NCBI RefSeq assembly: GCF_004010155.1
Contig: NZ_RRYH01000021.1
Span: 62,001-126,000, forward strand
Length of the DNA: 64,000 bases
Direction of reading: 5' to 3'
Source of the DNA: Solirhodobacter olei
Lineage (GTDB): Bacteria > Pseudomonadota > Alphaproteobacteria > Rhodobacterales > Rhodobacteraceae
The stretch's first letter is position 1. Each line of letters starts with the position of its first letter. This document shows positions 1 through 64,000 of this stretch, in pieces. Position numbers and translations under genes: made by a program. The notes beneath the pieces were generated by a model. That model made no database searches. It saw only the letters and a list, made by a program, of their open reading frames with translations, and was not told the DNA's origin.

Positions 1-954
1 CATCTGAATCAGGCCGGCGCGCTGGTGCATGTCTACCAGGACGGCTCCATCCACATGAACCACGGCGGCACCGAGATGGGGCAGGGCCTCTTCCGCAAGG
101 TGGCCCAGGTGGCGGCGGCGGGCTTCGGCGTCGCGCCGGAGATGGTGAAGATCACAGCGACCGACACGGCGAAGGTGCCCAACACCTCCGCCACCGCGGC
201 TTCCTCGGGCTCCGACCTGAACGGGATGGCGGTGAAGGCCGCCTGCGACATCATCCGCGGACGGATGGCGGCGTTCCTGGCCGAGCGGCACCAGGTGGCC
301 GCGGAGGACGTGCATTTCGAGGAGGGCCGCGTCTTCGTCGGCGGGGCGGATTACGCCTTCGCCGAGGTGGCCAAGATGGTCTACGAGGCGCGCATCAGCC
401 TGTCGGCCACCGGCTTCTACAAGACGCCCAAGATCACCTGGGACCGGATGAACGGCAGCGGCCGGCCGTTCTACTACTTCGCCTACGGCGCGGCGGTGAC
501 AGAGGTGGTGATCGACACTCTGACCGGCGAGAACCGGATCCTGCGCACCGACATCCTGCACGATTGCGGCGCCAGCCTGAACCCGGCGCTGGACCGCGGC
601 CAGATCGAGGGCGGCTACGTGCAGGGCGCGGGCTGGCTGACCACCGAGGAACTGGTCTGGGACGGCAAGGGCCGCCTGACGACCCATGCGCCGTCGACCT
701 ACAAGATCCCGGCCTGCTCCGACCGGCCCGGCATCTTCAACGTCGAGCTCTGGGACGGCCGGAACGTCGAGGACACGATCTACCGCTCCAAGGCCGTGGG
801 CGAGCCGCCCTTCATGCTGGGCATCTCCGCCTTCCTCGCGCTGAGCGACGCGGTCGCGGCCTGCGGCGACGGAAGCCACTACGTCTCGCTCGACGCGCCG
901 GCGACGGCGGAGCGGGTGCTGGCCGCCGTGAACCGGGTGCGGGGCGATGTTTGA
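1..954 (+). CDS. xdhB: Xanthine dehydrogenase, molybdopterin-binding subunit (partial, 5' end missing)
   Basis: This is the C-terminal part of the large Mo-cofactor subunit of xanthine dehydrogenase, which oxidises hypoxanthine and xanthine to urate in the cytoplasm. The reading frame is open from base 1, so the start lies outside the window. Family features seen are HMNHGGTEMGQGL near the start, GASLNPALDRGQIEGG in the middle and KAVGEPPFMLG near the end; the Glu in AVGEPP matches the catalytic glutamate of the family. Its stop overlaps the xdhC start (ATGTTTGA), so the two are translationally coupled. The assignment rests on these motifs and on xdhC following directly. Confidence 0.95.
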   Translation, partial: HLNQAGALVHVYQDGSIHMNHGGTEMGQGLFRKVAQVAAAGFGVAPEMVKITATDTAKVPNTSATAASSGSDLNGMAVKAACDIIRGRMAAFLAERHQVAAEDVHFEEGRVFVGGADYAFAEVAKMVYEARISLSATGFYKTPKITWDRMNGSGRPFYYFAYGAAVTEVVIDTLTGENRILRTDILHDCGASLNPALDRGQIEGGYVQGAGWLTTEELVWDGKGRLTTHAPSTYKIPACSDRPGIFNVELWDGRNVEDTIYRSKAVGEPPFMLGISAFLALSDAVAACGDGSHYVSLDAPATAERVLAAVNRVRGDV

Positions 955-1894
955 CCTCGCCGCCCTCCGCGCGGCGGTCGCCGCCGAGGGGCGCGTCGCG
1001 CGCGTCGTGATCGCATCGCATGACGGCTCCTCGCCGCGCGAGACCGGGGCCGCGATGCTGGTCTGGCAGGGCGGGCAGTCGGGCACGATCGGCGGCGGCG
1101 CGCTGGAATGGGAAGCCACGCGGCGGGCGCTGGAGCTGCTGGACGCGGGCGGAAGCCGGATCGACCGGCAGGCGCTCGGCCCCGCGCTGGGCCAGTGCTG
1201 CGGCGGGGCGGTGACGGTGCTGACCGAGGTCTATGACGCCCGGGCCGTGGCCGGGCTGGAGGCCCAGGAGGTCATCGCCCGCCCGGTCGATGGCGCGCCG
1301 GCAGAAATGCCCCTTGCCGTGCGTCGGATCCTCAACCGGGCGCGGGCGGAGGGCATCCCTCCCCTGCCCCGGCTGGTGCAGGGCTGGATGGTCGAGCCGC
1401 TCGCCCGGCCCGCGCGCGAGATCTGGATCTGGGGCGCGGGCCATGTCGGCCGCGCGCTGGTTTCGGTGCTGGCGCCCCTGCCGGACGTGGCGATCACCTG
1501 GATCGACGTGGCCGAGGACCGGTTTCCCGCCGAGATCCCCGCGGGCGTGACCCGGCTCTGGGCCGCCAACCCGGCGGACCTGGCCGCCCGGGCGCCGGCC
1601 CGGGCCGAGCACCTGGTTCTGACCTATTCCCATGCGCTCGATCTGGAGCTTTGCCACCGGCTGCTGCGACAGGGCTTCGCCGGGCTCGGCCTGATCGGAT
1701 CGGAGACGAAATGGGCGCGCTTCCGCAGCCGGCTGAAGGCCCTGGGCCATCCGCCGGAACGCATCGCCGCCATCCGGTGCCCGATCGGGGACCGGACGCT
1801 CGGTAAGCACCCACAGGCCATTGCGATCGGCGTCGCCGCGACGGCCCTGAAACATAACGACGCCGCGACAGGGAAGAAGGACAGCGCGGGATGA
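947..1894 (+). CDS. xdhC: Xanthine dehydrogenase accessory protein XdhC
   Basis: A 315-residue protein of the XdhC/CoxI family. These bind molybdenum cofactor, help its sulfuration and insert it into the XdhB subunit. The N-terminal part carries the family pattern around HDGSSPRETGAAMLV and GTIGGGALEWEA. The C-terminal part is a Rossmann-like domain beginning at IWIWGAGHVGRALV. The start overlaps the xdhB stop and its own stop overlaps the next ATG (ATGA), so xdhB, xdhC and the ABC importer form one transcription unit. Length and position directly after xdhB fit the known xdhABC order of Rhodobacter. Confidence 0.95.
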   Translation: MFDLAALRAAVAAEGRVARVVIASHDGSSPRETGAAMLVWQGGQSGTIGGGALEWEATRRALELLDAGGSRIDRQALGPALGQCCGGAVTVLTEVYDARAVAGLEAQEVIARPVDGAPAEMPLAVRRILNRARAEGIPPLPRLVQGWMVEPLARPAREIWIWGAGHVGRALVSVLAPLPDVAITWIDVAEDRFPAEIPAGVTRLWAANPADLAARAPARAEHLVLTYSHALDLELCHRLLRQGFAGLGLIGSETKWARFRSRLKALGHPPERIAAIRCPIGDRTLGKHPQAIAIGVAATALKHNDAATGKKDSAG

Positions 1895-3417
1895 AGGACA
1901 CGGAACTCCTCGCCGTCGAGGGGATCACCAAGGCCTATCCGGGGGTCGTCGCCAACAGCGACGTGTCCTTCCGCATACGCGAGGGCGAGGTGCATTCCCT
2001 TCTGGGCGAAAACGGGGCCGGCAAATCGACGCTGGTGAAAATGATCTATGGCCTCGTGAAACCGGACAGCGGGCGCATGCGCCTGCGCGGCGCGGCCTAT
2101 GAGCCGAAGGAGCCGCGCGAGGCGCGATCCTCGGGCGTGGCCATGGTGTTCCAGCATTTCAGCCTGTTCGAGGCCCTGAACGTGGCCGAGAACGTCGCGC
2201 TGGGGATGGAGAACCCGCCGGCGCAGCGCGCGCTTGCCGAACGCATCCGCACCGTCTCGGAAGACTACGGGCTGCCGCTGGACCCGAACCGGCTGGTCGG
2301 CGATCTCTCTGCCGGGGAGCGCCAGCGGGTGGAGATCATCCGCTGCCTGCTGCAGGACCCGAAGCTGCTGATCATGGACGAGCCGACCTCGGTTTTGACG
2401 CCGCAGGAGGTGGAGATCCTGTTCAAGACGCTGCGCCAGCTCTCGTCCGAGGGCACGGCGATCCTCTACATCTCCCACAAGCTGGAGGAGATCCGCGATC
2501 TCTGCGACGGCGCGACGATCCTGCGCCGCGGCAAGGTTGTGGCCACCTGCACGCCGCGCGAGAAGACCGCACGCGAGCTGGCCGAGCTGATGGTCGGCGA
2601 GACGCTGACCCCGCCGGCGCGGGGCGAGAAGGTGCCGGGCGACGTGGCGCTCGACGTCGTGGGCCTGTCGGTCGCCTCGCCGAACCCCTTCGGGACCTCG
2701 CTGCAGAACGTCCACATGCGCGTACGGAAGGGCGAGATCCTCGGCATCGCGGGCGTCGCGGGCAACGGGCAGGACGAATTGCTGCTGGCGCTCTCGGGCG
2801 AGATCCCGACGGACCGCGACGCGGTGAAGATCGCCGGGCGCGGCGTGGGCGATCAGGGCCCCAACGCCCGCCGTCTCGCCGGCCTCGTCGCGGCACCGGA
2901 GGAGCGGCTCGGCCATGCCGCCGCCCCCGACATGTCGCTGACCGAGAACGCGCTGCTTTCCGGCGCGGTGCGCAAGGGCCTCGTCAGGCACGGGATGATC
3001 GACTGGGCCAGCGCACGCAGCTTCGCGGAGGGCGTGGTGAAGGATTTCGACGTCCGGACCCCGGGCGTGGGCACCGCGGCCCGTGCGCTGTCCGGCGGGA
3101 ACTTGCAGAAATTCGTCATCGGCCGCGAGCTGAGCCAGGATCCGACCGTCATTGTCGTCAATCAGCCGACATGGGGCGTCGACGCGGCCGCGGCCGCCTC
3201 GATCCGGCAGGCGCTGATCGACCGGGCGGCGGCGGGTGCCGCCGTGGTGGTGATCAGCCAGGACCTGGACGAGCTGCTGGAGATCGCCGACAACTTCTGC
3301 GCCCTGAACGGCGGCCGGCTTTCGGCGCCGCGCCCGGTGCAGGGCCTGACGGTGGATGAGATCGGACTGATGATGGGCGGCGCCCACGGGATGGAGGTCG
3401 CCCATGCTCACGCTTGA
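1891..3417 (+). CDS. ABC importer ATP-binding protein (BMP/simple-sugar family, double NBD)
   Basis: A 508-residue protein with two fused nucleotide-binding domains, as in importers of the nucleoside/simple-sugar type (NupO/YufO-like). The N-terminal domain has a good Walker A (GENGAGKST), a signature (LSAGERQRVEI) and Walker B (LLIMDEPTS). In the second domain the Walker A is degenerate (GVAGNGQDEL), the signature is LSGGNLQK and the Walker B acidic pair is replaced by Asn-Gln (VIVVNQPTWGVD), so one of the two sites is probably weak or inactive, as is usual in this family. It starts inside the xdhC stop. The coupling to xdh suggests that a purine or nucleoside is imported; the substrate is inferred. 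Confidence 0.9.
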   Translation: MKDTELLAVEGITKAYPGVVANSDVSFRIREGEVHSLLGENGAGKSTLVKMIYGLVKPDSGRMRLRGAAYEPKEPREARSSGVAMVFQHFSLFEALNVAENVALGMENPPAQRALAERIRTVSEDYGLPLDPNRLVGDLSAGERQRVEIIRCLLQDPKLLIMDEPTSVLTPQEVEILFKTLRQLSSEGTAILYISHKLEEIRDLCDGATILRRGKVVATCTPREKTARELAELMVGETLTPPARGEKVPGDVALDVVGLSVASPNPFGTSLQNVHMRVRKGEILGIAGVAGNGQDELLLALSGEIPTDRDAVKIAGRGVGDQGPNARRLAGLVAAPEERLGHAAAPDMSLTENALLSGAVRKGLVRHGMIDWASARSFAEGVVKDFDVRTPGVGTAARALSGGNLQKFVIGRELSQDPTVIVVNQPTWGVDAAAAASIRQALIDRAAAGAAVVVISQDLDELLEIADNFCALNGGRLSAPRPVQGLTVDEIGLMMGGAHGMEVAHAHA

Positions 3418-4489
3418 GAAACGCCCTAACCCCTCGCGGGCCTGGGCCATTGTCACGCCGATCCTCGCCGTGATCCTGACGATGATCGCCGGCGGGCTGA
3501 TGTTCGCGGTGCTCGGCAAGGACCCGGTGGAGGCGATCCGCACGATCTTCTGGGATCCGCTCTTCAACGCGCAGTTCGCAAGCTACTCGCGCCCGCAGCT
3601 TCTGGTGAAGGCCGGACCGCTGGTGCTGATCGCGGTGGGGCTGAGCTTCGGCTTCCGCGCCTCGATCTGGAACATCGGGGCGGAGGGGCAGTACATCATG
3701 GGCGCGATCGCGGCCATGGGCGTGGCGCTGGCCTTCTACCCGACGAACTACTGGTTCGTCTTCCCGCTGATGGTTCTGGCCGGCGCCTTCGGCGGCTGGG
3801 CCTGGGCGATGATCCCGGCCTTCCTGAAGAACCGCTACGGGACGAACGAGATCCTGGTCTCGCTGATGCTGGTCTACGTGGCCGAGAACATCGAGAGCTG
3901 GATGGCCTTCGGCCCGATGCGCAACCCGCAGGGCATGGGTTTTCCGGGCAGCCGCAACCTGCAGCAATACCCCGCTGCCCATAATTCCGAGCTGATCGCC
4001 GGCACCGGGCTGCACTGGGGCGTGGTGACGGCGGGTCTTGCCGTCATCATCGGCTACGTGCTGCTGAAGCGGCATATCTTCGGCTTCAACATCCAGGTCG
4101 CAGGCCAGGCGCCGCGCGCGGCCCGCTTCGCCGGGGTCGACCCCAAGCGGCTGTTCTCGCTCTGCATGGGGCTTTCGGGCGCCTGCGCGGGGCTGGCGGG
4201 GATGTTTGAGGTGGCGGGCCCCGCGGGCCAGATCACCGACAGCTTCAACGTCGGCTACGGCTTCACCGCCATCATCGTGGCCTATCTCGGCCGGCTGCAT
4301 CCGATCGGGATCCTGCTGGCGGGCCTGCTGATGGCGCTGACCTATATCGGCGGCGAGATCGCGCAGCTCTCGCTCAACCTGCCCGCGGCGGCGATCCAGG
4401 CGTTCCAGGGGATGCTGCTGTTCTTCCTTCTTGGCGTCGACGTGCTGTCGAACTACCGGATCCGGATCAAGCGGAGGGCCCAGGCATGA
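3404..4489 (+). CDS. ABC importer permease 1 (BMP family, NupP-like)
   Basis: A 361-residue inner-membrane permease with about eight to ten hydrophobic segments. The conserved BPD_transp_2 region is visible around FGFRASIWNIGAEGQYIMG, and the stretch after FGFNIQVAGQAPRAARFAG is the cytoplasmic coupling loop. It overlaps the end of the ATPase gene by 14 bases and the following permease by an ATGA, so it is part of the same operon. It should pair with the second permease as a heterodimer. The substrate (nucleoside or purine) is inferred only from the xdh context. Confidence 0.9.
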   Translation: MLTLEKRPNPSRAWAIVTPILAVILTMIAGGLMFAVLGKDPVEAIRTIFWDPLFNAQFASYSRPQLLVKAGPLVLIAVGLSFGFRASIWNIGAEGQYIMGAIAAMGVALAFYPTNYWFVFPLMVLAGAFGGWAWAMIPAFLKNRYGTNEILVSLMLVYVAENIESWMAFGPMRNPQGMGFPGSRNLQQYPAAHNSELIAGTGLHWGVVTAGLAVIIGYVLLKRHIFGFNIQVAGQAPRAARFAGVDPKRLFSLCMGLSGACAGLAGMFEVAGPAGQITDSFNVGYGFTAIIVAYLGRLHPIGILLAGLLMALTYIGGEIAQLSLNLPAAAIQAFQGMLLFFLLGVDVLSNYRIRIKRRAQA

Positions 4490-5415
4490 TCGCCGGCATC
4501 GATCCCGTCGTCCTCATCGCCTCTCTGATGGCGGCCTCCACGCCGATCCTGCTGGCCGCGCTGGGCGAGCTGGTGGCGGAACGCTCGGGCGTCCTGAACC
4601 TCGGCGTCGAGGGCATGATGATCACCGGGGCCATCTGCGGCTTCATCGTCGCGGTCCATACCGGGAGCCCCTTCCTGGGCTTCGTCGCGGCCGCCGCCGG
4701 GGGTGCGGCGCTGGCGCTGCTCTTCGCCTTCCTGACGCAGGTTCTCTTGTCGAACCAGGTGGCGACCGGGCTTGCCGCGACGCTCTTCGGCCTCGGCCTC
4801 TCCTCGCTCATGGGGCAGGGCTACAGCGGGATCAAGCCGCCGCCGACGGCCAACGTGCCCTTCGGGCCGCTGGCGCATCTGCCGGTCCTGGGCCCGATCC
4901 TCTTCTCGCATGACTGGGTGCTCTACTTCTCGCTCGCCCTCGTGGTGGGGACCTGGGCCTTCCTGAAATATACCCGCGCGGGCCTGGTCCTGCGCGCGGT
5001 GGGGGAGAACCACGACGCGGCCCATGCCCTGGGCTACCGCGTGCGGCTGATCCGGACGCTGGCGCTCGCCCATGGCGGGGCCTGCGCGGGGCTTGGCGGG
5101 GCCTATCTGAGCCTCGTGCGCGTGCCGCAATGGACGGAAGGCATCACCGCGGGCGCCGGCTGGATCGCGCTGGCAATCGTCGTCTTCGCCTCCTGGCGGC
5201 CGGGGCGGGTTCTGCTCGGTGCCTATATTTTCGGCGGGGTGTCGGTCCTGCAGCTCCGCCTGCAGGCGGCAGGGATTGCCATCCCGGTCCAGATATTGTC
5301 GATGGCGCCCTATCTGATAACGATACTGGTGCTTGTCGTCATGTCGGCCCGCCGGGGCCGCGCGGCGATCGGGGCGCCGGCGGCACTGGGCCGCGTGTTC
5401 CACGCCTCGGATTGA
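4486..5415 (+). CDS. ABC importer permease 2 (BMP family, NupQ-like)
   Basis: A 309-residue second permease of the same importer, with multiple hydrophobic helices. The family pattern ALGELVAERSGVLNLGVEGMM lies near the N terminus, and a coupling loop is seen at VGENHDAAHALGYRVRLIR. Translation is coupled to permease 1 by an ATGA overlap. The gene ends at an mRNA hairpin that separates it from the substrate-binding protein gene. Confidence 0.9.
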   Translation: MIAGIDPVVLIASLMAASTPILLAALGELVAERSGVLNLGVEGMMITGAICGFIVAVHTGSPFLGFVAAAAGGAALALLFAFLTQVLLSNQVATGLAATLFGLGLSSLMGQGYSGIKPPPTANVPFGPLAHLPVLGPILFSHDWVLYFSLALVVGTWAFLKYTRAGLVLRAVGENHDAAHALGYRVRLIRTLALAHGGACAGLGGAYLSLVRVPQWTEGITAGAGWIALAIVVFASWRPGRVLLGAYIFGGVSVLQLRLQAAGIAIPVQILSMAPYLITILVLVVMSARRGRAAIGAPAALGRVFHASD

Positions 5416-5428
5416 TGAGGCCTAAACT

Positions 5429-5445
5429 CCGGGCAAGGTGCCCGG
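5429..5445 (+). other. Intercistronic mRNA hairpin upstream of the binding-protein gene
   Basis: A perfect 7-bp stem, CCGGGCA and TGCCCGG with the loop AGG, lies between the permease gene and the binding-protein gene. No T-run follows, so it is not a normal terminator. It could protect or divide the transcript so that the binding protein is made in excess, as for other importers; this role is inferred. Confidence 0.5.
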
Positions 5446-5464
5446 CAACAACGGGGAGACGGAA

Positions 5465-6550
5465 ATGAAACGCAGAGATTTCCTTGCCGGGACGGCTGCC
5501 ACGGGCACCGTTCTGGCGTCGGGGCTGGCAACGCAGGCCTCCGCGGCCGAGCCGCTCAAGGTGGGCTTCATCTACCTCGGCGTGCCGGGCGATGGCGGCT
5601 GGACCTACGAGCACGAGCAGGCCCGGCTGAAGATGGTGAAGCACTTCGGCAACAAGATCGAGACGAAGGTGATCCAGAACGTGCCCGAGGGGGCGGATGC
5701 CGAACGTTCGATCACCCAGCTCTGCCTCGCGGGCTGCAAGCTGATCTTCACCACCTCCTTCGGCTACATGGACCCGACGATCAACGTGGCCAAGAAGTTC
5801 CCGAACGTGAAGTTCGAGATGTGCACGGGCTACAAGGACGCGCCCAACGTCTCGAACTACGGCGGGCGGTTCTACCAGGGCCGCGCGGTGATCGGCAACA
5901 TCGCCGGGCACATGACCAAGACCAACAAGATCGGCTATATCGCCACCTTCCCGATCCCCGAGGTCGTCCGCGGCATCAACTCGGCCTTCCTCTACGCCCG
6001 CAAGGTGAACCCGAAGGCGGAGATGAAGGTGGTCTGGGTGAACACCTGGTTCGACCCGCCGAAGGAAGCCGATGCCGCCCAGGCGCTGATCGACTCCGGG
6101 GTGGACGTGCTGATGCAGCACACCGATTCCACCGCCGCCATGGCCAAGGCCAAGGATGCCGGCATCCTCGCCTTCGGGCAGGACAGCGACATGATGCAAT
6201 ACGCGCCGAAGCCGCGGATTTCCTCGATCATGGACAACTGGGCGCCCTATTACATCCAGCGCGCGCAGGACGTGATGGACGGCAAGTGGACCGCCAAGGA
6301 CAGCTGGCTCGGGATCGACACCGGCATCGTGCAGGTGGGCGAGATCTCGTCCGCCGTGCCGGCCGCCGTGAAGGCCGACGCGATGGCGCTGCACGACCGG
6401 ATCAAGGCCGGCACCGAGCATGTGTTCACCGGCCCGCTGAACAAGCAGGACGGCTCGGCCTGGCTGAAGGCCGGCGAGACCGCCTCGGACGGGGCGCTGC
6501 TGGGGATGAACTTCTACGTCGAAGGCATGACGGGCAAGCTGCCGAGCTGA
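5465..6550 (+). CDS. BMP family ABC substrate-binding protein, Tat-exported
   Basis: The periplasmic binding protein of the importer, 361 residues from the chosen ATG. That start has GGGGAG just upstream and begins a twin-arginine signal (MKRRDFLAG, then a hydrophobic run ending around ASAAEP). The possible upstream start would place nine extra residues before the RR motif. The mature part begins KVGFIYLGVPGDGGWTYEHE, the usual first strand and ligand loop of the BMP (PnrA/Med) family, whose members bind nucleosides or related compounds. The neighbouring xdh genes suggest a purine ligand. The gene is followed by a strong terminator. Confidence 0.9.
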   Translation: MKRRDFLAGTAATGTVLASGLATQASAAEPLKVGFIYLGVPGDGGWTYEHEQARLKMVKHFGNKIETKVIQNVPEGADAERSITQLCLAGCKLIFTTSFGYMDPTINVAKKFPNVKFEMCTGYKDAPNVSNYGGRFYQGRAVIGNIAGHMTKTNKIGYIATFPIPEVVRGINSAFLYARKVNPKAEMKVVWVNTWFDPPKEADAAQALIDSGVDVLMQHTDSTAAMAKAKDAGILAFGQDSDMMQYAPKPRISSIMDNWAPYYIQRAQDVMDGKWTAKDSWLGIDTGIVQVGEISSAVPAAVKADAMALHDRIKAGTEHVFTGPLNKQDGSAWLKAGETASDGALLGMNFYVEGMTGKLPS

Positions 6551-6576
6551 CCCGCCGCAGGCGAGGAATTTGGATT

Positions 6577-6601
6577 GGCCCGGGTTTCGCCCGGGCCTTT
6601 T
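6577..6601 (+). terminator. Rho-independent terminator of the xdh/BMP operon
   Basis: A perfect 8-bp stem (GGCCCGGG, loop TTTCG, CCCGGGCC) is followed at once by TTTT. It lies 27 bases after the stop codon of the binding-protein gene. Confidence 0.88.
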
Positions 6602-6760
6602 CATTTACGGGCGAGGCACTGGCCCTCCTCTGCGCAAGGCCCGTAGGGTGCGCATTTATCGCGCACCGCCCTCCGCCGCCGTGCTGCCCCTCCTCGCGCG
6701 CCCTTGCACCTCTCCCGCCGCCCGCGCAGGATCGCGGCCAACCGAACCGGGGAGCAGGAC

Positions 6761-8131
6761 ATGGGCTGGCAGGATTATCTCGACCGCGAGCAGGAACGCT
6801 TCGTCGCGGAACTCAAGGACTTCGTCCGCATCCCCTCGGTCTCCGCCAAGCCAGAGAACATCCCCGACGTGATGCGCGCCGCCGAATGGGTGCGTGACCG
6901 CCTCACCGCCGCCGGCGCCGAACATGCCGAGGTGCTGCCCACCGCCGGCCATCCCGTCGTCTGCGCCGACTGGCTCCATGCCGGGGCGGACAAGCCCACC
7001 ATCCTGATCTACGGCCATTTCGACGTGCAGCCGGCCGAGCCGTTCGAGCTCTGGTCCTCGCCGCCCTTCGAGCCGGAGGTACGCGACGGAAAGCTCTGGG
7101 GCCGCGGCGCGTCCGACGACAAGGGCGGCATGTTCATCCCGATCCTCGCCGCAGAGGCGATGCTGAAGACCTCCGGCCGCCTGCCGGTCAACGTCCGCTT
7201 CTTCTTCGAGGGGCAGGAGGAGATCGGCTCGCCCGACCTGCCGCCCTTCGTCGCGGCCAATACGGACCGGCTGACGGCCGACATGATCTTCTCCTCCGAC
7301 GGGCTGCAATGGGCGCCCGGCATGCCGCAGCTGGTGCTCGGGCTGAAGGGACTCGTGTCGCTGGAGATCATCCTGCGCGGCCCGCGCGGCGACCAGCATT
7401 CCGGCCTTTACGGCGGCGGGATCGCCAACCCGGCCATGGCGCTGGCGCAGGTGCTTGCCTCGCTGAAATCCACCGACGGCACCATCACGGTCGAGGGGTT
7501 CTACGACGACGTCATCCCGCTCTCGGACGCCGACCGCGCCGCCATCGCCCGCGTGCCCTATGACGAGGCCGAATTCCTGGCCGAAACCGGCGCCCCCGCC
7601 CCCTTCGGCGAGCCGGGCTACACCACACGCGAACGGCTCTGGGCCCGGCCCACGCTCGACGTCAACGGGCTGACCAGCGGCTGGCAGGGCGCGGGCACCA
7701 AGACCGTCCATCCGGCCGAGGCGCGGGCCAAGATCACCTGCCGCCTCGTCGCCGCGCAATCGCCGGAGAAGATCTTCGAGGCCATCCGCGCCCATGTCGA
7801 GGCCCATCTGCCGCCCGGCGTCACCGCCGAGGTCGCCCGCCTGCCCGGCCGCGCCGATCCCTTCCTCGTCCCCGCCGGGCACAACGCCAGCGCCACGGCC
7901 GCCGCCGTGCTGGAAGAGGTCTACGGCACCGCCCCGTTCCAGACCCGCGTCGGCGGCTCGATCCCGGTGATGACGACGCTGCTCGACACGCTCGGCGTTC
8001 ATGCGGTGATGTTCGGCTTCAGCCATGGCGACGAGAACCTGCATGCCCCCGACGAGTTCTTTCGGCTCGACGCCTTCCGCACCGGCCAGACGGCCTATTG
8101 CCGGCTGATGGAGCGCCTCGGCAGCGGCTGA
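6761..8131 (+). CDS. M20 family metallopeptidase (dipeptidase)
   Basis: A 456-residue cytosolic zinc peptidase of the M20 dipeptidase type. Metal-ligand motifs are visible: LIYGHFDVQP (His, Asp), WGRGASDDKGG (bridging Asp) and EGQEEIGSP (catalytic Glu and ligand Glu), with a C-terminal His in FGFSHGDENLHAPDE. The start was chosen because GGGGAGCAGG precedes it and MGWQDYLDREQERF matches the family N terminus; the open frame runs further upstream without a better ribosome site. It is monocistronic, between the importer terminator and the sqr promoter. The exact substrate cannot be told. Confidence 0.9.
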   Translation: MGWQDYLDREQERFVAELKDFVRIPSVSAKPENIPDVMRAAEWVRDRLTAAGAEHAEVLPTAGHPVVCADWLHAGADKPTILIYGHFDVQPAEPFELWSSPPFEPEVRDGKLWGRGASDDKGGMFIPILAAEAMLKTSGRLPVNVRFFFEGQEEIGSPDLPPFVAANTDRLTADMIFSSDGLQWAPGMPQLVLGLKGLVSLEIILRGPRGDQHSGLYGGGIANPAMALAQVLASLKSTDGTITVEGFYDDVIPLSDADRAAIARVPYDEAEFLAETGAPAPFGEPGYTTRERLWARPTLDVNGLTSGWQGAGTKTVHPAEARAKITCRLVAAQSPEKIFEAIRAHVEAHLPPGVTAEVARLPGRADPFLVPAGHNASATAAAVLEEVYGTAPFQTRVGGSIPVMTTLLDTLGVHAVMFGFSHGDENLHAPDEFFRLDAFRTGQTAYCRLMERLGSG

Positions 8132-8192
8132 CCAGGCCCGGACGGCCGCCCCCACCCCCCGCGCGTCGGCCCGAAATGCCGCAGGGGGCGGC

Positions 8193-8206
8193 TTGATCTG
8201 GGTCAT
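8193..8206 (+). promoter_or_regulatory. Candidate FNR/FnrL box upstream of sqr
   Basis: The sequence TTGATCTGGGTCAT matches the FNR consensus TTGAT-N4-ATCAA at 8 of 10 defined bases. It lies about 70 bases before the sqr start. Regulation by FnrL is inferred from the match only. Confidence 0.45.
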
Positions 8207-8210
8207 ATAT

Positions 8211-8230
8211 ATATTCCAAATCGGTGATAT
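8211..8230 (+). promoter_or_regulatory. AT-rich imperfect dyad upstream of sqr (possible repressor operator)
   Basis: ATATTC and TGATAT are separated by 8 bases in an otherwise GC-rich region. The layout recalls the ATTC-N8-GAAT operator that I remember for the sulfide-responsive repressor SqrR of R. capsulatus, but two of the six arm pairs do not match. It lies 45 bases before the sqr start, where a repressor would act. Confidence 0.3.
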
Positions 8231-8275
8231 GATTTACCGACTCACGAGGAGGTGAGCCGTTCTGGAGGGTTGAAC

Positions 8276-9559
8276 ATGGCGCATATCGTCGTTCTGGGCG
8301 CGGGGCTCGGCGGTTCCATCATGGCCTATGAACTGAGCGAGCAGATCCGCAAGGAAGACCGGATCACGGTCATCACCAAGGATCCGATCTACCACTTCGT
8401 CCCTTCCAACCCCTGGGTCGCGGTCGGCTGGCGCAAGCGCGAGGACGTCACGATCGACCTCGCCCAGACCATGAAGCGCAAGGGCATCGCCTTCCGCCCC
8501 GTCGCGGCCGAGAAGGTGCTGCCGGAGGAAAACCGCATCACCCTCGTCGACGGAAGCTCGGTCGATTACGACTACCTGGTGATCGCCACCGGGCCGGAGT
8601 TGGCCTTCGACGAGATCGAGGGGCTCGGCCCCGAGGGGCACACCCAGTCGATCTGCCACCTCGACCACGCGCTTGCCGCGAACAAGGCCTTCGAGGATTT
8701 CTGCAAGAACCCCGGCCCCCTCGTCGTCGGTGCGGTGCAGGGCGCATCCTGCTTCGGGCCGGCCTATGAATTCGCCTTCATCCTGGAAACCGAGCTGCGC
8801 CGCCGCAAAATCCGCGACAAGGTGCCGATGACCTTCGTGACCTCCGAACCCTATATCGGGCATCTCGGCCTCGACGGGGTGGGCGACACCAATGGGCTGC
8901 TCGAGTCCGAGATGCGCGACCATCACATCAAATGGATGACCTCCTCCAAGGTGAAGAAGGTCGAAAGCGGCAAGATGACCGTCGAACAGATCGCCGACGA
9001 CGGCACCAGCAAGGGCGAGAAGGAGCTGCCCTTCAGCTTCGCGATGATGCTGCCCGCCTTCCGGGGCATCAAGCCGCTGATGGGGATCGAGGGGCTGTCG
9101 AACCCGCGTGGCTTCACCATCGTCGACAAGCACCAGCAGAACCCGAAATACCGCAACATCTTCGGCATCGGCGTCTGCATCGCCATCCCGCCCACCGGGC
9201 CGACGCCGGTGCCGGTTGGGGTGCCCAAGACCGGCTTCATGATCGAAAGCATGGTGACGGCCACCGCCCATAACATCGGCAACCTGCTGCGCGGCAAGGA
9301 GCCCGACCAGGTCGCCACATGGAACGCCGTCTGCCTCGCCGATTTCGGCGACAACGGCGTGGCTTTCGTCGCTCAGCCGCAGATCCCGCCCCGGAACGTC
9401 AACTGGTCCTCCTCGGGCAAATGGGTCCACCTCGCCAAGATCGGCTTCGAGAAATACTTCATGCGGAAGGTGAAGAAGGGCACGTCCGAGACCTTCTACG
9501 AGGCCGCGACGATGAAGATGCTCGGCATCGACAAGCTGAAGAAGGTGGAGCAGGGCTGA
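8276..9559 (+). CDS. sqr: Sulfide:quinone oxidoreductase (type I)
   Basis: A 427-residue FAD enzyme bound to the cytoplasmic membrane that oxidises sulfide to polysulfide and reduces quinone. The N-terminal Rossmann motif is VVLGAGLGGSIMA. The three cysteines needed for catalysis in R. capsulatus SQR fall at the same numbers here: Cys127 (SICHLD), Cys159 (GASCFGPAYE) and Cys353 (AVCLADFG). The chosen ATG gives the same length as that enzyme and follows TGGAGGGT at good spacing. The C-terminal amphipathic region FEKYFMRKVKKG fits the family's membrane anchor. An AhpD-like gene follows 37 bases downstream, probably in the same operon. Confidence 0.96.
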   Translation: MAHIVVLGAGLGGSIMAYELSEQIRKEDRITVITKDPIYHFVPSNPWVAVGWRKREDVTIDLAQTMKRKGIAFRPVAAEKVLPEENRITLVDGSSVDYDYLVIATGPELAFDEIEGLGPEGHTQSICHLDHALAANKAFEDFCKNPGPLVVGAVQGASCFGPAYEFAFILETELRRRKIRDKVPMTFVTSEPYIGHLGLDGVGDTNGLLESEMRDHHIKWMTSSKVKKVESGKMTVEQIADDGTSKGEKELPFSFAMMLPAFRGIKPLMGIEGLSNPRGFTIVDKHQQNPKYRNIFGIGVCIAIPPTGPTPVPVGVPKTGFMIESMVTATAHNIGNLLRGKEPDQVATWNAVCLADFGDNGVAFVAQPQIPPRNVNWSSSGKWVHLAKIGFEKYFMRKVKKGTSETFYEAATMKMLGIDKLKKVEQG

Positions 9560-9596
9560 CCGCCCCGCCCAGCCCAGCCGCAGACGGGAGCCCGCG

Positions 9597-9956
9597 ATGA
9601 CCTACGAGGAGCAGATCCAGGAGATGCGCGGCGAACTGCGCGCGCTCTACAAGGCCGTGCCGGGCGCCACGAGGGGCTTTTCGGAGCTCTCCAAGGCCGT
9701 CCATGCCGAGGGCGTCCTGCCCGCCAAGATGAAGGAGCTGATGGCGGTCTCCATCGCCGTGGCCCAGCATTGCCAGCCTTGTGCGAACTACCACATCGAG
9801 GCGCTGCTGCGCGCCGGCGGCACCCGCGCCGAGTTGGGCGACGCGCTTGCCGTGGCGATCCAGATGGGCGGCGGCCCGGCGCTGATGTACGCCGGCCACG
9901 CGCTGGCCTGCTGGGACGCGCTCGAAGCCACGAAAAAGACCGCCCTGGAGGAGTGA
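9597..9956 (+). CDS. Carboxymuconolactone decarboxylase / AhpD-like protein
   Basis: A 119-residue protein of the CMD/AhpD fold. It keeps the redox signature: Cys59 and Cys62 (QHCQPC), His66 and an upstream Glu (MKELMAVSIAV). Members with this motif act as thiol-disulfide or peroxide-linked reductants. Its position directly behind sqr on the same strand suggests a role in handling sulfane sulfur or oxidative by-products; that role is inferred. It ends 34 bases from the convergent ruvB. Confidence 0.88.
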   Translation: MTYEEQIQEMRGELRALYKAVPGATRGFSELSKAVHAEGVLPAKMKELMAVSIAVAQHCQPCANYHIEALLRAGGTRAELGDALAVAIQMGGGPALMYAGHALACWDALEATKKTALEE

Positions 9957-9990
9957 TCCGGGGGCTGCAAGGACAACGGTCGGGGGGGAG

Positions 9991-11019
9991 TTACTTCCCG
10001 AACAGGTCCGCCTGCCCGGCCGGTTTCGGCGGCTCGAGCCCGAGGTGGCGCCAGGCCTTCTGCGCCAGCATCCGTCCGCGCGGGCTGCGCTGGATCAGCC
10101 CCTGCTGAAGGAGGTAGGGTTCGATCACCTCCTCGATCGCGTCGCGACTCTCCGACAGCGCGGCGGAGATCGTCTCCACCCCCACCGGCCCGCCGCCGTA
10201 GTTCTCGGCGATCATGCTGAGGTAGCGGCGGTCGGCGCCGTCGAGGCCGAGGTGATCGACCCCGAGCCGCGTCAGCGCGCTGTCGGCGATGGAGCGGTGC
10301 AGGTTGCCGTCGCCCTCCACCAGCGCGAAATCGACGACCCGGCGCAGGAGCCGCCCGGCGATGCGCGGCGTGCCCCGGGCGCGGCGGGCGATCTCGCGGC
10401 AGCCCTCGGCATCGGCGGGGATGTTCAGAAGCCGCGCGCCGCGGGTGACGATCTCGTTCAGCTCCGCCTCCGTGTAGAAATTCAGCCGGGTCGGGATCCC
10501 GAACCGGTCGCGCAGCGGCGTGGTGAGAAGGCCAAGCCGGGTGGTCGCGCCGACCAGCGTGAAGGGCTGCAGGTCGATCCGCACCGTCCGCGCCGCCGGT
10601 CCCTCGCCGATGACGAGGTCCAGCGCAAAATCCTCCATCGCCGGGTAGAGCACCTCCTCCACCGCCGGATTCAGGCGGTGGATCTCGTCGATGAAAAGCA
10701 CGTCGCGCGGCTCGAGGTTGGTCAGGATCGCGGCGAGATCGCCGGCCTTGGCCAGCACCGGGCCGGAGGTCATCCGGAACCCAACGCCAAGCTCGCGCGC
10801 CATGATCTGCGCAAGCGTCGTCTTGCCGAGGCCGGGGGGGCCGTGGAACAGCGTGTGGTCCATCGCCTCGCCCCGCATCCGGGCGCTTTCGATGAAAACC
10901 CGCAGGTTGGCCCGCGCCTCGGCCTGGCCGATGAAATCCTCCAGCTTCTGCGGCCGGAGCGCGCGGTCCGCGTCCTCGGGCAGCACATCGGGACGGAGGG
11001 TCGGGTCGGGGCTGGCCAT
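9991..11019 (-). CDS. ruvB: Holliday junction branch migration helicase RuvB
   Basis: A 342-residue AAA+ motor that drives branch migration with RuvA. Walker [10 protein letters not shown] is at residues 60-68 and Walker B DEIH at 111-114. The C-terminal winged helix ([16 protein letters not shown]) binds DNA. It is the last gene of the ruvC-ruvA-M48-ruvB series on this strand, 93 bases after the protease gene. Length and motifs are fully typical. Confidence 0.98.
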
Positions 11020-11112
11020 CTGCCGGGGCGCCTGTTCAGGGATTGTTCACCGCTCGCCCCGACAATCGCCGGAAAGGCCCCCTGGTGCAAGGGGCGGTGG
11101 CGCAAGGGGCGG

Positions 11113-12027
11113 TCAGCGCCAGGGCCCCTCGTGGCGGCTGACGCGCGGGATCACGGTCGGGCGCAGCGGGCGCTCCGGGCCGCTCGCCTTGCCCTGCCCG
11201 GCCATCTTCCGCAGGCGGGCGATCCGGTTCTCCGTCGCCGGGTGCGAGGCGAAGAGCCGGTCCTGCGGCAGGGCATGCAGCGGGTTGATGATGAACATAT
11301 GCGCCGTCGCCGGATGCCGCTCCGCCGCCGGGTTGTCGATCCGCTGCGCCAGCCCCTCGATCTTGCCCAGCGCCGAGGCCAGCCACAGCGGGCGGCCGCA
11401 GATCTCCGCCCCGATCCGGTCGGCCTCGTACTCGCGCGAGCGGCTGATCGCCATCTGCACCAGCCCCGCCGCCATCGGCGCCAGGATCATCATCGCCAGC
11501 GTTCCGAACAGGCCCATGCCGTTGCGGTCGCCGCCGCGGAAGAAGAAGGCGAAATTGGCGAGCATGGCGATGGCGCCGGCAAAGGTGGCCGTGATCGTCA
11601 TGATCAGCGTGTCGCGGTGCTTGATATGGGCCAGCTCATGCGCCAGCACGCCCGCCAGTTCCTCGCGCGAGAGGGCCCGCATCAGGCCGGTGGTCGCGGC
11701 GACCGCGGCATGGTCGGGGTTGCGGCCGGTGGCGAAGGCGTTGGGCTGGTCGGCCTCGATCAGGTAGACCTTGGGCATCGGCAGCCCGGCCTCGCGGGCA
11801 AGGCCCGCGACGAGGGCGTGCAGATCCGGCGCCGTACGCGCGTCGACCTCCTGCGCCTGGTGCATCGCCAGCACCATGCGGTCGGAATTCCAGTAGGAAA
11901 ACAGGTTCATGGCCCCGGCGAGGACGAGGGCGAAGACCATGCCCCCCTGCCCGCCGATCAGCCCGCCGATGCCGACGAAAAGCGCCGTCAGCGCCGCCAT
12001 CAGGATGCCGGTCTTCACATAGCCCAT
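11113..12027 (-). CDS. htpX: M48 family zinc metalloprotease (HtpX-like)
   Basis: A 304-residue inner-membrane protease of the HtpX type that degrades damaged membrane proteins. Two hydrophobic segments lie in the first 45 residues ([16 protein letters not shown] and [16 protein letters not shown]). The zinc motif HELAH is at residues 130-134, with the third ligand Glu in [11 protein letters not shown]. The start was set at MGYVKT because AGGAAGGAG precedes it and because the longer frame adds a non-conserved leader. It sits between ruvA and ruvB, an unusual partner for recombination genes. Confidence 0.92.
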
Positions 12028-12117
12028 CGCGCGTCCGCTCCTTCCTCTGCGATCCGAAGGAGATATGGGAAGCGCGGGAAACCCCGGCAAGATCGGGGCA
12101 CGACCCTCTGCCCTGCC

Positions 12118-12801
12118 TTACCCCTTGGGCGCGAGCAGCTTCAGCGCGGCGCGGATCAGGCCGGAGGCCTCGGTCTCCGGCGCCTCGCCCGCTGCCTGGG
12201 CCACGGCCTGCGCGGCCTCCGACTGGCCATAGCCGAGATTGACCAGCGCCGAGAGTGCATCGGCGGAATGGGCCGCGCGGGTATCGACCGGCGCCACCGC
12301 GGCGCGGCCGCGTTTCGGGGCGGGACCCGGTGCGGCCTCGATCACCTCGCCCGCCTCCACCGTGGCCGCCCCCGGCATCCGCCCGGCCAGCGCCATCACC
12401 GCCGGCGCCTTGGCCTTCAGCTCCAGCACCACGCGCTGCGCGATCTTCGGCCCGATCCCCGGAGCGGCCCGGATCGCCGCCGCATCGCCCAGCGTGATCG
12501 CGCGCGATACGCCCTCCGTCCCCAGCGTCCCCAGGATCGCGAGCGCCGCCTTCGCACCCACCCCCTGCACCGTGGTCAGGAGCCGGTGCCATTCCTTCTC
12601 GATCATCGAAGGGAACCCGTAGAGCTGCAGCAGATCCTCGCGCACCACCAGCTCGGTATAAAGCGCCACCGCCTCGCCCGGGCCGGGCAGGCCCGCCAGC
12701 GTGCGCTCGGACACATGGACGATATAGCCCACGCCCCGCACGTCGATCAGCACGTGGTCGGAGCCGCGATAGTCGAGCACGCCCGCGATCCGCCCGATCA
12801 T
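12118..12801 (-). CDS. ruvA: Holliday junction DNA-binding subunit RuvA
   Basis: A 227-residue protein that binds four-way junctions and loads RuvB. The N-terminal OB domain starts [13 protein letters not shown]. Helix-hairpin-helix patterns are seen at [13 protein letters not shown] and [18 protein letters not shown] variable linker and the RuvB-binding domain III ([20 protein letters not shown]) follow. Its start overlaps the ruvC stop as ATGA. The linker is somewhat long, which makes the protein a little larger than the roughly 200-residue norm. Confidence 0.97.
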
Positions 12802-13316
12802 CGCCCGCCCCCGGCGGTGGCCCGCGCCAGCGCGGCTTCGAAGCGGCCGGCGGATTGCATGTGATGGGCGTGGCAGATCGCGACGGCCAGCGCGTCGGCC
12901 GCGTCGGGCCCGGCCACGTCGACGCCCGGCAGGTGCAGCCGCACCATGTGGTCGATCTGCGCCTTGGCGGCATGGCCGACGCCAACCACGGTCTTCTTCA
13001 CCGCATTCGGGGCATATTCGCCCACCGTCAGGCCCGCCTGCGCCGGCACCAGCAGCGCGATCCCCCGCGCCTGGCCCAGCTTCAGCGTCGCCACCCCATC
13101 CTTGTTCACGAAGGTCAGCTCTACCGCCGCCGTGTCGGGCGCGTAGCGGCGCACCACCTCGGTCAGCTGCTCGTGCAGGGTCAGAAGCCGCGGCGCCAGA
13201 TCGCCGGACTGAGAGTGGCAGATCCCATTTGCGACGTGGGTGAGTCGCGATCCAGCGACGTCGATCACCCCCCAGCCGAGGTTCCGCAGCCCGGGGTCGA
13301 TCCCCAAAACCCGCAT
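12798..13316 (-). CDS. ruvC: Crossover junction endodeoxyribonuclease RuvC
   Basis: A 172-residue Holliday junction resolvase of the RNase H fold. Acidic catalytic residues are visible in [12 protein letters not shown] (Asp7), AAVELTFVN (Glu) and the pair in [12 protein letters not shown]. The frame is open further upstream, but MRVLGIDPG is the normal N terminus. It is translationally coupled to ruvA by ATGA. The gene starts the ruv unit; the region upstream is shared with the divergent DUF1127 gene. Confidence 0.97.
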
Positions 13317-13657
13317 GTCCGGCCCTGCCCCTGTTGCTTTTGAGACACGACTAGCACGGATGGCGAACATCCGCCAGTGCGAAGCCCCGCCGGGCCGATC
13401 ACGCGACACGCCACAATCCCGACACAATTAGCCGACGGGAGACGCCGAAATCGTCGCCCGCGAGATCGAAAACGACAGCACGATCACCGTCGGCGGCACC
13501 TTCGTTTCAGCCTTGTTTCAAAGGCCGAAAGCCATGCGGAAATTGCATGTGGGCCATGCGTTTTGGCCCGCTTGCGTCGGCCATCCGCCGGGCCTAAGTG
13601 CGGCTTCACTAGCGACATGCCCAATGCATGGGCACTTTTGAAACAAGGACCGACGCC
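13317..13657. promoter_or_regulatory. Divergent promoter region between ruvC and the DUF1127 gene
   Basis: This 341-base gap has no convincing gene. It holds a 12-base inverted repeat, CCTTGTTTCAAA at 13511-13522 and TTTGAAACAAGG at 13637-13648, and a hairpin TGCCCA-ATGCA-TGGGCA at 13618-13634 just before the DUF1127 ribosome site. Exact promoter hexamers could not be placed with confidence. Confidence 0.5.
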
Positions 13658-13870
13658 ATGGCCGCCCAAATGACGACCCGCCCGGCGCCCCTCGGCGCCA
13701 TTACCGTCTACCGCATCGTGAGCTTCTTCTCCTCTGTCGGAACGATGCTCTCCGCCTGGAACGATGCGCGCATCACCCGCAACTCGCTCGAGACGCTCTC
13801 GGACCACGAACTGGACGATATCGGCCTGTGCCGTGGTGACATCGAGGACATCGCCCGCGGCCGGATCTGA
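13658..13870 (+). CDS. DUF1127 domain protein
   Basis: A 70-residue small protein ending in the DUF1127 helix pattern SLETLSDHELDDIGLCRGDIEDIARG. An arginine-poor amphipathic N-terminal part with VYRIVSFFSSVGTMLSAW precedes it. The ATG was chosen because AACAAGGA precedes it at proper spacing; an upstream ATG at 13628 would add ten residues but lies inside the hairpin region. Proteins of this family in Rhodobacter and Agrobacterium affect RNA turnover and stress responses, and in R. sphaeroides a DUF1127 transcript also yields small RNAs; a similar role here is inferred. Confidence 0.85.
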   Translation: MAAQMTTRPAPLGAITVYRIVSFFSSVGTMLSAWNDARITRNSLETLSDHELDDIGLCRGDIEDIARGRI

Positions 13871-13886
13871 GCGCCCACGCGGCGTA

Positions 13887-13905
13887 GCGGCGCCCTCCCC
13901 GCCGC
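13887..13905 (+). ncRNA. Hairpin with C/U-rich loop in the DUF1127 3' UTR (possible CcsR/cuckoo-type RNA)
   Basis: Stem GCGGC/GCCGC encloses the loop GCCCTCCCC, 17 bases after the DUF1127 stop. UTR-derived RNAs after DUF1127 genes in R. sphaeroides carry C/U-rich anti-ribosome-site loops. Only one such hairpin is visible before the terminator and the loop is not an exact copy of the known motif, so the assignment is tentative. Confidence 0.35.
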
Positions 13906-13925
13906 GCAGGATCCAGCCCGAAGGA

Positions 13926-13964
13926 AAGGCCGCCCCGGAACCCCGAGGCGGCCTTCGCCATTTT
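13926..13964 (+). terminator. Terminator-like hairpin after the DUF1127 gene
   Basis: A perfect 9-bp stem (AAGGCCGCC and GGCGGCCTT) with a 12-base loop is followed five bases later by TTTT. It stands between DUF1127 (+) and the convergent gene ending at 14021 and may serve the forward transcript. Confidence 0.65.
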
Positions 13965-14020
13965 GACCACCCGCCGAAGCAGTTGGCCCCCCATCAGGGC
14001 ACTCCGTCCCCGAAACCTGC

Positions 14021-14383
14021 CTACTTGAACTGTGTGCGGGCGAAGCCGATCGCCTGCGCCGCGCGGGCGGTCACCGGATCGACGGTCATGATCACGGCGC
14101 CGATGCGACCGATCTGGTCGCCCTGCTCCAGCTCGGCAAGCCGCGCGGCATAGGCCGCGGGCCCGATATTCACGAAAATGGCAGCCTTCAGCACCGTCAC
14201 CGCCGCCGCGGCGATCAGCGCGATGTGGAACAGGCGGCGCATCGGCAGGATCCGCACGGGCGGCGGCGGCACGAAATGCGCCCGGCCCAGTGCCCCGGCG
14301 GCCTCGAACCCACCGCCACGGCGGTATGCCTTCTGGATCCGGGTCACACGGCCATAGAAATCGCGGAGTTGCGCGTCAGCCAT
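14021..14383 (-). CDS. Hypothetical single-pass membrane protein (paralogue of the gene at 14583)
   Basis: I do not recognise this 120-residue protein. It has a basic cytoplasmic N-terminal part (FYGRVTRIQKAYRRG), one membrane segment (FHIALIAAAAVTVLKAAIFV) and a C-terminal part with GPAAYAARLAELEQGDQIGRIGAVIM (read as a pattern: G-P-x-A-Y-A, then I-x-R-x-G-A). The same order and pattern occur in the upstream neighbour, so the pair arose by duplication. The ATG follows GGAGG at good spacing. It is likely an inner-membrane protein with its C terminus in the periplasm. Confidence 0.75.
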   Translation of the reverse strand: MADAQLRDFYGRVTRIQKAYRRGGGFEAAGALGRAHFVPPPPVRILPMRRLFHIALIAAAAVTVLKAAIFVNIGPAAYAARLAELEQGDQIGRIGAVIMTVDPVTARAAQAIGFARTQFK

Positions 14384-14474
14384 CACGGCCTCCAGTGTCG
14401 TCGCCCCCGACTGGTGACCTTAATGCGGTGCCTTTGCGTCAGAAATAAGGCAGACAGATCAATGGTTTGGTTAA

Positions 14475-14490
14475 CAATCCATTAGGATTG
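14475..14490. repeat. Small palindrome between the two paralogous membrane-protein genes
   Basis: CAATCC-ATTA-GGATTG forms a perfect 6-bp hairpin (7 bp with the flanking A and T). TTAA-CAATCCA-TTAG across it (14471-14485) is one base from a CtrA box. No T-run follows on either strand. Confidence 0.3.
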
Positions 14491-14582
14491 TCGGCGGATC
14501 GGGGCCAATCGCCCCGGCCAGCCGCCGCACAATCGCCTTGTTCGGAAAGGCCGCCGTCGGGCAGCTTGCCGGCCCGACCCGC

Positions 14583-15113
14583 TCAGTGCGTCGGCGCGCC
14601 GGGCACGGCTACGAAATGGCCCGCGCCCTTGGGCAGGCTCGTCGAGCCATCGGCGGGGGCGACGCGCGCAGGCAGGAAGAAATTCCCCGTCGGGCGCGCC
14701 CGGTTCAGCACGATCGGCTGGCCCGGCGCCCGGGCCGGCGCCGTGGCCGCCGCCGTAGCCGCGGCCATCGCCTCCTGCGTCATCTGGGCGGAGCCAAAGG
14801 CCAGCCGCGCGGCGGATTGGGTAATGACATCCGGCTCCATCAGCGCGGCGCCGAGCCGCTCGATGCTGCCGCCCGACTGCAGGTCGGCGCGGTGCTGGGC
14901 ATAGGCCTGCGGCCCCACCAGCAGCATCAGGCCGACCTTCACCCCGATCAGCGCAATCGCGGTGAGCGAGGCGAGCTTCAGCCCGCTCTCCAGCCTGCGC
15001 CACGGCCGGTGAACCGGCCGGCGAGTGCGCGTGGGGACCGGCGCCTGCGCCTTGCGGTCGACCTCGATCCGGCGGATGCGTTCCTCGAAAGAAGCGTGAT
15101 TGCCCTGGTACAT
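14583..15113 (-). CDS. Hypothetical single-pass membrane protein (paralogue of the gene at 14021)
   Basis: A 176-residue protein of no family known to me. The N-terminal cytoplasmic part FEERIRRIEVDRKAQ is followed by a basic Pro-rich stretch, one membrane segment (LASLTAIALIGVKVGLMLLV), then GPQAYAQHRADLQSGG and SIERLGAALMEPDVI, the same pattern as its neighbour. The C-terminal 70 residues are Ala/Pro-rich and probably disordered. The start was set at MYQGNHASFEER, which has AAAGGTGG upstream; the longer frame reads through GC-rich non-coding sequence. Confidence 0.75.
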   Translation of the reverse strand: MYQGNHASFEERIRRIEVDRKAQAPVPTRTRRPVHRPWRRLESGLKLASLTAIALIGVKVGLMLLVGPQAYAQHRADLQSGGSIERLGAALMEPDVITQSAARLAFGSAQMTQEAMAAATAAATAPARAPGQPIVLNRARPTGNFFLPARVAPADGSTSLPKGAGHFVAVPGAPTH

Positions 15114-15202
15114 CAGAGACCACCTTTCCCACCAATTCGATGACAATTTGATGGGTCTCTGGGGCCGGGCGAGGGCCACGCATGGGCAATTTCGGGGCGT
15201 TT

Positions 15203-16075
15203 TCAGGCCCGCCGGGTCAGAACTAGCGCGCTCCACTCGCCGATGTCCTCGCGGCTTTCCAGCGTGAAGCCCACAGCCTCGTAGGCGGCAAGGATATCGG
15301 CCGCCTGCGTGATCAGCAGGCCTGACAGGATCGCCCGCCCGCCCGGCGCGACATGGGCCGCCATGGCCGGGGCCAGGGCGATCAGCGGCCCCATCAGGAT
15401 ATTGGCGAAGACCAGGTCGAACGGCGCGGCCTCGGCGATCTTCGGATGCGCGAACCCGGCCGCCTCCAGGCAGAGGACCCGGCCCGACAGCCCGTTCGCG
15501 GCCAGGTTGGCCTCCGCCACCTCGACCGCGACCGCATCGATGTCCGAGGCAAGGACCGTGCTCGGCCAGATCGAGGCCGCGGCCATCGCCAGCACCGCCG
15601 TGCCGCAGCCGATATCGGCGACGCGCGCGGGCTCCACCCCGGCCGCGGCCAGCCGCTCCAGCGCGCGCAGGCAGCCGAGCGTGGTGGCATGGTGCCCGGT
15701 CCCGAAGGCCATCGAGGCCTCGATCATCAGCGCCACGCGCCCCTCCGGCACCTTGTCCGCGTCATGGCTGCCGTAGACGAAGAACCGCCCGGCCTCCACG
15801 GGGGCCAGCTCGCGCCGGACCTTGGCGACCCAGTCGACCTCCGGCAGCTCCGACACCGCGAAGGGCCGCGCGCCGTGGACGGCGGCCAGCAGCGCCAGGG
15901 CCACCTCGTCGGGGGCTTCGGTGAAATAGGCCGCGACTTCCCAGAGGCCCGATCCATCCTCCACCTCGAACGTGCCGACGCCGGTCGGCGCGGGCTCCAG
16001 CGCCTCGATCGCCTCTGCAAGGACGAGCGCGGCCGGTTCCCCGGCAAGGGTGGTAAGGGCGGAATAGCTGGCCAT
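15203..16075 (-). CDS. prmA: Ribosomal protein L11 methyltransferase PrmA
   Basis: A 290-residue SAM-dependent enzyme that trimethylates ribosomal protein L11. The motif MAFGTGHHATT and the SAM-binding loop VADIGCGTAVLAMAA are clear, and FANILMGPLIALAPAM matches the family's NANIL region. The length is normal for PrmA. It lies 27 bases after the kinase gene on the same strand, so it may share that transcript. Confidence 0.95.
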   Translation of the reverse strand: MASYSALTTLAGEPAALVLAEAIEALEPAPTGVGTFEVEDGSGLWEVAAYFTEAPDEVALALLAAVHGARPFAVSELPEVDWVAKVRRELAPVEAGRFFVYGSHDADKVPEGRVALMIEASMAFGTGHHATTLGCLRALERLAAAGVEPARVADIGCGTAVLAMAAASIWPSTVLASDIDAVAVEVAEANLAANGLSGRVLCLEAAGFAHPKIAEAAPFDLVFANILMGPLIALAPAMAAHVAPGGRAILSGLLITQAADILAAYEAVGFTLESREDIGEWSALVLTRRA

Positions 16076-16102
16076 GTCGGTCCCCGTCTGAACCCGCCCG
16101 CC

Positions 16103-16657
16103 CTAATCGGGCCGGGCCGTCCGGTCAAGCCAGCCGCGCACCGTCCGCGCCAGCACCGCGGGCTTCGCCCCGCCCTCCAGCCGCAGGACCGGGCAGGGCA
16201 GCGCCGCAAGCCACGCCTCCGTCCGGCGCAGGGAGCGCTGCGCGAAATCCGGGTCGTCGAACCCCGCAGCCCAGTCGAGGAAGTCCCGATGCTCCCCGGC
16301 CAGGTCCCCGCCGGGCGCGATCCGGTCGCCGTAGCGCTGCGCCTCCCGCGCCTTCAGCCGGGCGAGGCGCACCTCCGCCGGCAGGGTCAGCAGCACCGCA
16401 TGGGTCAGCCGCGGGATCACCGCCTCGCCCCAGCCGATGAGCGATCCCGAAAGCACCCAGCTGGCCCGCGGCAGGAACACCGCCTCCATCAGCGCCAGCC
16501 GCTCCGCCTCCGGCCGCTTGCGCGCGAAGGGCGGGTCGGTCGGGTGCCAGAAGAAATCGTCGGTGTCGAACTGCTGGCTCGCCAGCTCCGTCGCCAGCGC
16601 GCGGCCCAGCGTCGAGGTCCCCGCCCCGCTGCCGCCGATGACAAGGACCCGGCTCAT
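16103..16657 (-). CDS. P-loop kinase / topology-modulation-like ATPase
   Basis: A 184-residue protein with a Walker A at the N terminus (GGSGAGTSTLG, residues 8-18) followed by TDDFFWHPTDPPF, as in small nucleoside- or shikimate-kinase-like P-loop enzymes. A lid-like arginine-rich segment lies at RLARLKAREAQRYG. The substrate is unknown. Its ATG overlaps the stop of the MFS gene (ATGA), so the two are co-translated. The same frame stays open far upstream, but that is an overlap with the transporter gene and not a fusion. Confidence 0.8.
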   Translation of the reverse strand: MSRVLVIGGSGAGTSTLGRALATELASQQFDTDDFFWHPTDPPFARKRPEAERLALMEAVFLPRASWVLSGSLIGWGEAVIPRLTHAVLLTLPAEVRLARLKAREAQRYGDRIAPGGDLAGEHRDFLDWAAGFDDPDFAQRSLRRTEAWLAALPCPVLRLEGGAKPAVLARTVRGWLDRTARPD

Positions 16658-17898
16658 TCCGCCGGCGCGGACCTCAGAAGGCCCGCGAAGATCGTCTCGC
16701 GCCCCGGCTCGGGGTCGCGCGGCACCATCAGCGCCAGCGCAAGCGAGGTGCAGGCCATCCCCGCCGCGATGGCGAAGACGACACCCGGCGCGATGACCCA
16801 GACGTAGCCCAGCGCCGCCGGCAGGAAGACCGCGGCGATATGGTTGATGGTGAAGGCCACGGCGGCGGTGGGCGCCATGTCCCCCGGCGCGCCGATCTTC
16901 TGGAAATAGGTCTTCAGCGCGAAGGCCAGCGCGAAGAACAGCTGGTCGATGATGTAAAGGCCCGCCGCCACCTCCCAGCCCCAGCCGAAGTAATAGACCC
17001 CGGCGTAGGAGCTGAAGATCACGATCAGCCCGAGATATTCGAAGATCAGCACCTGCCGCTCGCCAAAGCGGGCGACCGCGCGGCCCATCACCGGCGCCAG
17101 CGTCATGTTCAGCACGTAGTTGATCAGGTAGAGCCCGGTCACCTGATCGACGTGGAAGCCGAACTTCTGCACCATCATGAAGGCCGCGAAGACGACGAAG
17201 ATCTGCCGCCGCGCGCCCGACATCAGCTGCAGCGCGTAATAAAGCCAGTAGCGCTTGCGCAGCACCAGCTTCTTGCCCTGCGGATGGGGGCTCTCGAACT
17301 TCGGGAAGGCGAAGAAGCAGTAGAGAGCGATCAGAACCGTCACCCCGCCCGCCGCCATGTATACGAAGTTGAACGACAGATCGAAGGTCTTCCAGGTCAG
17401 GATCAGCACGACATAGGCCGCCAGCGCCGCGCCGGAGCCGACGGTGACGATGCGGCCCAGCACATGCGGCGCCTGCTTGCGGTCGATCCACTGCAACTGC
17501 AGCGACTGGTTGACCGTCTGGTAATAGTGGAAACCGATCGAGGAGATCATGGTGACGGTCAGAAGCCCGGCGAAGGTCGGAAACCATGCCGTCACCGCCA
17601 CCGCGCCGCCAAGCACGACCAGCGACAGCACCGCCAGCGTCTGCTCGCGCATCAGAAGCAGCACCGCCAGCACGCCGACGGCCAGGAAGCCCGGGATCTC
17701 GCGCACCGATTGCAGCCAGCCGATGTCGACGCCGTTGAAGCCCGCCGCCTCGACCACGAAATTGTTCAGAAGCGCGTTCCAGGTCGCAAACGCGATCGGC
17801 TGCGCCGCGGCCATCAGGAACAATAGCGCGACCGGCCGGCGCCACGGCGGCAGCGCCTCCGCCTCGGCAAGCGTCAATTTGCGGTGAAACCCCTTCAT
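16654..17898 (-). CDS. MFS transporter
   Basis: A 414-residue inner-membrane protein with about twelve hydrophobic segments, in the two-half layout of the major facilitator superfamily. The central cytoplasmic loop is at FPKFESPHPQGKKLVLRKRYW. The start MKGFHRKLTLAEAEALPPW was chosen because the upstream frame gives a low-quality leader. I cannot name a substrate. It is coupled to a P-loop kinase gene through ATGA, which might mean the imported compound is phosphorylated; this is inference. Confidence 0.85.
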   Translation of the reverse strand: MKGFHRKLTLAEAEALPPWRRPVALLFLMAAAQPIAFATWNALLNNFVVEAAGFNGVDIGWLQSVREIPGFLAVGVLAVLLLMREQTLAVLSLVVLGGAVAVTAWFPTFAGLLTVTMISSIGFHYYQTVNQSLQLQWIDRKQAPHVLGRIVTVGSGAALAAYVVLILTWKTFDLSFNFVYMAAGGVTVLIALYCFFAFPKFESPHPQGKKLVLRKRYWLYYALQLMSGARRQIFVVFAAFMMVQKFGFHVDQVTGLYLINYVLNMTLAPVMGRAVARFGERQVLIFEYLGLIVIFSSYAGVYYFGWGWEVAAGLYIIDQLFFALAFALKTYFQKIGAPGDMAPTAAVAFTINHIAAVFLPAALGYVWVIAPGVVFAIAAGMACTSLALALMVPRDPEPGRETIFAGLLRSAPAE

Positions 17899-18201
17899 GA
17901 TCTGCGCTCTAAGCCCTTTCCGCGGCAGGGGGTAGAGCGAAAATGTGCGACGCCCCGCCCCCGCCGGGCGCGCGCCGCCGCGTCCCGGCACCCGGACCGC
18001 CCCGGCGCCGGTCCCGGAAATCTTCTGCCTCAATAACCATCACTCTTGCGTGTCTGCGGCCGAGTGTCGCATAAATTGTAATCAGGAGAGGGAGGAGACG
18101 ATGCCAGCCGAGGGAGGACCGAGGCTCGATCTCGTACCGCACCGCGCAGGTGCCGACCCGGGCCGCAAGCCCGCCGGTCGAGGTTAGGGCGGGGGCCGCG
18201 G
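17899..18201. promoter_or_regulatory. Divergent promoter region between the MFS gene and the ECF sigma gene
   Basis: About 300 bases without a standard gene. The AT-richer part around 18020-18085 (CATCACTCTTGCGTG, CATAAATTGTAATC) is the likely promoter zone for the sigma operon. It also holds a small candidate reading frame at 18101. No exact hexamers are claimed. Confidence 0.45.
18101..18187 (+). CDS. Candidate leader peptide upstream of the ECF sigma gene
   Basis: A 28-codon frame (MPAEGGPRLDLVPHRAGADP and 8 more residues) begins at an ATG with a very strong ribosome site, GGGAGGAG, five bases upstream. It ends with TAG 14 bases before the sigma-factor ATG, so translation could re-initiate there. 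No homologue is known to me; the evidence is only the ribosome site and its position. Confidence 0.35.
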   Translation: MPAEGGPRLDLVPHRAGADPGRKPAGRG

Positions 18202-18711
18202 ATGGATTTCCTTGAGGAGATCGAAGCGGCTGTACCGGCGATCCGGCGCTTTGCCCATGCGCTGGTGCAGGACCGCGAGGCCGCCGACGAGCTGGTGGAG
18301 GACTGCCTGCAACGCGCCCTCGCCCGCGGCGCACAGTGGCGCCGCGACGGCACGGTGAAGGTCTGGCTCTTCCGCATCCTTCTGAACCGCTACCGCGACC
18401 AGCTCCGCCGCCGCAGGCCGCGGCCGATGATGGCCGTGGCGGGTGGCGCCGGCTTCAACCATACCCAGCACGGCCACAACAGCCATGACGGCGCGTTTTC
18501 CTTCGACGAGGTGCAGGCCGCGCTGGCCCGCCTTCCCGCCGACCAGCGCGCGGCCCTCCTGCTCGTCGCGCTGGAGGAGATGAACATCGAAGAGGCCGCG
18601 CGCCTTCTCACCATCCCGCGCGGCCGGATGCTCTCCCGCCTCGCCCGGGCCCGCAGCACCTTCACCCAGATGCTCGGCCAGGAAGACGCGCCGCGGAGTG
18701 CCGCGCGATGA
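18202..18711 (+). CDS. ECF-type RNA polymerase sigma factor
   Basis: A 169-residue group 4 sigma factor. Region 2 lies in residues 10-75 (AIRRFAHALVQDREAADELV and VKVWLFRILLNRYRDQLRRR) and region 4 in about 105-160 (LARLPADQRAALLLVALEEM, then NIEEAARLLTIPRGRMLSRL). The linker between them contains NHTQHGHNSHDG, four histidines in twelve residues, which is unusual and could bind metal. Its stop overlaps the next ATG, which belongs to a membrane anti-sigma factor, so the pair forms a classic switch. The inducing signal is unknown. Confidence 0.9.
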   Translation: MDFLEEIEAAVPAIRRFAHALVQDREAADELVEDCLQRALARGAQWRRDGTVKVWLFRILLNRYRDQLRRRRPRPMMAVAGGAGFNHTQHGHNSHDGAFSFDEVQAALARLPADQRAALLLVALEEMNIEEAARLLTIPRGRMLSRLARARSTFTQMLGQEDAPRSAAR

Positions 18712-19496
18712 CACAGGCCGATCTCCGCCCCGATCCGGTCCCGCTCGAAAGCCTGCTGCTGTGGCATTCCGGCGCACTGCCGGAACGCGAGCGCCGGCTG
18801 CTGGCCGACCGGATCGACGGCGATCCGGAGGCCCGCGCCACCCTCGCCACATGGCGCCGGCAGGACAGCACGCTGGCCTCCCTCTACGCCCCGGTGGCCG
18901 ACCAGGTCCTGCCCGAGGAGATCTCGGCGCTGCTGGACGACGCCCGCACCGCGCCGATCCGCCCGCCCTTCACCCTGCCGCGCATCGGGCCGATGACGCT
19001 GGCGATCCTGTTCCTCGTGCTTGGCACATCGCTGGGCTGGGTGATCCATGACCGCTTCTTCACCGCGACCGGGCCCAATCCCGCGCTCGACGCCGCGCGG
19101 GCCTATCGCACCTATGTGGTCGAGACCCTGCACCCGGTCGAGGTGCCCGCCAGCGACGCCACCCACCTCACCGCCTGGGTCTCTGCCCGGCTCGGGCACG
19201 AGATCCACGCGCCCGACTTCACCCGCGCCGGCTTCCTGCTGATGGGCGGCCGGGTGCTGCCCTCCGCCGGCGGACCGGCGGCGCTGTTCATGTACCAGGA
19301 CTCGGTCGGCCAGCGCCTGGCGCTCTACATCGCGCCGGGGGCCAGGGACGCCGGCGCCGGCCTGCGCTTCTACGCCGTCGACGGCACCCAAGGCTTCTGG
19401 TGGATCGACCGGGACCTGAGCTACGCGCTCGCCGGCCCGCTGCCACGATCGGCGCTGCAGCGCATCGCCACCATGGCCTACGACCAGATGCTCTGA
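18708..19496 (+). CDS. Transmembrane anti-sigma factor
   Basis: A 262-residue protein with a cytoplasmic N-terminal domain (LLLWHSGALPERERRLLADR, about residues 15-50), one membrane segment near residues 100-118 (MTLAILFLVLGTSLGWVI) and a periplasmic domain of about 140 residues. It contains no cysteine, so it is not a zinc-thiol (ZAS) type sensor. It overlaps the sigma gene by ATGA, the usual arrangement for partner switching by membrane sequestration. Family assignment is by architecture and context. Confidence 0.85.
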   Translation: MTQADLRPDPVPLESLLLWHSGALPERERRLLADRIDGDPEARATLATWRRQDSTLASLYAPVADQVLPEEISALLDDARTAPIRPPFTLPRIGPMTLAILFLVLGTSLGWVIHDRFFTATGPNPALDAARAYRTYVVETLHPVEVPASDATHLTAWVSARLGHEIHAPDFTRAGFLLMGGRVLPSAGGPAALFMYQDSVGQRLALYIAPGARDAGAGLRFYAVDGTQGFWWIDRDLSYALAGPLPRSALQRIATMAYDQML

Positions 19497-19858
19497 CTCG
19501 CCGCTGTGCGCTGGCGCACGGTTTCCGCCACGCGGCGGCACCGGCGTGCGTGTGCGCACATCGAAGCCTGCCGGCTACGGTGCGAAAGCGGTGCAAAAGC
19601 GGTGCTTTTTCGGCATTCGGTTTTCTTCGTCATTTCAGCTGCTTGACCCCGGATCGCCCGGCGCGGGGCGGCGCCCCGGCACGCCTCCGCAACCCTTCTT
19701 TAACCCGCCCCGGGGCCCAGCGCCGCACAGATGGCACAGCCCGCCCTGGATCCCCGTCCCGCCCGTCAAACCGCTGGCGCCCCCTTCGGGCTTTCGTGTA
19801 GTCTCGGGGCCAACCGGAGTTGAAAAGCCCTGAAAAAACGGGTGGCAGAGAGACAGGC
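19497..19858. other. Intergenic region before DUF484-xerC
   Basis: This stretch of 362 bases has no convincing gene. It contains three near-direct repeats, GGTGCGAAAGC, GGTGCAAAAGC and GGTGCTTTTTC (19579-19611). The last two can form the small hairpin AAAAGC-GGT-GCTTTTT at 19595-19610, which resembles a weak terminator for the sigma operon. The promoter of DUF484-xerC must lie in its second half. Confidence 0.4.
19595..19610 (+). terminator. Weak terminator-like hairpin after the anti-sigma gene
   Basis: A 6-bp AT-rich stem (AAAAGC and GCTTTT) with a 3-base loop runs into a T5 tract. It lies about 100 bases after the anti-sigma stop. The stem is short, so termination may be weak. Confidence 0.4.
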
Positions 19859-20566
19859 ATGGCGGAAACGGCACGGATCACCGAAGACTGGCGCGACCGG
19901 ATCCTGGAGGATCCCGATCTCGTCCTCGAAGACCACGACCTCATGCGCGCCCTCGTCGCCGCCAACGAACGCGCGCTCGGCTCGAACGTCGTCGACCTGC
20001 GCGGCATCGCGATGGAGCGGCTCGAGGCACGGCTCGACCGGCTGGAGGATACCCACCGCTCGGTCATCGCCGCGGCCTATGAGAACCTCGCCGGCACCAA
20101 CCAGATCCACCGCGCCATCCTGCGCCTGCTGGACCCGATAAACTTCGAGGAATTCTTGAGAAATCTCGGCGGAGACGTGGCCCAGACCCTGCGCGTGGAC
20201 AGCGTGCGCCTGGTCCTCGAATCCCCTCACGCCGAGGAGGATCCCGGCCTCGACAGCATGGGCGGCATCCTGCAGATCGTCGATCCCGGCTTCATCGAGG
20301 AATACGTCGCCGCCGGACGCCGCCTGCCCGCCCGCGCGGTGACGCTGCGCCAGGTCATGCCGGAGGCCAACGGCATCTACGGCGAACAGGCAAGCTGGAT
20401 CCGGTCAGAGGCGCTGATGCGGCTCGACCTCGGCGCAGGCCGCTTGCCCGGCATGCTCGCCTTCGGCGCCGAAGACCCGCACCATTTCCGGCCCTCGCAG
20501 GGCACCGACCTTCTGGCCTTCTTCTCCGGTGTCTTCGAAAGGGTCATGCGCCGCTGGCTGGCATGA
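19859..20566 (+). CDS. DUF484 family protein
   Basis: A 235-residue GAF-like protein of the DUF484 family, whose genes sit just before xerC in many proteobacteria. The N-terminal helix carries the family's VLEDHDLMRAL pattern, followed by a coiled-coil region (MERLEARLDRLEDTHRSVI) and a GAF-type domain. The start at MAETARITEDW follows a GGCAGAGAGACAGG stretch; a TTG 39 bases upstream is a weaker alternative. It overlaps xerC by ATGA. Its function is not known; conserved linkage suggests a link to recombination or division. Confidence 0.88.
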   Translation: MAETARITEDWRDRILEDPDLVLEDHDLMRALVAANERALGSNVVDLRGIAMERLEARLDRLEDTHRSVIAAAYENLAGTNQIHRAILRLLDPINFEEFLRNLGGDVAQTLRVDSVRLVLESPHAEEDPGLDSMGGILQIVDPGFIEEYVAAGRRLPARAVTLRQVMPEANGIYGEQASWIRSEALMRLDLGAGRLPGMLAFGAEDPHHFRPSQGTDLLAFFSGVFERVMRRWLA

Positions 20567-21486
20567 GCCTCGCGCTCTCCCCCGCCGAACGCGACGCGCT
20601 GGAGCGCTGGATCACCCATCTCGGCGCGCTGAAGGGTCGGGCGCCCAACACGCTCACCGCTTACCGGCGCGACGTGACCGGTTTCCTTGATTTCCTGGCC
20701 CGCCACAATGGCGGGCCGATGGGCCTCAAACCCTTGGCGGACCTACCACAATCCGACCTGCGCGCCTGGATGGCGCAGGAGCGCGCACGCGGTCTTTCCG
20801 CCCGCTCTCTGGCCCGCGCGCTCTCCTCGGTGAAAAGCTTCCTGCGCTGGCTGTCGGACCGCGAGGGGGCCGAGGCCACCGCCGTCCTCTCCGCCCGCGG
20901 CCCGAAATTCCGCCGCAAGCTGCCGCGGCCCCTGACCGAGGATGCCGCGCGCGCCATGATCGCCACCGTCGGCGACGACGCGCGCGAGGACTGGATCGCC
21001 GCCCGAGACATCGCAGTGGTGACCCTGCTCTACGGCTGCGGGCTGCGGATCTCCGAGGCGCTCTCGCTCACCGGCGCGGCGGCCAGGCTGCCGGACACGC
21101 TGAGGATTCGCGGCAAGGGCGGCAAGGAGCGGCTTGTTCCCGTGCTGCCCGCCGCGCGCGAGGCCGTCTCGCACTACGCGGCCCTCTGCCCCTTCGACCT
21201 GGAGCCCGAGGCGGCGCTTTTCCGTGGCGCCCGCGGCGGTCCCCTCTCCCCCCGCCTGATCGCCAGGGCGATGGAGGGCGCGCGCCATCGTCTGGGCCTG
21301 CCCGCGACCGCCACGCCGCACGCGATGCGCCATTCCTTCGCCACCCATCTGCTGGCCGCCGGGGGGGACCTGCGCGCGATCCAGGAGCTTCTGGGCCACG
21401 CCTCGCTCTCCACCACCCAGGCCTACACGGCGGTGGACGCGGCGCGGCTGATGGAGGTCTACGACAAGGCCCATCCCCGAGCCTGA
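20563..21486 (+). CDS. xerC: Tyrosine recombinase XerC
   Basis: A 307-residue site-specific recombinase that resolves chromosome dimers at dif with XerD at the septum. The N-terminal SAM-like core-binding domain is in residues 1-100. Catalytic residues are visible: Arg in YGCGLRISEAL, Lys in GKGGKERLVPVL, the HAMRHSFATHLL box, His in ELLGHASLSTTQ and Tyr in QAYTAVD. It is translationally coupled to DUF484, the same order as in gammaproteobacteria. Confidence 0.95.
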   Translation: MSLALSPAERDALERWITHLGALKGRAPNTLTAYRRDVTGFLDFLARHNGGPMGLKPLADLPQSDLRAWMAQERARGLSARSLARALSSVKSFLRWLSDREGAEATAVLSARGPKFRRKLPRPLTEDAARAMIATVGDDAREDWIAARDIAVVTLLYGCGLRISEALSLTGAAARLPDTLRIRGKGGKERLVPVLPAAREAVSHYAALCPFDLEPEAALFRGARGGPLSPRLIARAMEGARHRLGLPATATPHAMRHSFATHLLAAGGDLRAIQELLGHASLSTTQAYTAVDAARLMEVYDKAHPRA

Positions 21487-21588
21487 TCCGGCCTCAACCC
21501 TTTCTCAACGTTTTCGCGGCACAACGGTCCAAGGCACCTGCCGGCAAGGCATCTGCCGGAACCGCCTGACGCCCGAAAGGATCGCCCC

Positions 21589-22068
21589 ATGTCGATCGCC
21601 GCGCTGACCCAATCGCTTCCCTTCCTGCAGCCGCCGCCGCTGCGGGCCCCTCAGTCGGCCAGCGAGACCGCCTCGCTCAGTTCCGCCACTGGCACCGCAC
21701 CGGGTGGCGGCAGGGGACCCGGCGGCGCAGGCGGCCCGCCCCCGCCGCAAGGCGCGGGGCCGGGCGCAGCGGCCACCGCGAACGGCCAAGATTCCATCGC
21801 GACCGTGCTCCAGGCGATTCTCTCCAACCTGTCCTCGGCAGATCAGAACGGTGATGCCGCAACGCAGGGCACGGTCACCGATGGCGGCACGCTTACCGCG
21901 CCGGGCACGGTTTCGAACAACGCCGCGGCCTCCGCCCTCGCCGGCGCGACGGGGCTGGGCCTTGCAGCAGCCGCCGGCACCGGGCAGGCCAGCCAATCCG
22001 GCGCTCAATCAGGGAACGGCCCCGACCGCGAATTGCCGGGCGAGGTCGAGGCAGGCCAGGGCAGCTGA
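21589..22068 (+). CDS. Low-complexity Ala/Gly/Pro-rich hypothetical protein
   Basis: A 159-residue protein I do not recognise. It begins MSIAALTQSLPFLQPPPL, has a Gly/Pro-rich block (GGGRGPGGAGGPPPPQGAGP) near residues 39-58, one predicted helix (DSIATVLQAILSNLSSADQN) and an Ala/Gly/Thr-rich tail. It has no signal peptide or membrane segment. AAAGGA precedes the ATG and a strong hairpin follows the stop, which supports a real gene. A helical core flanked by disordered arms could suit a surface or phasin-like role, but nothing confirms this. Confidence 0.55.
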   Translation: MSIAALTQSLPFLQPPPLRAPQSASETASLSSATGTAPGGGRGPGGAGGPPPPQGAGPGAAATANGQDSIATVLQAILSNLSSADQNGDAATQGTVTDGGTLTAPGTVSNNAAASALAGATGLGLAAAAGTGQASQSGAQSGNGPDRELPGEVEAGQGS

Positions 22069-22434
22069 TCCCCGGATCGGCGCCCGGCGGTCACACCCGG
22101 CGGATCAGAGCCAAGGGCCTGGCCCACAGGGCCGCCCGGCCAGGCCGCGACCCCTCCCCCCCGGGGTCGCGGCCTGACTTCATTCCCGGGCACCACGGGC
22201 AGAAGCGGGGACCGGGGATGCATCTGGCCCATGACCAAGGCGAGCAATGGCGGATCGAGGCGGGCGTTTCCCAGCGTTTGGCGGATTGAGCCCCGATGGC
22301 GCCCCCCGGCCCGGACGGGCCAAGAACCGGTGTGGCGAAAATGCGCTGGCAAATCACCCGCCCCGGGCTACTCGGGCCGCCCGCCCCGAGGTTCCGCCAT
22401 TGCCTCTCAGCCCGGTTTCCGTCATGAAACCAAC
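22069..22434. other. Intergenic region upstream of pcs
   Basis: A gap of 366 bases holding a strong hairpin at 22142-22175 and then the pcs promoter region. The pcs frame is open through part of it, but that part has no conserved sequence, so I treat it as non-coding. Confidence 0.45.
22142..22175 (+). terminator. Strong hairpin after the low-complexity gene
   Basis: A perfect 13-bp stem (AGGCCGCGACCCC and GGGGTCGCGGCCT) encloses an 8-base C-rich loop. Only GACTTCATT follows, so the T-tract is poor, but the stem is strong enough to end or protect the upstream transcript. Confidence 0.6.
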
Positions 22435-23130
22435 ATGAATGAGAAGCAGCGCGCCTATTCCGTCCACCTGCTCACCGGCACCGGCGCCGTCATCTCCATG
22501 CTGGCCATGCTTGCCGCGGTGGAGATGAAATGGTCGCTGATGTTCCTTTGGCTGGTCGTGGCCTTCGCCGTCGACGGGATCGACGGCCCCCTGGCGCGCA
22601 AATATCAGGTGAAGACCCATGCCCCGCAGATCGACGGCGTGCTTCTCGACCTGATCATCGACTACCTGACCTATGTCTTCATCCCGGCCTTCGCACTATT
22701 CAAATCCGGGCTTCTGCCCGGCTGGACCGGCTGGATCGCGATCTTCGTGATCACCTATGGCAGCGGCCTCTATTTCGCCGATACACGTATGAAAACGAAG
22801 GACAATTCCTTCGCCGGCTTCCCTGGCTGCTGGAACATGTTCGCTATCGTCATCTTCGCGCTGAAGCCGGATTTCTGGGTCACGCTGGCCATCGTCGTGA
22901 TCCTCGCCGCGGCGATGTTCACGCCACTGAAGTTCATCCACCCCGTCCGCACCGAGCGCTGGCGCAAGGTCTCGCTGCCCATCGCCTTCGTCTGGACCTT
23001 CTTCGCCGCCTGGGCCGCCTGGACGAATTTCGCCTCCGGGCCGATCGCCCACGCCGGCCTGCTGCTGACCAGCCTCTACCTGGTCTTCGCCGGCATCGCC
23101 CAGCAGATCGTGCCGCCGAAGCGCGCCTGA
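22435..23130 (+). CDS. pcs: Phosphatidylcholine synthase
   Basis: A 231-residue integral membrane enzyme that joins CDP-diacylglycerol and choline to make phosphatidylcholine. The CDP-alcohol transferase signature of the bacterial Pcs type is present: DG-x-DG-x2-AR at residues 47-55, then 12 residues, then G68-x3-D72-x3-D76. About seven hydrophobic segments surround it. The start MNEKQRAYSVHLLTG matches the family; the upstream in-frame extension looks non-coding. It ends 4 bases from the convergent ogt gene. Free choline must come from uptake. Confidence 0.95.
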   Translation: MNEKQRAYSVHLLTGTGAVISMLAMLAAVEMKWSLMFLWLVVAFAVDGIDGPLARKYQVKTHAPQIDGVLLDLIIDYLTYVFIPAFALFKSGLLPGWTGWIAIFVITYGSGLYFADTRMKTKDNSFAGFPGCWNMFAIVIFALKPDFWVTLAIVVILAAAMFTPLKFIHPVRTERWRKVSLPIAFVWTFFAAWAAWTNFASGPIAHAGLLLTSLYLVFAGIAQQIVPPKRA

Positions 23131-23134
23131 GCGT

Positions 23135-23584
23135 TCAGATCAGCAACCCCGCCGCACCTTCCAGCTTCAGAAGCGCCACCTTCGTCTCCACCCCGACCCC
23201 GCCGGAAAACCCGCCAAGCCCGCTGGCCCCCAGCACCCGGTGGCAGGGGATAAAGATCGGGATCGGATTGGCCCCGCAGGCCTGGCCAATGGCCTGTGCG
23301 CTGACCCCCATCTCGCGCGCGATCTCGCCATAGGTGCGTGTCTCGCCGTAGGGAATCGCCCGCAGGATCGCCAGGAACCGCCGCTGGAAGTCGTCGCCGC
23401 CGGGCGCGAGCGGCAGATCGAACGCCTGCCGCTGCCCGGCGAAATATTCCCCCAGCTGCGCCCCGGCGGCGTCAAGCAGGTCCGAGCGGTCCGCCCCACC
23501 CCGGCCCCAGCGGGCAGAGGTGATGGCATGGTCGTCGGCCTCGATCGTCACCGGGCCCGTGGGGGTTTCGACTGTGGCTTTCAT
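23135..23584 (-). CDS. ogt: Methylated-DNA--[protein]-cysteine S-methyltransferase
   Basis: A 149-residue suicide repair enzyme that takes alkyl groups from O6-alkylguanine. The acceptor Cys114 is in the IPCHRVLG motif, and the DNA-binding helix and arginine finger are at TYGEIAREMGVSAQAIGQAC. The short N-terminal domain fits Ogt rather than Ada. It follows ileS on the same strand after 54 bases and is convergent with pcs. Confidence 0.94.
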   Translation of the reverse strand: MKATVETPTGPVTIEADDHAITSARWGRGGADRSDLLDAAGAQLGEYFAGQRQAFDLPLAPGGDDFQRRFLAILRAIPYGETRTYGEIAREMGVSAQAIGQACGANPIPIFIPCHRVLGASGLGGFSGGVGVETKVALLKLEGAAGLLI

Positions 23585-23638
23585 CGCCTGATCCTGCGCC
23601 CCGGCCGGGCCGGGGCGCAAGCCCTCACACGAACAGGC

Positions 23639-26569
23639 TCAGCCCAGGGCCTCGTTGCAGCGGGCGCAGGTCCCGGGATGCGCGTGGGAGCCTGCATCGG
23701 GCAGGATCTTCCAGCAGCGCTGGCACTTCTCGCCCTCTGCCGCCTCGAAGACCACGCCGACCCCGTCAATCTCCGGCAGGCGGAACGCCTCCTGCGGCAT
23801 CGGATCGGTCGACACCTGGATACCGGACGTGATGCAGAGATCGGCAAACTCCATGCCGCGCAGCAGCTTTGCCGTCTCGGCGTCGACATGGACCACGGGG
23901 GCCGCCTCGAGGCTCGCCCCGATCACCTTCGCCGTCCGCTGCACTTCCAGCGCGGCGGTGACGACGCGGCGCACCTGGCGCACCTTCTCCCATTTCGCCG
24001 CGAGCGCGGCATCGCGCCATTCGGCAGGTGTCGCCGGCATGTCGCACAGGTGGACCGAGGACTCCTCGCCCGGGAAGCGCGACAGCCACACGTCCTCCAT
24101 CGTGAAGACGAGGATCGGCGCCAGCCAGGTCACCAGCCGGTGGAAGATCAGGTCCAGCACGGTCCGCGCCGCGCGCCGCCGCAGGCTGCCCGGCGCGTCG
24201 CAGTAGAGCGCATCCTTCCGGACGTCGAAATAGAGCGTAGAGAGGTCGATGGTGCAGAACTGGAAGAGCTTCTGGAACACGCCCTGGAAGTCATAGGCGG
24301 CATAGCCCGCCCGCACCTCGGCATCGAGCTCGGCGAGCCGATGCAGCACCCAGCGCTCCAGCTCCGGCATCTGCGCCGGGGCGACGCGCTCGGCCTCTTC
24401 GAAGCCCTTCAGGTTGCCCAGCGTGAAGCGCAGCGTGTTGCGCAGCCGGCGATAGCTGTCGGCCGTGCCCTTCAGGATCTCCTTCCCGATCCGCTGGTCC
24501 ACCGTGTAGTCGGACTGCGCCACCCAAAGCCGCAGGATATCGGCGCCGTACTGGTCGATCACCTCCTGCGGAACCACCGTGTTGCCCAGCGACTTGGACA
24601 TCTTCATGCCCTTCTCGTCGAGCGTGAACCCATGGGTGACGACGCCTCGGTAAGGCGCGCGGCCGATCGTGCCGCAGGCCTGCAGCATCGAGGAATGGAA
24701 CCAGCCGCGGTGCTGGTCCGTCCCTTCGAGGTAGAGATCGGCGATTCCGTCCGCCGTCCCGTCCGGCCGGTCGCGCAGCACGAAGGCATGGGTGGAGCCC
24801 GAGTCGAACCAGACGTCGAGGATATCGAACACCTGCTCGTAGGCGGCCGGATCGTGCAGCCCGTCGAGCATCTTCTCCTTGAAGCCCGGCAGGTACCAGG
24901 CGTCGGCCCCGCCCTCCTCGAACGCCGCGACGACGCGGGCGTTGACCTTGGCGTCGCGCAGCAGGAAATCCTCGTCCGTCGGTTTGGCGCCGATGCGGAC
25001 GAAGCAGGTCAGCGGCACGCCCCAGGCCCGCTGGCGCGACAGCACCCAATCCGGGCGCGCGGCGATCATGGAATGCAGGCGGTTGCGACCGGAGACCGGG
25101 TGGAACTTCACCAGCGCCTCGATCGAGTTGAGCGCGCGGGTGCGGATCGTGTCCTGCCCGGTCGGCCCGTTCAGCCCGTCGTCGAGCGGATGATCGATCG
25201 CCACGAACCACTGCTGGGTATTGCGGAAGATCAGCGGCGCCTTGGAGCGCCAGCTGTGCGGGTAGGAATGCTTGATCTTGCCCTTGGCGAACAGCTTGCC
25301 GGCCCAGGCGAGCTGCTTGATGACGGCAACATTGGCGCCGCCCTCCTTGCCGTCGGGCGTGATGATGACCTCGCCCCCGAAAAGCGGCAGATCCTTGCGG
25401 TAGGAGCCGTCGGGCTCGACGTTGTAGGTCATCTGCAGCCCCGGGAAGGTGTCCCGGAACGCGAGGTAGACCTGGTAGTCGTCATCGCCGTGGCTGGGCG
25501 CGGTATGAACGAACCCGGTGCCCGCGTCGTCGGTCACATGCTGACCGGGCAGCAGCGGCACGTCGAACTCCCACTCGCCCTCGGCCCCTTCGACGCCACG
25601 GAAGGGATGGGCGAGGGTCAGCGCCGAAAGCTCCTCGGCCGTCACGTCGGCCATGCGCCGATACATCGTGTCGTCGAGCTTGGCCGCCGCGAAGACCTGC
25701 TCGGCCAGGTTGTCGGCGAGAAGCAGGTATTCTCCGATCGTCGCCTGGCTCTGCTCGGGCCGGCCGGTGACCTCGTACATGCCGTAGGAGATCTCGGGAT
25801 TGAAGCAGACGGCCCGGTTCTGCGGGATGGTCCAGGGCGTTGTGGTCCAGATCAGCACCTTGGCGGCGGAGAGCCGGCCCGTGGCGCCCGCGACCACCGG
25901 GAAGCGCACCCAGATCGTGTGGCTGGTGTGGTCGTGATACTCGACCTCGGCCTCGGCCAGCGCGGTCTTCTCGACCGGCGACCACATCACCGGCTTCGAG
26001 CCCTGGTAGAGCGAGCCGTTCATCAGGAACTTCATGAATTCCTCGGCGATCACCGCCTCGGCGTGGAATTTCATGGTCAGGTAGGGGTCGTCCCAGTTGC
26101 CGGTCACGCCGAGCCGCTTGAACTCCTCGCGCTGGATGTCGATCCAGCCCTCGGCGAACTTGCGGCACTCCTGCCGGAAGGCCACGATGTCGACCTTGTC
26201 CTTGTCCAGCCCCTTGGCGCGGTACTGCTCCTCGATCTTCCACTCGATCGGCAGGCCGTGGCAGTCCCAGCCCGGCACGTAGCGCGCATCGCGGCCCATC
26301 ATCTGCTGCGAGCGGACGATCATGTCCTTGATGGTCTTGTTCAGCGCGTGGCCGATATGCAGGTGGCCGTTCGCGTAGGGCGGGCCGTCATGCAGGATGA
26401 AAGGCTTGCGGGTACCGTCGGCGGCCTGCTCGCGCAGCCGGTCGTAGATCCTCAGCCGCTCCCACCGGGCGAGCCATTCCGGCTCGCGCTGGGGCAGGCC
26501 GGCACGCATTGGAAAGTCGGTTTCGGGCAGGAAGACGGTATTGCGATAGTCGGGCAGGTCGGCGCACAT
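23639..26569 (-). CDS. ileS: Isoleucyl-tRNA synthetase
   Basis: A 976-residue class I aminoacyl-tRNA synthetase. HIGH is at residues 71-74 (GHLHIGHALN) and KMSKS near residue 655 (GMKMSKSLGN). The editing CP1 domain lies between them (TTTPWTIPQNRAV). The C-terminal zinc finger keeps four cysteines (KCQRCW and TCARCN). The chosen ATG starts MCADLPDYRNTVFLP, the normal alphaproteobacterial N terminus. It is divergent from the truncated haemoglobin gene. A very long open frame on the opposite strand here is a GC artefact. Confidence 0.98.
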   Translation of the reverse strand: MCADLPDYRNTVFLPETDFPMRAGLPQREPEWLARWERLRIYDRLREQAADGTRKPFILHDGPPYANGHLHIGHALNKTIKDMIVRSQQMMGRDARYVPGWDCHGLPIEWKIEEQYRAKGLDKDKVDIVAFRQECRKFAEGWIDIQREEFKRLGVTGNWDDPYLTMKFHAEAVIAEEFMKFLMNGSLYQGSKPVMWSPVEKTALAEAEVEYHDHTSHTIWVRFPVVAGATGRLSAAKVLIWTTTPWTIPQNRAVCFNPEISYGMYEVTGRPEQSQATIGEYLLLADNLAEQVFAAAKLDDTMYRRMADVTAEELSALTLAHPFRGVEGAEGEWEFDVPLLPGQHVTDDAGTGFVHTAPSHGDDDYQVYLAFRDTFPGLQMTYNVEPDGSYRKDLPLFGGEVIITPDGKEGGANVAVIKQLAWAGKLFAKGKIKHSYPHSWRSKAPLIFRNTQQWFVAIDHPLDDGLNGPTGQDTIRTRALNSIEALVKFHPVSGRNRLHSMIAARPDWVLSRQRAWGVPLTCFVRIGAKPTDEDFLLRDAKVNARVVAAFEEGGADAWYLPGFKEKMLDGLHDPAAYEQVFDILDVWFDSGSTHAFVLRDRPDGTADGIADLYLEGTDQHRGWFHSSMLQACGTIGRAPYRGVVTHGFTLDEKGMKMSKSLGNTVVPQEVIDQYGADILRLWVAQSDYTVDQRIGKEILKGTADSYRRLRNTLRFTLGNLKGFEEAERVAPAQMPELERWVLHRLAELDAEVRAGYAAYDFQGVFQKLFQFCTIDLSTLYFDVRKDALYCDAPGSLRRRAARTVLDLIFHRLVTWLAPILVFTMEDVWLSRFPGEESSVHLCDMPATPAEWRDAALAAKWEKVRQVRRVVTAALEVQRTAKVIGASLEAAPVVHVDAETAKLLRGMEFADLCITSGIQVSTDPMPQEAFRLPEIDGVGVVFEAAEGEKCQRCWKILPDAGSHAHPGTCARCNEALG

Positions 26570-26812
26570 GTCGGCGGTCCTTGAAATCAGGCGGGAGGGG
26601 GGCGGCAGGCCGCGGCTTGGGATCCCGGCGGCTGAAATTCAGCCAGCCGGGCCAATAATTCGACGCCCGCGGGGGCCTTGTGCGAATTCCCGGTCCATGC
26701 GGCGGCTTATACGCAAGGGGGCGGGCGTGGTCCAGAGCCTGCGACGGCACGCCCGCTTGCCGATTTCGCCGCACTGCGGCAGGGTCGCCGCACTGCCAGA
26801 CGGAGCCCGAAG

Positions 26813-27232
26813 ATGACCGCCCTGCCCCCGCGTTTCCCCCTCACCCCGGATCAGATCGACCGGGTGGTCGCGGCTTTCTACGCCCGAGTCCGCCGCGACC
26901 CCGCGCTCGGCCCCGTCTTCCGCGCCCATGTCGGTGAAAGCGACGCCGCCTGGGCCGCGCATGAGGACAAGATCGCCCGCTTCTGGAAGAACGCGATCCT
27001 GCACGAGGGCGGCTACGACGGCCGCCCGATGGCCGTGCACCGCGCCGCCGGGGACGTGGCGCCGGAGCATTTCCCGGTCTGGCTCGGCCTTTTCGACGAG
27101 ATCTTGGCCCAGAACCTCCCGCCGCAGAGCGCGCTGGCCTGGTCCGCCCTCGCCCATCGCATCGGCGGCAGCTTCCGCATGGGCGTCGAGGATGCCCGCC
27201 GCCCGGCCGATGCGGTGCCGCGGCTCGGCTGA
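26813..27232 (+). CDS. Group III truncated haemoglobin
   Basis: A 139-residue small haem protein of the trHb3 class, which binds O2 or NO and is often linked to microaerobic life. The proximal histidine is His86 in EHFPVWLGLF, the conserved helix-F pattern, and FWKNAILHEGGYDGRPM is the usual E-helix/loop region of the class. The start has ACGGAG upstream; the longer frame is not conserved. Monocistronic between divergent ileS and convergent ftsY. Confidence 0.88.
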   Translation: MTALPPRFPLTPDQIDRVVAAFYARVRRDPALGPVFRAHVGESDAAWAAHEDKIARFWKNAILHEGGYDGRPMAVHRAAGDVAPEHFPVWLGLFDEILAQNLPPQSALAWSALAHRIGGSFRMGVEDARRPADAVPRLG

Positions 27233-27304
27233 TCGGCAGCGTCTTCTGTCATTGAATATTCCTGCCGGAGGCCGGGGGCGTCCCGGGCCGGACCTGGCCG
27301 ACCC

Positions 27305-28432
27305 TCAGGCGTCGAGCCCCACCAGCGCGCGGGCGAAATCCTCCGGGTCGAAGGGCGCGAGGTCGTCGATCTGCTCACCCACCCCGATCGCGTGGATCGG
27401 CAGGCCGAAGCGGTCGGCCAGTGCCACCAGCACGCCGCCCTTCGCGGTGCCGTCGAGCTTGGTCATGATCAGGCCCGAGACATCGGCGAGCTTGCGGAAG
27501 GTCTCGACCTGGCTCAGCGCGTTCTGGCCGGTGGTGGCGTCGAGCACCAGCAGCGTGTTGTGCGGCGCGTCGGGATCCTTCTTGCGGATCACGCGGACGA
27601 TCTTCGCCAGTTCCTCCATCAGGTCGGCGCGGTTCTGCAGCCGCCCGGCGGTATCGATCATCAGAAGGTCCGCCCCCTCCGCCTGTGCCTTGGTCATCGC
27701 GTCGAAGGCGAGGCTTGCGGGGTCAGAGCCTTCGGGCGCGGTCAGCACCGGCACCCCGGCCCGTTGGCCCCAGACCTGCAGCTGCTCCACCGCCGCCGCG
27801 CGGAAGGTGTCGCCCGCGGCGATCACAACCGACTTGCCGGCGGCGCGGAACTGGCTGGCGAGCTTGCCGATCGTCGTCGTCTTGCCGGAGCCGTTGACGC
27901 CCACGACCAGCACCACCTGCGGCTTCGTCGGGTAAAGCGGCAGCGGCCGGGCGACAGGGGCGAGAATGCGGGCGACCTCGCTCGCAAGCTGGCGCTTCAG
28001 CTCTTCGGCCGTGATCCGGCGGCCCATCCGCCCCTCGGCGATATTGGCGGCGACGGAAAGCGAGGTCTCCACCCCCATGTCGGACTGGATCAGCAGCTCT
28101 TCGAGGCTTTCGAGCATCGCGTCGTCGAAGATCCGCCCGCCGGCGACGGCCCCGGTGAGGCGGGAGATCAGGCCCGGCGCCTTCGGCGCGGCAGCGGGCG
28201 GCGCGATGGGTGCAGGGGACAGGGACGCAGGCTGCGGGCTGGGCGGCGCCGGCGGAGCGGGCCGGTCGGCCCCGGGCGGAGGCGTCACATCCCGCGCGGG
28301 CTCCGGCGCTGGGGGCGTGGGCGGCGCCTGCGGCGCGGCCTCCGCCTCGCCGCTGACGAGGTCCTCCAGCCCCGCGTCGATCCGCGAGGAGGATTTCGTC
28401 AGCCGGTCCCGGAGTTTGGTGAAGAACGACAT
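27305..28432 (-). CDS. ftsY: Signal recognition particle receptor FtsY
   Basis: A 375-residue SRP-type GTPase that docks ribosome-SRP complexes at the membrane. The N-terminal A region is short and Pro/Ala-rich (residues 30-80). The N domain follows, and the G domain has GVNGSGKTTT (G1), DTAGRLQNR (G3), TKLDGTAKGG (G4) and a C-terminal amphipathic end. The start MSFFTKLRDRLTKSS is the usual alphaproteobacterial one. It stands alone, convergent with the haemoglobin gene. Confidence 0.97.
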   Translation of the reverse strand: MSFFTKLRDRLTKSSSRIDAGLEDLVSGEAEAAPQAPPTPPAPEPARDVTPPPGADRPAPPAPPSPQPASLSPAPIAPPAAAPKAPGLISRLTGAVAGGRIFDDAMLESLEELLIQSDMGVETSLSVAANIAEGRMGRRITAEELKRQLASEVARILAPVARPLPLYPTKPQVVLVVGVNGSGKTTTIGKLASQFRAAGKSVVIAAGDTFRAAAVEQLQVWGQRAGVPVLTAPEGSDPASLAFDAMTKAQAEGADLLMIDTAGRLQNRADLMEELAKIVRVIRKKDPDAPHNTLLVLDATTGQNALSQVETFRKLADVSGLIMTKLDGTAKGGVLVALADRFGLPIHAIGVGEQIDDLAPFDPEDFARALVGLDA

Positions 28433-28584
28433 GCGGAGCGCCCCTTTTCTGGCCCTCCCTGTCCCTAAACCGAAGGGCCCGCAGAGGGAAGACCGCGGCA
28501 GGCCGAGAGATGCGATCCCGGCCTTGGAAACGCTCCATTCCGCGGCGATACTGCCGCCCGGACCCGCCCGTTTCAGGAGACGCC

Positions 28585-29625
28585 ATGCCGCGCCAGATCC
28601 TCGTCTTCGCCATCGCCACGGTCACCCCGGTCCTGCTGCTGATGATCGCCGCGGGCTTTGGCGGCCTCTGGGCCTGGCTCGCGCTCGGCTACATGACCGT
28701 CTTCGTCTTCGCGATGGACGAGCTGATCTCCTACGTCGCGCCGGCGGTGGAGCCCGAGACGGAGTTCCCGGCGGCCGACGAGCTCTCCATTACGCTCGGC
28801 GCCTCGCATTTCATCCTGCTTCTGGTCGCGGTCTACGCCATCGCCGGGCACACCGACCTCGGCTGGCTGCCGCGCGTGGTGCTGTTCTTCGCCTTCGGCC
28901 TCTTCTTCGGACAGGTCAGCAATTCCAACGCGCACGAGCTGATCCACCGCTCCGAAAAGGGGCTGTTCAGCCTCGGCATGTGGATCTTCATCAGCCTGCT
29001 CTTTGGCCAGCACACCTCGGCGCACCGGCTGGTCCATCATCGTCACGTGGCCACGCTGGAGGATCCGAACTCCGCCCCGGCGGGGGAGAGCTTCTGGCAG
29101 TTCCTGCCGCGCGCCTGGGGCGGGGCCTTCGTCGCGGGCTACCAGGCGGAGCGGGAGCTGCGGGCACGGGCTGCGTCGGAAGGGGTGAACCCCTATGCGA
29201 TCTACATCCTCGGCGCGCTCGGCTTTCTGCTGCTCTTCTACCTTCTGATGGGCTGGGGCGGGCTGGCGGTCTACCTGCTTCTGGCGGGCTATGCACAGCT
29301 GCAGCTGATGCTCTCGGACTACGTCCAGCATTACGGGCTGGAGCGTCAGATTGGCCCGGACGGCAGGCCCGAGCCGTTCGGCGACGGACATTCCTGGAAC
29401 TCCGGGCGCTGGTATTCGTCGGCGCTGATGCTGAACGCGCCGCGCCATTCGGCGCATCACGCCCACCCCGCTTGGCATTATCCGGAACTGACGCTGCCGC
29501 AGCCGACGGAAGCCCCGCGCCTGCCCTTCAGCCTGCCGGTGATGGCGACCCTTGCGCTGATCCCGCCGCTCTGGTTCCGCGTCATCACGCCGCGGCTGGG
29601 GCGCTGGCTGGAAGCTGCGGGCTGA
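28585..29625 (+). CDS. alkB: Alkane 1-monooxygenase AlkB
   Basis: A 346-residue membrane di-iron hydroxylase for medium-chain alkanes. It has several membrane segments and the three histidine boxes: H117-x3-H121 (NAHELIHR), H147-x3-H151-H152 (HRLVHHRH) and HSAHHAHP near the end, plus DYVQHYGLER. The start MPRQILVFAIATV follows CAGGAGA. No rubredoxin gene or alcohol dehydrogenase is adjacent, so its electron donor must be encoded elsewhere. The substrate range is not visible from the sequence. Confidence 0.92.
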   Translation: MPRQILVFAIATVTPVLLLMIAAGFGGLWAWLALGYMTVFVFAMDELISYVAPAVEPETEFPAADELSITLGASHFILLLVAVYAIAGHTDLGWLPRVVLFFAFGLFFGQVSNSNAHELIHRSEKGLFSLGMWIFISLLFGQHTSAHRLVHHRHVATLEDPNSAPAGESFWQFLPRAWGGAFVAGYQAERELRARAASEGVNPYAIYILGALGFLLLFYLLMGWGGLAVYLLLAGYAQLQLMLSDYVQHYGLERQIGPDGRPEPFGDGHSWNSGRWYSSALMLNAPRHSAHHAHPAWHYPELTLPQPTEAPRLPFSLPVMATLALIPPLWFRVITPRLGRWLEAAG

Positions 29626-29725
29626 GGCCGCCGCCCATCCCGTCCGCGCCGCCCTTCCCCGCAGGCTGGCCGCGCGAGCGGTTCCGTGGCAGGATGGGCC
29701 ATCGCGCCTGCCTCCGAGGTTTCCG

Positions 29726-30139
29726 ATGCCGCGCCTCCTGCACCTGCTGACGCTGCTGGCCCTGACGCTTCCCGCCCTGCCGGCCCCTGCCGCGGACAAG
29801 CCGATGTCCGCCGCGGAATTCGACAGCTATTCGTTAGGAAAAACTCTCTACTATGCCATCGGCGGCAAGCCCTACGGGGCAGAGACCTACCTGCCGGACC
29901 ACAAGGTGGTCTGGGCCTTCCTCGGCCAGCCCTGCAAGCGGGGCAGCTGGTACGAGGCCGGCGGGCTTCTCTGCTTCGTCTATCCCGGCGACGACCGCGG
30001 GCCGCAATGCTGGAGCTTCTTCCGTGCCGGCGCCGGGTTGAAGGCACATTTCGCAGGCGATCCCGACGGGACCGACCTGATCGAGGTGCGCCAGAGCGAC
30101 AAGCCGCTGATCTGCCCCGGCCCCAAGGCCGGGGTCTGA
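29726..30139 (+). CDS. Secreted small protein, DUF995-like
   Basis: A 137-residue protein with a Sec signal peptide (LLHLLTLLALTLPALPAPAA, cut near AADKP). The mature part has four cysteines in the order GQPCKRGSW, GLLCFVY, PQCWSFF and PLICPG, which suggests two disulfide bonds. The pattern of G-x-T-L-Y-Y, a Trp, then C-x3-W-Y and C-F-x-Y resembles DUF995, but I am not certain. It lies 100 bases after alkB and 79 before waaA on the same strand. Confidence 0.72.
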   Translation: MPRLLHLLTLLALTLPALPAPAADKPMSAAEFDSYSLGKTLYYAIGGKPYGAETYLPDHKVVWAFLGQPCKRGSWYEAGGLLCFVYPGDDRGPQCWSFFRAGAGLKAHFAGDPDGTDLIEVRQSDKPLICPGPKAGV

Positions 30140-30218
30140 GGTCCAACGCCGGGTCAGCCGCCTTGCCAGCCGGGGCGGGCCTGCCTAAAGCTCGGGCCAT
30201 GGCAGGAGGCGGGCGGCA

Positions 30219-31496
30219 ATGCGGATCTACCGGGGCATTCTGAGGCTGGCGGCCCCCCTTGTGCTGCTCTGGCTGCTCTGGCGTTGGCTGCGGGGCCGGG
30301 ACGGCGCCGGCGCGCTGGCCCAAAGGCTCGGCCGCGGCCCAGCGGAGCCGGAGGCGGTGCGGCTCTGGCTCCACGGCGCCTCGAATGGCGAGCTCGCCTC
30401 CGCCCGCTGGCTGGTCGCCGGACTGGTGGCCCGCAGCGACGAGATCGCCGTCGTCGTCACCACCAATACCGAGACCGGGCGCGACATGGTGCTGGGCTGG
30501 GGCCTGCCGCGGGTCGACGCGGTGCTGGCGCCGCTCGACACCGCCGGCCCCTTGCGCCGTTTCCTCAACCGCTGGCACCCGCGCGCACTGGTGATGCTGG
30601 AAAACGAGCTTTGGCCCAACCGCATCGCCACTGCGCATGAACACGGGGTGACGGTGCTTCTTTTCGGCGCGCGGATGTCGGAGAAAAGCGCCGCCGTCTG
30701 GCACCGCCTGCCGGGCCTCGCGGCCGATGTCATGGGCCGGATCGACTGGATCTCGGCCCAGGACCCGGCATCGGAGGCGCGATTCCGCGCGCTTGGCGTG
30801 CCGGCGGAGCGGATCGGCCCGGTGGTGAACCTCAAGGCCCGCCCCGCCCCGGCCCACGCCACCCCCGAGACGCTGCTCGAGGACGGGCTGCGCATGGCGT
30901 TCCACCCGACGGTGACGCTGCTGGCCGCCTCAACCCATTCCGGCGAGGACGAGGTTCTGCTCGACGCCTTCGCCCAGGCCCGCGAGGCCGGCGATGTCGA
31001 GCGGCTGATCCTGGCGCCGCGCCACCCCCGCCGGGCGCCCGAGATCGCCGAAGCGATCCGCGCCGCGGGCCTCGATTTCGCGACCCGCTCGGCTGGGGAG
31101 CCGCCGGGCCAGGCGCCCGTCTACCTTGCCGACACGATGGGCGAGATGGACCTCTGGTACCGGCTGGCCGGGATCACTTTCGTCGGCGGCTCGCTGGTGC
31201 CAGCGGGCGGGCATACCCCGTTCGAGCCGGAACGCTACGGCTCGGCCATCCTGCACGGGCCGGAAGTGGCGAATTTCGCCGAACCCTACGGCGCGCTCGA
31301 CCGCGCCGGCGGGGCGATGGAAGTGCAGGACGCGCTGAGCCTCGCCCGCGCGCTGGGTGAACTCGCCGACCCGGTCCGCCGCGCCCGGATGGCGGCGATC
31401 GCCCGCGAAGTGCTGGAGGCCGCGCATGACGGCGGCGAGGCTGCGCTCTACGCCGCTCTCGCCAAGGCGCTGCACCTGCCCGAGCTTCACGCTTGA
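30219..31496 (+). CDS. waaA: 3-deoxy-D-manno-octulosonic acid transferase (GT30)
   Basis: A 425-residue glycosyltransferase that adds KDO to lipid A precursors at the inner membrane. It has an N-terminal membrane anchor (RLAAPLVLLWLLWRWL), then the acceptor-domain pattern LWLHGASNGELASA with the conserved Glu, and TTNTETGRDMV. The C-terminal donor-binding domain has FVGGSLVPAGGHTPFEP and ILHGPEVANFAEPY. The start follows GGAGGCGGGCGGC. The N-terminal motif is slightly divergent (HGASNGE against the usual HAVSVGE), so it could be a variant KDO-type transferase. Confidence 0.88.
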   Translation: MRIYRGILRLAAPLVLLWLLWRWLRGRDGAGALAQRLGRGPAEPEAVRLWLHGASNGELASARWLVAGLVARSDEIAVVVTTNTETGRDMVLGWGLPRVDAVLAPLDTAGPLRRFLNRWHPRALVMLENELWPNRIATAHEHGVTVLLFGARMSEKSAAVWHRLPGLAADVMGRIDWISAQDPASEARFRALGVPAERIGPVVNLKARPAPAHATPETLLEDGLRMAFHPTVTLLAASTHSGEDEVLLDAFAQAREAGDVERLILAPRHPRRAPEIAEAIRAAGLDFATRSAGEPPGQAPVYLADTMGEMDLWYRLAGITFVGGSLVPAGGHTPFEPERYGSAILHGPEVANFAEPYGALDRAGGAMEVQDALSLARALGELADPVRRARMAAIAREVLEAAHDGGEAALYAALAKALHLPELHA

Positions 31497-31539
31497 CCCG
31501 GGCGCCCCCGCGGGCGAGGACGGGGCGAAGGAGCATCGC

Positions 31540-32517
31540 ATGACCCCCTATTTCACCCGCGAGGAGCTGGCCGAGGCCGCCACGCTCGTCCACCGCCAGA
31601 TGGCGCCGACCCCGCAATACGCCTGGCCCCTGCTCTCGCGGGAGACCGGCTGCAGCACCTGGGTGAAACACGAGAACCACGGCCCCACCGGCGCCTTCAA
31701 GGTGCGCGGCGGGATCACCTTCATCGACTGGCTGAAGCGCACCCGGCCGGACTGCCCGGGCGTCATCACCGCGACCCGCGGCAACCACGGCCAGAGCCAG
31801 GCCCGCGCCGCCCGCGCTGCGGGCCTGCGCGCGGTCATCTATGTCCCCAGGGGCAACTCGGCCGAGAAGAACGAGGCGATGCGCGCCTTCGGCGCTGAGC
31901 TGGTCGAATTCGGCGAGGATTTCGACACCGCCCGGGAAGAGGCGATGCGCGTCGCCGCGCAGGAGGGGCTTCAGCCCGTGCCCCCCTTCCACCGCGAACT
32001 GGTGCGCGGCGTCGCCACCTACGCCTTCGAGCTTTTCACGGCCAAGCCGGACCTCGACACCGTCTATGTCCCGATCGGCTGCGGCTCGGGCATCTGCGGC
32101 GTGATCGCCGCGCGCGACGCGCTGGGGTTGAAGACCCGGGTGGTGGGCGTCGTCTCCACCGAGGCGCTGACGGCCAAGCTCTCTGCCGAGGCCGGCCGCC
32201 CGATCGAGACCCCGAGCGCACGCACCTTCGCCGATGGCGTGGCCGTGCGCGTCCCGGTGCCGGAGGCGCTGGAGATTTACGGCAAGGGCGCCGACCGCAT
32301 CCTCGCCGTGAGCGAGGACGAGATCGCCGAGGCGATCCGGCTTTATTTCCGCACCACCCATAACGCGGCCGAGGGCGCCGGCGCCGCGGCGCTGGCCGCG
32401 CTGTGCCAGGAGCGGGCGGCGATGCAGGGCCGCGAGGTGGGCGTGATCCTTTCCGGCGGCAATATCGACACCGACTGGATGGCAGGCATCCTGGCCGGCC
32501 AGACCCCACGGCTCTGA
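31540..32517 (+). CDS. Threonine/serine dehydratase-like PLP enzyme
   Basis: A 325-residue fold-type II PLP enzyme. The cofactor lysine is Lys54 in NHGPTGAFKVRGG, the phosphate loop is seen at PIGCGSGICGVIAA and the C-terminal serine/glycine loop is SGGNIDTDW. There is no C-terminal ACT regulatory domain, so it is a catabolic or side-chain-specific dehydratase, not biosynthetic IlvA. EutB-type hydroxyectoine dehydratases look similar, but no ectoine genes are near. AAGGAG precedes the ATG. It follows waaA after 43 bases. Confidence 0.85.
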   Translation: MTPYFTREELAEAATLVHRQMAPTPQYAWPLLSRETGCSTWVKHENHGPTGAFKVRGGITFIDWLKRTRPDCPGVITATRGNHGQSQARAARAAGLRAVIYVPRGNSAEKNEAMRAFGAELVEFGEDFDTAREEAMRVAAQEGLQPVPPFHRELVRGVATYAFELFTAKPDLDTVYVPIGCGSGICGVIAARDALGLKTRVVGVVSTEALTAKLSAEAGRPIETPSARTFADGVAVRVPVPEALEIYGKGADRILAVSEDEIAEAIRLYFRTTHNAAEGAGAAALAALCQERAAMQGREVGVILSGGNIDTDWMAGILAGQTPRL

Positions 32518-32524
32518 GGGCGTG

Positions 32525-33742
32525 ATGGGCGGCTTCGGCGAACTCGGCCTGAACGACCACCTCCTTGCCCGGCTCGCCGAGGCGGGGCTGGCGGAGCCGA
32601 CACCAATCCAGGCGCAGGCGATCCCGGCGGCGCTGGCCGGGCGCGACCTGCTTGGCCTCGCCCAGACCGGAACGGGGAAGACCGCGGCCTTCGGCCTCGC
32701 CCTTGTGCAGCGGCTGATGCGGATCGGAAAGCCACCCGCCCCAGGCACCGCCCGGTCTCTTGTTCTCGTGCCCACGCGGGAGCTTGCGGCGCAGGTCGGC
32801 CGCGCACTCTCGGGGTTCGCAAAGGGGAGCCACATCAAGGTGCTCTGGGTCGCCGGTGGCACCTCCATGGGCCGGCAGGAGGAGCGGCTCGCCCCCGGGA
32901 TCGACATCCTCGTGGCCACGCCCGGGCGCCTTATCGACCTGCTGAAGCGGCAGGCGGTGACGCTTGACGCGGTGCGCAACCTCGTGCTCGACGAGGCCGA
33001 CCACATGCTCGACCTCGGCTTCGGACCGGGGCTGGAGCGGATCGGCCGGCAGCTGCCCGCGAAGCGGCAGGTGCTGATGTTCTCCGCCACCATGCCGCCG
33101 CAGATCGAGGCGCTGGCCCAGGGCTGGCTCTCCGATCCCGTGCGCATCGCGGTCGCCCCGCCCGGCCGCCCGGCGGAGAAGCTGTCCCAGGCGGTGCATT
33201 TCACCTCCGGCCGGGCCAAGGCGGCGCTGTTGCGGACCTATCTCGACGGCCACCCCGGCGAACGCGCGCTGGTCTTCGCCCGCACCAAGGACGGGGCCGG
33301 CAAGCTCGCAGCTCTGCTGACCCATTGGGGCATCGCAGCAGAGCCGATCCACGGAGACCGGACCCAGACGGAGCGGAGCGCCGCACTGGAGGGCTTCCGC
33401 TCGGGCACGACGCTGGTGCTGGTCGCGACCGACCTCGCCGCCCGGGGGATCGACATTCCCGGCGTCGGCCATGTCTACAACTACGACCTGCCCGCGACGG
33501 CGGAGGCCTATGTTCACCGCATCGGCCGCACCGCCCGCGCCGGTGCCGAGGGCCGCGCCATCAGCCTCTGCGCCCCGGCCGAGATGGAGGCGCTCGCGGC
33601 GATCGAGACGGCGCTCGGCCAGAAGCTCGCGGTGGCAGGCGGCACGCCGCACGCCGCGGCGCCATCCACGCCCGGCCCCCGGCGCGAGGGACGCAAGCCC
33701 CGTGTCAAACCCTCTCGCCCCGGACCGCGCCGCGGCCGGTGA
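32525..33742 (+). CDS. DEAD-box ATP-dependent RNA helicase (RhlE-like)
   Basis: A 405-residue RNA helicase. In order: Q motif (PTPIQAQAIP), motif I (AQTGTGKTAAF), Ia (PTRELAAQV), II (VLDEADHMLDLG), III (FSATMPP), V (ATDLAARGIDIP) and VI (HRIGRTARAG). A short basic tail (PGPRREGRKPRVKPSRPGP) may bind RNA. ATG is used rather than the GTG one codon upstream. It starts 7 bases after the dehydratase stop, so it is co-transcribed with it. Confidence 0.94.
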   Translation: MGGFGELGLNDHLLARLAEAGLAEPTPIQAQAIPAALAGRDLLGLAQTGTGKTAAFGLALVQRLMRIGKPPAPGTARSLVLVPTRELAAQVGRALSGFAKGSHIKVLWVAGGTSMGRQEERLAPGIDILVATPGRLIDLLKRQAVTLDAVRNLVLDEADHMLDLGFGPGLERIGRQLPAKRQVLMFSATMPPQIEALAQGWLSDPVRIAVAPPGRPAEKLSQAVHFTSGRAKAALLRTYLDGHPGERALVFARTKDGAGKLAALLTHWGIAAEPIHGDRTQTERSAALEGFRSGTTLVLVATDLAARGIDIPGVGHVYNYDLPATAEAYVHRIGRTARAGAEGRAISLCAPAEMEALAAIETALGQKLAVAGGTPHAAAPSTPGPRREGRKPRVKPSRPGPRRGR

Positions 33743-33980
33743 CCGGCCCGCGCGCAGGCCGAGCAGCCGCAAGGCGAATTCCGGCAATAAAGTGCAAGCG
33801 AGGCGTGTGCATTAATGCTTCGTTAACTACCGCCTCCTAACGTCGACCCTGCACAAGGGACGCCGGGCAACCGGGGAGTAACGAGTAACCGGCGGGGTCC
33901 GGCGCGCCCGATCTTCGGGTTGGCCGGGCCCTGTCTTGTCTGCCTTGCGGCCGGGCCGGGCCTTCGGCTATCTGCGGGAG
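33743..33980. promoter_or_regulatory. Structured intergenic region with CtrA box upstream of tdk
   Basis: A 238-base gap. A full CtrA consensus lies at 33812-33827. Downstream of it, about 33850-33945, is a GC-rich stretch with several short inverted repeats, including CCCGATCTTCGGG (33907-33919) and GCCGGGC/GGCCGGGCC elements. No protein frame with a ribosome site fits this stretch except tdk at its end. It could be a 5' leader or a separate small RNA. Confidence 0.45.
33812..33827 (+). promoter_or_regulatory. CtrA-binding box (TTAA-N7-TTAAC)
   Basis: TTAA-TGCTTCG-TTAAC matches the CtrA consensus at every defined base. It lies about 155 bases before the tdk start, so a transcript beginning just downstream would have a long leader. 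CtrA binding is inferred from the match. Confidence 0.55.
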
Positions 33981-34571
33981 ATGGCCAAGCTCTATTTCCA
34001 GTATTCGACGATGAACGCGGGCAAGTCGACGCTGCTTCTCCAGGCGGCGCATAACTACCGCGAGCGCGGCATGGTGCCCTACCTCGTCACCGCACGCTTC
34101 GACACCCGCGCCGGCGAAGGGCGCATCGCCTCGCGCATCGGCATCGGGGAGCCGGCCGACACCTTCGGCCCCGAAGAGGACCTCTACGCCAAGATCGAGG
34201 CGCGGCTGGCCGAGGGTCCGGTGGCTTGCATCTTCTTCGACGAGGCGCAGTTCCTCTCCCGCACCCAGGTCTGGCAACTCGCCCGCGCGGTCGACGATCT
34301 CGGGGTGCCGATCATGTGCTACGGGCTGCGGGTGGATTTCCGGGGCGAGCTTTTCCCCGGCTCGGCCGCTCTGCTCGCGCTGGCCGACGAGATGCGCGAA
34401 GTCCGCACCATCTGTCACTGCGGCAAGAAAGCGACGATGGTGGTCCGCAAGGGTCCTGACGGCGCCGTGCTGCGCGACGGTGCGCAGGTGCAGGTCGGCG
34501 GGAACGAGACTTATGTCTCGCTCTGCCGCCGCCACTGGCGCGAGGCCGTGGGCGACGGGGCCGCGCCCTGA
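33981..34571 (+). CDS. tdk: Thymidine kinase
   Basis: A 196-residue type II thymidine kinase of the salvage pathway. It has a P-loop at residues 9-17 (STMNAGKST), FFDEAQFL (Walker B with the catalytic Glu) and the lasso-domain zinc cysteines in ICHCGKKA and the C-terminal CRRHW. The start MAKLYFQYSTMN matches the family and follows GCGGGAG. The VOC gene follows after 25 bases. Confidence 0.95.
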   Translation: MAKLYFQYSTMNAGKSTLLLQAAHNYRERGMVPYLVTARFDTRAGEGRIASRIGIGEPADTFGPEEDLYAKIEARLAEGPVACIFFDEAQFLSRTQVWQLARAVDDLGVPIMCYGLRVDFRGELFPGSAALLALADEMREVRTICHCGKKATMVVRKGPDGAVLRDGAQVQVGGNETYVSLCRRHWREAVGDGAAP

Positions 34572-34596
34572 TGCCCGCCCGCCGGGGAAGGCGCGG

Positions 34597-35016
34597 ATGA
34601 GCAACGCCCTCGTCCCTGAACTCGCGGTCTCCGACTGGCAGACATCCCGCCGGTTCTATTGCCAAACCATCGGCTTCAGCTGCCTCTACGAGCGGCCGGA
34701 AGAGGGGTTCAGCTACCTCGCGCTTGACGCGGCAGAACTGATGATCGATCAGATCGACCTCGGGCGGACCTTCGATGACGGTCACGCGCCGGAGGGGCGG
34801 CCCTTCGGGCGCGGCCTCAACCTGCAGATCAGGGTGCCCGCCATCCGCCCGCTTCTTGCCGCGCTGGAGGCCGCAGGGTGGCCGCTGCTCCTGCCCCCTG
34901 AGGATCGCTGGTACCGGCGCGACGATGGTGCGCTTGGCAACCGGCAGTTCGTTGTCGCCGATCCCGACGGCTACCTTCTGCGCTTTTACGAGGACCTCGG
35001 TTGGCGCAAGATCTGA
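34597..35016 (+). CDS. VOC family protein (bleomycin resistance/glyoxalase-like)
   Basis: A 139-residue two-module VOC-fold protein. ALVPELAVSDWQTSRRFYC at the N terminus and GNRQFVVADPDGYLLRFYED at the C terminus are the standard first and last strands, and the latter gives a Glu ligand. Single-domain members often bind and sequester antibiotics of the bleomycin type, but many are metal-dependent enzymes with unknown substrates. It lies between tdk and selD on the same strand. Confidence 0.86.
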   Translation: MSNALVPELAVSDWQTSRRFYCQTIGFSCLYERPEEGFSYLALDAAELMIDQIDLGRTFDDGHAPEGRPFGRGLNLQIRVPAIRPLLAALEAAGWPLLLPPEDRWYRRDDGALGNRQFVVADPDGYLLRFYEDLGWRKI

Positions 35017-35062
35017 TGGCCCGGCCCCGCCCTTCGGACCCGCCGCAGCGCGCTTGGGAGAG

Positions 35063-37252
35063 ATGATGACCATGCAGCCGCAGATCCCCCTGACCCGCGA
35101 CCTCGTGCTGATCGGCGGCGGTCATGCCCATGCGCTGGTATTGCTGCGCTGGGGGATGAAGCCCCTGCCCGGCACCCGGCTGACCGTCATCGATCCGAAC
35201 CCGACTGCGCCCTATACCGGCATGCTCCCGGGCCTGATCGCCGGACACTACGCCCCGGAGGAGCTGCAGATCGATCTCGTCCGGCTCGCCCGACATGCCG
35301 GCGCCCGGCTGATCCTTGGCCGCGCGACGGGGATCGACCGTGCCGCGCGGCGCATCGCGGTGCCCGGCCGGCCGGACGTACGCTACGACCTGGCCTCGAT
35401 CGACATCGGTATCACCTCCGACCTGCCCAGCCTTCCCGGCGCAGCGGAGCATGCGGTGGCGGCCAAGCCGCTCGGCGCCTATGCCGTGCGGTGGGACGCG
35501 TTCGTTGCCGCCCCGCCCGATCCCGCGCCGGTGGTGATCCTCGGCGCCGGGCTGGCGGGGGCGGAACTGGCGCTGGCCACGGCGCACCGGCTGCGCCGCG
35601 CGGGAATCGAACGGCCCGAGGTAAGCCTTGTCGAGCAGGCCGCCACGCCGCTGGCCGGGGTTGGCGCCGCGACCCGCCGGGCGCTTCTGCGCCACATGGC
35701 GCGGCAGGGGGTGGAGCTGATCACAGGCACCACGGCGGCCGAGGTCACGGAAGGCGCGGTGCGGCTGTCCGATGGCCGGGTGCTGCCCTCGGCCTTCACT
35801 CTCACCGCCACCGGCGCACGGCCGCATCCCTGGCTGGCGCAGACCGGGCTGGAGCTGACCGACGGCTTCATCACCGTCGGCCCCACCCTGCGCTCGACGA
35901 CCGACCCGGCGATCTTCGCAGCCGGCGACTGCGCCCACCTGGCCCATGCGCCACGGCCCAAGGCCGGGGTCTTCGCGGTGCGCGAGGCGCCGGTTCTCTT
36001 CCGCAACCTCAGGGCCGCCCTGACCGGCGCGCGCCCGCGCCGATACCACCCGCAGCGGGACTACCTGAAGCTCGTCTCCACCGGCGGACGGGGAGCGGTA
36101 GCCGACAAATGGGGCCGTGCGCTGGACGGGTGGCTGCTGTGGCGCTGGAAGGACCGGATCGACCGGCGCTTCATGCGGATGTTCCGGCACCTGCCACAGA
36201 TGCCGCCGCCCCACCTGCCGCACCCCCTGACGCTTGGCGTGGCAGAGGAGCTTTCGGGTTCAAAACCGCTCTGCGGTGGCTGCGGCGCGAAGATCGGGCC
36301 GGGGGCCCTGGCGGCGGCGCTCAGCGGGCTGCCCGGGCCGCAGCGGGCCGACGTCCTCTCCGGCCCCGGCGACGATGCGGCGGTGATCGAGCTTGGATCG
36401 ACCCGCGAGGTGATCACGACCGACCACCTCCGCGCCTTCTGCGAGGATCCGTACCTGATGGCCCGGATCGCGGCGACCCATGCCCTGGGCGACATCTGGG
36501 CGATGGGCGCGGCCCCGCGCGCGGCGCTGGTGCAGGTGACGGTCCCGCGCGCCTCCGAAAGGCTGCAGGCCGACATGATGGCAGAGCTGATGGCCGCGGC
36601 CTCCGCGGTCTTCCGCGCCGCAGGGGCCGATATCGTTGGCGGTCATTCCTCGATCGGGGCGGAGCTGACGATCGGCTTCACGGTGACCGGTCTCGCCGAG
36701 AGACCCATCTCCAAGGCCGGCGCACAGCCCGGCGACGCGCTGATCCTGACCAAGCCCCTCGGCACCGGCACCGTGCTGGCCGCCGAGATGGCCCGTGCCG
36801 CGCCCGGCGACGCGGTGGCGGCCGCCTGGGCTTCGATGATCCGCCCCCTCGGCCCGGCGGCCGCGATCCTCGCCCCCGAGGCCCATGCGATGACCGACGT
36901 CACCGGCTTCGGCCTCGCTGGGCATCTGCTGGAGATCCTCGAGGCCTCTGGCGCCGCAGTCGAAATCGACCTCGACGCAGTGCCGTGCCTGCCGGGTGCC
37001 GAGGCGCTCGCGGCGGCGGGTGAGGCGTCCACGCTCGCGCCGGCCAACCTCGCCGCCGTGGCGCCGCAGCTTTCGGTGCCCGAGGGGCCGAAGGCGGCGC
37101 TGCTGGTCGATCCGCAGACCGGCGGCGGGCTGCTGGCCGCGGTGCCGGGTGCGGCGGCGGAGGGGCTGCTGACGCAGCTGCGCGCGGCCGGCGAGGAGGC
37201 CGCGATCATCGGACGGGTGGTGGCGGGGACGCCGCATATCGCAGCCGCCTGA
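35063..37252 (+). CDS. selD: Flavoprotein-SelD fusion (selenide, water dikinase)
   Basis: About 729 residues in two parts. Residues 1-390 are a pyridine-nucleotide-disulfide oxidoreductase-like flavoprotein (VLIGGGHAHALVLLRWG at the N terminus, ILGAGLAGAELALATAHRLR in the middle, AAGDCAHLAHAPRP near the end). Residues about 400-729 are selenophosphate synthetase. Cys407 and Lys410 (CGAK) match Cys17 and Lys20 of E. coli SelD, and SGPGDDAAVI, VGGHSSIGAE and MTDVTGFGLAGH are its nucleotide and metal motifs. There is no in-frame selenocysteine codon. Two adjacent ATG codons make the exact start uncertain by one residue. selU lies convergently 87 bases away. Confidence 0.93.
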   Translation: MMTMQPQIPLTRDLVLIGGGHAHALVLLRWGMKPLPGTRLTVIDPNPTAPYTGMLPGLIAGHYAPEELQIDLVRLARHAGARLILGRATGIDRAARRIAVPGRPDVRYDLASIDIGITSDLPSLPGAAEHAVAAKPLGAYAVRWDAFVAAPPDPAPVVILGAGLAGAELALATAHRLRRAGIERPEVSLVEQAATPLAGVGAATRRALLRHMARQGVELITGTTAAEVTEGAVRLSDGRVLPSAFTLTATGARPHPWLAQTGLELTDGFITVGPTLRSTTDPAIFAAGDCAHLAHAPRPKAGVFAVREAPVLFRNLRAALTGARPRRYHPQRDYLKLVSTGGRGAVADKWGRALDGWLLWRWKDRIDRRFMRMFRHLPQMPPPHLPHPLTLGVAEELSGSKPLCGGCGAKIGPGALAAALSGLPGPQRADVLSGPGDDAAVIELGSTREVITTDHLRAFCEDPYLMARIAATHALGDIWAMGAAPRAALVQVTVPRASERLQADMMAELMAAASAVFRAAGADIVGGHSSIGAELTIGFTVTGLAERPISKAGAQPGDALILTKPLGTGTVLAAEMARAAPGDAVAAAWASMIRPLGPAAAILAPEAHAMTDVTGFGLAGHLLEILEASGAAVEIDLDAVPCLPGAEALAAAGEASTLAPANLAAVAPQLSVPEGPKAALLVDPQTGGGLLAAVPGAAAEGLLTQLRAAGEEAAIIGRVVAGTPHIAAA

Positions 37253-37274
37253 ACCCGTGGCAGGGGCCGGATGC

Positions 37275-37326
37275 GAGTATTTGGGCCAAGGAGAAGCACA
37301 GGGTTTTCTTCTTGGCTGAAATACTC
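37275..37326. repeat. Long imperfect palindrome between selD and selU (bidirectional terminator-like)
   Basis: GAGTATTTGGGCCAAGGAGAA pairs with a downstream inverted copy at 18 of 21 positions around a roughly 10-base loop. It lies exactly between two convergent genes, where it could end both transcripts. From memory, similar GAGTATTT palindromes occur between genes in many Rhodobacteraceae genomes. Confidence 0.6.
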
Positions 37327-37339
37327 CCTTTGGTGCGGC

Positions 37340-38392
37340 TCAGAACCCCGCGATACGCTCGGCCAGCCTGTCCGCGAGAGGGGCCAGGGTTTCCGGCGTG
37401 AGGTCGGGCGTCGAGAACACCTCCGAACCTTCGGTGGCCGTGCGGGCGCGCTGCTTGGCGTAGCGCGGGTCGTAGTGATGCTCCATCAGCCCGGCGGCCA
37501 GCGGCTCGAAGCGGCCCGTGGCCGCAAGCCCCTGCCAATGCTCGATCCGTTCGGCGGGATGGTGCGGGCGTAGCAGATCGATCACCCGGGCGATCTCGTC
37601 CGGGTCGGCGGTAAGATCGGCATAGGCGCGTGCGAGGTAGCGGGCGCGGGCGGCAAGCGGGGCGGCGACGGAAAGGCGCGGGGCCGCGCGCATCGCCTTC
37701 CAGAGCGGCGGCGGGAGCGAGACATCGCCAACCTTGCTCGATTCTGCTTCCACCACCACGGGGCGGGCGGGATCGAGCCGCAGGAGAGCGGCGGCAAGGC
37801 GGCTTTCGAAAGCCTTCTGCGCCGGCTGCCCGCCGGCGCGATGGCCGAAGAGAGAGCCACGGTGATTGGCGAGCCCCTCGAGGTCGATCACCTGCACCCC
37901 GCGCGCGGCGAGAAGGTGCAGAAGCTCCGTCTTGGCGCTGCCGGTATTGCCGTCGAGCAGGACCACGCGCGAGGGCACCGGCGCCTCGTGGACCGCCTGC
38001 ACCACAAGCGAACGATAGGCCTTGTAGCCGCCCTTGATCGTGTCCACCCGCCAGCCGATCTGCGCCAGGATCGAGGCGAAGGAGCCCGATCGCTGCCCGC
38101 CGCGCCAGCAGTAGACCAGAGGCTTCCAGCCCCCGGGCTTCTCTGCCAGCGGCCCTTCCAGATGGCGCGCGGCATTGCGGGCGACCAGCGCGGCGCCGAT
38201 CTTGCGGGCGCGGAACGGGCTGTCCTGCGTGTAGATCGTGCCGACGCGGGCGCGTTCCTCGTTGTCGAGCGCGGGCAGGCTGATCGCGCCGGGGATATGA
38301 TCCTCCTCCCATTCGGCGGGGGAGCGGACGTCGATGATCTCGTCGAAGTCGAGCGTGGCGAGGTCCGAAAGGGCGGTGAGCGTGACGGGCAT
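37340..38392 (-). CDS. selU: tRNA 2-selenouridine synthase
   Basis: A 350-residue enzyme (SelU/MnmH/YbbB) that replaces the sulfur of 2-thiouridine at tRNA position 34 with selenium, using selenophosphate. The N-terminal rhodanese domain has the active Cys95 in YCWRGGQRS, and DVRSPAEWEEDHIPGA is its rhodanese signature. The C-terminal P-loop domain has DGNTGSAKTELL at residues 147-158. The ATG is the only methionine near the family start; no strong ribosome site is seen. It is the last gene of a nth-kinase-permease-selU series and is convergent with selD, which supplies its substrate. Confidence 0.94.
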   Translation of the reverse strand: MPVTLTALSDLATLDFDEIIDVRSPAEWEEDHIPGAISLPALDNEERARVGTIYTQDSPFRARKIGAALVARNAARHLEGPLAEKPGGWKPLVYCWRGGQRSGSFASILAQIGWRVDTIKGGYKAYRSLVVQAVHEAPVPSRVVLLDGNTGSAKTELLHLLAARGVQVIDLEGLANHRGSLFGHRAGGQPAQKAFESRLAAALLRLDPARPVVVEAESSKVGDVSLPPPLWKAMRAAPRLSVAAPLAARARYLARAYADLTADPDEIARVIDLLRPHHPAERIEHWQGLAATGRFEPLAAGLMEHHYDPRYAKQRARTATEGSEVFSTPDLTPETLAPLADRLAERIAGF

Positions 38393-38430
38393 GGCAGAGG
38401 CATAGCCGATGGCGCGCGGCGCCGGAAGCC

Positions 38431-39630
38431 TCAGGCGGCAGCCGGTTCGCCGAAGATCACCGCCACCCCGCCAAGCACGGCCAGTGCCGCGAAGGCAAAC
38501 GCCAGGCCCGCCCGCCTGCGCCGCGCAGCACGCAGGCTCGCGACAGCCGCCTGAAGCGTGTAATAGGCCGCGAAGGCGCGGGAGGCATAGGCGATGATGT
38601 GGAAGACGTCGGCCACCCAGGTCAGGCAGAGCCCGAACCCCGCCAGAAGGCCGTAGCCCACCCGCTCGGTCAGCCTGCGATGGGTCAGCTCCGCGATCAG
38701 CCCTCCGCCGCCGCCGGTATCGGCAACCGCCGCCGAGAACTGCGCCGCCAGCGCCCCGGCGACCAGGATCACCGGCAGGATCGGTGTCACATGCGCCATC
38801 ATCCCGAGGATCGCCGTCTCCGACAGCTTCACCTCGCCCTTCGGGAAGGAATAGGCGAGGAGTGCGATATAGCTCAGGTAGACCAGCGCCGAGACGATCT
38901 GCGCCCATCGCATGGAACGTTCCCGCACCGGCTCCGGATACTCCGCGCCGAGGTAGCGCGAGGTCTCGAACCCCTGCACGATGACGATCAGCCCGAAACC
39001 GACGCTGAGCGCATGCCAGCCCGAAAGCGTGGGCGCGAGGCTTTGCAGCGCGCCGGCCGTCACCTTGCCCGCGAAGAAGAGCACGAGGCCCGCGAGCAGG
39101 CCGCCGATGATCGAGAGATTGACGGTGACGGAGCCGTATTCGATCCGCTCCAGCAACTTGAACCCCCTCGTCCAGCCGACGCTGAGGATCACCGCGTAGA
39201 CCGCCGAGGTCACCAGATGGGCGGCGAGCGTCCCGTGCCACGGCGTCAGCCGCGTGGCGAAGGCGCCGAAGAGGTTGAGGTAGTAGCAGACGGAGATCAC
39301 ATAGGCGAAGGCCAGCGCCCAGTCCGACAGCCGCGCCAGCGCCAGCTCCGCTGGCGGGCGGGCCGTGTCGGTCTCCACCCCCGTCGCCATGGAATAGCGG
39401 ATCGCCGCGCCGAAGGCCCAGGCCGCTGCGCAGAGAAGTGCCATGGCGACCGGCGCAAAGCGGCCGTAGCTGGCATCCAGAAGGGGGCCAAGGACGAGGA
39501 AGCCCGAGCCGATGATGGAGGCGAGCGGCGTGATCGTCGCGCGCCAGAGGCTCGATCCGCGCAGCCGCGGCCAGAGCAGGATCCCGGCAAGCGCCAGGGC
39601 GGTGACAAGGACGGCGGCGGAGGTCAGCAT
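38431..39630 (-). CDS. Polytopic membrane protein, APC/permease-like
   Basis: A 399-residue inner-membrane protein with about ten to twelve hydrophobic segments. The N terminus SIIGSGFLVLGPLL, with a Gly-x-Gly break in the first helices, resembles amino acid-polyamine-cation (APC) superfamily transporters. A charged loop at LGAEYPEPVRERSMRWAQ fits the APC loop after helix 6. No substrate can be named. It lies 19 bases after the PfkB kinase gene and 38 before selU, in one unit. Confidence 0.72.
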   Translation of the reverse strand: MLTSAAVLVTALALAGILLWPRLRGSSLWRATITPLASIIGSGFLVLGPLLDASYGRFAPVAMALLCAAAWAFGAAIRYSMATGVETDTARPPAELALARLSDWALAFAYVISVCYYLNLFGAFATRLTPWHGTLAAHLVTSAVYAVILSVGWTRGFKLLERIEYGSVTVNLSIIGGLLAGLVLFFAGKVTAGALQSLAPTLSGWHALSVGFGLIVIVQGFETSRYLGAEYPEPVRERSMRWAQIVSALVYLSYIALLAYSFPKGEVKLSETAILGMMAHVTPILPVILVAGALAAQFSAAVADTGGGGGLIAELTHRRLTERVGYGLLAGFGLCLTWVADVFHIIAYASRAFAAYYTLQAAVASLRAARRRRAGLAFAFAALAVLGGVAVIFGEPAAA

Positions 39631-39649
39631 CGATCCGCCCCCGCCCGGC

Positions 39650-40642
39650 TCAGAGTGCCCCGTGAGCCTGGAACAGCGCCCGCAGATCCGCCTCGGGCCG
39701 CGCGCCGACGTGGCTGATGATCTCCGAGGCCGCGATGCAGCCCATCCGGGTACAGGCCTCCAGGTCGTGCCCCTCGGTCAAGCTCCAGAGGAAGGCCCCG
39801 GCGAAAAGATCGCCCGCGCCGGTCGCATCGACGATCTTCGTCGGGATAGCGGGCACATGGCGGTGCTGTCCGTCCCACAGGACATGGGCGCCCTTCTCGC
39901 TCTCCGTCGCCGCGACGATGTCGACCTCGGCGGAGGCCGCCGCCATGGCGGTGGCGAAGTCGTCGGTCTGGTACATCGACATCAGCTCCGCCCGGTTGGC
40001 GAAGAGGAGGTCCACGTCCTCGCGGATCATGCGGCGGAAGGCGTCGCGGTGGCGCTCGACACAGAACGGGTCAGAAAGCGTCAGCGACACGCGGCCGCCG
40101 GCGGATTTGCAGGCTGCGATGGCCTTGGCGAAGGCCTCGTGGCTTTCCGGCCCATCGAAGCGGTAGCCCTCGAGGTAGATCCATTCCGCCTCGGCCATCT
40201 GGCGCTCGTCGATGTCGGATGGGGCGAGGAACTCGGTGACCCCGAGGTAGGTGTTCATCGAACGCTCGCCGTCGGGCGTAACGAGGATGATGCAGCGCCC
40301 GGTCTCCTGCTCCGCCGTCTTCGCGGCGAAGGGGGTCTCGTACACCGCGCCCTGCGCGCGCAGGTCATGGGTAAAGATCGCGCCGAGCTGGTCGTCCTTC
40401 ACCTTGCCGACATAGGCGGTGCGCCCGCCAAGCCTGGCCACGCCCGCGATCGTGTTGGCCGCCGAACCGCCGGAGACCTCCTCCGCCGGGCCGATATTGC
40501 CGTAAAGCTCGATCGCGCGGGGCATGTCGATCAGCTGCATGATCCCCTTCTCGATCCCGAGCCGGGCCAGCGCCTCCTCCTCGGCATGGGCGATCACGTC
40601 GACCATGGCATTGCCGATGCCGACGACCTGGAATTTCTTCAT
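39650..40642 (-). CDS. PfkB family carbohydrate/adenosine kinase
   Basis: A 330-residue ribokinase-fold kinase. It has the N-terminal pattern VVGIGNAMVDVIA, the GGSAANTIAGVARLGG loop for substrate binding and the C-terminal VDATGAGDLFAGAFL with the catalytic Asp. Close relatives in alphaproteobacteria are annotated as adenosine kinase; the exact nucleoside or sugar cannot be proved here. The start overlaps the nth stop as ATGA. Confidence 0.9.
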   Translation of the reverse strand: MKKFQVVGIGNAMVDVIAHAEEEALARLGIEKGIMQLIDMPRAIELYGNIGPAEEVSGGSAANTIAGVARLGGRTAYVGKVKDDQLGAIFTHDLRAQGAVYETPFAAKTAEQETGRCIILVTPDGERSMNTYLGVTEFLAPSDIDERQMAEAEWIYLEGYRFDGPESHEAFAKAIAACKSAGGRVSLTLSDPFCVERHRDAFRRMIREDVDLLFANRAELMSMYQTDDFATAMAAASAEVDIVAATESEKGAHVLWDGQHRHVPAIPTKIVDATGAGDLFAGAFLWSLTEGHDLEACTRMGCIAASEIISHVGARPEADLRALFQAHGAL

Positions 40643-41283
40643 TCTGTCTTGTCCTCGTATGGGCAAAGATCGCTGATCAGGCAGTCGCGGCAGCGGGGCT
40701 TGCGGGCGGTGCAGATGTAGCGGCCGTGCAGGATCAGCCAGTGATGCGCGTGCTGCTGGAACTCGGCGGGGATGTTGTCCTCGATCGCCCGCTCGACGGT
40801 TTCCACGTCCTTGCCGGGCGCGATGCCGGTGCGGTTGCCGACGCGGAAGATATGGGTATCGACTGCCTGGGCAGGCACATGCCACCACATGTTCAACACC
40901 ACATTCGCGGTCTTGCGCCCCACCCCCGGCAGCGCCTGAAGCGCGGCCCGGGAGGATGGCACCTCGCCGCCGTACTGGTCGACAAGGATCTGGCTCAGCC
41001 GGATGACGTTCTTGGCCTTGTTGCGGTAAAGGCCGATGGTCTTGATGTGCTCGATCAGGCCGTCCTCGCCGAGGGCCAGCATCTTCTGCGGCGTGTCGGC
41101 GATCTGGAATAGCCTGGCGGTGGCCTTGTTCACCCCGGCGTCGGTCGCCTGCGCCGACAGCGCCACCGCGACGAGCAGCGTATAGGCGTTGACATGCGCC
41201 AGTTCCCCCTTCGGTTCAGGCTCTGCGGCCTGGAACCGGCGGAAGACCTCTCGCAGGGTCAGAAAGTCGAGTTGCCGTGCCAT
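40639..41283 (-). CDS. nth: Endonuclease III
   Basis: A 214-residue base-excision glycosylase/AP lyase for oxidised pyrimidines. The helix-hairpin-helix and catalytic Lys are in LPGVGRKTANVVL, the catalytic Asp is in AVDTHIFRV and the [4Fe-4S] cluster has the C-x6-C-x2-C-x5-C pattern (CTARKPRCRDCLISDLC). The start MARQLDFLTLREVF is chosen over a longer open frame of low quality. It is coupled to the kinase gene by ATGA. Confidence 0.95.
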   Translation of the reverse strand: MARQLDFLTLREVFRRFQAAEPEPKGELAHVNAYTLLVAVALSAQATDAGVNKATARLFQIADTPQKMLALGEDGLIEHIKTIGLYRNKAKNVIRLSQILVDQYGGEVPSSRAALQALPGVGRKTANVVLNMWWHVPAQAVDTHIFRVGNRTGIAPGKDVETVERAIEDNIPAEFQQHAHHWLILHGRYICTARKPRCRDCLISDLCPYEDKTE

Positions 41284-41393
41284 CCGGCGCGGTATGCAAC
41301 GCGGCGCGCGTCCGGGCAAGCGGCGAGCGGGCCGGGATGCGGCAAATGCGGTCGATTTCGCCACCAAGGGCCACCGATTGTCGGCCGGAATGA

Positions 41394-41418
41394 CAAAGGC
41401 CCCGGAAAACCGGGGCCC
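41394..41418 (-). terminator. Rho-independent terminator of the atp operon
   Basis: Read on the minus strand, a perfect 8-bp stem (GGCCCCGG, loop TTTT, CCGGGGCC) is followed by TTTGTCA. It lies 35 bases after the atpC stop. Confidence 0.85.
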
Positions 41419-41452
41419 TTGCGGATCTTCTGGCCTGCGTTCAGCGTGGCGA

Positions 41453-41851
41453 TCAGATCGCCATGGTGCCGCGCAGCATCTCGATGTCATGCACCAGCTT
41501 CTCGCAGGCGTCGCGGTCTTCCGGCAGGGCGGCGGCGAGCAAGCTGCGCGCCTCGTCCAGCATCGAATCCACCACGGTGCCCGTCGCCTCCTCGATCGGG
41601 ATCGCCCGCTCGGCCAGGACCGAGACAGACGCGCCGTTCACCTCGGCGAAGCCGCCCGAGACCACGAAGGACTTGTAGCCATCCGCCCCCGTCGCCCGCA
41701 GCACGCCCGGCTTCAGCGAGGAGATCACCGGGGCATGCCCGGGCATCGCCGCGAAGTCGCCCTCGGCGCCCGGGATATCCACTTCGCTGACCTCGAACGA
41801 GGCCAGCTTGCGCTCCGGCGTCACCAGATCGAATTGCATCATCTCAGCCAT
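41453..41851 (-). CDS. atpC: ATP synthase epsilon subunit
   Basis: A 132-residue central-stalk subunit of F1. The N-terminal beta-sandwich begins FDLVTPERKLASFEVSEVDI and has PGAEGDFAAMPGHAPVIS, the epsilon signature, followed by a C-terminal helical hairpin. GAGGAGG precedes the ATG. It is the last gene of atpHAGDC, 10 bases after atpD. Confidence 0.97.
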   Translation of the reverse strand: MAEMMQFDLVTPERKLASFEVSEVDIPGAEGDFAAMPGHAPVISSLKPGVLRATGADGYKSFVVSGGFAEVNGASVSVLAERAIPIEEATGTVVDSMLDEARSLLAAALPEDRDACEKLVHDIEMLRGTMAI

Positions 41852-41861
41852 TCAAGCCTCC

Positions 41862-44191
<2,330 letters not shown>

Positions 44192-44215
44192 CTACCCGTC
44201 TCCCGCACCCGTCGC

Positions 44216-45754
<1,539 letters not shown>

Positions 45755-45755
45755 G

Positions 45756-46316
45756 TTATCCGACCTCTTTCATTGAATTCTTAAGGGCGTCGAGCTTCGA
45801 ACGGATCGAGTTGTCGATCATCTTCGAGCCGACCTTGACCACGAGCCCACCGATGAGCGCGGGCTCCACGGCGGTCTTCAGTTTCACATCCTTGCCAACG
45901 CTCGCCTTGATCGTGGCGGCGAGCTTCTCGGCCTGCGCCTTGGTCAGCGCCTTGGCGCTCTTGACCTCGGCGGTCATCTCGCCCTTCTCCTCGGCGATCA
46001 TCGCCTCGAGCTGGGACACCATCTGCGGCAGCACGAAGAGCCGGCGCTTGGAGGCCATCAGCGAGAGCGTATGAGCGAGGAGCTGCGTCAGCCCCATCTG
46101 GTCGGCCAGCGCGGCGATCGCGGCGCCCTGTTCGCTGCGCGAGAACAGCGGCGAGGCGATCATCGTGCGCAGGTCGGCGCTGGCGTCGAGCGCCCCTTCG
46201 AGCGCCTCGACATCCTTTTCAAGCGACGGCAATGCCCCGTCCTCGCGGGCAAGTTCGAAGACCGCTGTCGCGTAACGTTCGGCAATGCCGGCAGAGATCG
46301 AAGCTGGTTCGGACAC
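45756..46316 (-). CDS. atpH: ATP synthase delta subunit
   Basis: A 186-residue peripheral-stalk subunit that links F1 to the b subunits. The N-terminal helical domain starts [20 protein letters not shown] and the C-terminal part has [20 protein letters not shown], the family signature. The GTG at 46316 is chosen because GGAAGGGTG sits about 8 bases upstream; a GTG two codons earlier lies too close to that site. It is the first gene of the operon; the F0 genes are not in this window, as is usual in this group. Confidence 0.95.
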
Positions 46317-46592
46317 GTCCACCCTTCCGCTGTTCGGGGCCCGCCTCGGCGCCCAGCCGGCGCGCTGGACAGGCCTCCCATATTAGCGTGCAGGCGCACG
46401 CCCCCGTCAAATTCGGCGTGGGTGTAGCAGAGGTAATCCCGTCCCGCAACCGTAATGCTCACGCGTTGGTGAGGGTCACGACACACGAATTCAAGGGCTT
46501 AGCCCCAACTCACAAAACTGCGACACTATGGGGCCGCAATGCTGGCCGCATTGCCGCAGGTTTTCATGTCCGCGCCAGTCGAAATTGGTGAA

Positions 46593-47339
46593 TCACGCCG
46601 GTTCAACGCCCGGAACCGGCAAGCCTTCCAGGACTTTGAGCGGCCGCCGCACCACCTCGCGCAGCCCAGGTTTCGTGGGCGCGTAGACCTGTTTTGACGC
46701 CTCCACCATAAGCACCCCGCCCGAGAGCCACGGCAGCACCGTCCGGCCCGCCTTTTCCCAATAGGGTGCCGTGCGCAGCCAGAACCGCTTGTGCGAGGGC
46801 GGGGCGTAGAGCGCGGAGAGATGCCGCTCGGTGGTAAAGGCATGCTGGCGCAGCTGCCCCTCCAGCTGGCTCAGCGAATAGGGGTGGCCGTAGCCGAAGG
46901 GCGTGACATCTCGCCGCGCCCAGAGCCCGCCGCGCGACGGCACGATGAAGATCACCCGCCCGCCGGGGCCCAGGACGCGCCAGCATTCCTCAAGCAGGGC
47001 CGCCGTGCTGTCGGAGGTCTCGAGTCCATGCATAAGCACCAGCTTGTCGACCATACCAGTGGGGATCGGCCATTGCGTCTCCTCGGTCAGGACCGAGGTG
47101 TTGGGCATCCCCGCGGGCCAGGGCATCACTCCCTGCGGCGCGGGCATCAGCGCGATCACCCGCCGCGCGTCTGACAGGTAGGGTCTGAGCAGCGGCGCCG
47201 CGAAGCCGAATCCCACCACCGTCTGCCCCTTCGCCTCGGGCCAGAGCGCCAGCAGCCGGTCGCGCACGGCCTTCTGAGCCGCGCGGCCCAGGCCGGTGCG
47301 ATAATAGAAGTTCCGCAGGTCGAGCACGTCCAGATGCAC
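46593..47339 (-). CDS. Class I SAM-dependent methyltransferase
   Basis: A 248-residue methyltransferase-fold protein. The SAM-binding loop is degenerate ([11 protein letters not shown]), and the strand-4 region is [18 protein letters not shown] with a downstream [16 protein letters not shown]. The C-terminal third is basic and aromatic. The start is GTG, with AAGGAGGA just upstream, in a divergent arrangement with gloB. Pairing with gloB recurs in alphaproteobacteria from memory. The substrate is unknown. Confidence 0.82.
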
Positions 47340-47437
47340 CGGGTTCCTCCTTGGCGCCGCCCGCGGCCGCGCCCTTGCCCTCGGGCCGGTACGGGCTACA
47401 GTCGGCCCGAAGCATAGCCGAGAGAGCCGGAAACGCC

Positions 47438-48205
47438 ATGCCGCTGACCATCGTCACCGTCCCCTGCCTGAAAGACAACTACGCCTTCCTGCTGCATGAC
47501 GCAGCGACAGGGGCCGTGGCGGTGGTTGATGTCCCCGAGGTGGGGCCCATCGCGGCCGAACTCAAGGCCCGCGGGTGGAGCCTCTCGGACATCCTGATCA
47601 CCCATCACCACGACGATCACATCCAGGGCGTGGCCGAACTTGTTGCCGCCACCGGCGCAAAGGTCACAGGCGCCGCGGCGGACGCGCATCGCCTGCCGCC
47701 GCTGGACCGGGCCGTGGCCGAGGGCGACCGCGTGACCGTCGGATCAGAGGCCGGCGAGGTCATCGACGTCTCCGGCCACACACTCGGCCATATCGCCTTC
47801 CACTTCCCCGCCTCGCAGGCCGTCTTCACCGCCGACAGCCTGATGGCGCTCGGCTGCGGCCGTCTCTTCGAGGGCAGCCCGGAGGTTATGTGGCAGAGCC
47901 TCTCGAAGCTCGCCGCCCTGCCGCCGGGAACCACCGTTTGCTCCGGCCATGAATACACCGCCTCGAACGCGAAATTCGCCCTGACCATTGACCCACAGAA
48001 CGCCGCGCTTATCTCCCGTGCAGAGCGGGTGGCGGCGGCGCGTGAGCGGGGCGAGCCGACGGTGCCCTCCACGCTGGCAGAAGAGCTCGCGACCAATCCG
48101 TTCCTCCGCGCCGGCCGCGCGGAGATCAAGGCCGGCCTCGGCCTGGACGGTGCGAGCGATGCCGAAAGCTTCGCCGAAATCCGCCGCCGCAAGGATCGTT
48201 TCTGA
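47438..48205 (+). CDS. gloB: Hydroxyacylglutathione hydrolase (glyoxalase II)
   Basis: A 255-residue metallo-beta-lactamase-fold enzyme that hydrolyses S-lactoylglutathione. The metal motif [10 protein letters not shown] is near residue 52, followed by [25 protein letters not shown] and [12 protein letters not shown], all diagnostic for GloB. The C-terminal helical domain ends [11 protein letters not shown]. The ATG at [15 protein letters not shown] is the normal N terminus. It is divergent from the methyltransferase gene. Confidence 0.96.
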
Positions 48206-48393
48206 GCGGTGCGCGGCGGCAGGCAGGCCAAAACCGGGGCAAACCGATCACAATTTGCCCGAATGCCGAATAATCCAACGCCGCCCCGAAAAAACCCTTG
48301 AAGCGCGCCGAAAACCACCGAACTTTAATCTTATGAGGCCAATGGTTGGACGGGGTCTCTGCCCCCTCCGACCGTCAGGATAGGAGCACGCAG

Positions 48394-50721
48394 GTGCCGT
48401 CATTTTCCAATACCCTCGAGCAGGCGATCCATGGCGCTCTGGCCCTCGCTAACGCGCGCCGCCACGAACTCGCGACCCTTGAACACCTTCTTCTCGCGCT
48501 GATCGACGAACCGGACGCGGCCAAGGTCATGCGTGCCTGCTCTGTCGACCTGGAAGCGCTGAGGCGTACGCTGGTCGATTTCATCGACGACGATCTGTCG
48601 ACCCTGGTGACCGATGTCGAAGGCTCCGAAGCGGTTCCCACCGCAGCCTTCCAGCGGGTGATCCAGCGCGCCGCGATCCACGTGCAAAGCTCCGGCCGGA
48701 CCGAGGTGACGGGCGCCAACGTCCTCGTCGCCATCTTCGCGGAGCGCGAGTCGAACGCGGCCTATTTCCTGCAGGAGCAGGACATGACCCGCTACGACGC
48801 GGTGAACTTCATTGCCCATGGCGTCGCCAAGGATCCCTCCTTCGGCGAAACCCGCCCCGTCAGCGGCGCCGAGCCGCAGCAGGAAGCCCCGAACACCAAG
48901 GCCGAACCCGGCGAGGCGAAGGAATCGGCACTGTCGAAATACTGCGTCGACCTCAACGCCAAGGCCCGAAAGGGCGACGTCGATCCCCTGATCGGGCGCG
49001 AGCTCGAGGTCGAGCGCTGCATCCAGGTGCTCTGCCGCCGCCGCAAGAACAACCCGCTGCTGGTCGGCGACCCGGGCGTCGGCAAGACCGCCATCGCCGA
49101 AGGCCTTGCCTGGAAGATCGTGAAGTCGGACGTGCCGGAGGTGCTTTCGGGCGCCACCATCTTCTCGCTCGACATGGGCGCGCTGCTGGCCGGCACCCGC
49201 TACCGCGGCGATTTCGAGGAGCGGCTGAAGGCCGTGGTCAAGGAGATGGAGGAGCATCCCGACGCCATCCTCTTCATCGACGAGATCCACACCGTGATCG
49301 GCGCCGGCGCCACCTCGGGCGGGGCGATGGATGCCTCGAACCTGCTGAAGCCCGCGCTTCAGGGCGGCCATCTGCGCTGCATGGGCTCCACCACCTACAA
49401 GGAGTTCCGCCAGCATTTCGAAAAGGACCGCGCCCTGTCCCGCCGGTTCCAGAAGATCGACGTGAACGAGCCGACGGTGGACGATTCCGTGAAGATCCTC
49501 CTCGGGCTGAAGCCCTATTTCGAGGAGCATCACGACATCCGCTACACCCAGGATGCGATCCGCACCGCGGTGGAACTTTCGGCCCGCTACATCCATGACC
49601 GCAAGCTGCCCGACAAGGCGATCGACGTGATCGACGAGGCCGGCGCCGCCCAGCACCTGCTGAGCGAAAGCAAGCGCCGCAAGACCATCGGCCCGAAGGA
49701 GATCGAGGCCGTGGTGGCCAAGATCGCCCGCATCCCGCCGAAGAATGTCACCAAGGACGATGCCGAGGTGCTGCGCGATCTGGAAAAGAGCCTCAAGCGC
49801 GTGGTCTTCGGCCAGGACAAGGCGATCGAGGCGCTCAGCTCCGCGATCAAGCTTGCCCGAGCCGGTCTGCGCGAGCCGGAGAAGCCGATCGGCAACTACC
49901 TCTTCGCCGGGCCGACCGGCGTCGGCAAGACCGAGGTCGCCAAGCAGCTCGCCACCACCCTGGGGGTCGAGATGCTGCGCTTCGACATGTCGGAATTCAT
50001 GGAGAAGCACTCCGTGAGCCGGCTGATCGGGGCGCCTCCGGGCTATGTCGGCTTCGACCAAGGCGGCGTCCTGACCGACGGCGTCGACCAGCATCCGCAT
50101 TGCGTGCTGCTTCTGGACGAAATCGAGAAGGCCCACCCGGATGTCTACAACATCCTTCTGCAGGTGATGGACCACGGCAAGCTGACCGACCACAACGGCC
50201 GGACGGTGGATTTCCGCAATGTGATCCTGATCATGACCTCCAACGCCGGCGCGGCGGAGATGGCCCAGTCGGCCATCGGCTTCGGCCGCACCCGGCGCGA
50301 GGGCGAGGATACGGCGGCGATCGAACGCACCTTCACGCCGGAGTTCCGCAACCGTCTGGATGCGGTGATTTCCTTCGCGCCGCTTTCGAAGGACGTGATC
50401 CTGCAGGTGGTCGAGAAGTTCGTCCTTCAGCTCGAGGCGCAGCTGATGGATCGCAATGTCCATATCGAGCTGACGCCGGAAGCCGCCGCCTGGCTGGGCG
50501 AGAAGGGCTACGACGACAAGATGGGCGCCCGCCCGCTTGGCCGGGTGATCCAGGAGCACATCAAGAAGCCCCTGGCCGAGGAACTGCTGTTCGGCAAGCT
50601 GATGAAGGGCGGCGTGGTCCGCGTCGCGGTGAAGGACGACGCGATCGAGCTGCAGGTGGAAGAACCGGGCCGCGCCCGGATCGGCACCGGCAACAAGCCG
50701 CGCCTTCTGACCGCCGACTGA
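48394..50721 (+). CDS. clpA: ATP-dependent Clp protease ATP-binding subunit ClpA
   Basis: A 775-residue AAA+ unfoldase for ClpP. The N-terminal repeat domain ([20 protein letters not shown]) is followed by AAA-1 with [13 protein letters not shown] near residue 225 and AAA-2 with [13 protein letters not shown] near residue 505. The ClpP-binding loop is SAIGFGR near residue 628. The start is GTG, with AGGAG at good spacing; no ATG is available near the family N terminus. No clpS gene is directly upstream, although the two are often neighbours. An AT-richer patch at 48296-48340 is the likely promoter. Confidence 0.96.
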
Positions 50722-50749
50722 TCGAAGCAACGGCCCCTGCGCGGTCCGC

Positions 50750-50800
50750 CGCGCGGGGGCTCTGCCCCCGTACCCCCGGGATATTTCCAGACGGAAAATG
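50750..50800. repeat. GC-rich hairpin plus GGGATATTT repeat element after clpA
   Basis: The hairpin GGGGGC-TCT-GCCCCC (50755-50769) is followed by CCCCCGGGATATTTCCAG and ACGGAAAATGA. It lies between clpA and the convergent ycjF-like gene. From memory, very similar elements recur between genes in Rhodobacteraceae. It probably ends clpA transcription. Confidence 0.55.
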
Positions 50801-50821
50801 ACGGGTCCGCCGAGGCGGGGC

Positions 50822-51817
50822 TCAGGTATCCGCTTCGCCTGATTTGTCGCCGAAAAGGCCCTGCAGGCCCCGCGCCAGGATGTTGGAGACCTTTGGCTTC
50901 GGTAGCGCCCGGAACGGTAGGGGCCGGCAGACCTCCAGCGCCGCAACGCCCACGCGCGCTGTCAGCGCGCCGTTGACAACGCCCTCGCCGAAGCGCCGCG
51001 AGAGTTTCGACAGCACATGCCCCCCGGCGATGGAATGCACGAGGTCGTCGCCCACCGCGACGGCGCCCGTCGCGACCAGATGCGTCATCACAGCCCGCGT
51101 CAGCCGCCAGCTTCCAAGCACGCCCGACCGCCCGCCGTACAGTTCCGCGATCCGCCGGATCATCCGCAAATTCGCCGCCAGCGCCGTGACCACATCGGCC
51201 AGCGCCAGCGGCACCAGGGCCGTCACGCCCGCCACCTGCCGGGCCGAGGCCTCGATCTCGCGGCGCGCGGCGGTGTCGAGAGGGCCGAGAAGCTCGCGCT
51301 CCGCCAGCTCGATCAGGCCGTCGGCGTCCAGCACCTCGCCCTGCCGTTCGTCGAGCGTCTGCCGCCCCCAGGCAAGCTCCCCCCGCCCGGCATAAAGCGC
51401 CGAGAGCCGGCCGACGATGTGCCGCGCGGCCTTCAGATCGCCCAGTCCGGCCGCGGCCTCCGCCTCCGCGCGGATGCCATCGACCCGCCGGAGACGGGCG
51501 AAGGCCGCAAGCTCGCGCAGCGCGATCAGCAGCAGCACCGCGACAAAGACGGCCACCAGCGCCAGCGCCGCGTAACCCAGCACAAGGTTCCGCGCCAGAA
51601 GCCCGGTGACGAAATTCCAGGCTGCCACCGAAAGCACGAAGGAGAAAAGCGCCGAGAAGGCGGCCCAGAACCACCCCGTCAGCCGCGAGCGGGGCCGCGC
51701 GGCGATCCGCACCGCGCCCTGCATCGCCGCGCCCGAGACCTCCGGCACCGGCGGCGCGGCGCCGGGATCGGCCGCCTCCTCCATCTCGACCACGAGGGGC
51801 CCTTTGCGCGCGCTCAT
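50822..51817 (-). CDS. YcjF/TIGR01620 family membrane protein (DUF697)
   Basis: A 331-residue protein with two membrane segments near residues 48-100 (WFWAAFSALFSFVLSVAAW and LGYAALALVAVFVAVLLLIA) and a C-terminal DUF697-like domain rich in Ala and Leu with GVTALVPLALADVVTALAAN. Genes of this family follow ycjX in many proteobacteria, and it does so here, 16 bases downstream. The biochemical role is unknown; in enterobacteria the pair belongs to the envelope-stress (Psp) regulon. Confidence 0.85.
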   Translation of the reverse strand: MSARKGPLVVEMEEAADPGAAPPVPEVSGAAMQGAVRIAARPRSRLTGWFWAAFSALFSFVLSVAAWNFVTGLLARNLVLGYAALALVAVFVAVLLLIALRELAAFARLRRVDGIRAEAEAAAGLGDLKAARHIVGRLSALYAGRGELAWGRQTLDERQGEVLDADGLIELAERELLGPLDTAARREIEASARQVAGVTALVPLALADVVTALAANLRMIRRIAELYGGRSGVLGSWRLTRAVMTHLVATGAVAVGDDLVHSIAGGHVLSKLSRRFGEGVVNGALTARVGVAALEVCRPLPFRALPKPKVSNILARGLQGLFGDKSGEADT

Positions 51818-51833
51818 ATCCCCTGCCCCCGCC

Positions 51834-53291
51834 TCACAACCGGTCCCCGATCAGGAACTCCGCCGCCCGGTCGAGCCGGATATGCGGCGGACCCTCGCCC
51901 GGCCTCAGGGTCAGCTTCGCGGGCGCGAAACCCATCAGTGCGAACTCGGCATCGAGCCATCTTTCCGCCCCCTGCCGCGCCGGGACCAGCAGCGCCGCCG
52001 GATCCTCCGGCAGCTCGCCGGGATACATCGCCGCCGTCCGCCCGGTCTCTGCCAGAACGCCCTTCACGCAGTCGAGCAGGGCACCGTCGCGGCTCACCTG
52101 CTCCTCCACCGTCGCGCGCAGGCTCGCGATCGACATCGCCGCGGTGCGGGCGCCGGCGAAATCCGCCCTGTCCCGGGCCTCGCGCAGCATCGCCTCCATG
52201 ATCGCCGAAAGCCGCGCATGCTGGGAATGGTGCAGATGGTCTGCCTTGGTGGCGGCGAACAGGATCCGCTCCACCCGCTTGCCGCGCAGAAGCTCCGCCA
52301 GCCAGGGGTTCCGCCCGGGCCGGAACGCGCCGAGGATCTCCGCCATCGCGCGGCGCATGTCCTCCACCGCCTGCGGCCCCGCATGGATCGCGCCAAGCGC
52401 GTCGACCAGCACCACCTGCCGGTCGATGCGCGAGAAGTGGCTGCGGAAGAACGGCCGCACCACCTCGCGCCGATAGGCATCGTAGCGCCGCTCCATCTCG
52501 CGCCAGAGCGTGCCGCGGCGCGGCTGATCCGGCCGCGGCATCGGCGCGAAGGTCAGCACCGGCGAGCCGGCGAGCTCTCCCGGCAGAAGGAACCGCCCCG
52601 GCGCGCAGTCGGAATAGCCCGCCGCCCGCGCCGACTGCAGGTAGCCCGTATAGGCCGCGGCCAGGGCCTGCGCCGCCGGCTCCTCCAGCCTGCCCTCAGG
52701 GTTCGCCGCCCGCAGGGCCGAGAGATAGGCCGCCGCCTCCGGTCGCGCCTCGATCCGCCCCAGCACCTCTGCCGACCAGGTGGCATAGCTCTTCTCGATC
52801 AGCGCGAGGTCCAGCAGCCACTCGCCCGGATAGTCGATGATATCGAGATGGACGACCCGCGGCCCGGTCAGCGGCCCCGCCAGCGCGCCGAAAAGCCCGC
52901 CCGGCTGCACCTTCAGCGATAGCCGAAGCTCGCTGACGGCGCGGGTCGAGTCCGGCCAGCGCGGCGCGGGGCCGGTCAACGCACCCAGATGCGTCTCGTA
53001 ATCGAAACGCGGCACGGTATTGTCCGGCTGCGGCTGCAGATAGGCCGAGAGGATCCGCCCCCGTGCCGAGGCCTGAAGCTGCGGCATCCGCGCCCGGTCC
53101 ATCAGGTTCGCGACGAGCGAGGTGATGAAGACGGTCTTGCCCGCCCGGCTCAGCCCGGTGACCCCAAGCCGGATCACCGGCTCGAACAGCGCTTCGGAGA
53201 CCGCCCCAAGCGCCCCTTCGACGCCGCGCGTCACCCCGTCCGCAATCGTGCTGATGACCACGCGCCGCCCCGTCTGACCTTCCCCCAACAT
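51834..53291 (-). CDS. YcjX-like P-loop ATPase/GTPase
   Basis: About 485 residues. The Walker A is in GVTGLSRAGKTVFITSLVAN. Family features further on are LDIIDYPGEWLLDLALI and VLVDALGAIHAGPQAVEDMR, and a C-terminal EQVSRDGALLDCVKG. The start is uncertain: the ATG at 53291 lacks a good ribosome site, and a GTG at 53261 (VVISTIADGVTRG) would give 475 residues and the more typical N terminus. It works with the YcjF-like protein encoded next; the cellular role is unclear. Divergent from truA. Confidence 0.88.
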   Translation of the reverse strand: MLGEGQTGRRVVISTIADGVTRGVEGALGAVSEALFEPVIRLGVTGLSRAGKTVFITSLVANLMDRARMPQLQASARGRILSAYLQPQPDNTVPRFDYETHLGALTGPAPRWPDSTRAVSELRLSLKVQPGGLFGALAGPLTGPRVVHLDIIDYPGEWLLDLALIEKSYATWSAEVLGRIEARPEAAAYLSALRAANPEGRLEEPAAQALAAAYTGYLQSARAAGYSDCAPGRFLLPGELAGSPVLTFAPMPRPDQPRRGTLWREMERRYDAYRREVVRPFFRSHFSRIDRQVVLVDALGAIHAGPQAVEDMRRAMAEILGAFRPGRNPWLAELLRGKRVERILFAATKADHLHHSQHARLSAIMEAMLREARDRADFAGARTAAMSIASLRATVEEQVSRDGALLDCVKGVLAETGRTAAMYPGELPEDPAALLVPARQGAERWLDAEFALMGFAPAKLTLRPGEGPPHIRLDRAAEFLIGDRL

Positions 53292-53359
53292 AGGCGGCGG
53301 CGCGGGCGCTGTGTAGGCCCCGCTTGCCAAGGCCCATGCCGCGCGCTAGGCCCCCGCCC

Positions 53360-54127
53360 ATGCCGAGATACGCGCTCAGGATCGAATATGACGGGGCCCC
53401 GTTCAACGGCTGGCAGCGCCAGGCGGGCCAGCCCTCCGTCCAAGGCGCCGTAGAGGGCGCGCTGGCGAAGCTGGAGGCGGGCCTTCCCTCCATCGCCGCC
53501 GCCGGGCGAACCGACACGGGCGTCCATGCCACCGGCCAGGTCGCGCATTGCGACCTCTCGCGCGACTGGGATCCGTTCCGCCTGCAGGAGGCGCTGAACT
53601 ACCACCTGAAGCCCGCCCCGGTCGCCGTACTCGCCGCCGCGCGGGTGGGCGACGACTTCCACGCCCGCTTCTCGGCGATCGAGCGGCGTTATCTCTTCCG
53701 CCTGCTCGCCCGCCGGGCCCCTGCGACACTGGATCGCGGCCATGTCTGGCAGGTGACCCATCCGCTGGCCCTCGCGCCGATGCAGGAGGCGGCCGCGCAT
53801 CTCCTCGGCCTGCACGATTTCACCACCTTCCGCGCCGCCCAGTGTCAGGCGAAATCGCCGGTGAAGACGCTGGACGAGATCACGGTGGAGGCCATCCCCG
53901 TCCCGCATGGGACCGAGTTCCGCTTCCGCCTGCGGGCGCGCAGTTTCCTTCATAATCAGGTCCGATCCATCGTCGGCACGCTGGAACGCGTCGGTGCCGG
54001 GGCCTGGACGCCGGGCGACGTGAAAGACGCCCTCGAGGCCCGCGACCGCGCCGCCTGCGGGCCGGTCTGCCCGCCGCAGGGCCTCTGCCTCGCCGGGGTG
54101 GGCTACCCATCCGATCCCTTCGCCTGA
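53360..54127 (+). CDS. truA: tRNA pseudouridine(38-40) synthase TruA
   Basis: A 255-residue pseudouridine synthase that modifies the anticodon stem-loop of many tRNAs. The catalytic Asp is Asp52 in [14 protein letters not shown]. The N terminus [18 protein letters not shown] and the C-terminal [13 protein letters not shown] are diagnostic. The start at [12 protein letters not shown] is the family's own; the upstream in-frame codons are low-complexity Pro/Arg. Confidence 0.96.
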
Positions 54128-54244
54128 GGCCCCCCTCCCGCCGGCCCTCATTTGCCCCGGCGCGGGCGCTCGGCCAATCGTGAGTTGATGTCACCGGGCC
54201 GCGCCGCTAGCGTCCAGCGTCACCAAAGGAACTCTCCCATCCCG

Positions 54245-54913
54245 ATGCCTGGACAGAAATCCCGCCAGACCCGCCGCGCCGCCCTCGCCACGCTCGGATC
54301 GGGGCTCGCCCTCGGTCTGCCGGGCGTGGCCTTGGCAGAGCGGCCCTGGAACAACGACAACATCGCCGGTGCGATGGGCGATCTGAGTTTCACCCTTACC
54401 CGCGCCGAGGACGGGCGCGAGGTGACGGCGCAGGACTACCGCGGCAAGGTCACGCTGCTCTATTTCGGCTATACCTTCTGCCCGGATATCTGCCCGACGA
54501 CGCTGGCCAATGTCGCCACCATCCTCGAGAGCCTCGGCAAGGAGGCAAGCGATGTCCGCTTCCTCTTCGTCACGGTCGACCCGAACCGCGACACGCTGAA
54601 GGTGCTGAAGGATTACGCAGCCGCCTTCGCGCCGCAGGTGGTGGGGCTGCGCGGCACGGCGAACCAGCTCGCGCGTCTCGCCCGGCGCTACCACACGACC
54701 TACTCCGTCCACCCCTCGCCGGATCCGTCGGAGTACAAGGTCACCCACAGCTCGGCGATCTACGTCTTCGACCAGAAGGGCAAGATCCGGCTGCTGATCA
54801 CCTCGCTCGCCTCCGCCAAGCCGAAGATCAAGGGGACGGAGCGGGATCTGCGCCGCCTGATCGCGCAGGGGCCGGGGCGGGGCTTTTTCGGCTGGCTCGC
54901 CGGCGGGCTCTGA
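54245..54913 (+). CDS. Sco1/SenC family copper chaperone
   Basis: A 222-residue thioredoxin-fold protein that delivers copper to the CuA site of cytochrome oxidase. It has an N-terminal membrane anchor or signal (RRAALATLGSGLALGLPGVALA). The copper ligands Cys79 and Cys83 (FCPDICPTT) and His168 (KVTHSSAIYV) are present. AAGGA precedes the ATG. It is convergent with a PCuAC chaperone gene 16 bases away, so two copper carriers are paired here; no oxidase subunit gene is in the window. Confidence 0.93.
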   Translation: MPGQKSRQTRRAALATLGSGLALGLPGVALAERPWNNDNIAGAMGDLSFTLTRAEDGREVTAQDYRGKVTLLYFGYTFCPDICPTTLANVATILESLGKEASDVRFLFVTVDPNRDTLKVLKDYAAAFAPQVVGLRGTANQLARLARRYHTTYSVHPSPDPSEYKVTHSSAIYVFDQKGKIRLLITSLASAKPKIKGTERDLRRLIAQGPGRGFFGWLAGGL

Positions 54914-54929
54914 CCCGCCGCGCGCGGGG

Positions 54930-55391
54930 CTATTTGCCCATCGCGTTCTTTACCGGGAAATCGGCGGTGATCGTGCCGCCGCCCGCAAATTTGAGCGTCA
55001 TCGGCACCACCTTGCCCGGCCTCACCGCGTCGGTGGGCTTCATGCACATGATGTGATAGCCGCCCGGCTTGAAACTGACCGCGCCATGCGCCGGCACCTT
55101 CACCTTTTTCACCGGAACCATCTTGTCCACGCCGTTCTGGCTGACCGACTGATGCAGCATCGCCATGCCGCAGCCCGGCGAGGCGGCGCCGACCAGCGCC
55201 ACATCCGCGTCGCCCGTGTTCTTCAGCGTGAAATAACCCGCGGCCGGCCGCACCGGCACCACCATGCGAATCCACTGGCCCGAGATCTGCAGGTCGTGCA
55301 CCCCAGCCTGCGCAGCAGGCGCCGCACAGAGAACCCCCGCCACCAGCGCCATGCCCGCGCAAGCGCCCGGAATGAACGACATGCTCCGCAT
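54930..55391 (-). CDS. PCuAC periplasmic copper(I) chaperone
   Basis: A 153-residue exported protein. The signal peptide is ACAGMALVAGVLCAAPAAQA, cut near residue 29. The copper motif is complete: His80-x10-Met91-x21-His113-x-Met115. PCuAC gives Cu(I) to CuA centres together with Sco. The start MRSMSFIPG has a GGGGGG run upstream. It is convergent with the Sco gene. Confidence 0.92.
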   Translation of the reverse strand: MRSMSFIPGACAGMALVAGVLCAAPAAQAGVHDLQISGQWIRMVVPVRPAAGYFTLKNTGDADVALVGAASPGCGMAMLHQSVSQNGVDKMVPVKKVKVPAHGAVSFKPGGYHIMCMKPTDAVRPGKVVPMTLKFAGGGTITADFPVKNAMGK

Positions 55392-55499
55392 CGAAAGACC
55401 CCCCGTTTCCCTTGCGAGCGGTACGCTAGCCGATCGCCGGAACCGGGCCAATGGACGTTTCGTCGCGTTCGCCGACGCGCCCGCGCAGGGGGCCCGGCC

Positions 55500-56170
55500 T
55501 CAGGCCGCGACGCTGCCCAGAACCCGGGCCAGCGCCGTGCGGATCTCCTCGATCGAGCCCATGGCGTCGACCCGATCAAGCACGCCGCGCGCCTCGTAAT
55601 AGGCGATCAGCGGCGCGGTCTGGGCGTGATAGGCATCGAGCCGTGCCCGCACCGTCTCCGCCTTGTCGTCGCTCCGGCGCTTGAACTCAGTCCCGCCGCA
55701 TTTGTCGCAGGTCCCGGCGACCGCGGGCTGCTTGAAGTGATCGTGATAGCCCTCGCCGCAGGCCGCGCAGGTGTAGCGACCGGCCACGCGATCCACCATC
55801 GCCGCATCGTCGACCTCGAGAGAGACGACCGCGGTCACCCGCTGCCCCATGCCCGCCAGCAGCGCGTCCAGCGCCTCGGCCTGCGCGATATTGCGCGGAA
55901 ACCCGTCAAGCACCACGCCCTGACCCAGGTCCGGATCCGCCATCCGCTCCTTCAGGACCGCCAGCACGATCTCGTCGGAGACGAGGCCACCCGCCTCCAT
56001 CACCGCCTTGGCGGCAAGCCCTGCCGCCGTGCCCTTGGCCACCGCGCCGCGCAGAAGATCCCCGGTCGAGAGCTGGACGAGGCCATGGCCCTCCTCCAGC
56101 ATCCGCGCCTGGGTGCCCTTCCCGGCCCCGGGCGGGCCGAGAAGAATGACGACCGCCGTGTTCGGCTTGC

Positions 56171-56174
<4 letters not shown>
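55500..56174 (-). CDS. adk: Adenylate kinase
   Basis: A 224-residue kinase with [11 protein letters not shown] at residues 11-21, [14 protein letters not shown] and a zinc-type LID with four cysteines ([14 protein letters not shown] and GTCDKCGG). The cysteine LID is common in Gram-positives and some alphaproteobacteria. It overlaps the acs stop as ATGA, so AMP made by Acs can be recycled by a co-translated enzyme. Confidence 0.97.
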
Positions 56175-58138
<1,964 letters not shown>

Positions 58139-58550
58139 GGGCTCCTCCTCCTCAGGCCAGTGCCGTCCCCCTCAAGGGCATATCCCAGCCAGCCGCCAGG
58201 CGGAAAGCCGGATCGAATGCCGGTGCGCACTCTAGCCGACTGTCAATCATATGATAACCCTCTTCTACAAAAAGCTTTTTCTGTGAAAATATTCACAAGT
58301 ATACAATTGCATTCGTAAAAGTGGCAGCGACCCGTCTGGCCTTTTCACGGAAAATCAGACGCTTGCCGCAACGTCAGGCCCTGAAAATTCCGCCCTCGGT
58401 CCACACCGGCGCGGTCGCCCCCCGACGATGGTCGAATTTGCCGCAGCCGGTGGGCCGGCGGGGGGCGGCCGCCGCCCGGGCCCCGACCGCCGGCGCCCGG
58501 CCGAATCGCCCATTGCCGCCCGACCCGCCCGGTCCTAGCCTTGCGCCACC
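58139..58550. promoter_or_regulatory. Divergent region between acs and the HugZ-like gene
   Basis: A 412-base gap. Bases 58240-58320 are strikingly AT-rich for this genome and hold a 10-base palindrome ATCATATGAT (58246-58255), a TTGACA on the minus strand (58241-58246) and the CRP-like palindrome at 58282-58297. They are the probable acs control region. The part near 58400-58550 is GC-rich, with no feature I can name. Confidence 0.6.
58282..58297. promoter_or_regulatory. Perfect CRP/FNR-family palindrome upstream of acs
   Basis: TGTGA-AAATAT-TCACA matches the CRP half-sites TGTGA-N6-TCACA without a mismatch. It lies about 145-160 bases before the acs start. acs is CRP-controlled in E. coli; whether a CRP homologue binds here is inferred. 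Confidence 0.5.
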
Positions 58551-59045
58551 ATGCCAGAGCCCGCCTCCCCGATCCGCCCGACCGATGACGAGGCCCGCGC
58601 CCTCGCCCAAAGGCTTCTCGACGCGGCCCGCTTCGCCGCGCTGGCGACGCTGCACCCCGAAACCGGCGCGCCCTATGTCAGCCGCATCGCGCTCGGCCGC
58701 GCGCCGTCCGGGGCGCCCGTCACGCTGGTCTCGACCCTTGCGCTGCACACCACCGCCCTGCGCGCCGATCCCCGCGCGGCGCTTCTGATCGGCGAGCCGG
58801 GGCCCAGGGGCGACCCGCTCACACATCCGCGCCTGACGCTCAACGCCCGTGCCCGCTTCGTCGCCCGCGACGACCCGGCCCATGCCGCGATCCGCGAAAA
58901 ATACCTGGCCGAGCACCCGAAGTCGAAGCTCTACGCCGATTTCGCCGATTTCGGCTTCGTGTTGTTCGAGGCCGAGGGCGCCGCGCTCAACGGCGGCTTC
59001 GGAAAGGCCTATGCGCTGAGCGCGGAAGACCTCGGCCTCGGCTGA
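58551..59045 (+). CDS. HugZ/pyridoxamine-phosphate-oxidase-like flavin- or haem-binding protein
   Basis: A 164-residue split-barrel (PNPOx-like) protein. ALAQRLLDAARFAALATLHP near the N terminus, then GAPYVSRIALG and RADPRAALLIGEPG, and HPRLTLNARARFV are the usual strands. The C-terminal FADFGFVLFEAEGAALNGGFGKAY resembles haem-utilisation HugZ proteins. The cofactor cannot be proved. It is monocistronic and ends 22 bases from a convergent gene. Confidence 0.85.
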   Translation: MPEPASPIRPTDDEARALAQRLLDAARFAALATLHPETGAPYVSRIALGRAPSGAPVTLVSTLALHTTALRADPRAALLIGEPGPRGDPLTHPRLTLNARARFVARDDPAHAAIREKYLAEHPKSKLYADFADFGFVLFEAEGAALNGGFGKAYALSAEDLGLG

Positions 59046-59067
59046 GATGCGGCCGCGCCACGGGCGT

Positions 59068-61359
59068 TCAGTTCGGATTGTCGATCCGCGCCGTCACCAG
59101 CATCTTGCCCGCCACCGCCACAGGCCAGGTCAGCGCCACCTGCTGGCGGCCCGCGCCCTGCTGGGTCAGGGCATAGGGCATGTCGTGGCGTTTGGCGCCG
59201 GATCCATCCGTGATCGCCCCCTCCGCGACCATCCCGGTCACGGTGCGCGCCCAGGCCCCGAACGGCAGGTAAGCGGACGGATCCAGCGTCCAGACCGAGG
59301 CGGCGGTGTTCTGCTGGAACTCCAGCGCCACCGGGCTGACGCTCTGCTGGTTCACCCCGTTGAAGGCGTTCTTCTCGAAGACGCAGTTCCGCAGCCGCGA
59401 GAAATCCAGCCCCGCGACACTGGCATCAACCATCTCCACCCGGTCGATCGCCCCTGCGAAAGTACGAAAGACGTTGTTCGACACCGACAGCCCCTGGATG
59501 TAATGCCCCGCCCCCTTCGGCGCGACGACGATCCAGCGGAAGCTCGGCGCAACATCGTTGGCGGTGAAGAGGTTGCCGGTCACCGTCAGCCCGCCAAACG
59601 AGTATTCAGAGGAAAATCCCGGCGCCGGATCATGCTCGTTCGACCATTCGATGAAACAGTTGTCGACGTAGTTCGCCGTGATCGTGGTCTTGATGTTCAG
59701 CCCGGTCAGCACCACGCCCGCCAGCCGCACGCCGTCGCTCTCGTCGTCGCCCTGGAAGAAATGGTTGCCGATCATCGTGTGGCCGGTGCCGTTCAGCACC
59801 GCGAAATGCCGGAACCGCACGACCCGGCTGTCGCGGATCTTCGTGTCGTTGGCATTCACGTTCAGCGCCACCGAGGCGCGGTCCTGCGCGCGCATCGCCT
59901 GCTCGTTCGACAGGAATTGCGTCTCGTCGATCAGCATGCCCTGGCAGCCGGTCCCGATCGAGGTGATCGCCCGGTCCTTCGGCTTTGTGAAGACGCAGCC
60001 GGAAAAGCGGAAAATCGAACCGGACGGCGGCAGCATCACCGCCGATCCGTTGCCGGAACAGTCGAATTCCAGATCGGTGATCTCGAACTTGTCGAGCCGC
60101 GCGATGCCGGAGAAGTCGAGCGCGTATTTGAACCGCCGGAAGGAATAGCTCTGCACCCCGGCCGAGCCCCAGAGCGGCTGCGACAGCGTCACCGTCCCCG
60201 CGCCCACGTTCACCGCCGCGACATAGACCTCGCGACCCACGCCGGTGCCGGTCACCAGCGCCCCCACCGGGATCTGCGAGGCGTTGGCGATCCCCGTCAG
60301 CGTCGTCGGCGCGCCCACCGGGTCATAGGAGGCAGTCGCCGTCGCGGTCACGTCGTCCCAGGCGCTGCCGGGCGACAGGCTCAGCTGCCCGTTGCTGATC
60401 ACCCGGCGGATGGAGAAGCTGTCGGAAATGCCCGTGACCGCCGCCACGTCGATCGGCTCGGTCACCTGCACCTGCCGCCCGCCGAGGTCCAGCGCCGAGT
60501 GATCGGTGAAATAGAACAGGGCCTGCAGCATCCGCTTGAACCCCTCCATCTCGGATCCGAACGCCGCCGTGTAGGTGTCGAGGTCATAGCTCCGCGTGCA
60601 GGACAGCCGCATTGCGGCGGGCATGGTGATCCCACCCTCGAACCGCACCGGGTTCTCGAAGGTCACATTGGAGCCGAGGTAGTAGCTCCCCGCCGAAACC
60701 AGGACCGCGCGTCCCGCCGCCGCCGCGTCCGCCGCCTCGAAGGCCGCGGCATCATCGGTGATCCCGTCGCCCTTCGCGCCATAGTCGCGCACGTCGACCC
60801 AGTCCATCAGCTTGCGGGAGAAGACGCCGGTTACATCCTCGATCCTGAGGTCGTCGATCCGCACCACCCCTCCGGTCGGCCCCGTCAGGTCCAGCCCGAA
60901 GTGCCCGAAGGTCGGCGCCGTGCCCCACGGCATGTCGACGCCCTGCCGGTTGCCGACGCCGACGATGGCGGCCACCTCCACCACCTCGCCATAGGCGCTC
61001 AGTGTAACCTGCGGACCGGCGAGCGGGACCGTGCTCACCGCGCCCGCGCCATTGCCCGCCCAGGCGCCGATCCGGACCGTCGGCAGATTGCCCGACATGG
61101 CCTTCACCCGCGCGCTGATCCGCAGGTAGACCCCCGGCAGCATTGGCGTGTCACCGGTGTAGCGCAGCTTCTGCGTGGCCGATGTCTTGGTCAGTTCCAG
61201 GCAGCCCGCGAAATCCTGGTCCGCCGGCACATAGGCCGTGTTCGGCTGGCTGTCGTAGCTGCCGGAGCCCGGCGTTCCGTCCTCGTAGGACCAGACCCCG
61301 AGCCCGGCCGAAAACGGCGCCGGCATCAGCGCCACGCCGTCGGTGATGGTAATGTCCAT
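59068..61359 (-). CDS. Large right-handed beta-helix protein (pectate-lyase-3/GH28-related)
   Basis: A 763-residue protein. Residues 1-185 look like a beta-sandwich (WSYEDGTPGSGSYDSQPNTA onwards). Residues 188-210 carry the entry motif of Pectate_lyase_3 proteins (VRDYGAKGDGITDDAAAFEA), and residues about 220-690 are a beta-helix with repeated short Gly/Asn/Val strands (SIGTGCQGMLIDETQF, VVRFRHFAVLNGTGHTMIGN). A short C-terminal domain follows. No signal peptide is seen, so export, if any, needs another route. Fold and length recall phage tailspikes, but no phage genes are near. From memory, close relatives occur in other Rhodobacteraceae. The substrate is unknown. Confidence 0.82.
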   Translation of the reverse strand: MDITITDGVALMPAPFSAGLGVWSYEDGTPGSGSYDSQPNTAYVPADQDFAGCLELTKTSATQKLRYTGDTPMLPGVYLRISARVKAMSGNLPTVRIGAWAGNGAGAVSTVPLAGPQVTLSAYGEVVEVAAIVGVGNRQGVDMPWGTAPTFGHFGLDLTGPTGGVVRIDDLRIEDVTGVFSRKLMDWVDVRDYGAKGDGITDDAAAFEAADAAAAGRAVLVSAGSYYLGSNVTFENPVRFEGGITMPAAMRLSCTRSYDLDTYTAAFGSEMEGFKRMLQALFYFTDHSALDLGGRQVQVTEPIDVAAVTGISDSFSIRRVISNGQLSLSPGSAWDDVTATATASYDPVGAPTTLTGIANASQIPVGALVTGTGVGREVYVAAVNVGAGTVTLSQPLWGSAGVQSYSFRRFKYALDFSGIARLDKFEITDLEFDCSGNGSAVMLPPSGSIFRFSGCVFTKPKDRAITSIGTGCQGMLIDETQFLSNEQAMRAQDRASVALNVNANDTKIRDSRVVRFRHFAVLNGTGHTMIGNHFFQGDDESDGVRLAGVVLTGLNIKTTITANYVDNCFIEWSNEHDPAPGFSSEYSFGGLTVTGNLFTANDVAPSFRWIVVAPKGAGHYIQGLSVSNNVFRTFAGAIDRVEMVDASVAGLDFSRLRNCVFEKNAFNGVNQQSVSPVALEFQQNTAASVWTLDPSAYLPFGAWARTVTGMVAEGAITDGSGAKRHDMPYALTQQGAGRQQVALTWPVAVAGKMLVTARIDNPN

Positions 61360-61517
61360 GATTGCCCCCTCGTCTCGCCCTTCGCGGGCGGCCGGACCGG
61401 GCGCGCGGCGCCGGGCAGAGGCCCAGCGCAAAGTATCATCGCGTTCTCATGATGACGTCGCACCGGGCCGACTGCCCAGACCCGAGAGCTAGCAATCCAA
61501 CCTTGGTGATTGGTTAA

Positions 61518-61536
61518 CCGGGCGCACGCCGCCCGG
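61518..61536 (-). terminator. Weak hairpin after the DUF4864 gene
   Basis: CCGGGC and GCCCGG form a 6-bp stem with a 7-base loop, just after the DUF4864 stop on the minus strand. TTAACC follows rather than a T-run, so termination is uncertain. Confidence 0.3.
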
Positions 61537-61539
61537 GAC

Positions 61540-61950
61540 TCAGACCCCCGCGCCGGTCTGCGGCACCAGCCAGACGCCGTCGATCTTCCAAGCGCCGCCG
61601 ACCTTGACCATGCGGTAGTCGAGCAGCCATCCCCGCCCCGCCGCATCGACCGCCAGAATCCGCTCCACCTCGGCGCCGTCCTGCCGGCGCAGGCCGAGGT
61701 AGGTCACCCGCGACGGGCGCCAGACCATCGGATAGCCGCCCTGAACCATGGCGCCGAAATTCTGCGGTGTCTGGAAGATCCCCCGGATCGTCGGCGAGGC
61801 ATAGGTGAACGCCTGTTCGAGGTCGTCCGCCCGGAACGCCGCGATCTGGTCGCCGATCACGGCCCGGATCGCGCCCTGCGCGGGCTGGGCCAGCGCCGGC
61901 GTGCTGCCTGCCAGCCCGAAAAGCATCGCAACGACAAGCATCCGTCTCAT
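61540..61950 (-). CDS. DUF4864 secreted protein
   Basis: A 136-residue exported protein with a signal peptide (RRMLVVAMLFGLAGSTPALAQ, one cut near AQPAQ). The mature part is an NTF2-like fold of the DUF4864 type: IRAVIGDQIAAFRADDLEQA, SPTIRGIFQTPQNFGAMV and WLLDYRMVKVGGAWKIDGVW. Its role is unknown. It lies 180 bases before the start of the beta-helix gene on the same strand. Confidence 0.88.
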   Translation of the reverse strand: MRRMLVVAMLFGLAGSTPALAQPAQGAIRAVIGDQIAAFRADDLEQAFTYASPTIRGIFQTPQNFGAMVQGGYPMVWRPSRVTYLGLRRQDGAEVERILAVDAAGRGWLLDYRMVKVGGAWKIDGVWLVPQTGAGV

Positions 61951-62065
61951 ACCGGCCTCCGTCTCCGCGTGGCCCAGAAGATAGCCCGCCGCGACATCGC
62001 GGCAAGCGCGCGGCCATTCCCGCGCGCCCCGCCCCGCGCTAGACTGCGGTGAAAGGAGCTGCCCC

Positions 62066-62932
62066 GTGGCCTATGCCTTCGCGCTGGAAGACCGGACACT
62101 CGCGCGCGGCGCCCGCCGCATCGCGCTGGAGCAGGTAGGCCACGCCCTCGACCAGATCGACCGCCCCAGCCTGCCGCAGGCCGAGGCCGTCCACGAGATC
62201 CGCAAGTGCGTGAAGAAGCTCCGCGCGCTGCTCCGCCTCCTCCGCCCGGGCCTTCCGCATCATGCGGCGCTCGATGCGCTGCTGCGGGATGCCGCCGGCC
62301 GCGTCGGCGGCCTGCGCGACGCGGCCGTCCTGCTCGACACGCTCGATGCCCTCTCCCCCCGCGGCTTCCCGGCGATCCGCGCCGCCCTTGCGGCCGCGCC
62401 GATCCTTGCGCCCGAGGCCGCCGAAGTGGCCCTGGCGACCTGCCACGCCGACCTCGTGGAAGCCCGCCGCGCCCTGAAGAAGCTGAAGCTCGCAGGCGAG
62501 GGGGATAGCGTGCTGGAGGCGGGCCTCGCCGCCACCCTCCGCGAAGCCAAGACGGCGCTCCGCGAGGTCCTGCACGACCCCGACAGCCCGGCGATCCACA
62601 CGCTCCGCAAGCGGGTGAAGGACCACCTCTACCAGTCTCGTCTTCTTATCCCGCTCTGGCCCGAGATGCTGGAGCCGCACTGCGCGGTGGCCGACGCGCT
62701 CGGCGAGACCCTCGGCCTGGTGAACGACATCGCCGTCTTCACCGAGGCCCTGTCCCGGATCGACCTGCCCGAGGCAGAGCGCGAGGCCGCCCTCGCCCTT
62801 GCCCGCACCCGGCACGACCGGCTGATGCTCGCGGCGCTGCCCCGCGCCGCCCGCCTGTTCGCGGGCGACCCGAGCGATCTGGCCGAACGCTGGTGCGCCT
62901 GGTGGGCGATCTGGCAGGCCGAAGCGGGCTGA
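62066..62932 (+). CDS. CHAD domain protein
   Basis: A 288-residue all-helical protein of the CHAD family, whose conserved His and basic residues bind polyphosphate. The motif VHEIRKCVKKLRALLRLLRP is at residues 44-63, and a second, IHTLRKRVKDHLYQSRLL, lies near residue 180, giving the two halves of the fold. The start is GTG with AAAGGAG upstream. There is no CYTH domain attached. It ends 2 bases from the convergent lysS. Confidence 0.88.
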   Translation: MAYAFALEDRTLARGARRIALEQVGHALDQIDRPSLPQAEAVHEIRKCVKKLRALLRLLRPGLPHHAALDALLRDAAGRVGGLRDAAVLLDTLDALSPRGFPAIRAALAAAPILAPEAAEVALATCHADLVEARRALKKLKLAGEGDSVLEAGLAATLREAKTALREVLHDPDSPAIHTLRKRVKDHLYQSRLLIPLWPEMLEPHCAVADALGETLGLVNDIAVFTEALSRIDLPEAEREAALALARTRHDRLMLAALPRAARLFAGDPSDLAERWCAWWAIWQAEAG

Positions 62933-62934
62933 GA

Positions 62935-64000
62935 TCAGCCCAGCTTGCCGGCTATCCCCGCCTCGATCAGCGCGATCGATTCCGCCACGCCGTAGAGCGC
63001 GATGAAGCCACCGAAGCGCGGCCCCTGGCTGGCGCCCAGGCAGACCTCGTAAAGCGCCTTGAACCAGTCGCGGAGCGGTTCGAACCCGTGCTCCTTGCCG
63101 ACGGCATAGACGATGTTCTGCAGCTCCTCGGGGTCATGCGTGTCGCCCTCGGCCTTCAGCCGCGCGACCAGATCCTCCATCGCGGCCTTTTCCCTCGCAT
63201 CGGGCGCGCGGAAGGCCCGTGTCGGCGCCACGAAGTCGCGGAAATATCGCACCGCGAATTCCGCCGCCTGGTCCAGATCCGGGTTCGCCTCGGGCGAGGC
63301 CTCGGGCGCATAGCGCTTGATGAAGCCCCAGAGGCCGGACTTGTCGCTGGCCCCCGCGACGCTTGCGAGGTTCAGAAGCATCGAGAACGGCACCACCATC
63401 CGGCTCTCCGGCGGGGTGCCGCCATGGATGTGCCAGACCGGATTGGCCAGCTTGCCCGCCGCATCCTGCTCCGGATAGGCGCGCAGTTGCTGGTGATACT
63501 CGTCCACCGCCTTCGGGATGACGTCGAAATAAAGCCGCTTCGCCGTCTTCGGCTTCTGGAACATGTAGTAGCTCAGGCTCTCGGTCGAGGCGTAGGTCAG
63601 CCATTCGTCGATGGTCAGCCCGTTGCCCTTCGACTTCGAGATCTTCTGCCCGTTCTCGTCGAGGAAAAGCTCGTAGGTGAAATGCTCCGGCGCGCGGCCG
63701 CCCAGCACCTCGCAGATCCCGTCATAGATCGGCGTGTTGGTGGAGTGGTCCTTGCCGTACATCTCGAAATCGACGCCAAGCGCCGCCCAGCGGGCGCCGA
63801 AATCAGGCTTCCACTGCAGCTTCACATGGCCGCCGGTGACGGGCAGCGTGATCTCGTCGCCGTCCTCGTCGTCGAAGGTGACGGTGCCGGCCTTGGCGTC
63901 GACATGCTTGATCGGCACGTAGAGCACGCGGCCCGACTTCGGGCTGATCGGCAGGAAGCAGGAATAGCTCTCCTGCCGCTCCTCGCGCAGGCTGGCCAGC
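62935..64000 (-). CDS. lysS: Lysyl-tRNA synthetase, class I (partial, 5' end outside the window)
   Basis: The C-terminal 355 residues of a class I (LysRS-I, archaeal-type) lysyl-tRNA synthetase. The frame is open to the window end ([20 protein letters not shown]). [10 protein letters not shown] is the KMSKS equivalent, and the C-terminal alpha-helical cage domain follows ([20 protein letters not shown]). Most bacteria use class II LysRS, but alphaproteobacteria often have this type. The first part with the HIGH motif is missing because the window ends. Confidence 0.95.

Follow-up and report, generated by a model that had tools for sequence, protein, structure and literature searches.

Among the RNAs described for Rhodobacteraceae and their relatives (PMC8632094, PMC2864571, PMC4809877, PMC5107571, PMC8307010, PMC3688512, PMC8625941), those closest to the RNA considered here, which we call R1, are StsR, PcrZ, CcsR and SorY of R. 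sphaeroides, likewise short regulatory RNAs in the same bacterial family. Unlike R1, none of the four is placed beside the thymidine kinase gene tdk in the passages of PMC8307010 and PMC8625941 that describe them. StsR is described there as being driven by RpoHI/RpoHII, whereas the R1 region has a TTAA, joined in relatives by a TATAAA-like element. The RNAs HRC-8-4 and uORFC-8-2 (PMC8632094) and the SAM/SAH riboswitch (PMC2864571) resemble R1, as they are presented in those papers, in being structured, confined to Rhodobacterales and found by comparative genomics, but they adjoin cco genes, cysS and metK; neither tdk nor thymidine is mentioned in the main texts of the two papers. In the portion of the literature covered by our searches, we found no description of an RNA at tdk in Rhodobacteraceae, and no work joining thymidine kinase, small RNA or sRNA, and Rhodobacter. 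We have filed R1 as a new RNA family, although it may correspond to one of the 79 R. sphaeroides RNAs mentioned in PMC8625941, StsR included.

A scan of the whole 64 kb stretch with Rfam 15 returned no match at the gathering score, and the same scan of 17 related loci yielded only a tRNA elsewhere. The best sub-threshold match was P35, at 22.2 of 70 bits, and two families scored far below threshold in one relative (L069). Membership in a known Rfam family was rejected, as no gathering-score match fell at R1 in either set. A further point of comparison is the gene next to R1 in relatives, whose product of about 150 residues matches PHROG 101, CII-like transcriptional activator, at E 2e-15, and is in this respect like the CII-type regulators of phage 186 (PF06892, PHROG 101). 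Unlike these, R1's neighbour is a single conserved gene beside a helicase gene and tdk in many loci.

The stretch analysed here, hereafter the window, comprises 64,000 nt of Solirhodobacter olei (NZ_RRYH01000021.1; the genome is designated G000). An initial annotation had pointed to a perfect CtrA box ahead of a structured region with no gene until tdk, and had proposed either a long structured leader of tdk under CtrA control or an unannotated small RNA controlled by CtrA (Table 1). The upstream neighbour is a helicase gene, whose product matches NCBIfam models at E values down to 3e-114, with every model score under its curated cut-off. The gap from the helicase stop (33742) to the tdk ATG (33981), the point where the alignment of relatives begins, contains no complete open frame of at least 50 aa. 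Three frames reach into the gap (33325-33840 and 33471-33815 on the plus strand, 33837-34604 on the minus strand) and have most of their length in the helicase gene or in tdk, so the statement that no gene intervenes holds in substance. The tdk frame also contains an in-frame TTG at 33936. Downstream of tdk, a plus-strand gene at 34874-37249 encodes a pyridine nucleotide-disulfide oxidoreductase domain (TIGR03169, 493 bits, cut-off 310) fused to a selenide, water dikinase domain (TIGR00476 selD, 296 bits, cut-off 125). For the minus-strand frame beside it, 37206-38309, NCBIfam models gave no match at E 1e-10, and this frame may not be coding.

Table 1. Features of the tdk upstream region in the window; all lie on the strand of tdk.
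Feature	Position	Strand	Basis
DEAD-box RNA helicase gene, upstream neighbour	32522..33742	+	NCBIfam RhlE/CshA-type models
Full CtrA-type box TTAATGCTTCGTTAAC	33812..33827	+	exact TTAA-N7-TTAAC
TTAA of the box's second half	33823..33826	+	position conserved in relatives
Candidate -10 element CCTAACG	33836..33842	+	spacing only; start near 33850 if driven from the full box
Predicted small RNA, ~92 nt, reduced R1 member	33850..33941	+	R1 match 33850-33935, synteny, fold
Hairpin 1, CCGG-GCAA-CCGG	33863..33874	+	R1 alignment; same in L121, one base off in L120
Conserved unpaired linker GTAACGAGT	33878..33886	+	R1 alignment; GAG conserved in the second R1 alignment (A2)
Long GC-rich hairpin with T-rich tail TGTCTTGTCT, terminator-like, equivalent of hairpin 3	33891..33941	+	folds
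Candidate tdk promoter: TTGCGG 33945-33950, 17 bases, CTATCT 33968-33973	33945..33973	+	conservation in 81 upstreams
tdk, thymidine kinase	33981..34571	+	NCBIfam NF003300, 287 bits vs cut-off 195

The box is indeed exact. The pattern TTAA-N7-TTAAC, which is the CtrA site consensus as used for D. shibae in PMC4046655, has a single occurrence in the window, where 100 shuffles averaged 0.01. The proposed structure stands for part of the region: the stretch 33830-33985 as a whole (-79.3 kcal/mol) folds no better than its shuffles (z -1.08, equalled by 30 of 200), whereas the 92 bases at 33850-33941, limits picked after comparison with relatives, fold at z -3.38 and were equalled by none of 200. 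When the intergenic region was used as query in a DNA similarity search, no homologous stretch turned up in 295 Rhodobacteraceae genomes or in the genus; seven of the 295 genomes matched, six of these seven by 24-32-base fragments alone, and within the genus the search returned short fragments only, with E values of up to 10.

The R1 family became visible only on side-by-side reading of the sequences upstream of tdk. These share an order in which TTTCCCATTAATC precedes TTTGTCAT-NN-ATAAAG by 12 bases; two hairpins follow, GTTCCGG..CCGGAAC and CCGGTG-TCCCCAG-CACCGG, with GTAACGAGTG between them, and then come GGGTGGGGTCCGCCGC, its complement GCGGCGGGCCC and a T-rich stretch. In relatives the R1 RNA is about 125 nt long and reads rightwards: hairpin 1 is followed by an unpaired GUAACGAGUG, then by hairpin 2, whose loop is UCCCCAG, and by a long hairpin 3. 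A TTAA/TGTCA pair was located by script in 43 of 82 loci, with the same spacing each time (a spacing range was allowed first, and a fixed spacing in the fallback), and by eye in four more.

We assessed covariation in two alignments. The first, A1, holds 28 aligned loci with a recognisable 3′ arm; the arm was set by hand in L043, L048, L051 and L105, and loci without an arm match were left out, as were L040, L053, L104 and L124, where the arm match looked wrong. RNAalifold predicts 27 pairs in three helices on A1, with 94.7% of cells pairing, compared to 88.9 in shuffled and 35-50 in slid alignments, and 17 of the 27 pairs show changes on both sides (6.9 in shuffles). An R1 model matched 76 of the 88 loci supplied to it; 55 of the 80 named loci were among those supplied, and 43 of these were matched. 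In A2, which consists of the 76 matched sequences (73 distinct rows) and, being fitted to the model, leans towards it, 94.2% of cells in the distinct rows pair as opposed to 81.7 after shuffling, with changes on both sides at 26 of 27 pairs (16.5 in shuffles). Both alignments thus point to a covarying three-hairpin RNA at the same spot in relatives, so that the lack of conserved structure which would have spoken against the initial annotation is not what we find, and its suggestion of an unannotated small RNA is supported.

G-U cells outnumber A-C cells by 98 to 15 on A1, indicating that R1 reads in the direction of tdk; an RNA on the minus strand was rejected on the same count and on its fold (z -0.47). 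Among unpaired positions, conservation is highest in the linker's GAG (0.88, 0.95 and 1.00 in the 76 sequences of A2) and at three C's of the second loop (0.91-0.95, also in A2). T content behind hairpin 3 is 36%, against 21%.

The linker motif (AGTG) recurs directly after hairpin 3 in 13 of the 28 loci, L049, L060, L063, L066, L069, L073 and L103 among them, compared to 3.7 in shuffles and 12% for control stretches downstream; in several of these loci another small hairpin comes next, as judged by eye. The linker and hairpin are possibly a repeated module. The recurrence of AGTG suggests, tentatively, a deletion of hairpins 2-3 between two linker copies in the window.

R1 matches were found in 56 of 295 Rhodobacteraceae genomes at E 0.01, one per genome. 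This count is a lower bound, as 25 of the 30 best CII-like loci have R1 at E<=0.01, two of them, L175 and L184, in genomes missed by that count. A class-wide search gave matches in two of 289 genomes. One of these is a member of Rhodobacteraceae too; the other, L189 (23.5 bits, E 0.009), is the sole match outside the family, has neither tdk nor a CII-like gene in the stretch examined, and was rejected as chance.

The CII-like gene accompanies R1 closely. In 49 of the 56 genomes it stands back to back with the RNA, pointing away, at a distance of 52-103 bases; in one further genome (G246) the copy lies on another contig, and six genomes have none. Overall, the gene is present in 150 of the 295 Rhodobacteraceae genomes (E 1e-10, mostly one match per genome), with 50 of 56 genomes carrying it where R1 is found versus 100 of 239 without an R1 match (Fisher 2.7e-11). 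Among 30 fetched R1 loci, 29 have a CII-like gene and 28 have tdk within 1.5 kb. Judged by position, the association of R1 with the CII-like gene is therefore no looser than that with tdk, and these same counts suggest that the link to dTTP salvage may be incidental.

In the loci read, the CII-like gene lies between the helicase or other genes and tdk, as in L042 3271-3726 and L066 3186-3656 (minus). Mean column identity of the protein is 78% over 21 members. The L066 protein scores 25.9 bits with PF06892, just below the 26-bit cut-off; a match of the CII-like gene to the YmfL model falls far below the cut-off of that model. A structure model is of low confidence (pLDDT 66.9, pTM 0.44) and has no significant match in the PDB, where the phage 186 regulator 6vli ranks first at E 0.37; sequence searches with the protein returned two plasmid and four phage records, all at less than 60% identity. 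The fixed spacing of ATTAAT and TGTCAT would also fit the -10 and -35 elements of the CII-like gene on the other strand. The putative shared control region further contains direct-repeat-like elements, TTCCCATTAAT and TTGTCATNNAT, 25 bases apart from start to start (by eye, in L066).

Compared to these relatives, the window's copy of R1 is reduced. Its match to the R1 model reaches about 15.4-15.5 bits, the top score in the 64 kb (E 0.018 there, with the next match at 14.4 bits); confined to the syntenic place of 301 bases it has an E of 8.5e-5, though by score alone it is weak, and the whole-genome R1 search left G000 without a match at E 0.01. The match lies upstream of tdk and on its strand, and contains hairpin 1, the linker GUAACGAGU, identical to that of the family, and the long 3′ hairpin. 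Hairpin 2 with its UCCCCAG loop is missing from the match in the R1 alignment, and since G000 contains no CII-like gene at E 0.001, the back-to-back neighbour is missing as well. Going by alignment and neighbourhood, the window copy is an aberrant R1 member that fails on these two features, and the missing hairpin with its conserved C-rich loop means that it could be decaying.

The retained parts also differ in detail from those of the family. Hairpin 1 is short and includes one pair (two positions) marked as non-standard, and a single-sequence fold prefers another pairing there, such that the 5′ part departs from the family fold. At the 3′ end, a consensus terminator scan found a short stem at 33917-33931 with a T-rich tail (one found, 0.2 expected). 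Alignment of 33800-33945 with loci from the genus was equalled by two of 1000 dinucleotide shuffles for L121 and by one for L120, and was not significant for L122 (110 of 1000) or L124 (284 of 1000). For L042, nine of 1000 shuffles did as well, but there the window pairs with a hairpin nearer tdk, which is a different part.

We then considered how the CtrA box relates to the conserved elements ahead of R1. None of the 80 other tdk upstreams (the best 80 of at least 575 loci; 500 bases each, except two shorter ones of 75 and 305 bases) contains a full box. Only its second TTAA matches a conserved position: the window's CGTTAAC aligns with CGTTAACC of L120 and L121, placing its TTAAC with their TTAACC, and the distance from TTAA to the CCGG of hairpin 1 is 39 in 25 of the 28 relatives with a readable CCGG (47 looked at) and 40 in the window. 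By this alignment and spacing, the conserved TTAA is the second half of the box and the first half is private to the window; the first half was also considered as the counterpart, and dropped because the alignment with L120 and L121 points to the second. In the window, L120 and L121, all of which have lost the CII-like gene, TTAA is kept and TGTCAT is gone. That TTAA outlasts this loss in the three cases suggests that it serves the promoter of the RNA.

CtrA promoters of R. sphaeroides are described in PMC6180460 as starting 23-24 nt behind the site, with A at -11 and G at -4. If the RNA starts at 33850, the window has 23 nt from box end to start and an A at -11, and no G at -4. The element at the position of the relatives' TATAAA is poor in the window (TGCACA). 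CtrA control of the predicted small RNA is plausible, and would be lineage-particular or rest on a half site, given that no full box occurs in the 80 upstreams and only the second TTAA is conserved. The initial annotation's proposal of CtrA control is favoured by the exact box, the spacing of CTAACG and the presence of boxes elsewhere in the genome before a flagellin gene and others; against it, relatives show no full site at this promoter.

Across both strands of G000, TTAA-N7-TTAAC has 19 matches at 15 places, compared to nine for the reversed pattern, from which about half of the genome's exact matches could be chance. Ten frames adjacent to the 14 other places were scanned, and comprise flagellin, two PAS-domain proteins, ribosomal protein S6, an AAA/KaiC-type ATPase, a glycosyl transferase, parts of ABC transporters, an AMP-binding enzyme and an MshEN-domain protein. 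By eye, we take the PAS-domain proteins to resemble CckA and DivL, and the ATPase is presumably RadA-like. The boxes before the flagellin gene and the two PAS-domain proteins are on contigs C36, C47 and C91 (L196, L200 and L203). Exact-box places are intergenic in 12 of 15 cases, and reversed-control places in three of seven, numbers too few to separate the two; the count relies on rough ORF calling, and for one control place (L208) the site scored was that of its neighbour.

Together, these findings make it reasonably probable, in our view, that 33812-33941 is a small-RNA gene and not a leader of tdk, with CtrA probably setting its transcription in the window. A rather doubtful alternative is that the window holds the decayed remains of a small-RNA gene that was functional before its partner regulator and hairpin 2 were lost and is now drifting, the box being a chance extension of the conserved TTAA. 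The window's R1 score is the lowest of the genus copies found (75.7 bits in L124, 59.6 in L122, 36.1 in L120, 27.0 in L121; L119 and L123 have no match), and the three lowest scores belong to genomes without a CII-like gene, a gene that within the genus is present in G295, G296 and G299 and has no match at E 0.001 in G182, G297 (70% complete) and G298. A chance box would also be in keeping with the nine reversed-control matches beside 19 real ones. Decay sits less well with the retention of both the linker and a strong terminator-like hairpin, and with the fold of the 92 nt (z -3.38). Furthermore, the CII-like gene is present in G299 and R1 gives no match there, which means that low R1 scores cannot be put down simply to loss of the partner.

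We consider it very unlikely that the region amounts to a terminator of the helicase transcript plus GC-rich filler. A terminator-like hairpin does lie about 150 bases behind the helicase stop, and the region as a whole folds no better than shuffles, but three covarying hairpins in relatives, where they stand behind a gene pointing away, would be left unexplained.

The remaining proposal, that the structure is a leader of tdk, bears on where tdk transcription begins. We compared 81 tdk upstreams, made up of the best 80 of at least 575 related loci, taken from named contigs, and the window. TTG clusters 34-37 bases ahead of the ATG, and CTA mostly 12-13 bases ahead of it. In the last 60 bases, TTG followed after 18-21 bases by CTA occurs in 43 of the 81, including the window, whereas 200 single-base shuffles gave a mean of 1.2 and a largest count of 5; a relaxed pattern is found in 65. 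The strict pattern is missing in 38 of the upstreams and the relaxed one in 16. In the window, seven bases separate CTATCT from the ATG, and a strict sigma-70 consensus scan of the window upstream found no promoter at tdk. From this conservation, tdk seems to have its own promoter, located between the structure and the gene. Because the TTG/CTA pair puts the start at the ATG, the tdk transcript probably has no leader, and the upstream structure would not serve as one; a tdk riboswitch or leader was rejected on this ground.

That the region is a long, structured 5′ leader through which CtrA controls tdk, the first option of the initial annotation, is thus very unlikely: the strand is the same and the possible CtrA promoter lies about 130 bases from the ATG, but a terminator-like hairpin with its T-rich tail falls in between, tdk seems to start at or near its ATG from its own promoter, and in some relatives the helicase stop is merely 58-85 bases before tdk (71 in a Paracoccus plasmid record).

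Returning to the small-RNA gene as the preferred reading, we propose that in relatives the RNA would be transcribed from a promoter with TTAA in its -35 region and terminate at the last hairpin. The lineage of the window would have lost the CII-like gene and hairpin 2 and retained hairpin 1, the linker and the terminator, while the conserved TTAA in the RNA's -35 region would have been extended to a full CtrA box. Transcription of the window RNA would now be set by CtrA, starting at about 33850-33860 and ending at about 33941. R1 RNA would act in trans by base pairing via its conserved linker; where relatives have hairpin 2, its C-rich loop would pair too. C-rich loops of this kind pair with G-rich ribosome-binding sites, and such loops are known in CcsR.

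A broader scenario, which we offer tentatively and judge to be on the unlikely side, is that Rhodobacteraceae domesticated a switch of the phage lysogeny type, consisting of a CII-like regulator and a small RNA under shared divergent control. In the lineage of the window, the regulator would then have been lost and CtrA would have taken over through a full box built on the conserved TTAA.

For S. olei, these results would correct the view that tdk has a long leader, and the boxes at L196, L200 and L203 provide a starting list for its CtrA regulon. For the family, R1 is a strongly covarying RNA that matches once per genome and, in roughly one in five of the Rhodobacteraceae genomes sampled, is linked to a conserved phage-type regulator; it is absent from Rfam and open to study at once in cultured strains. 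The window itself would represent a natural experiment, in which the loss of a partner regulator, the reduction of the RNA and the gain of a full CtrA box have come together in one lineage.
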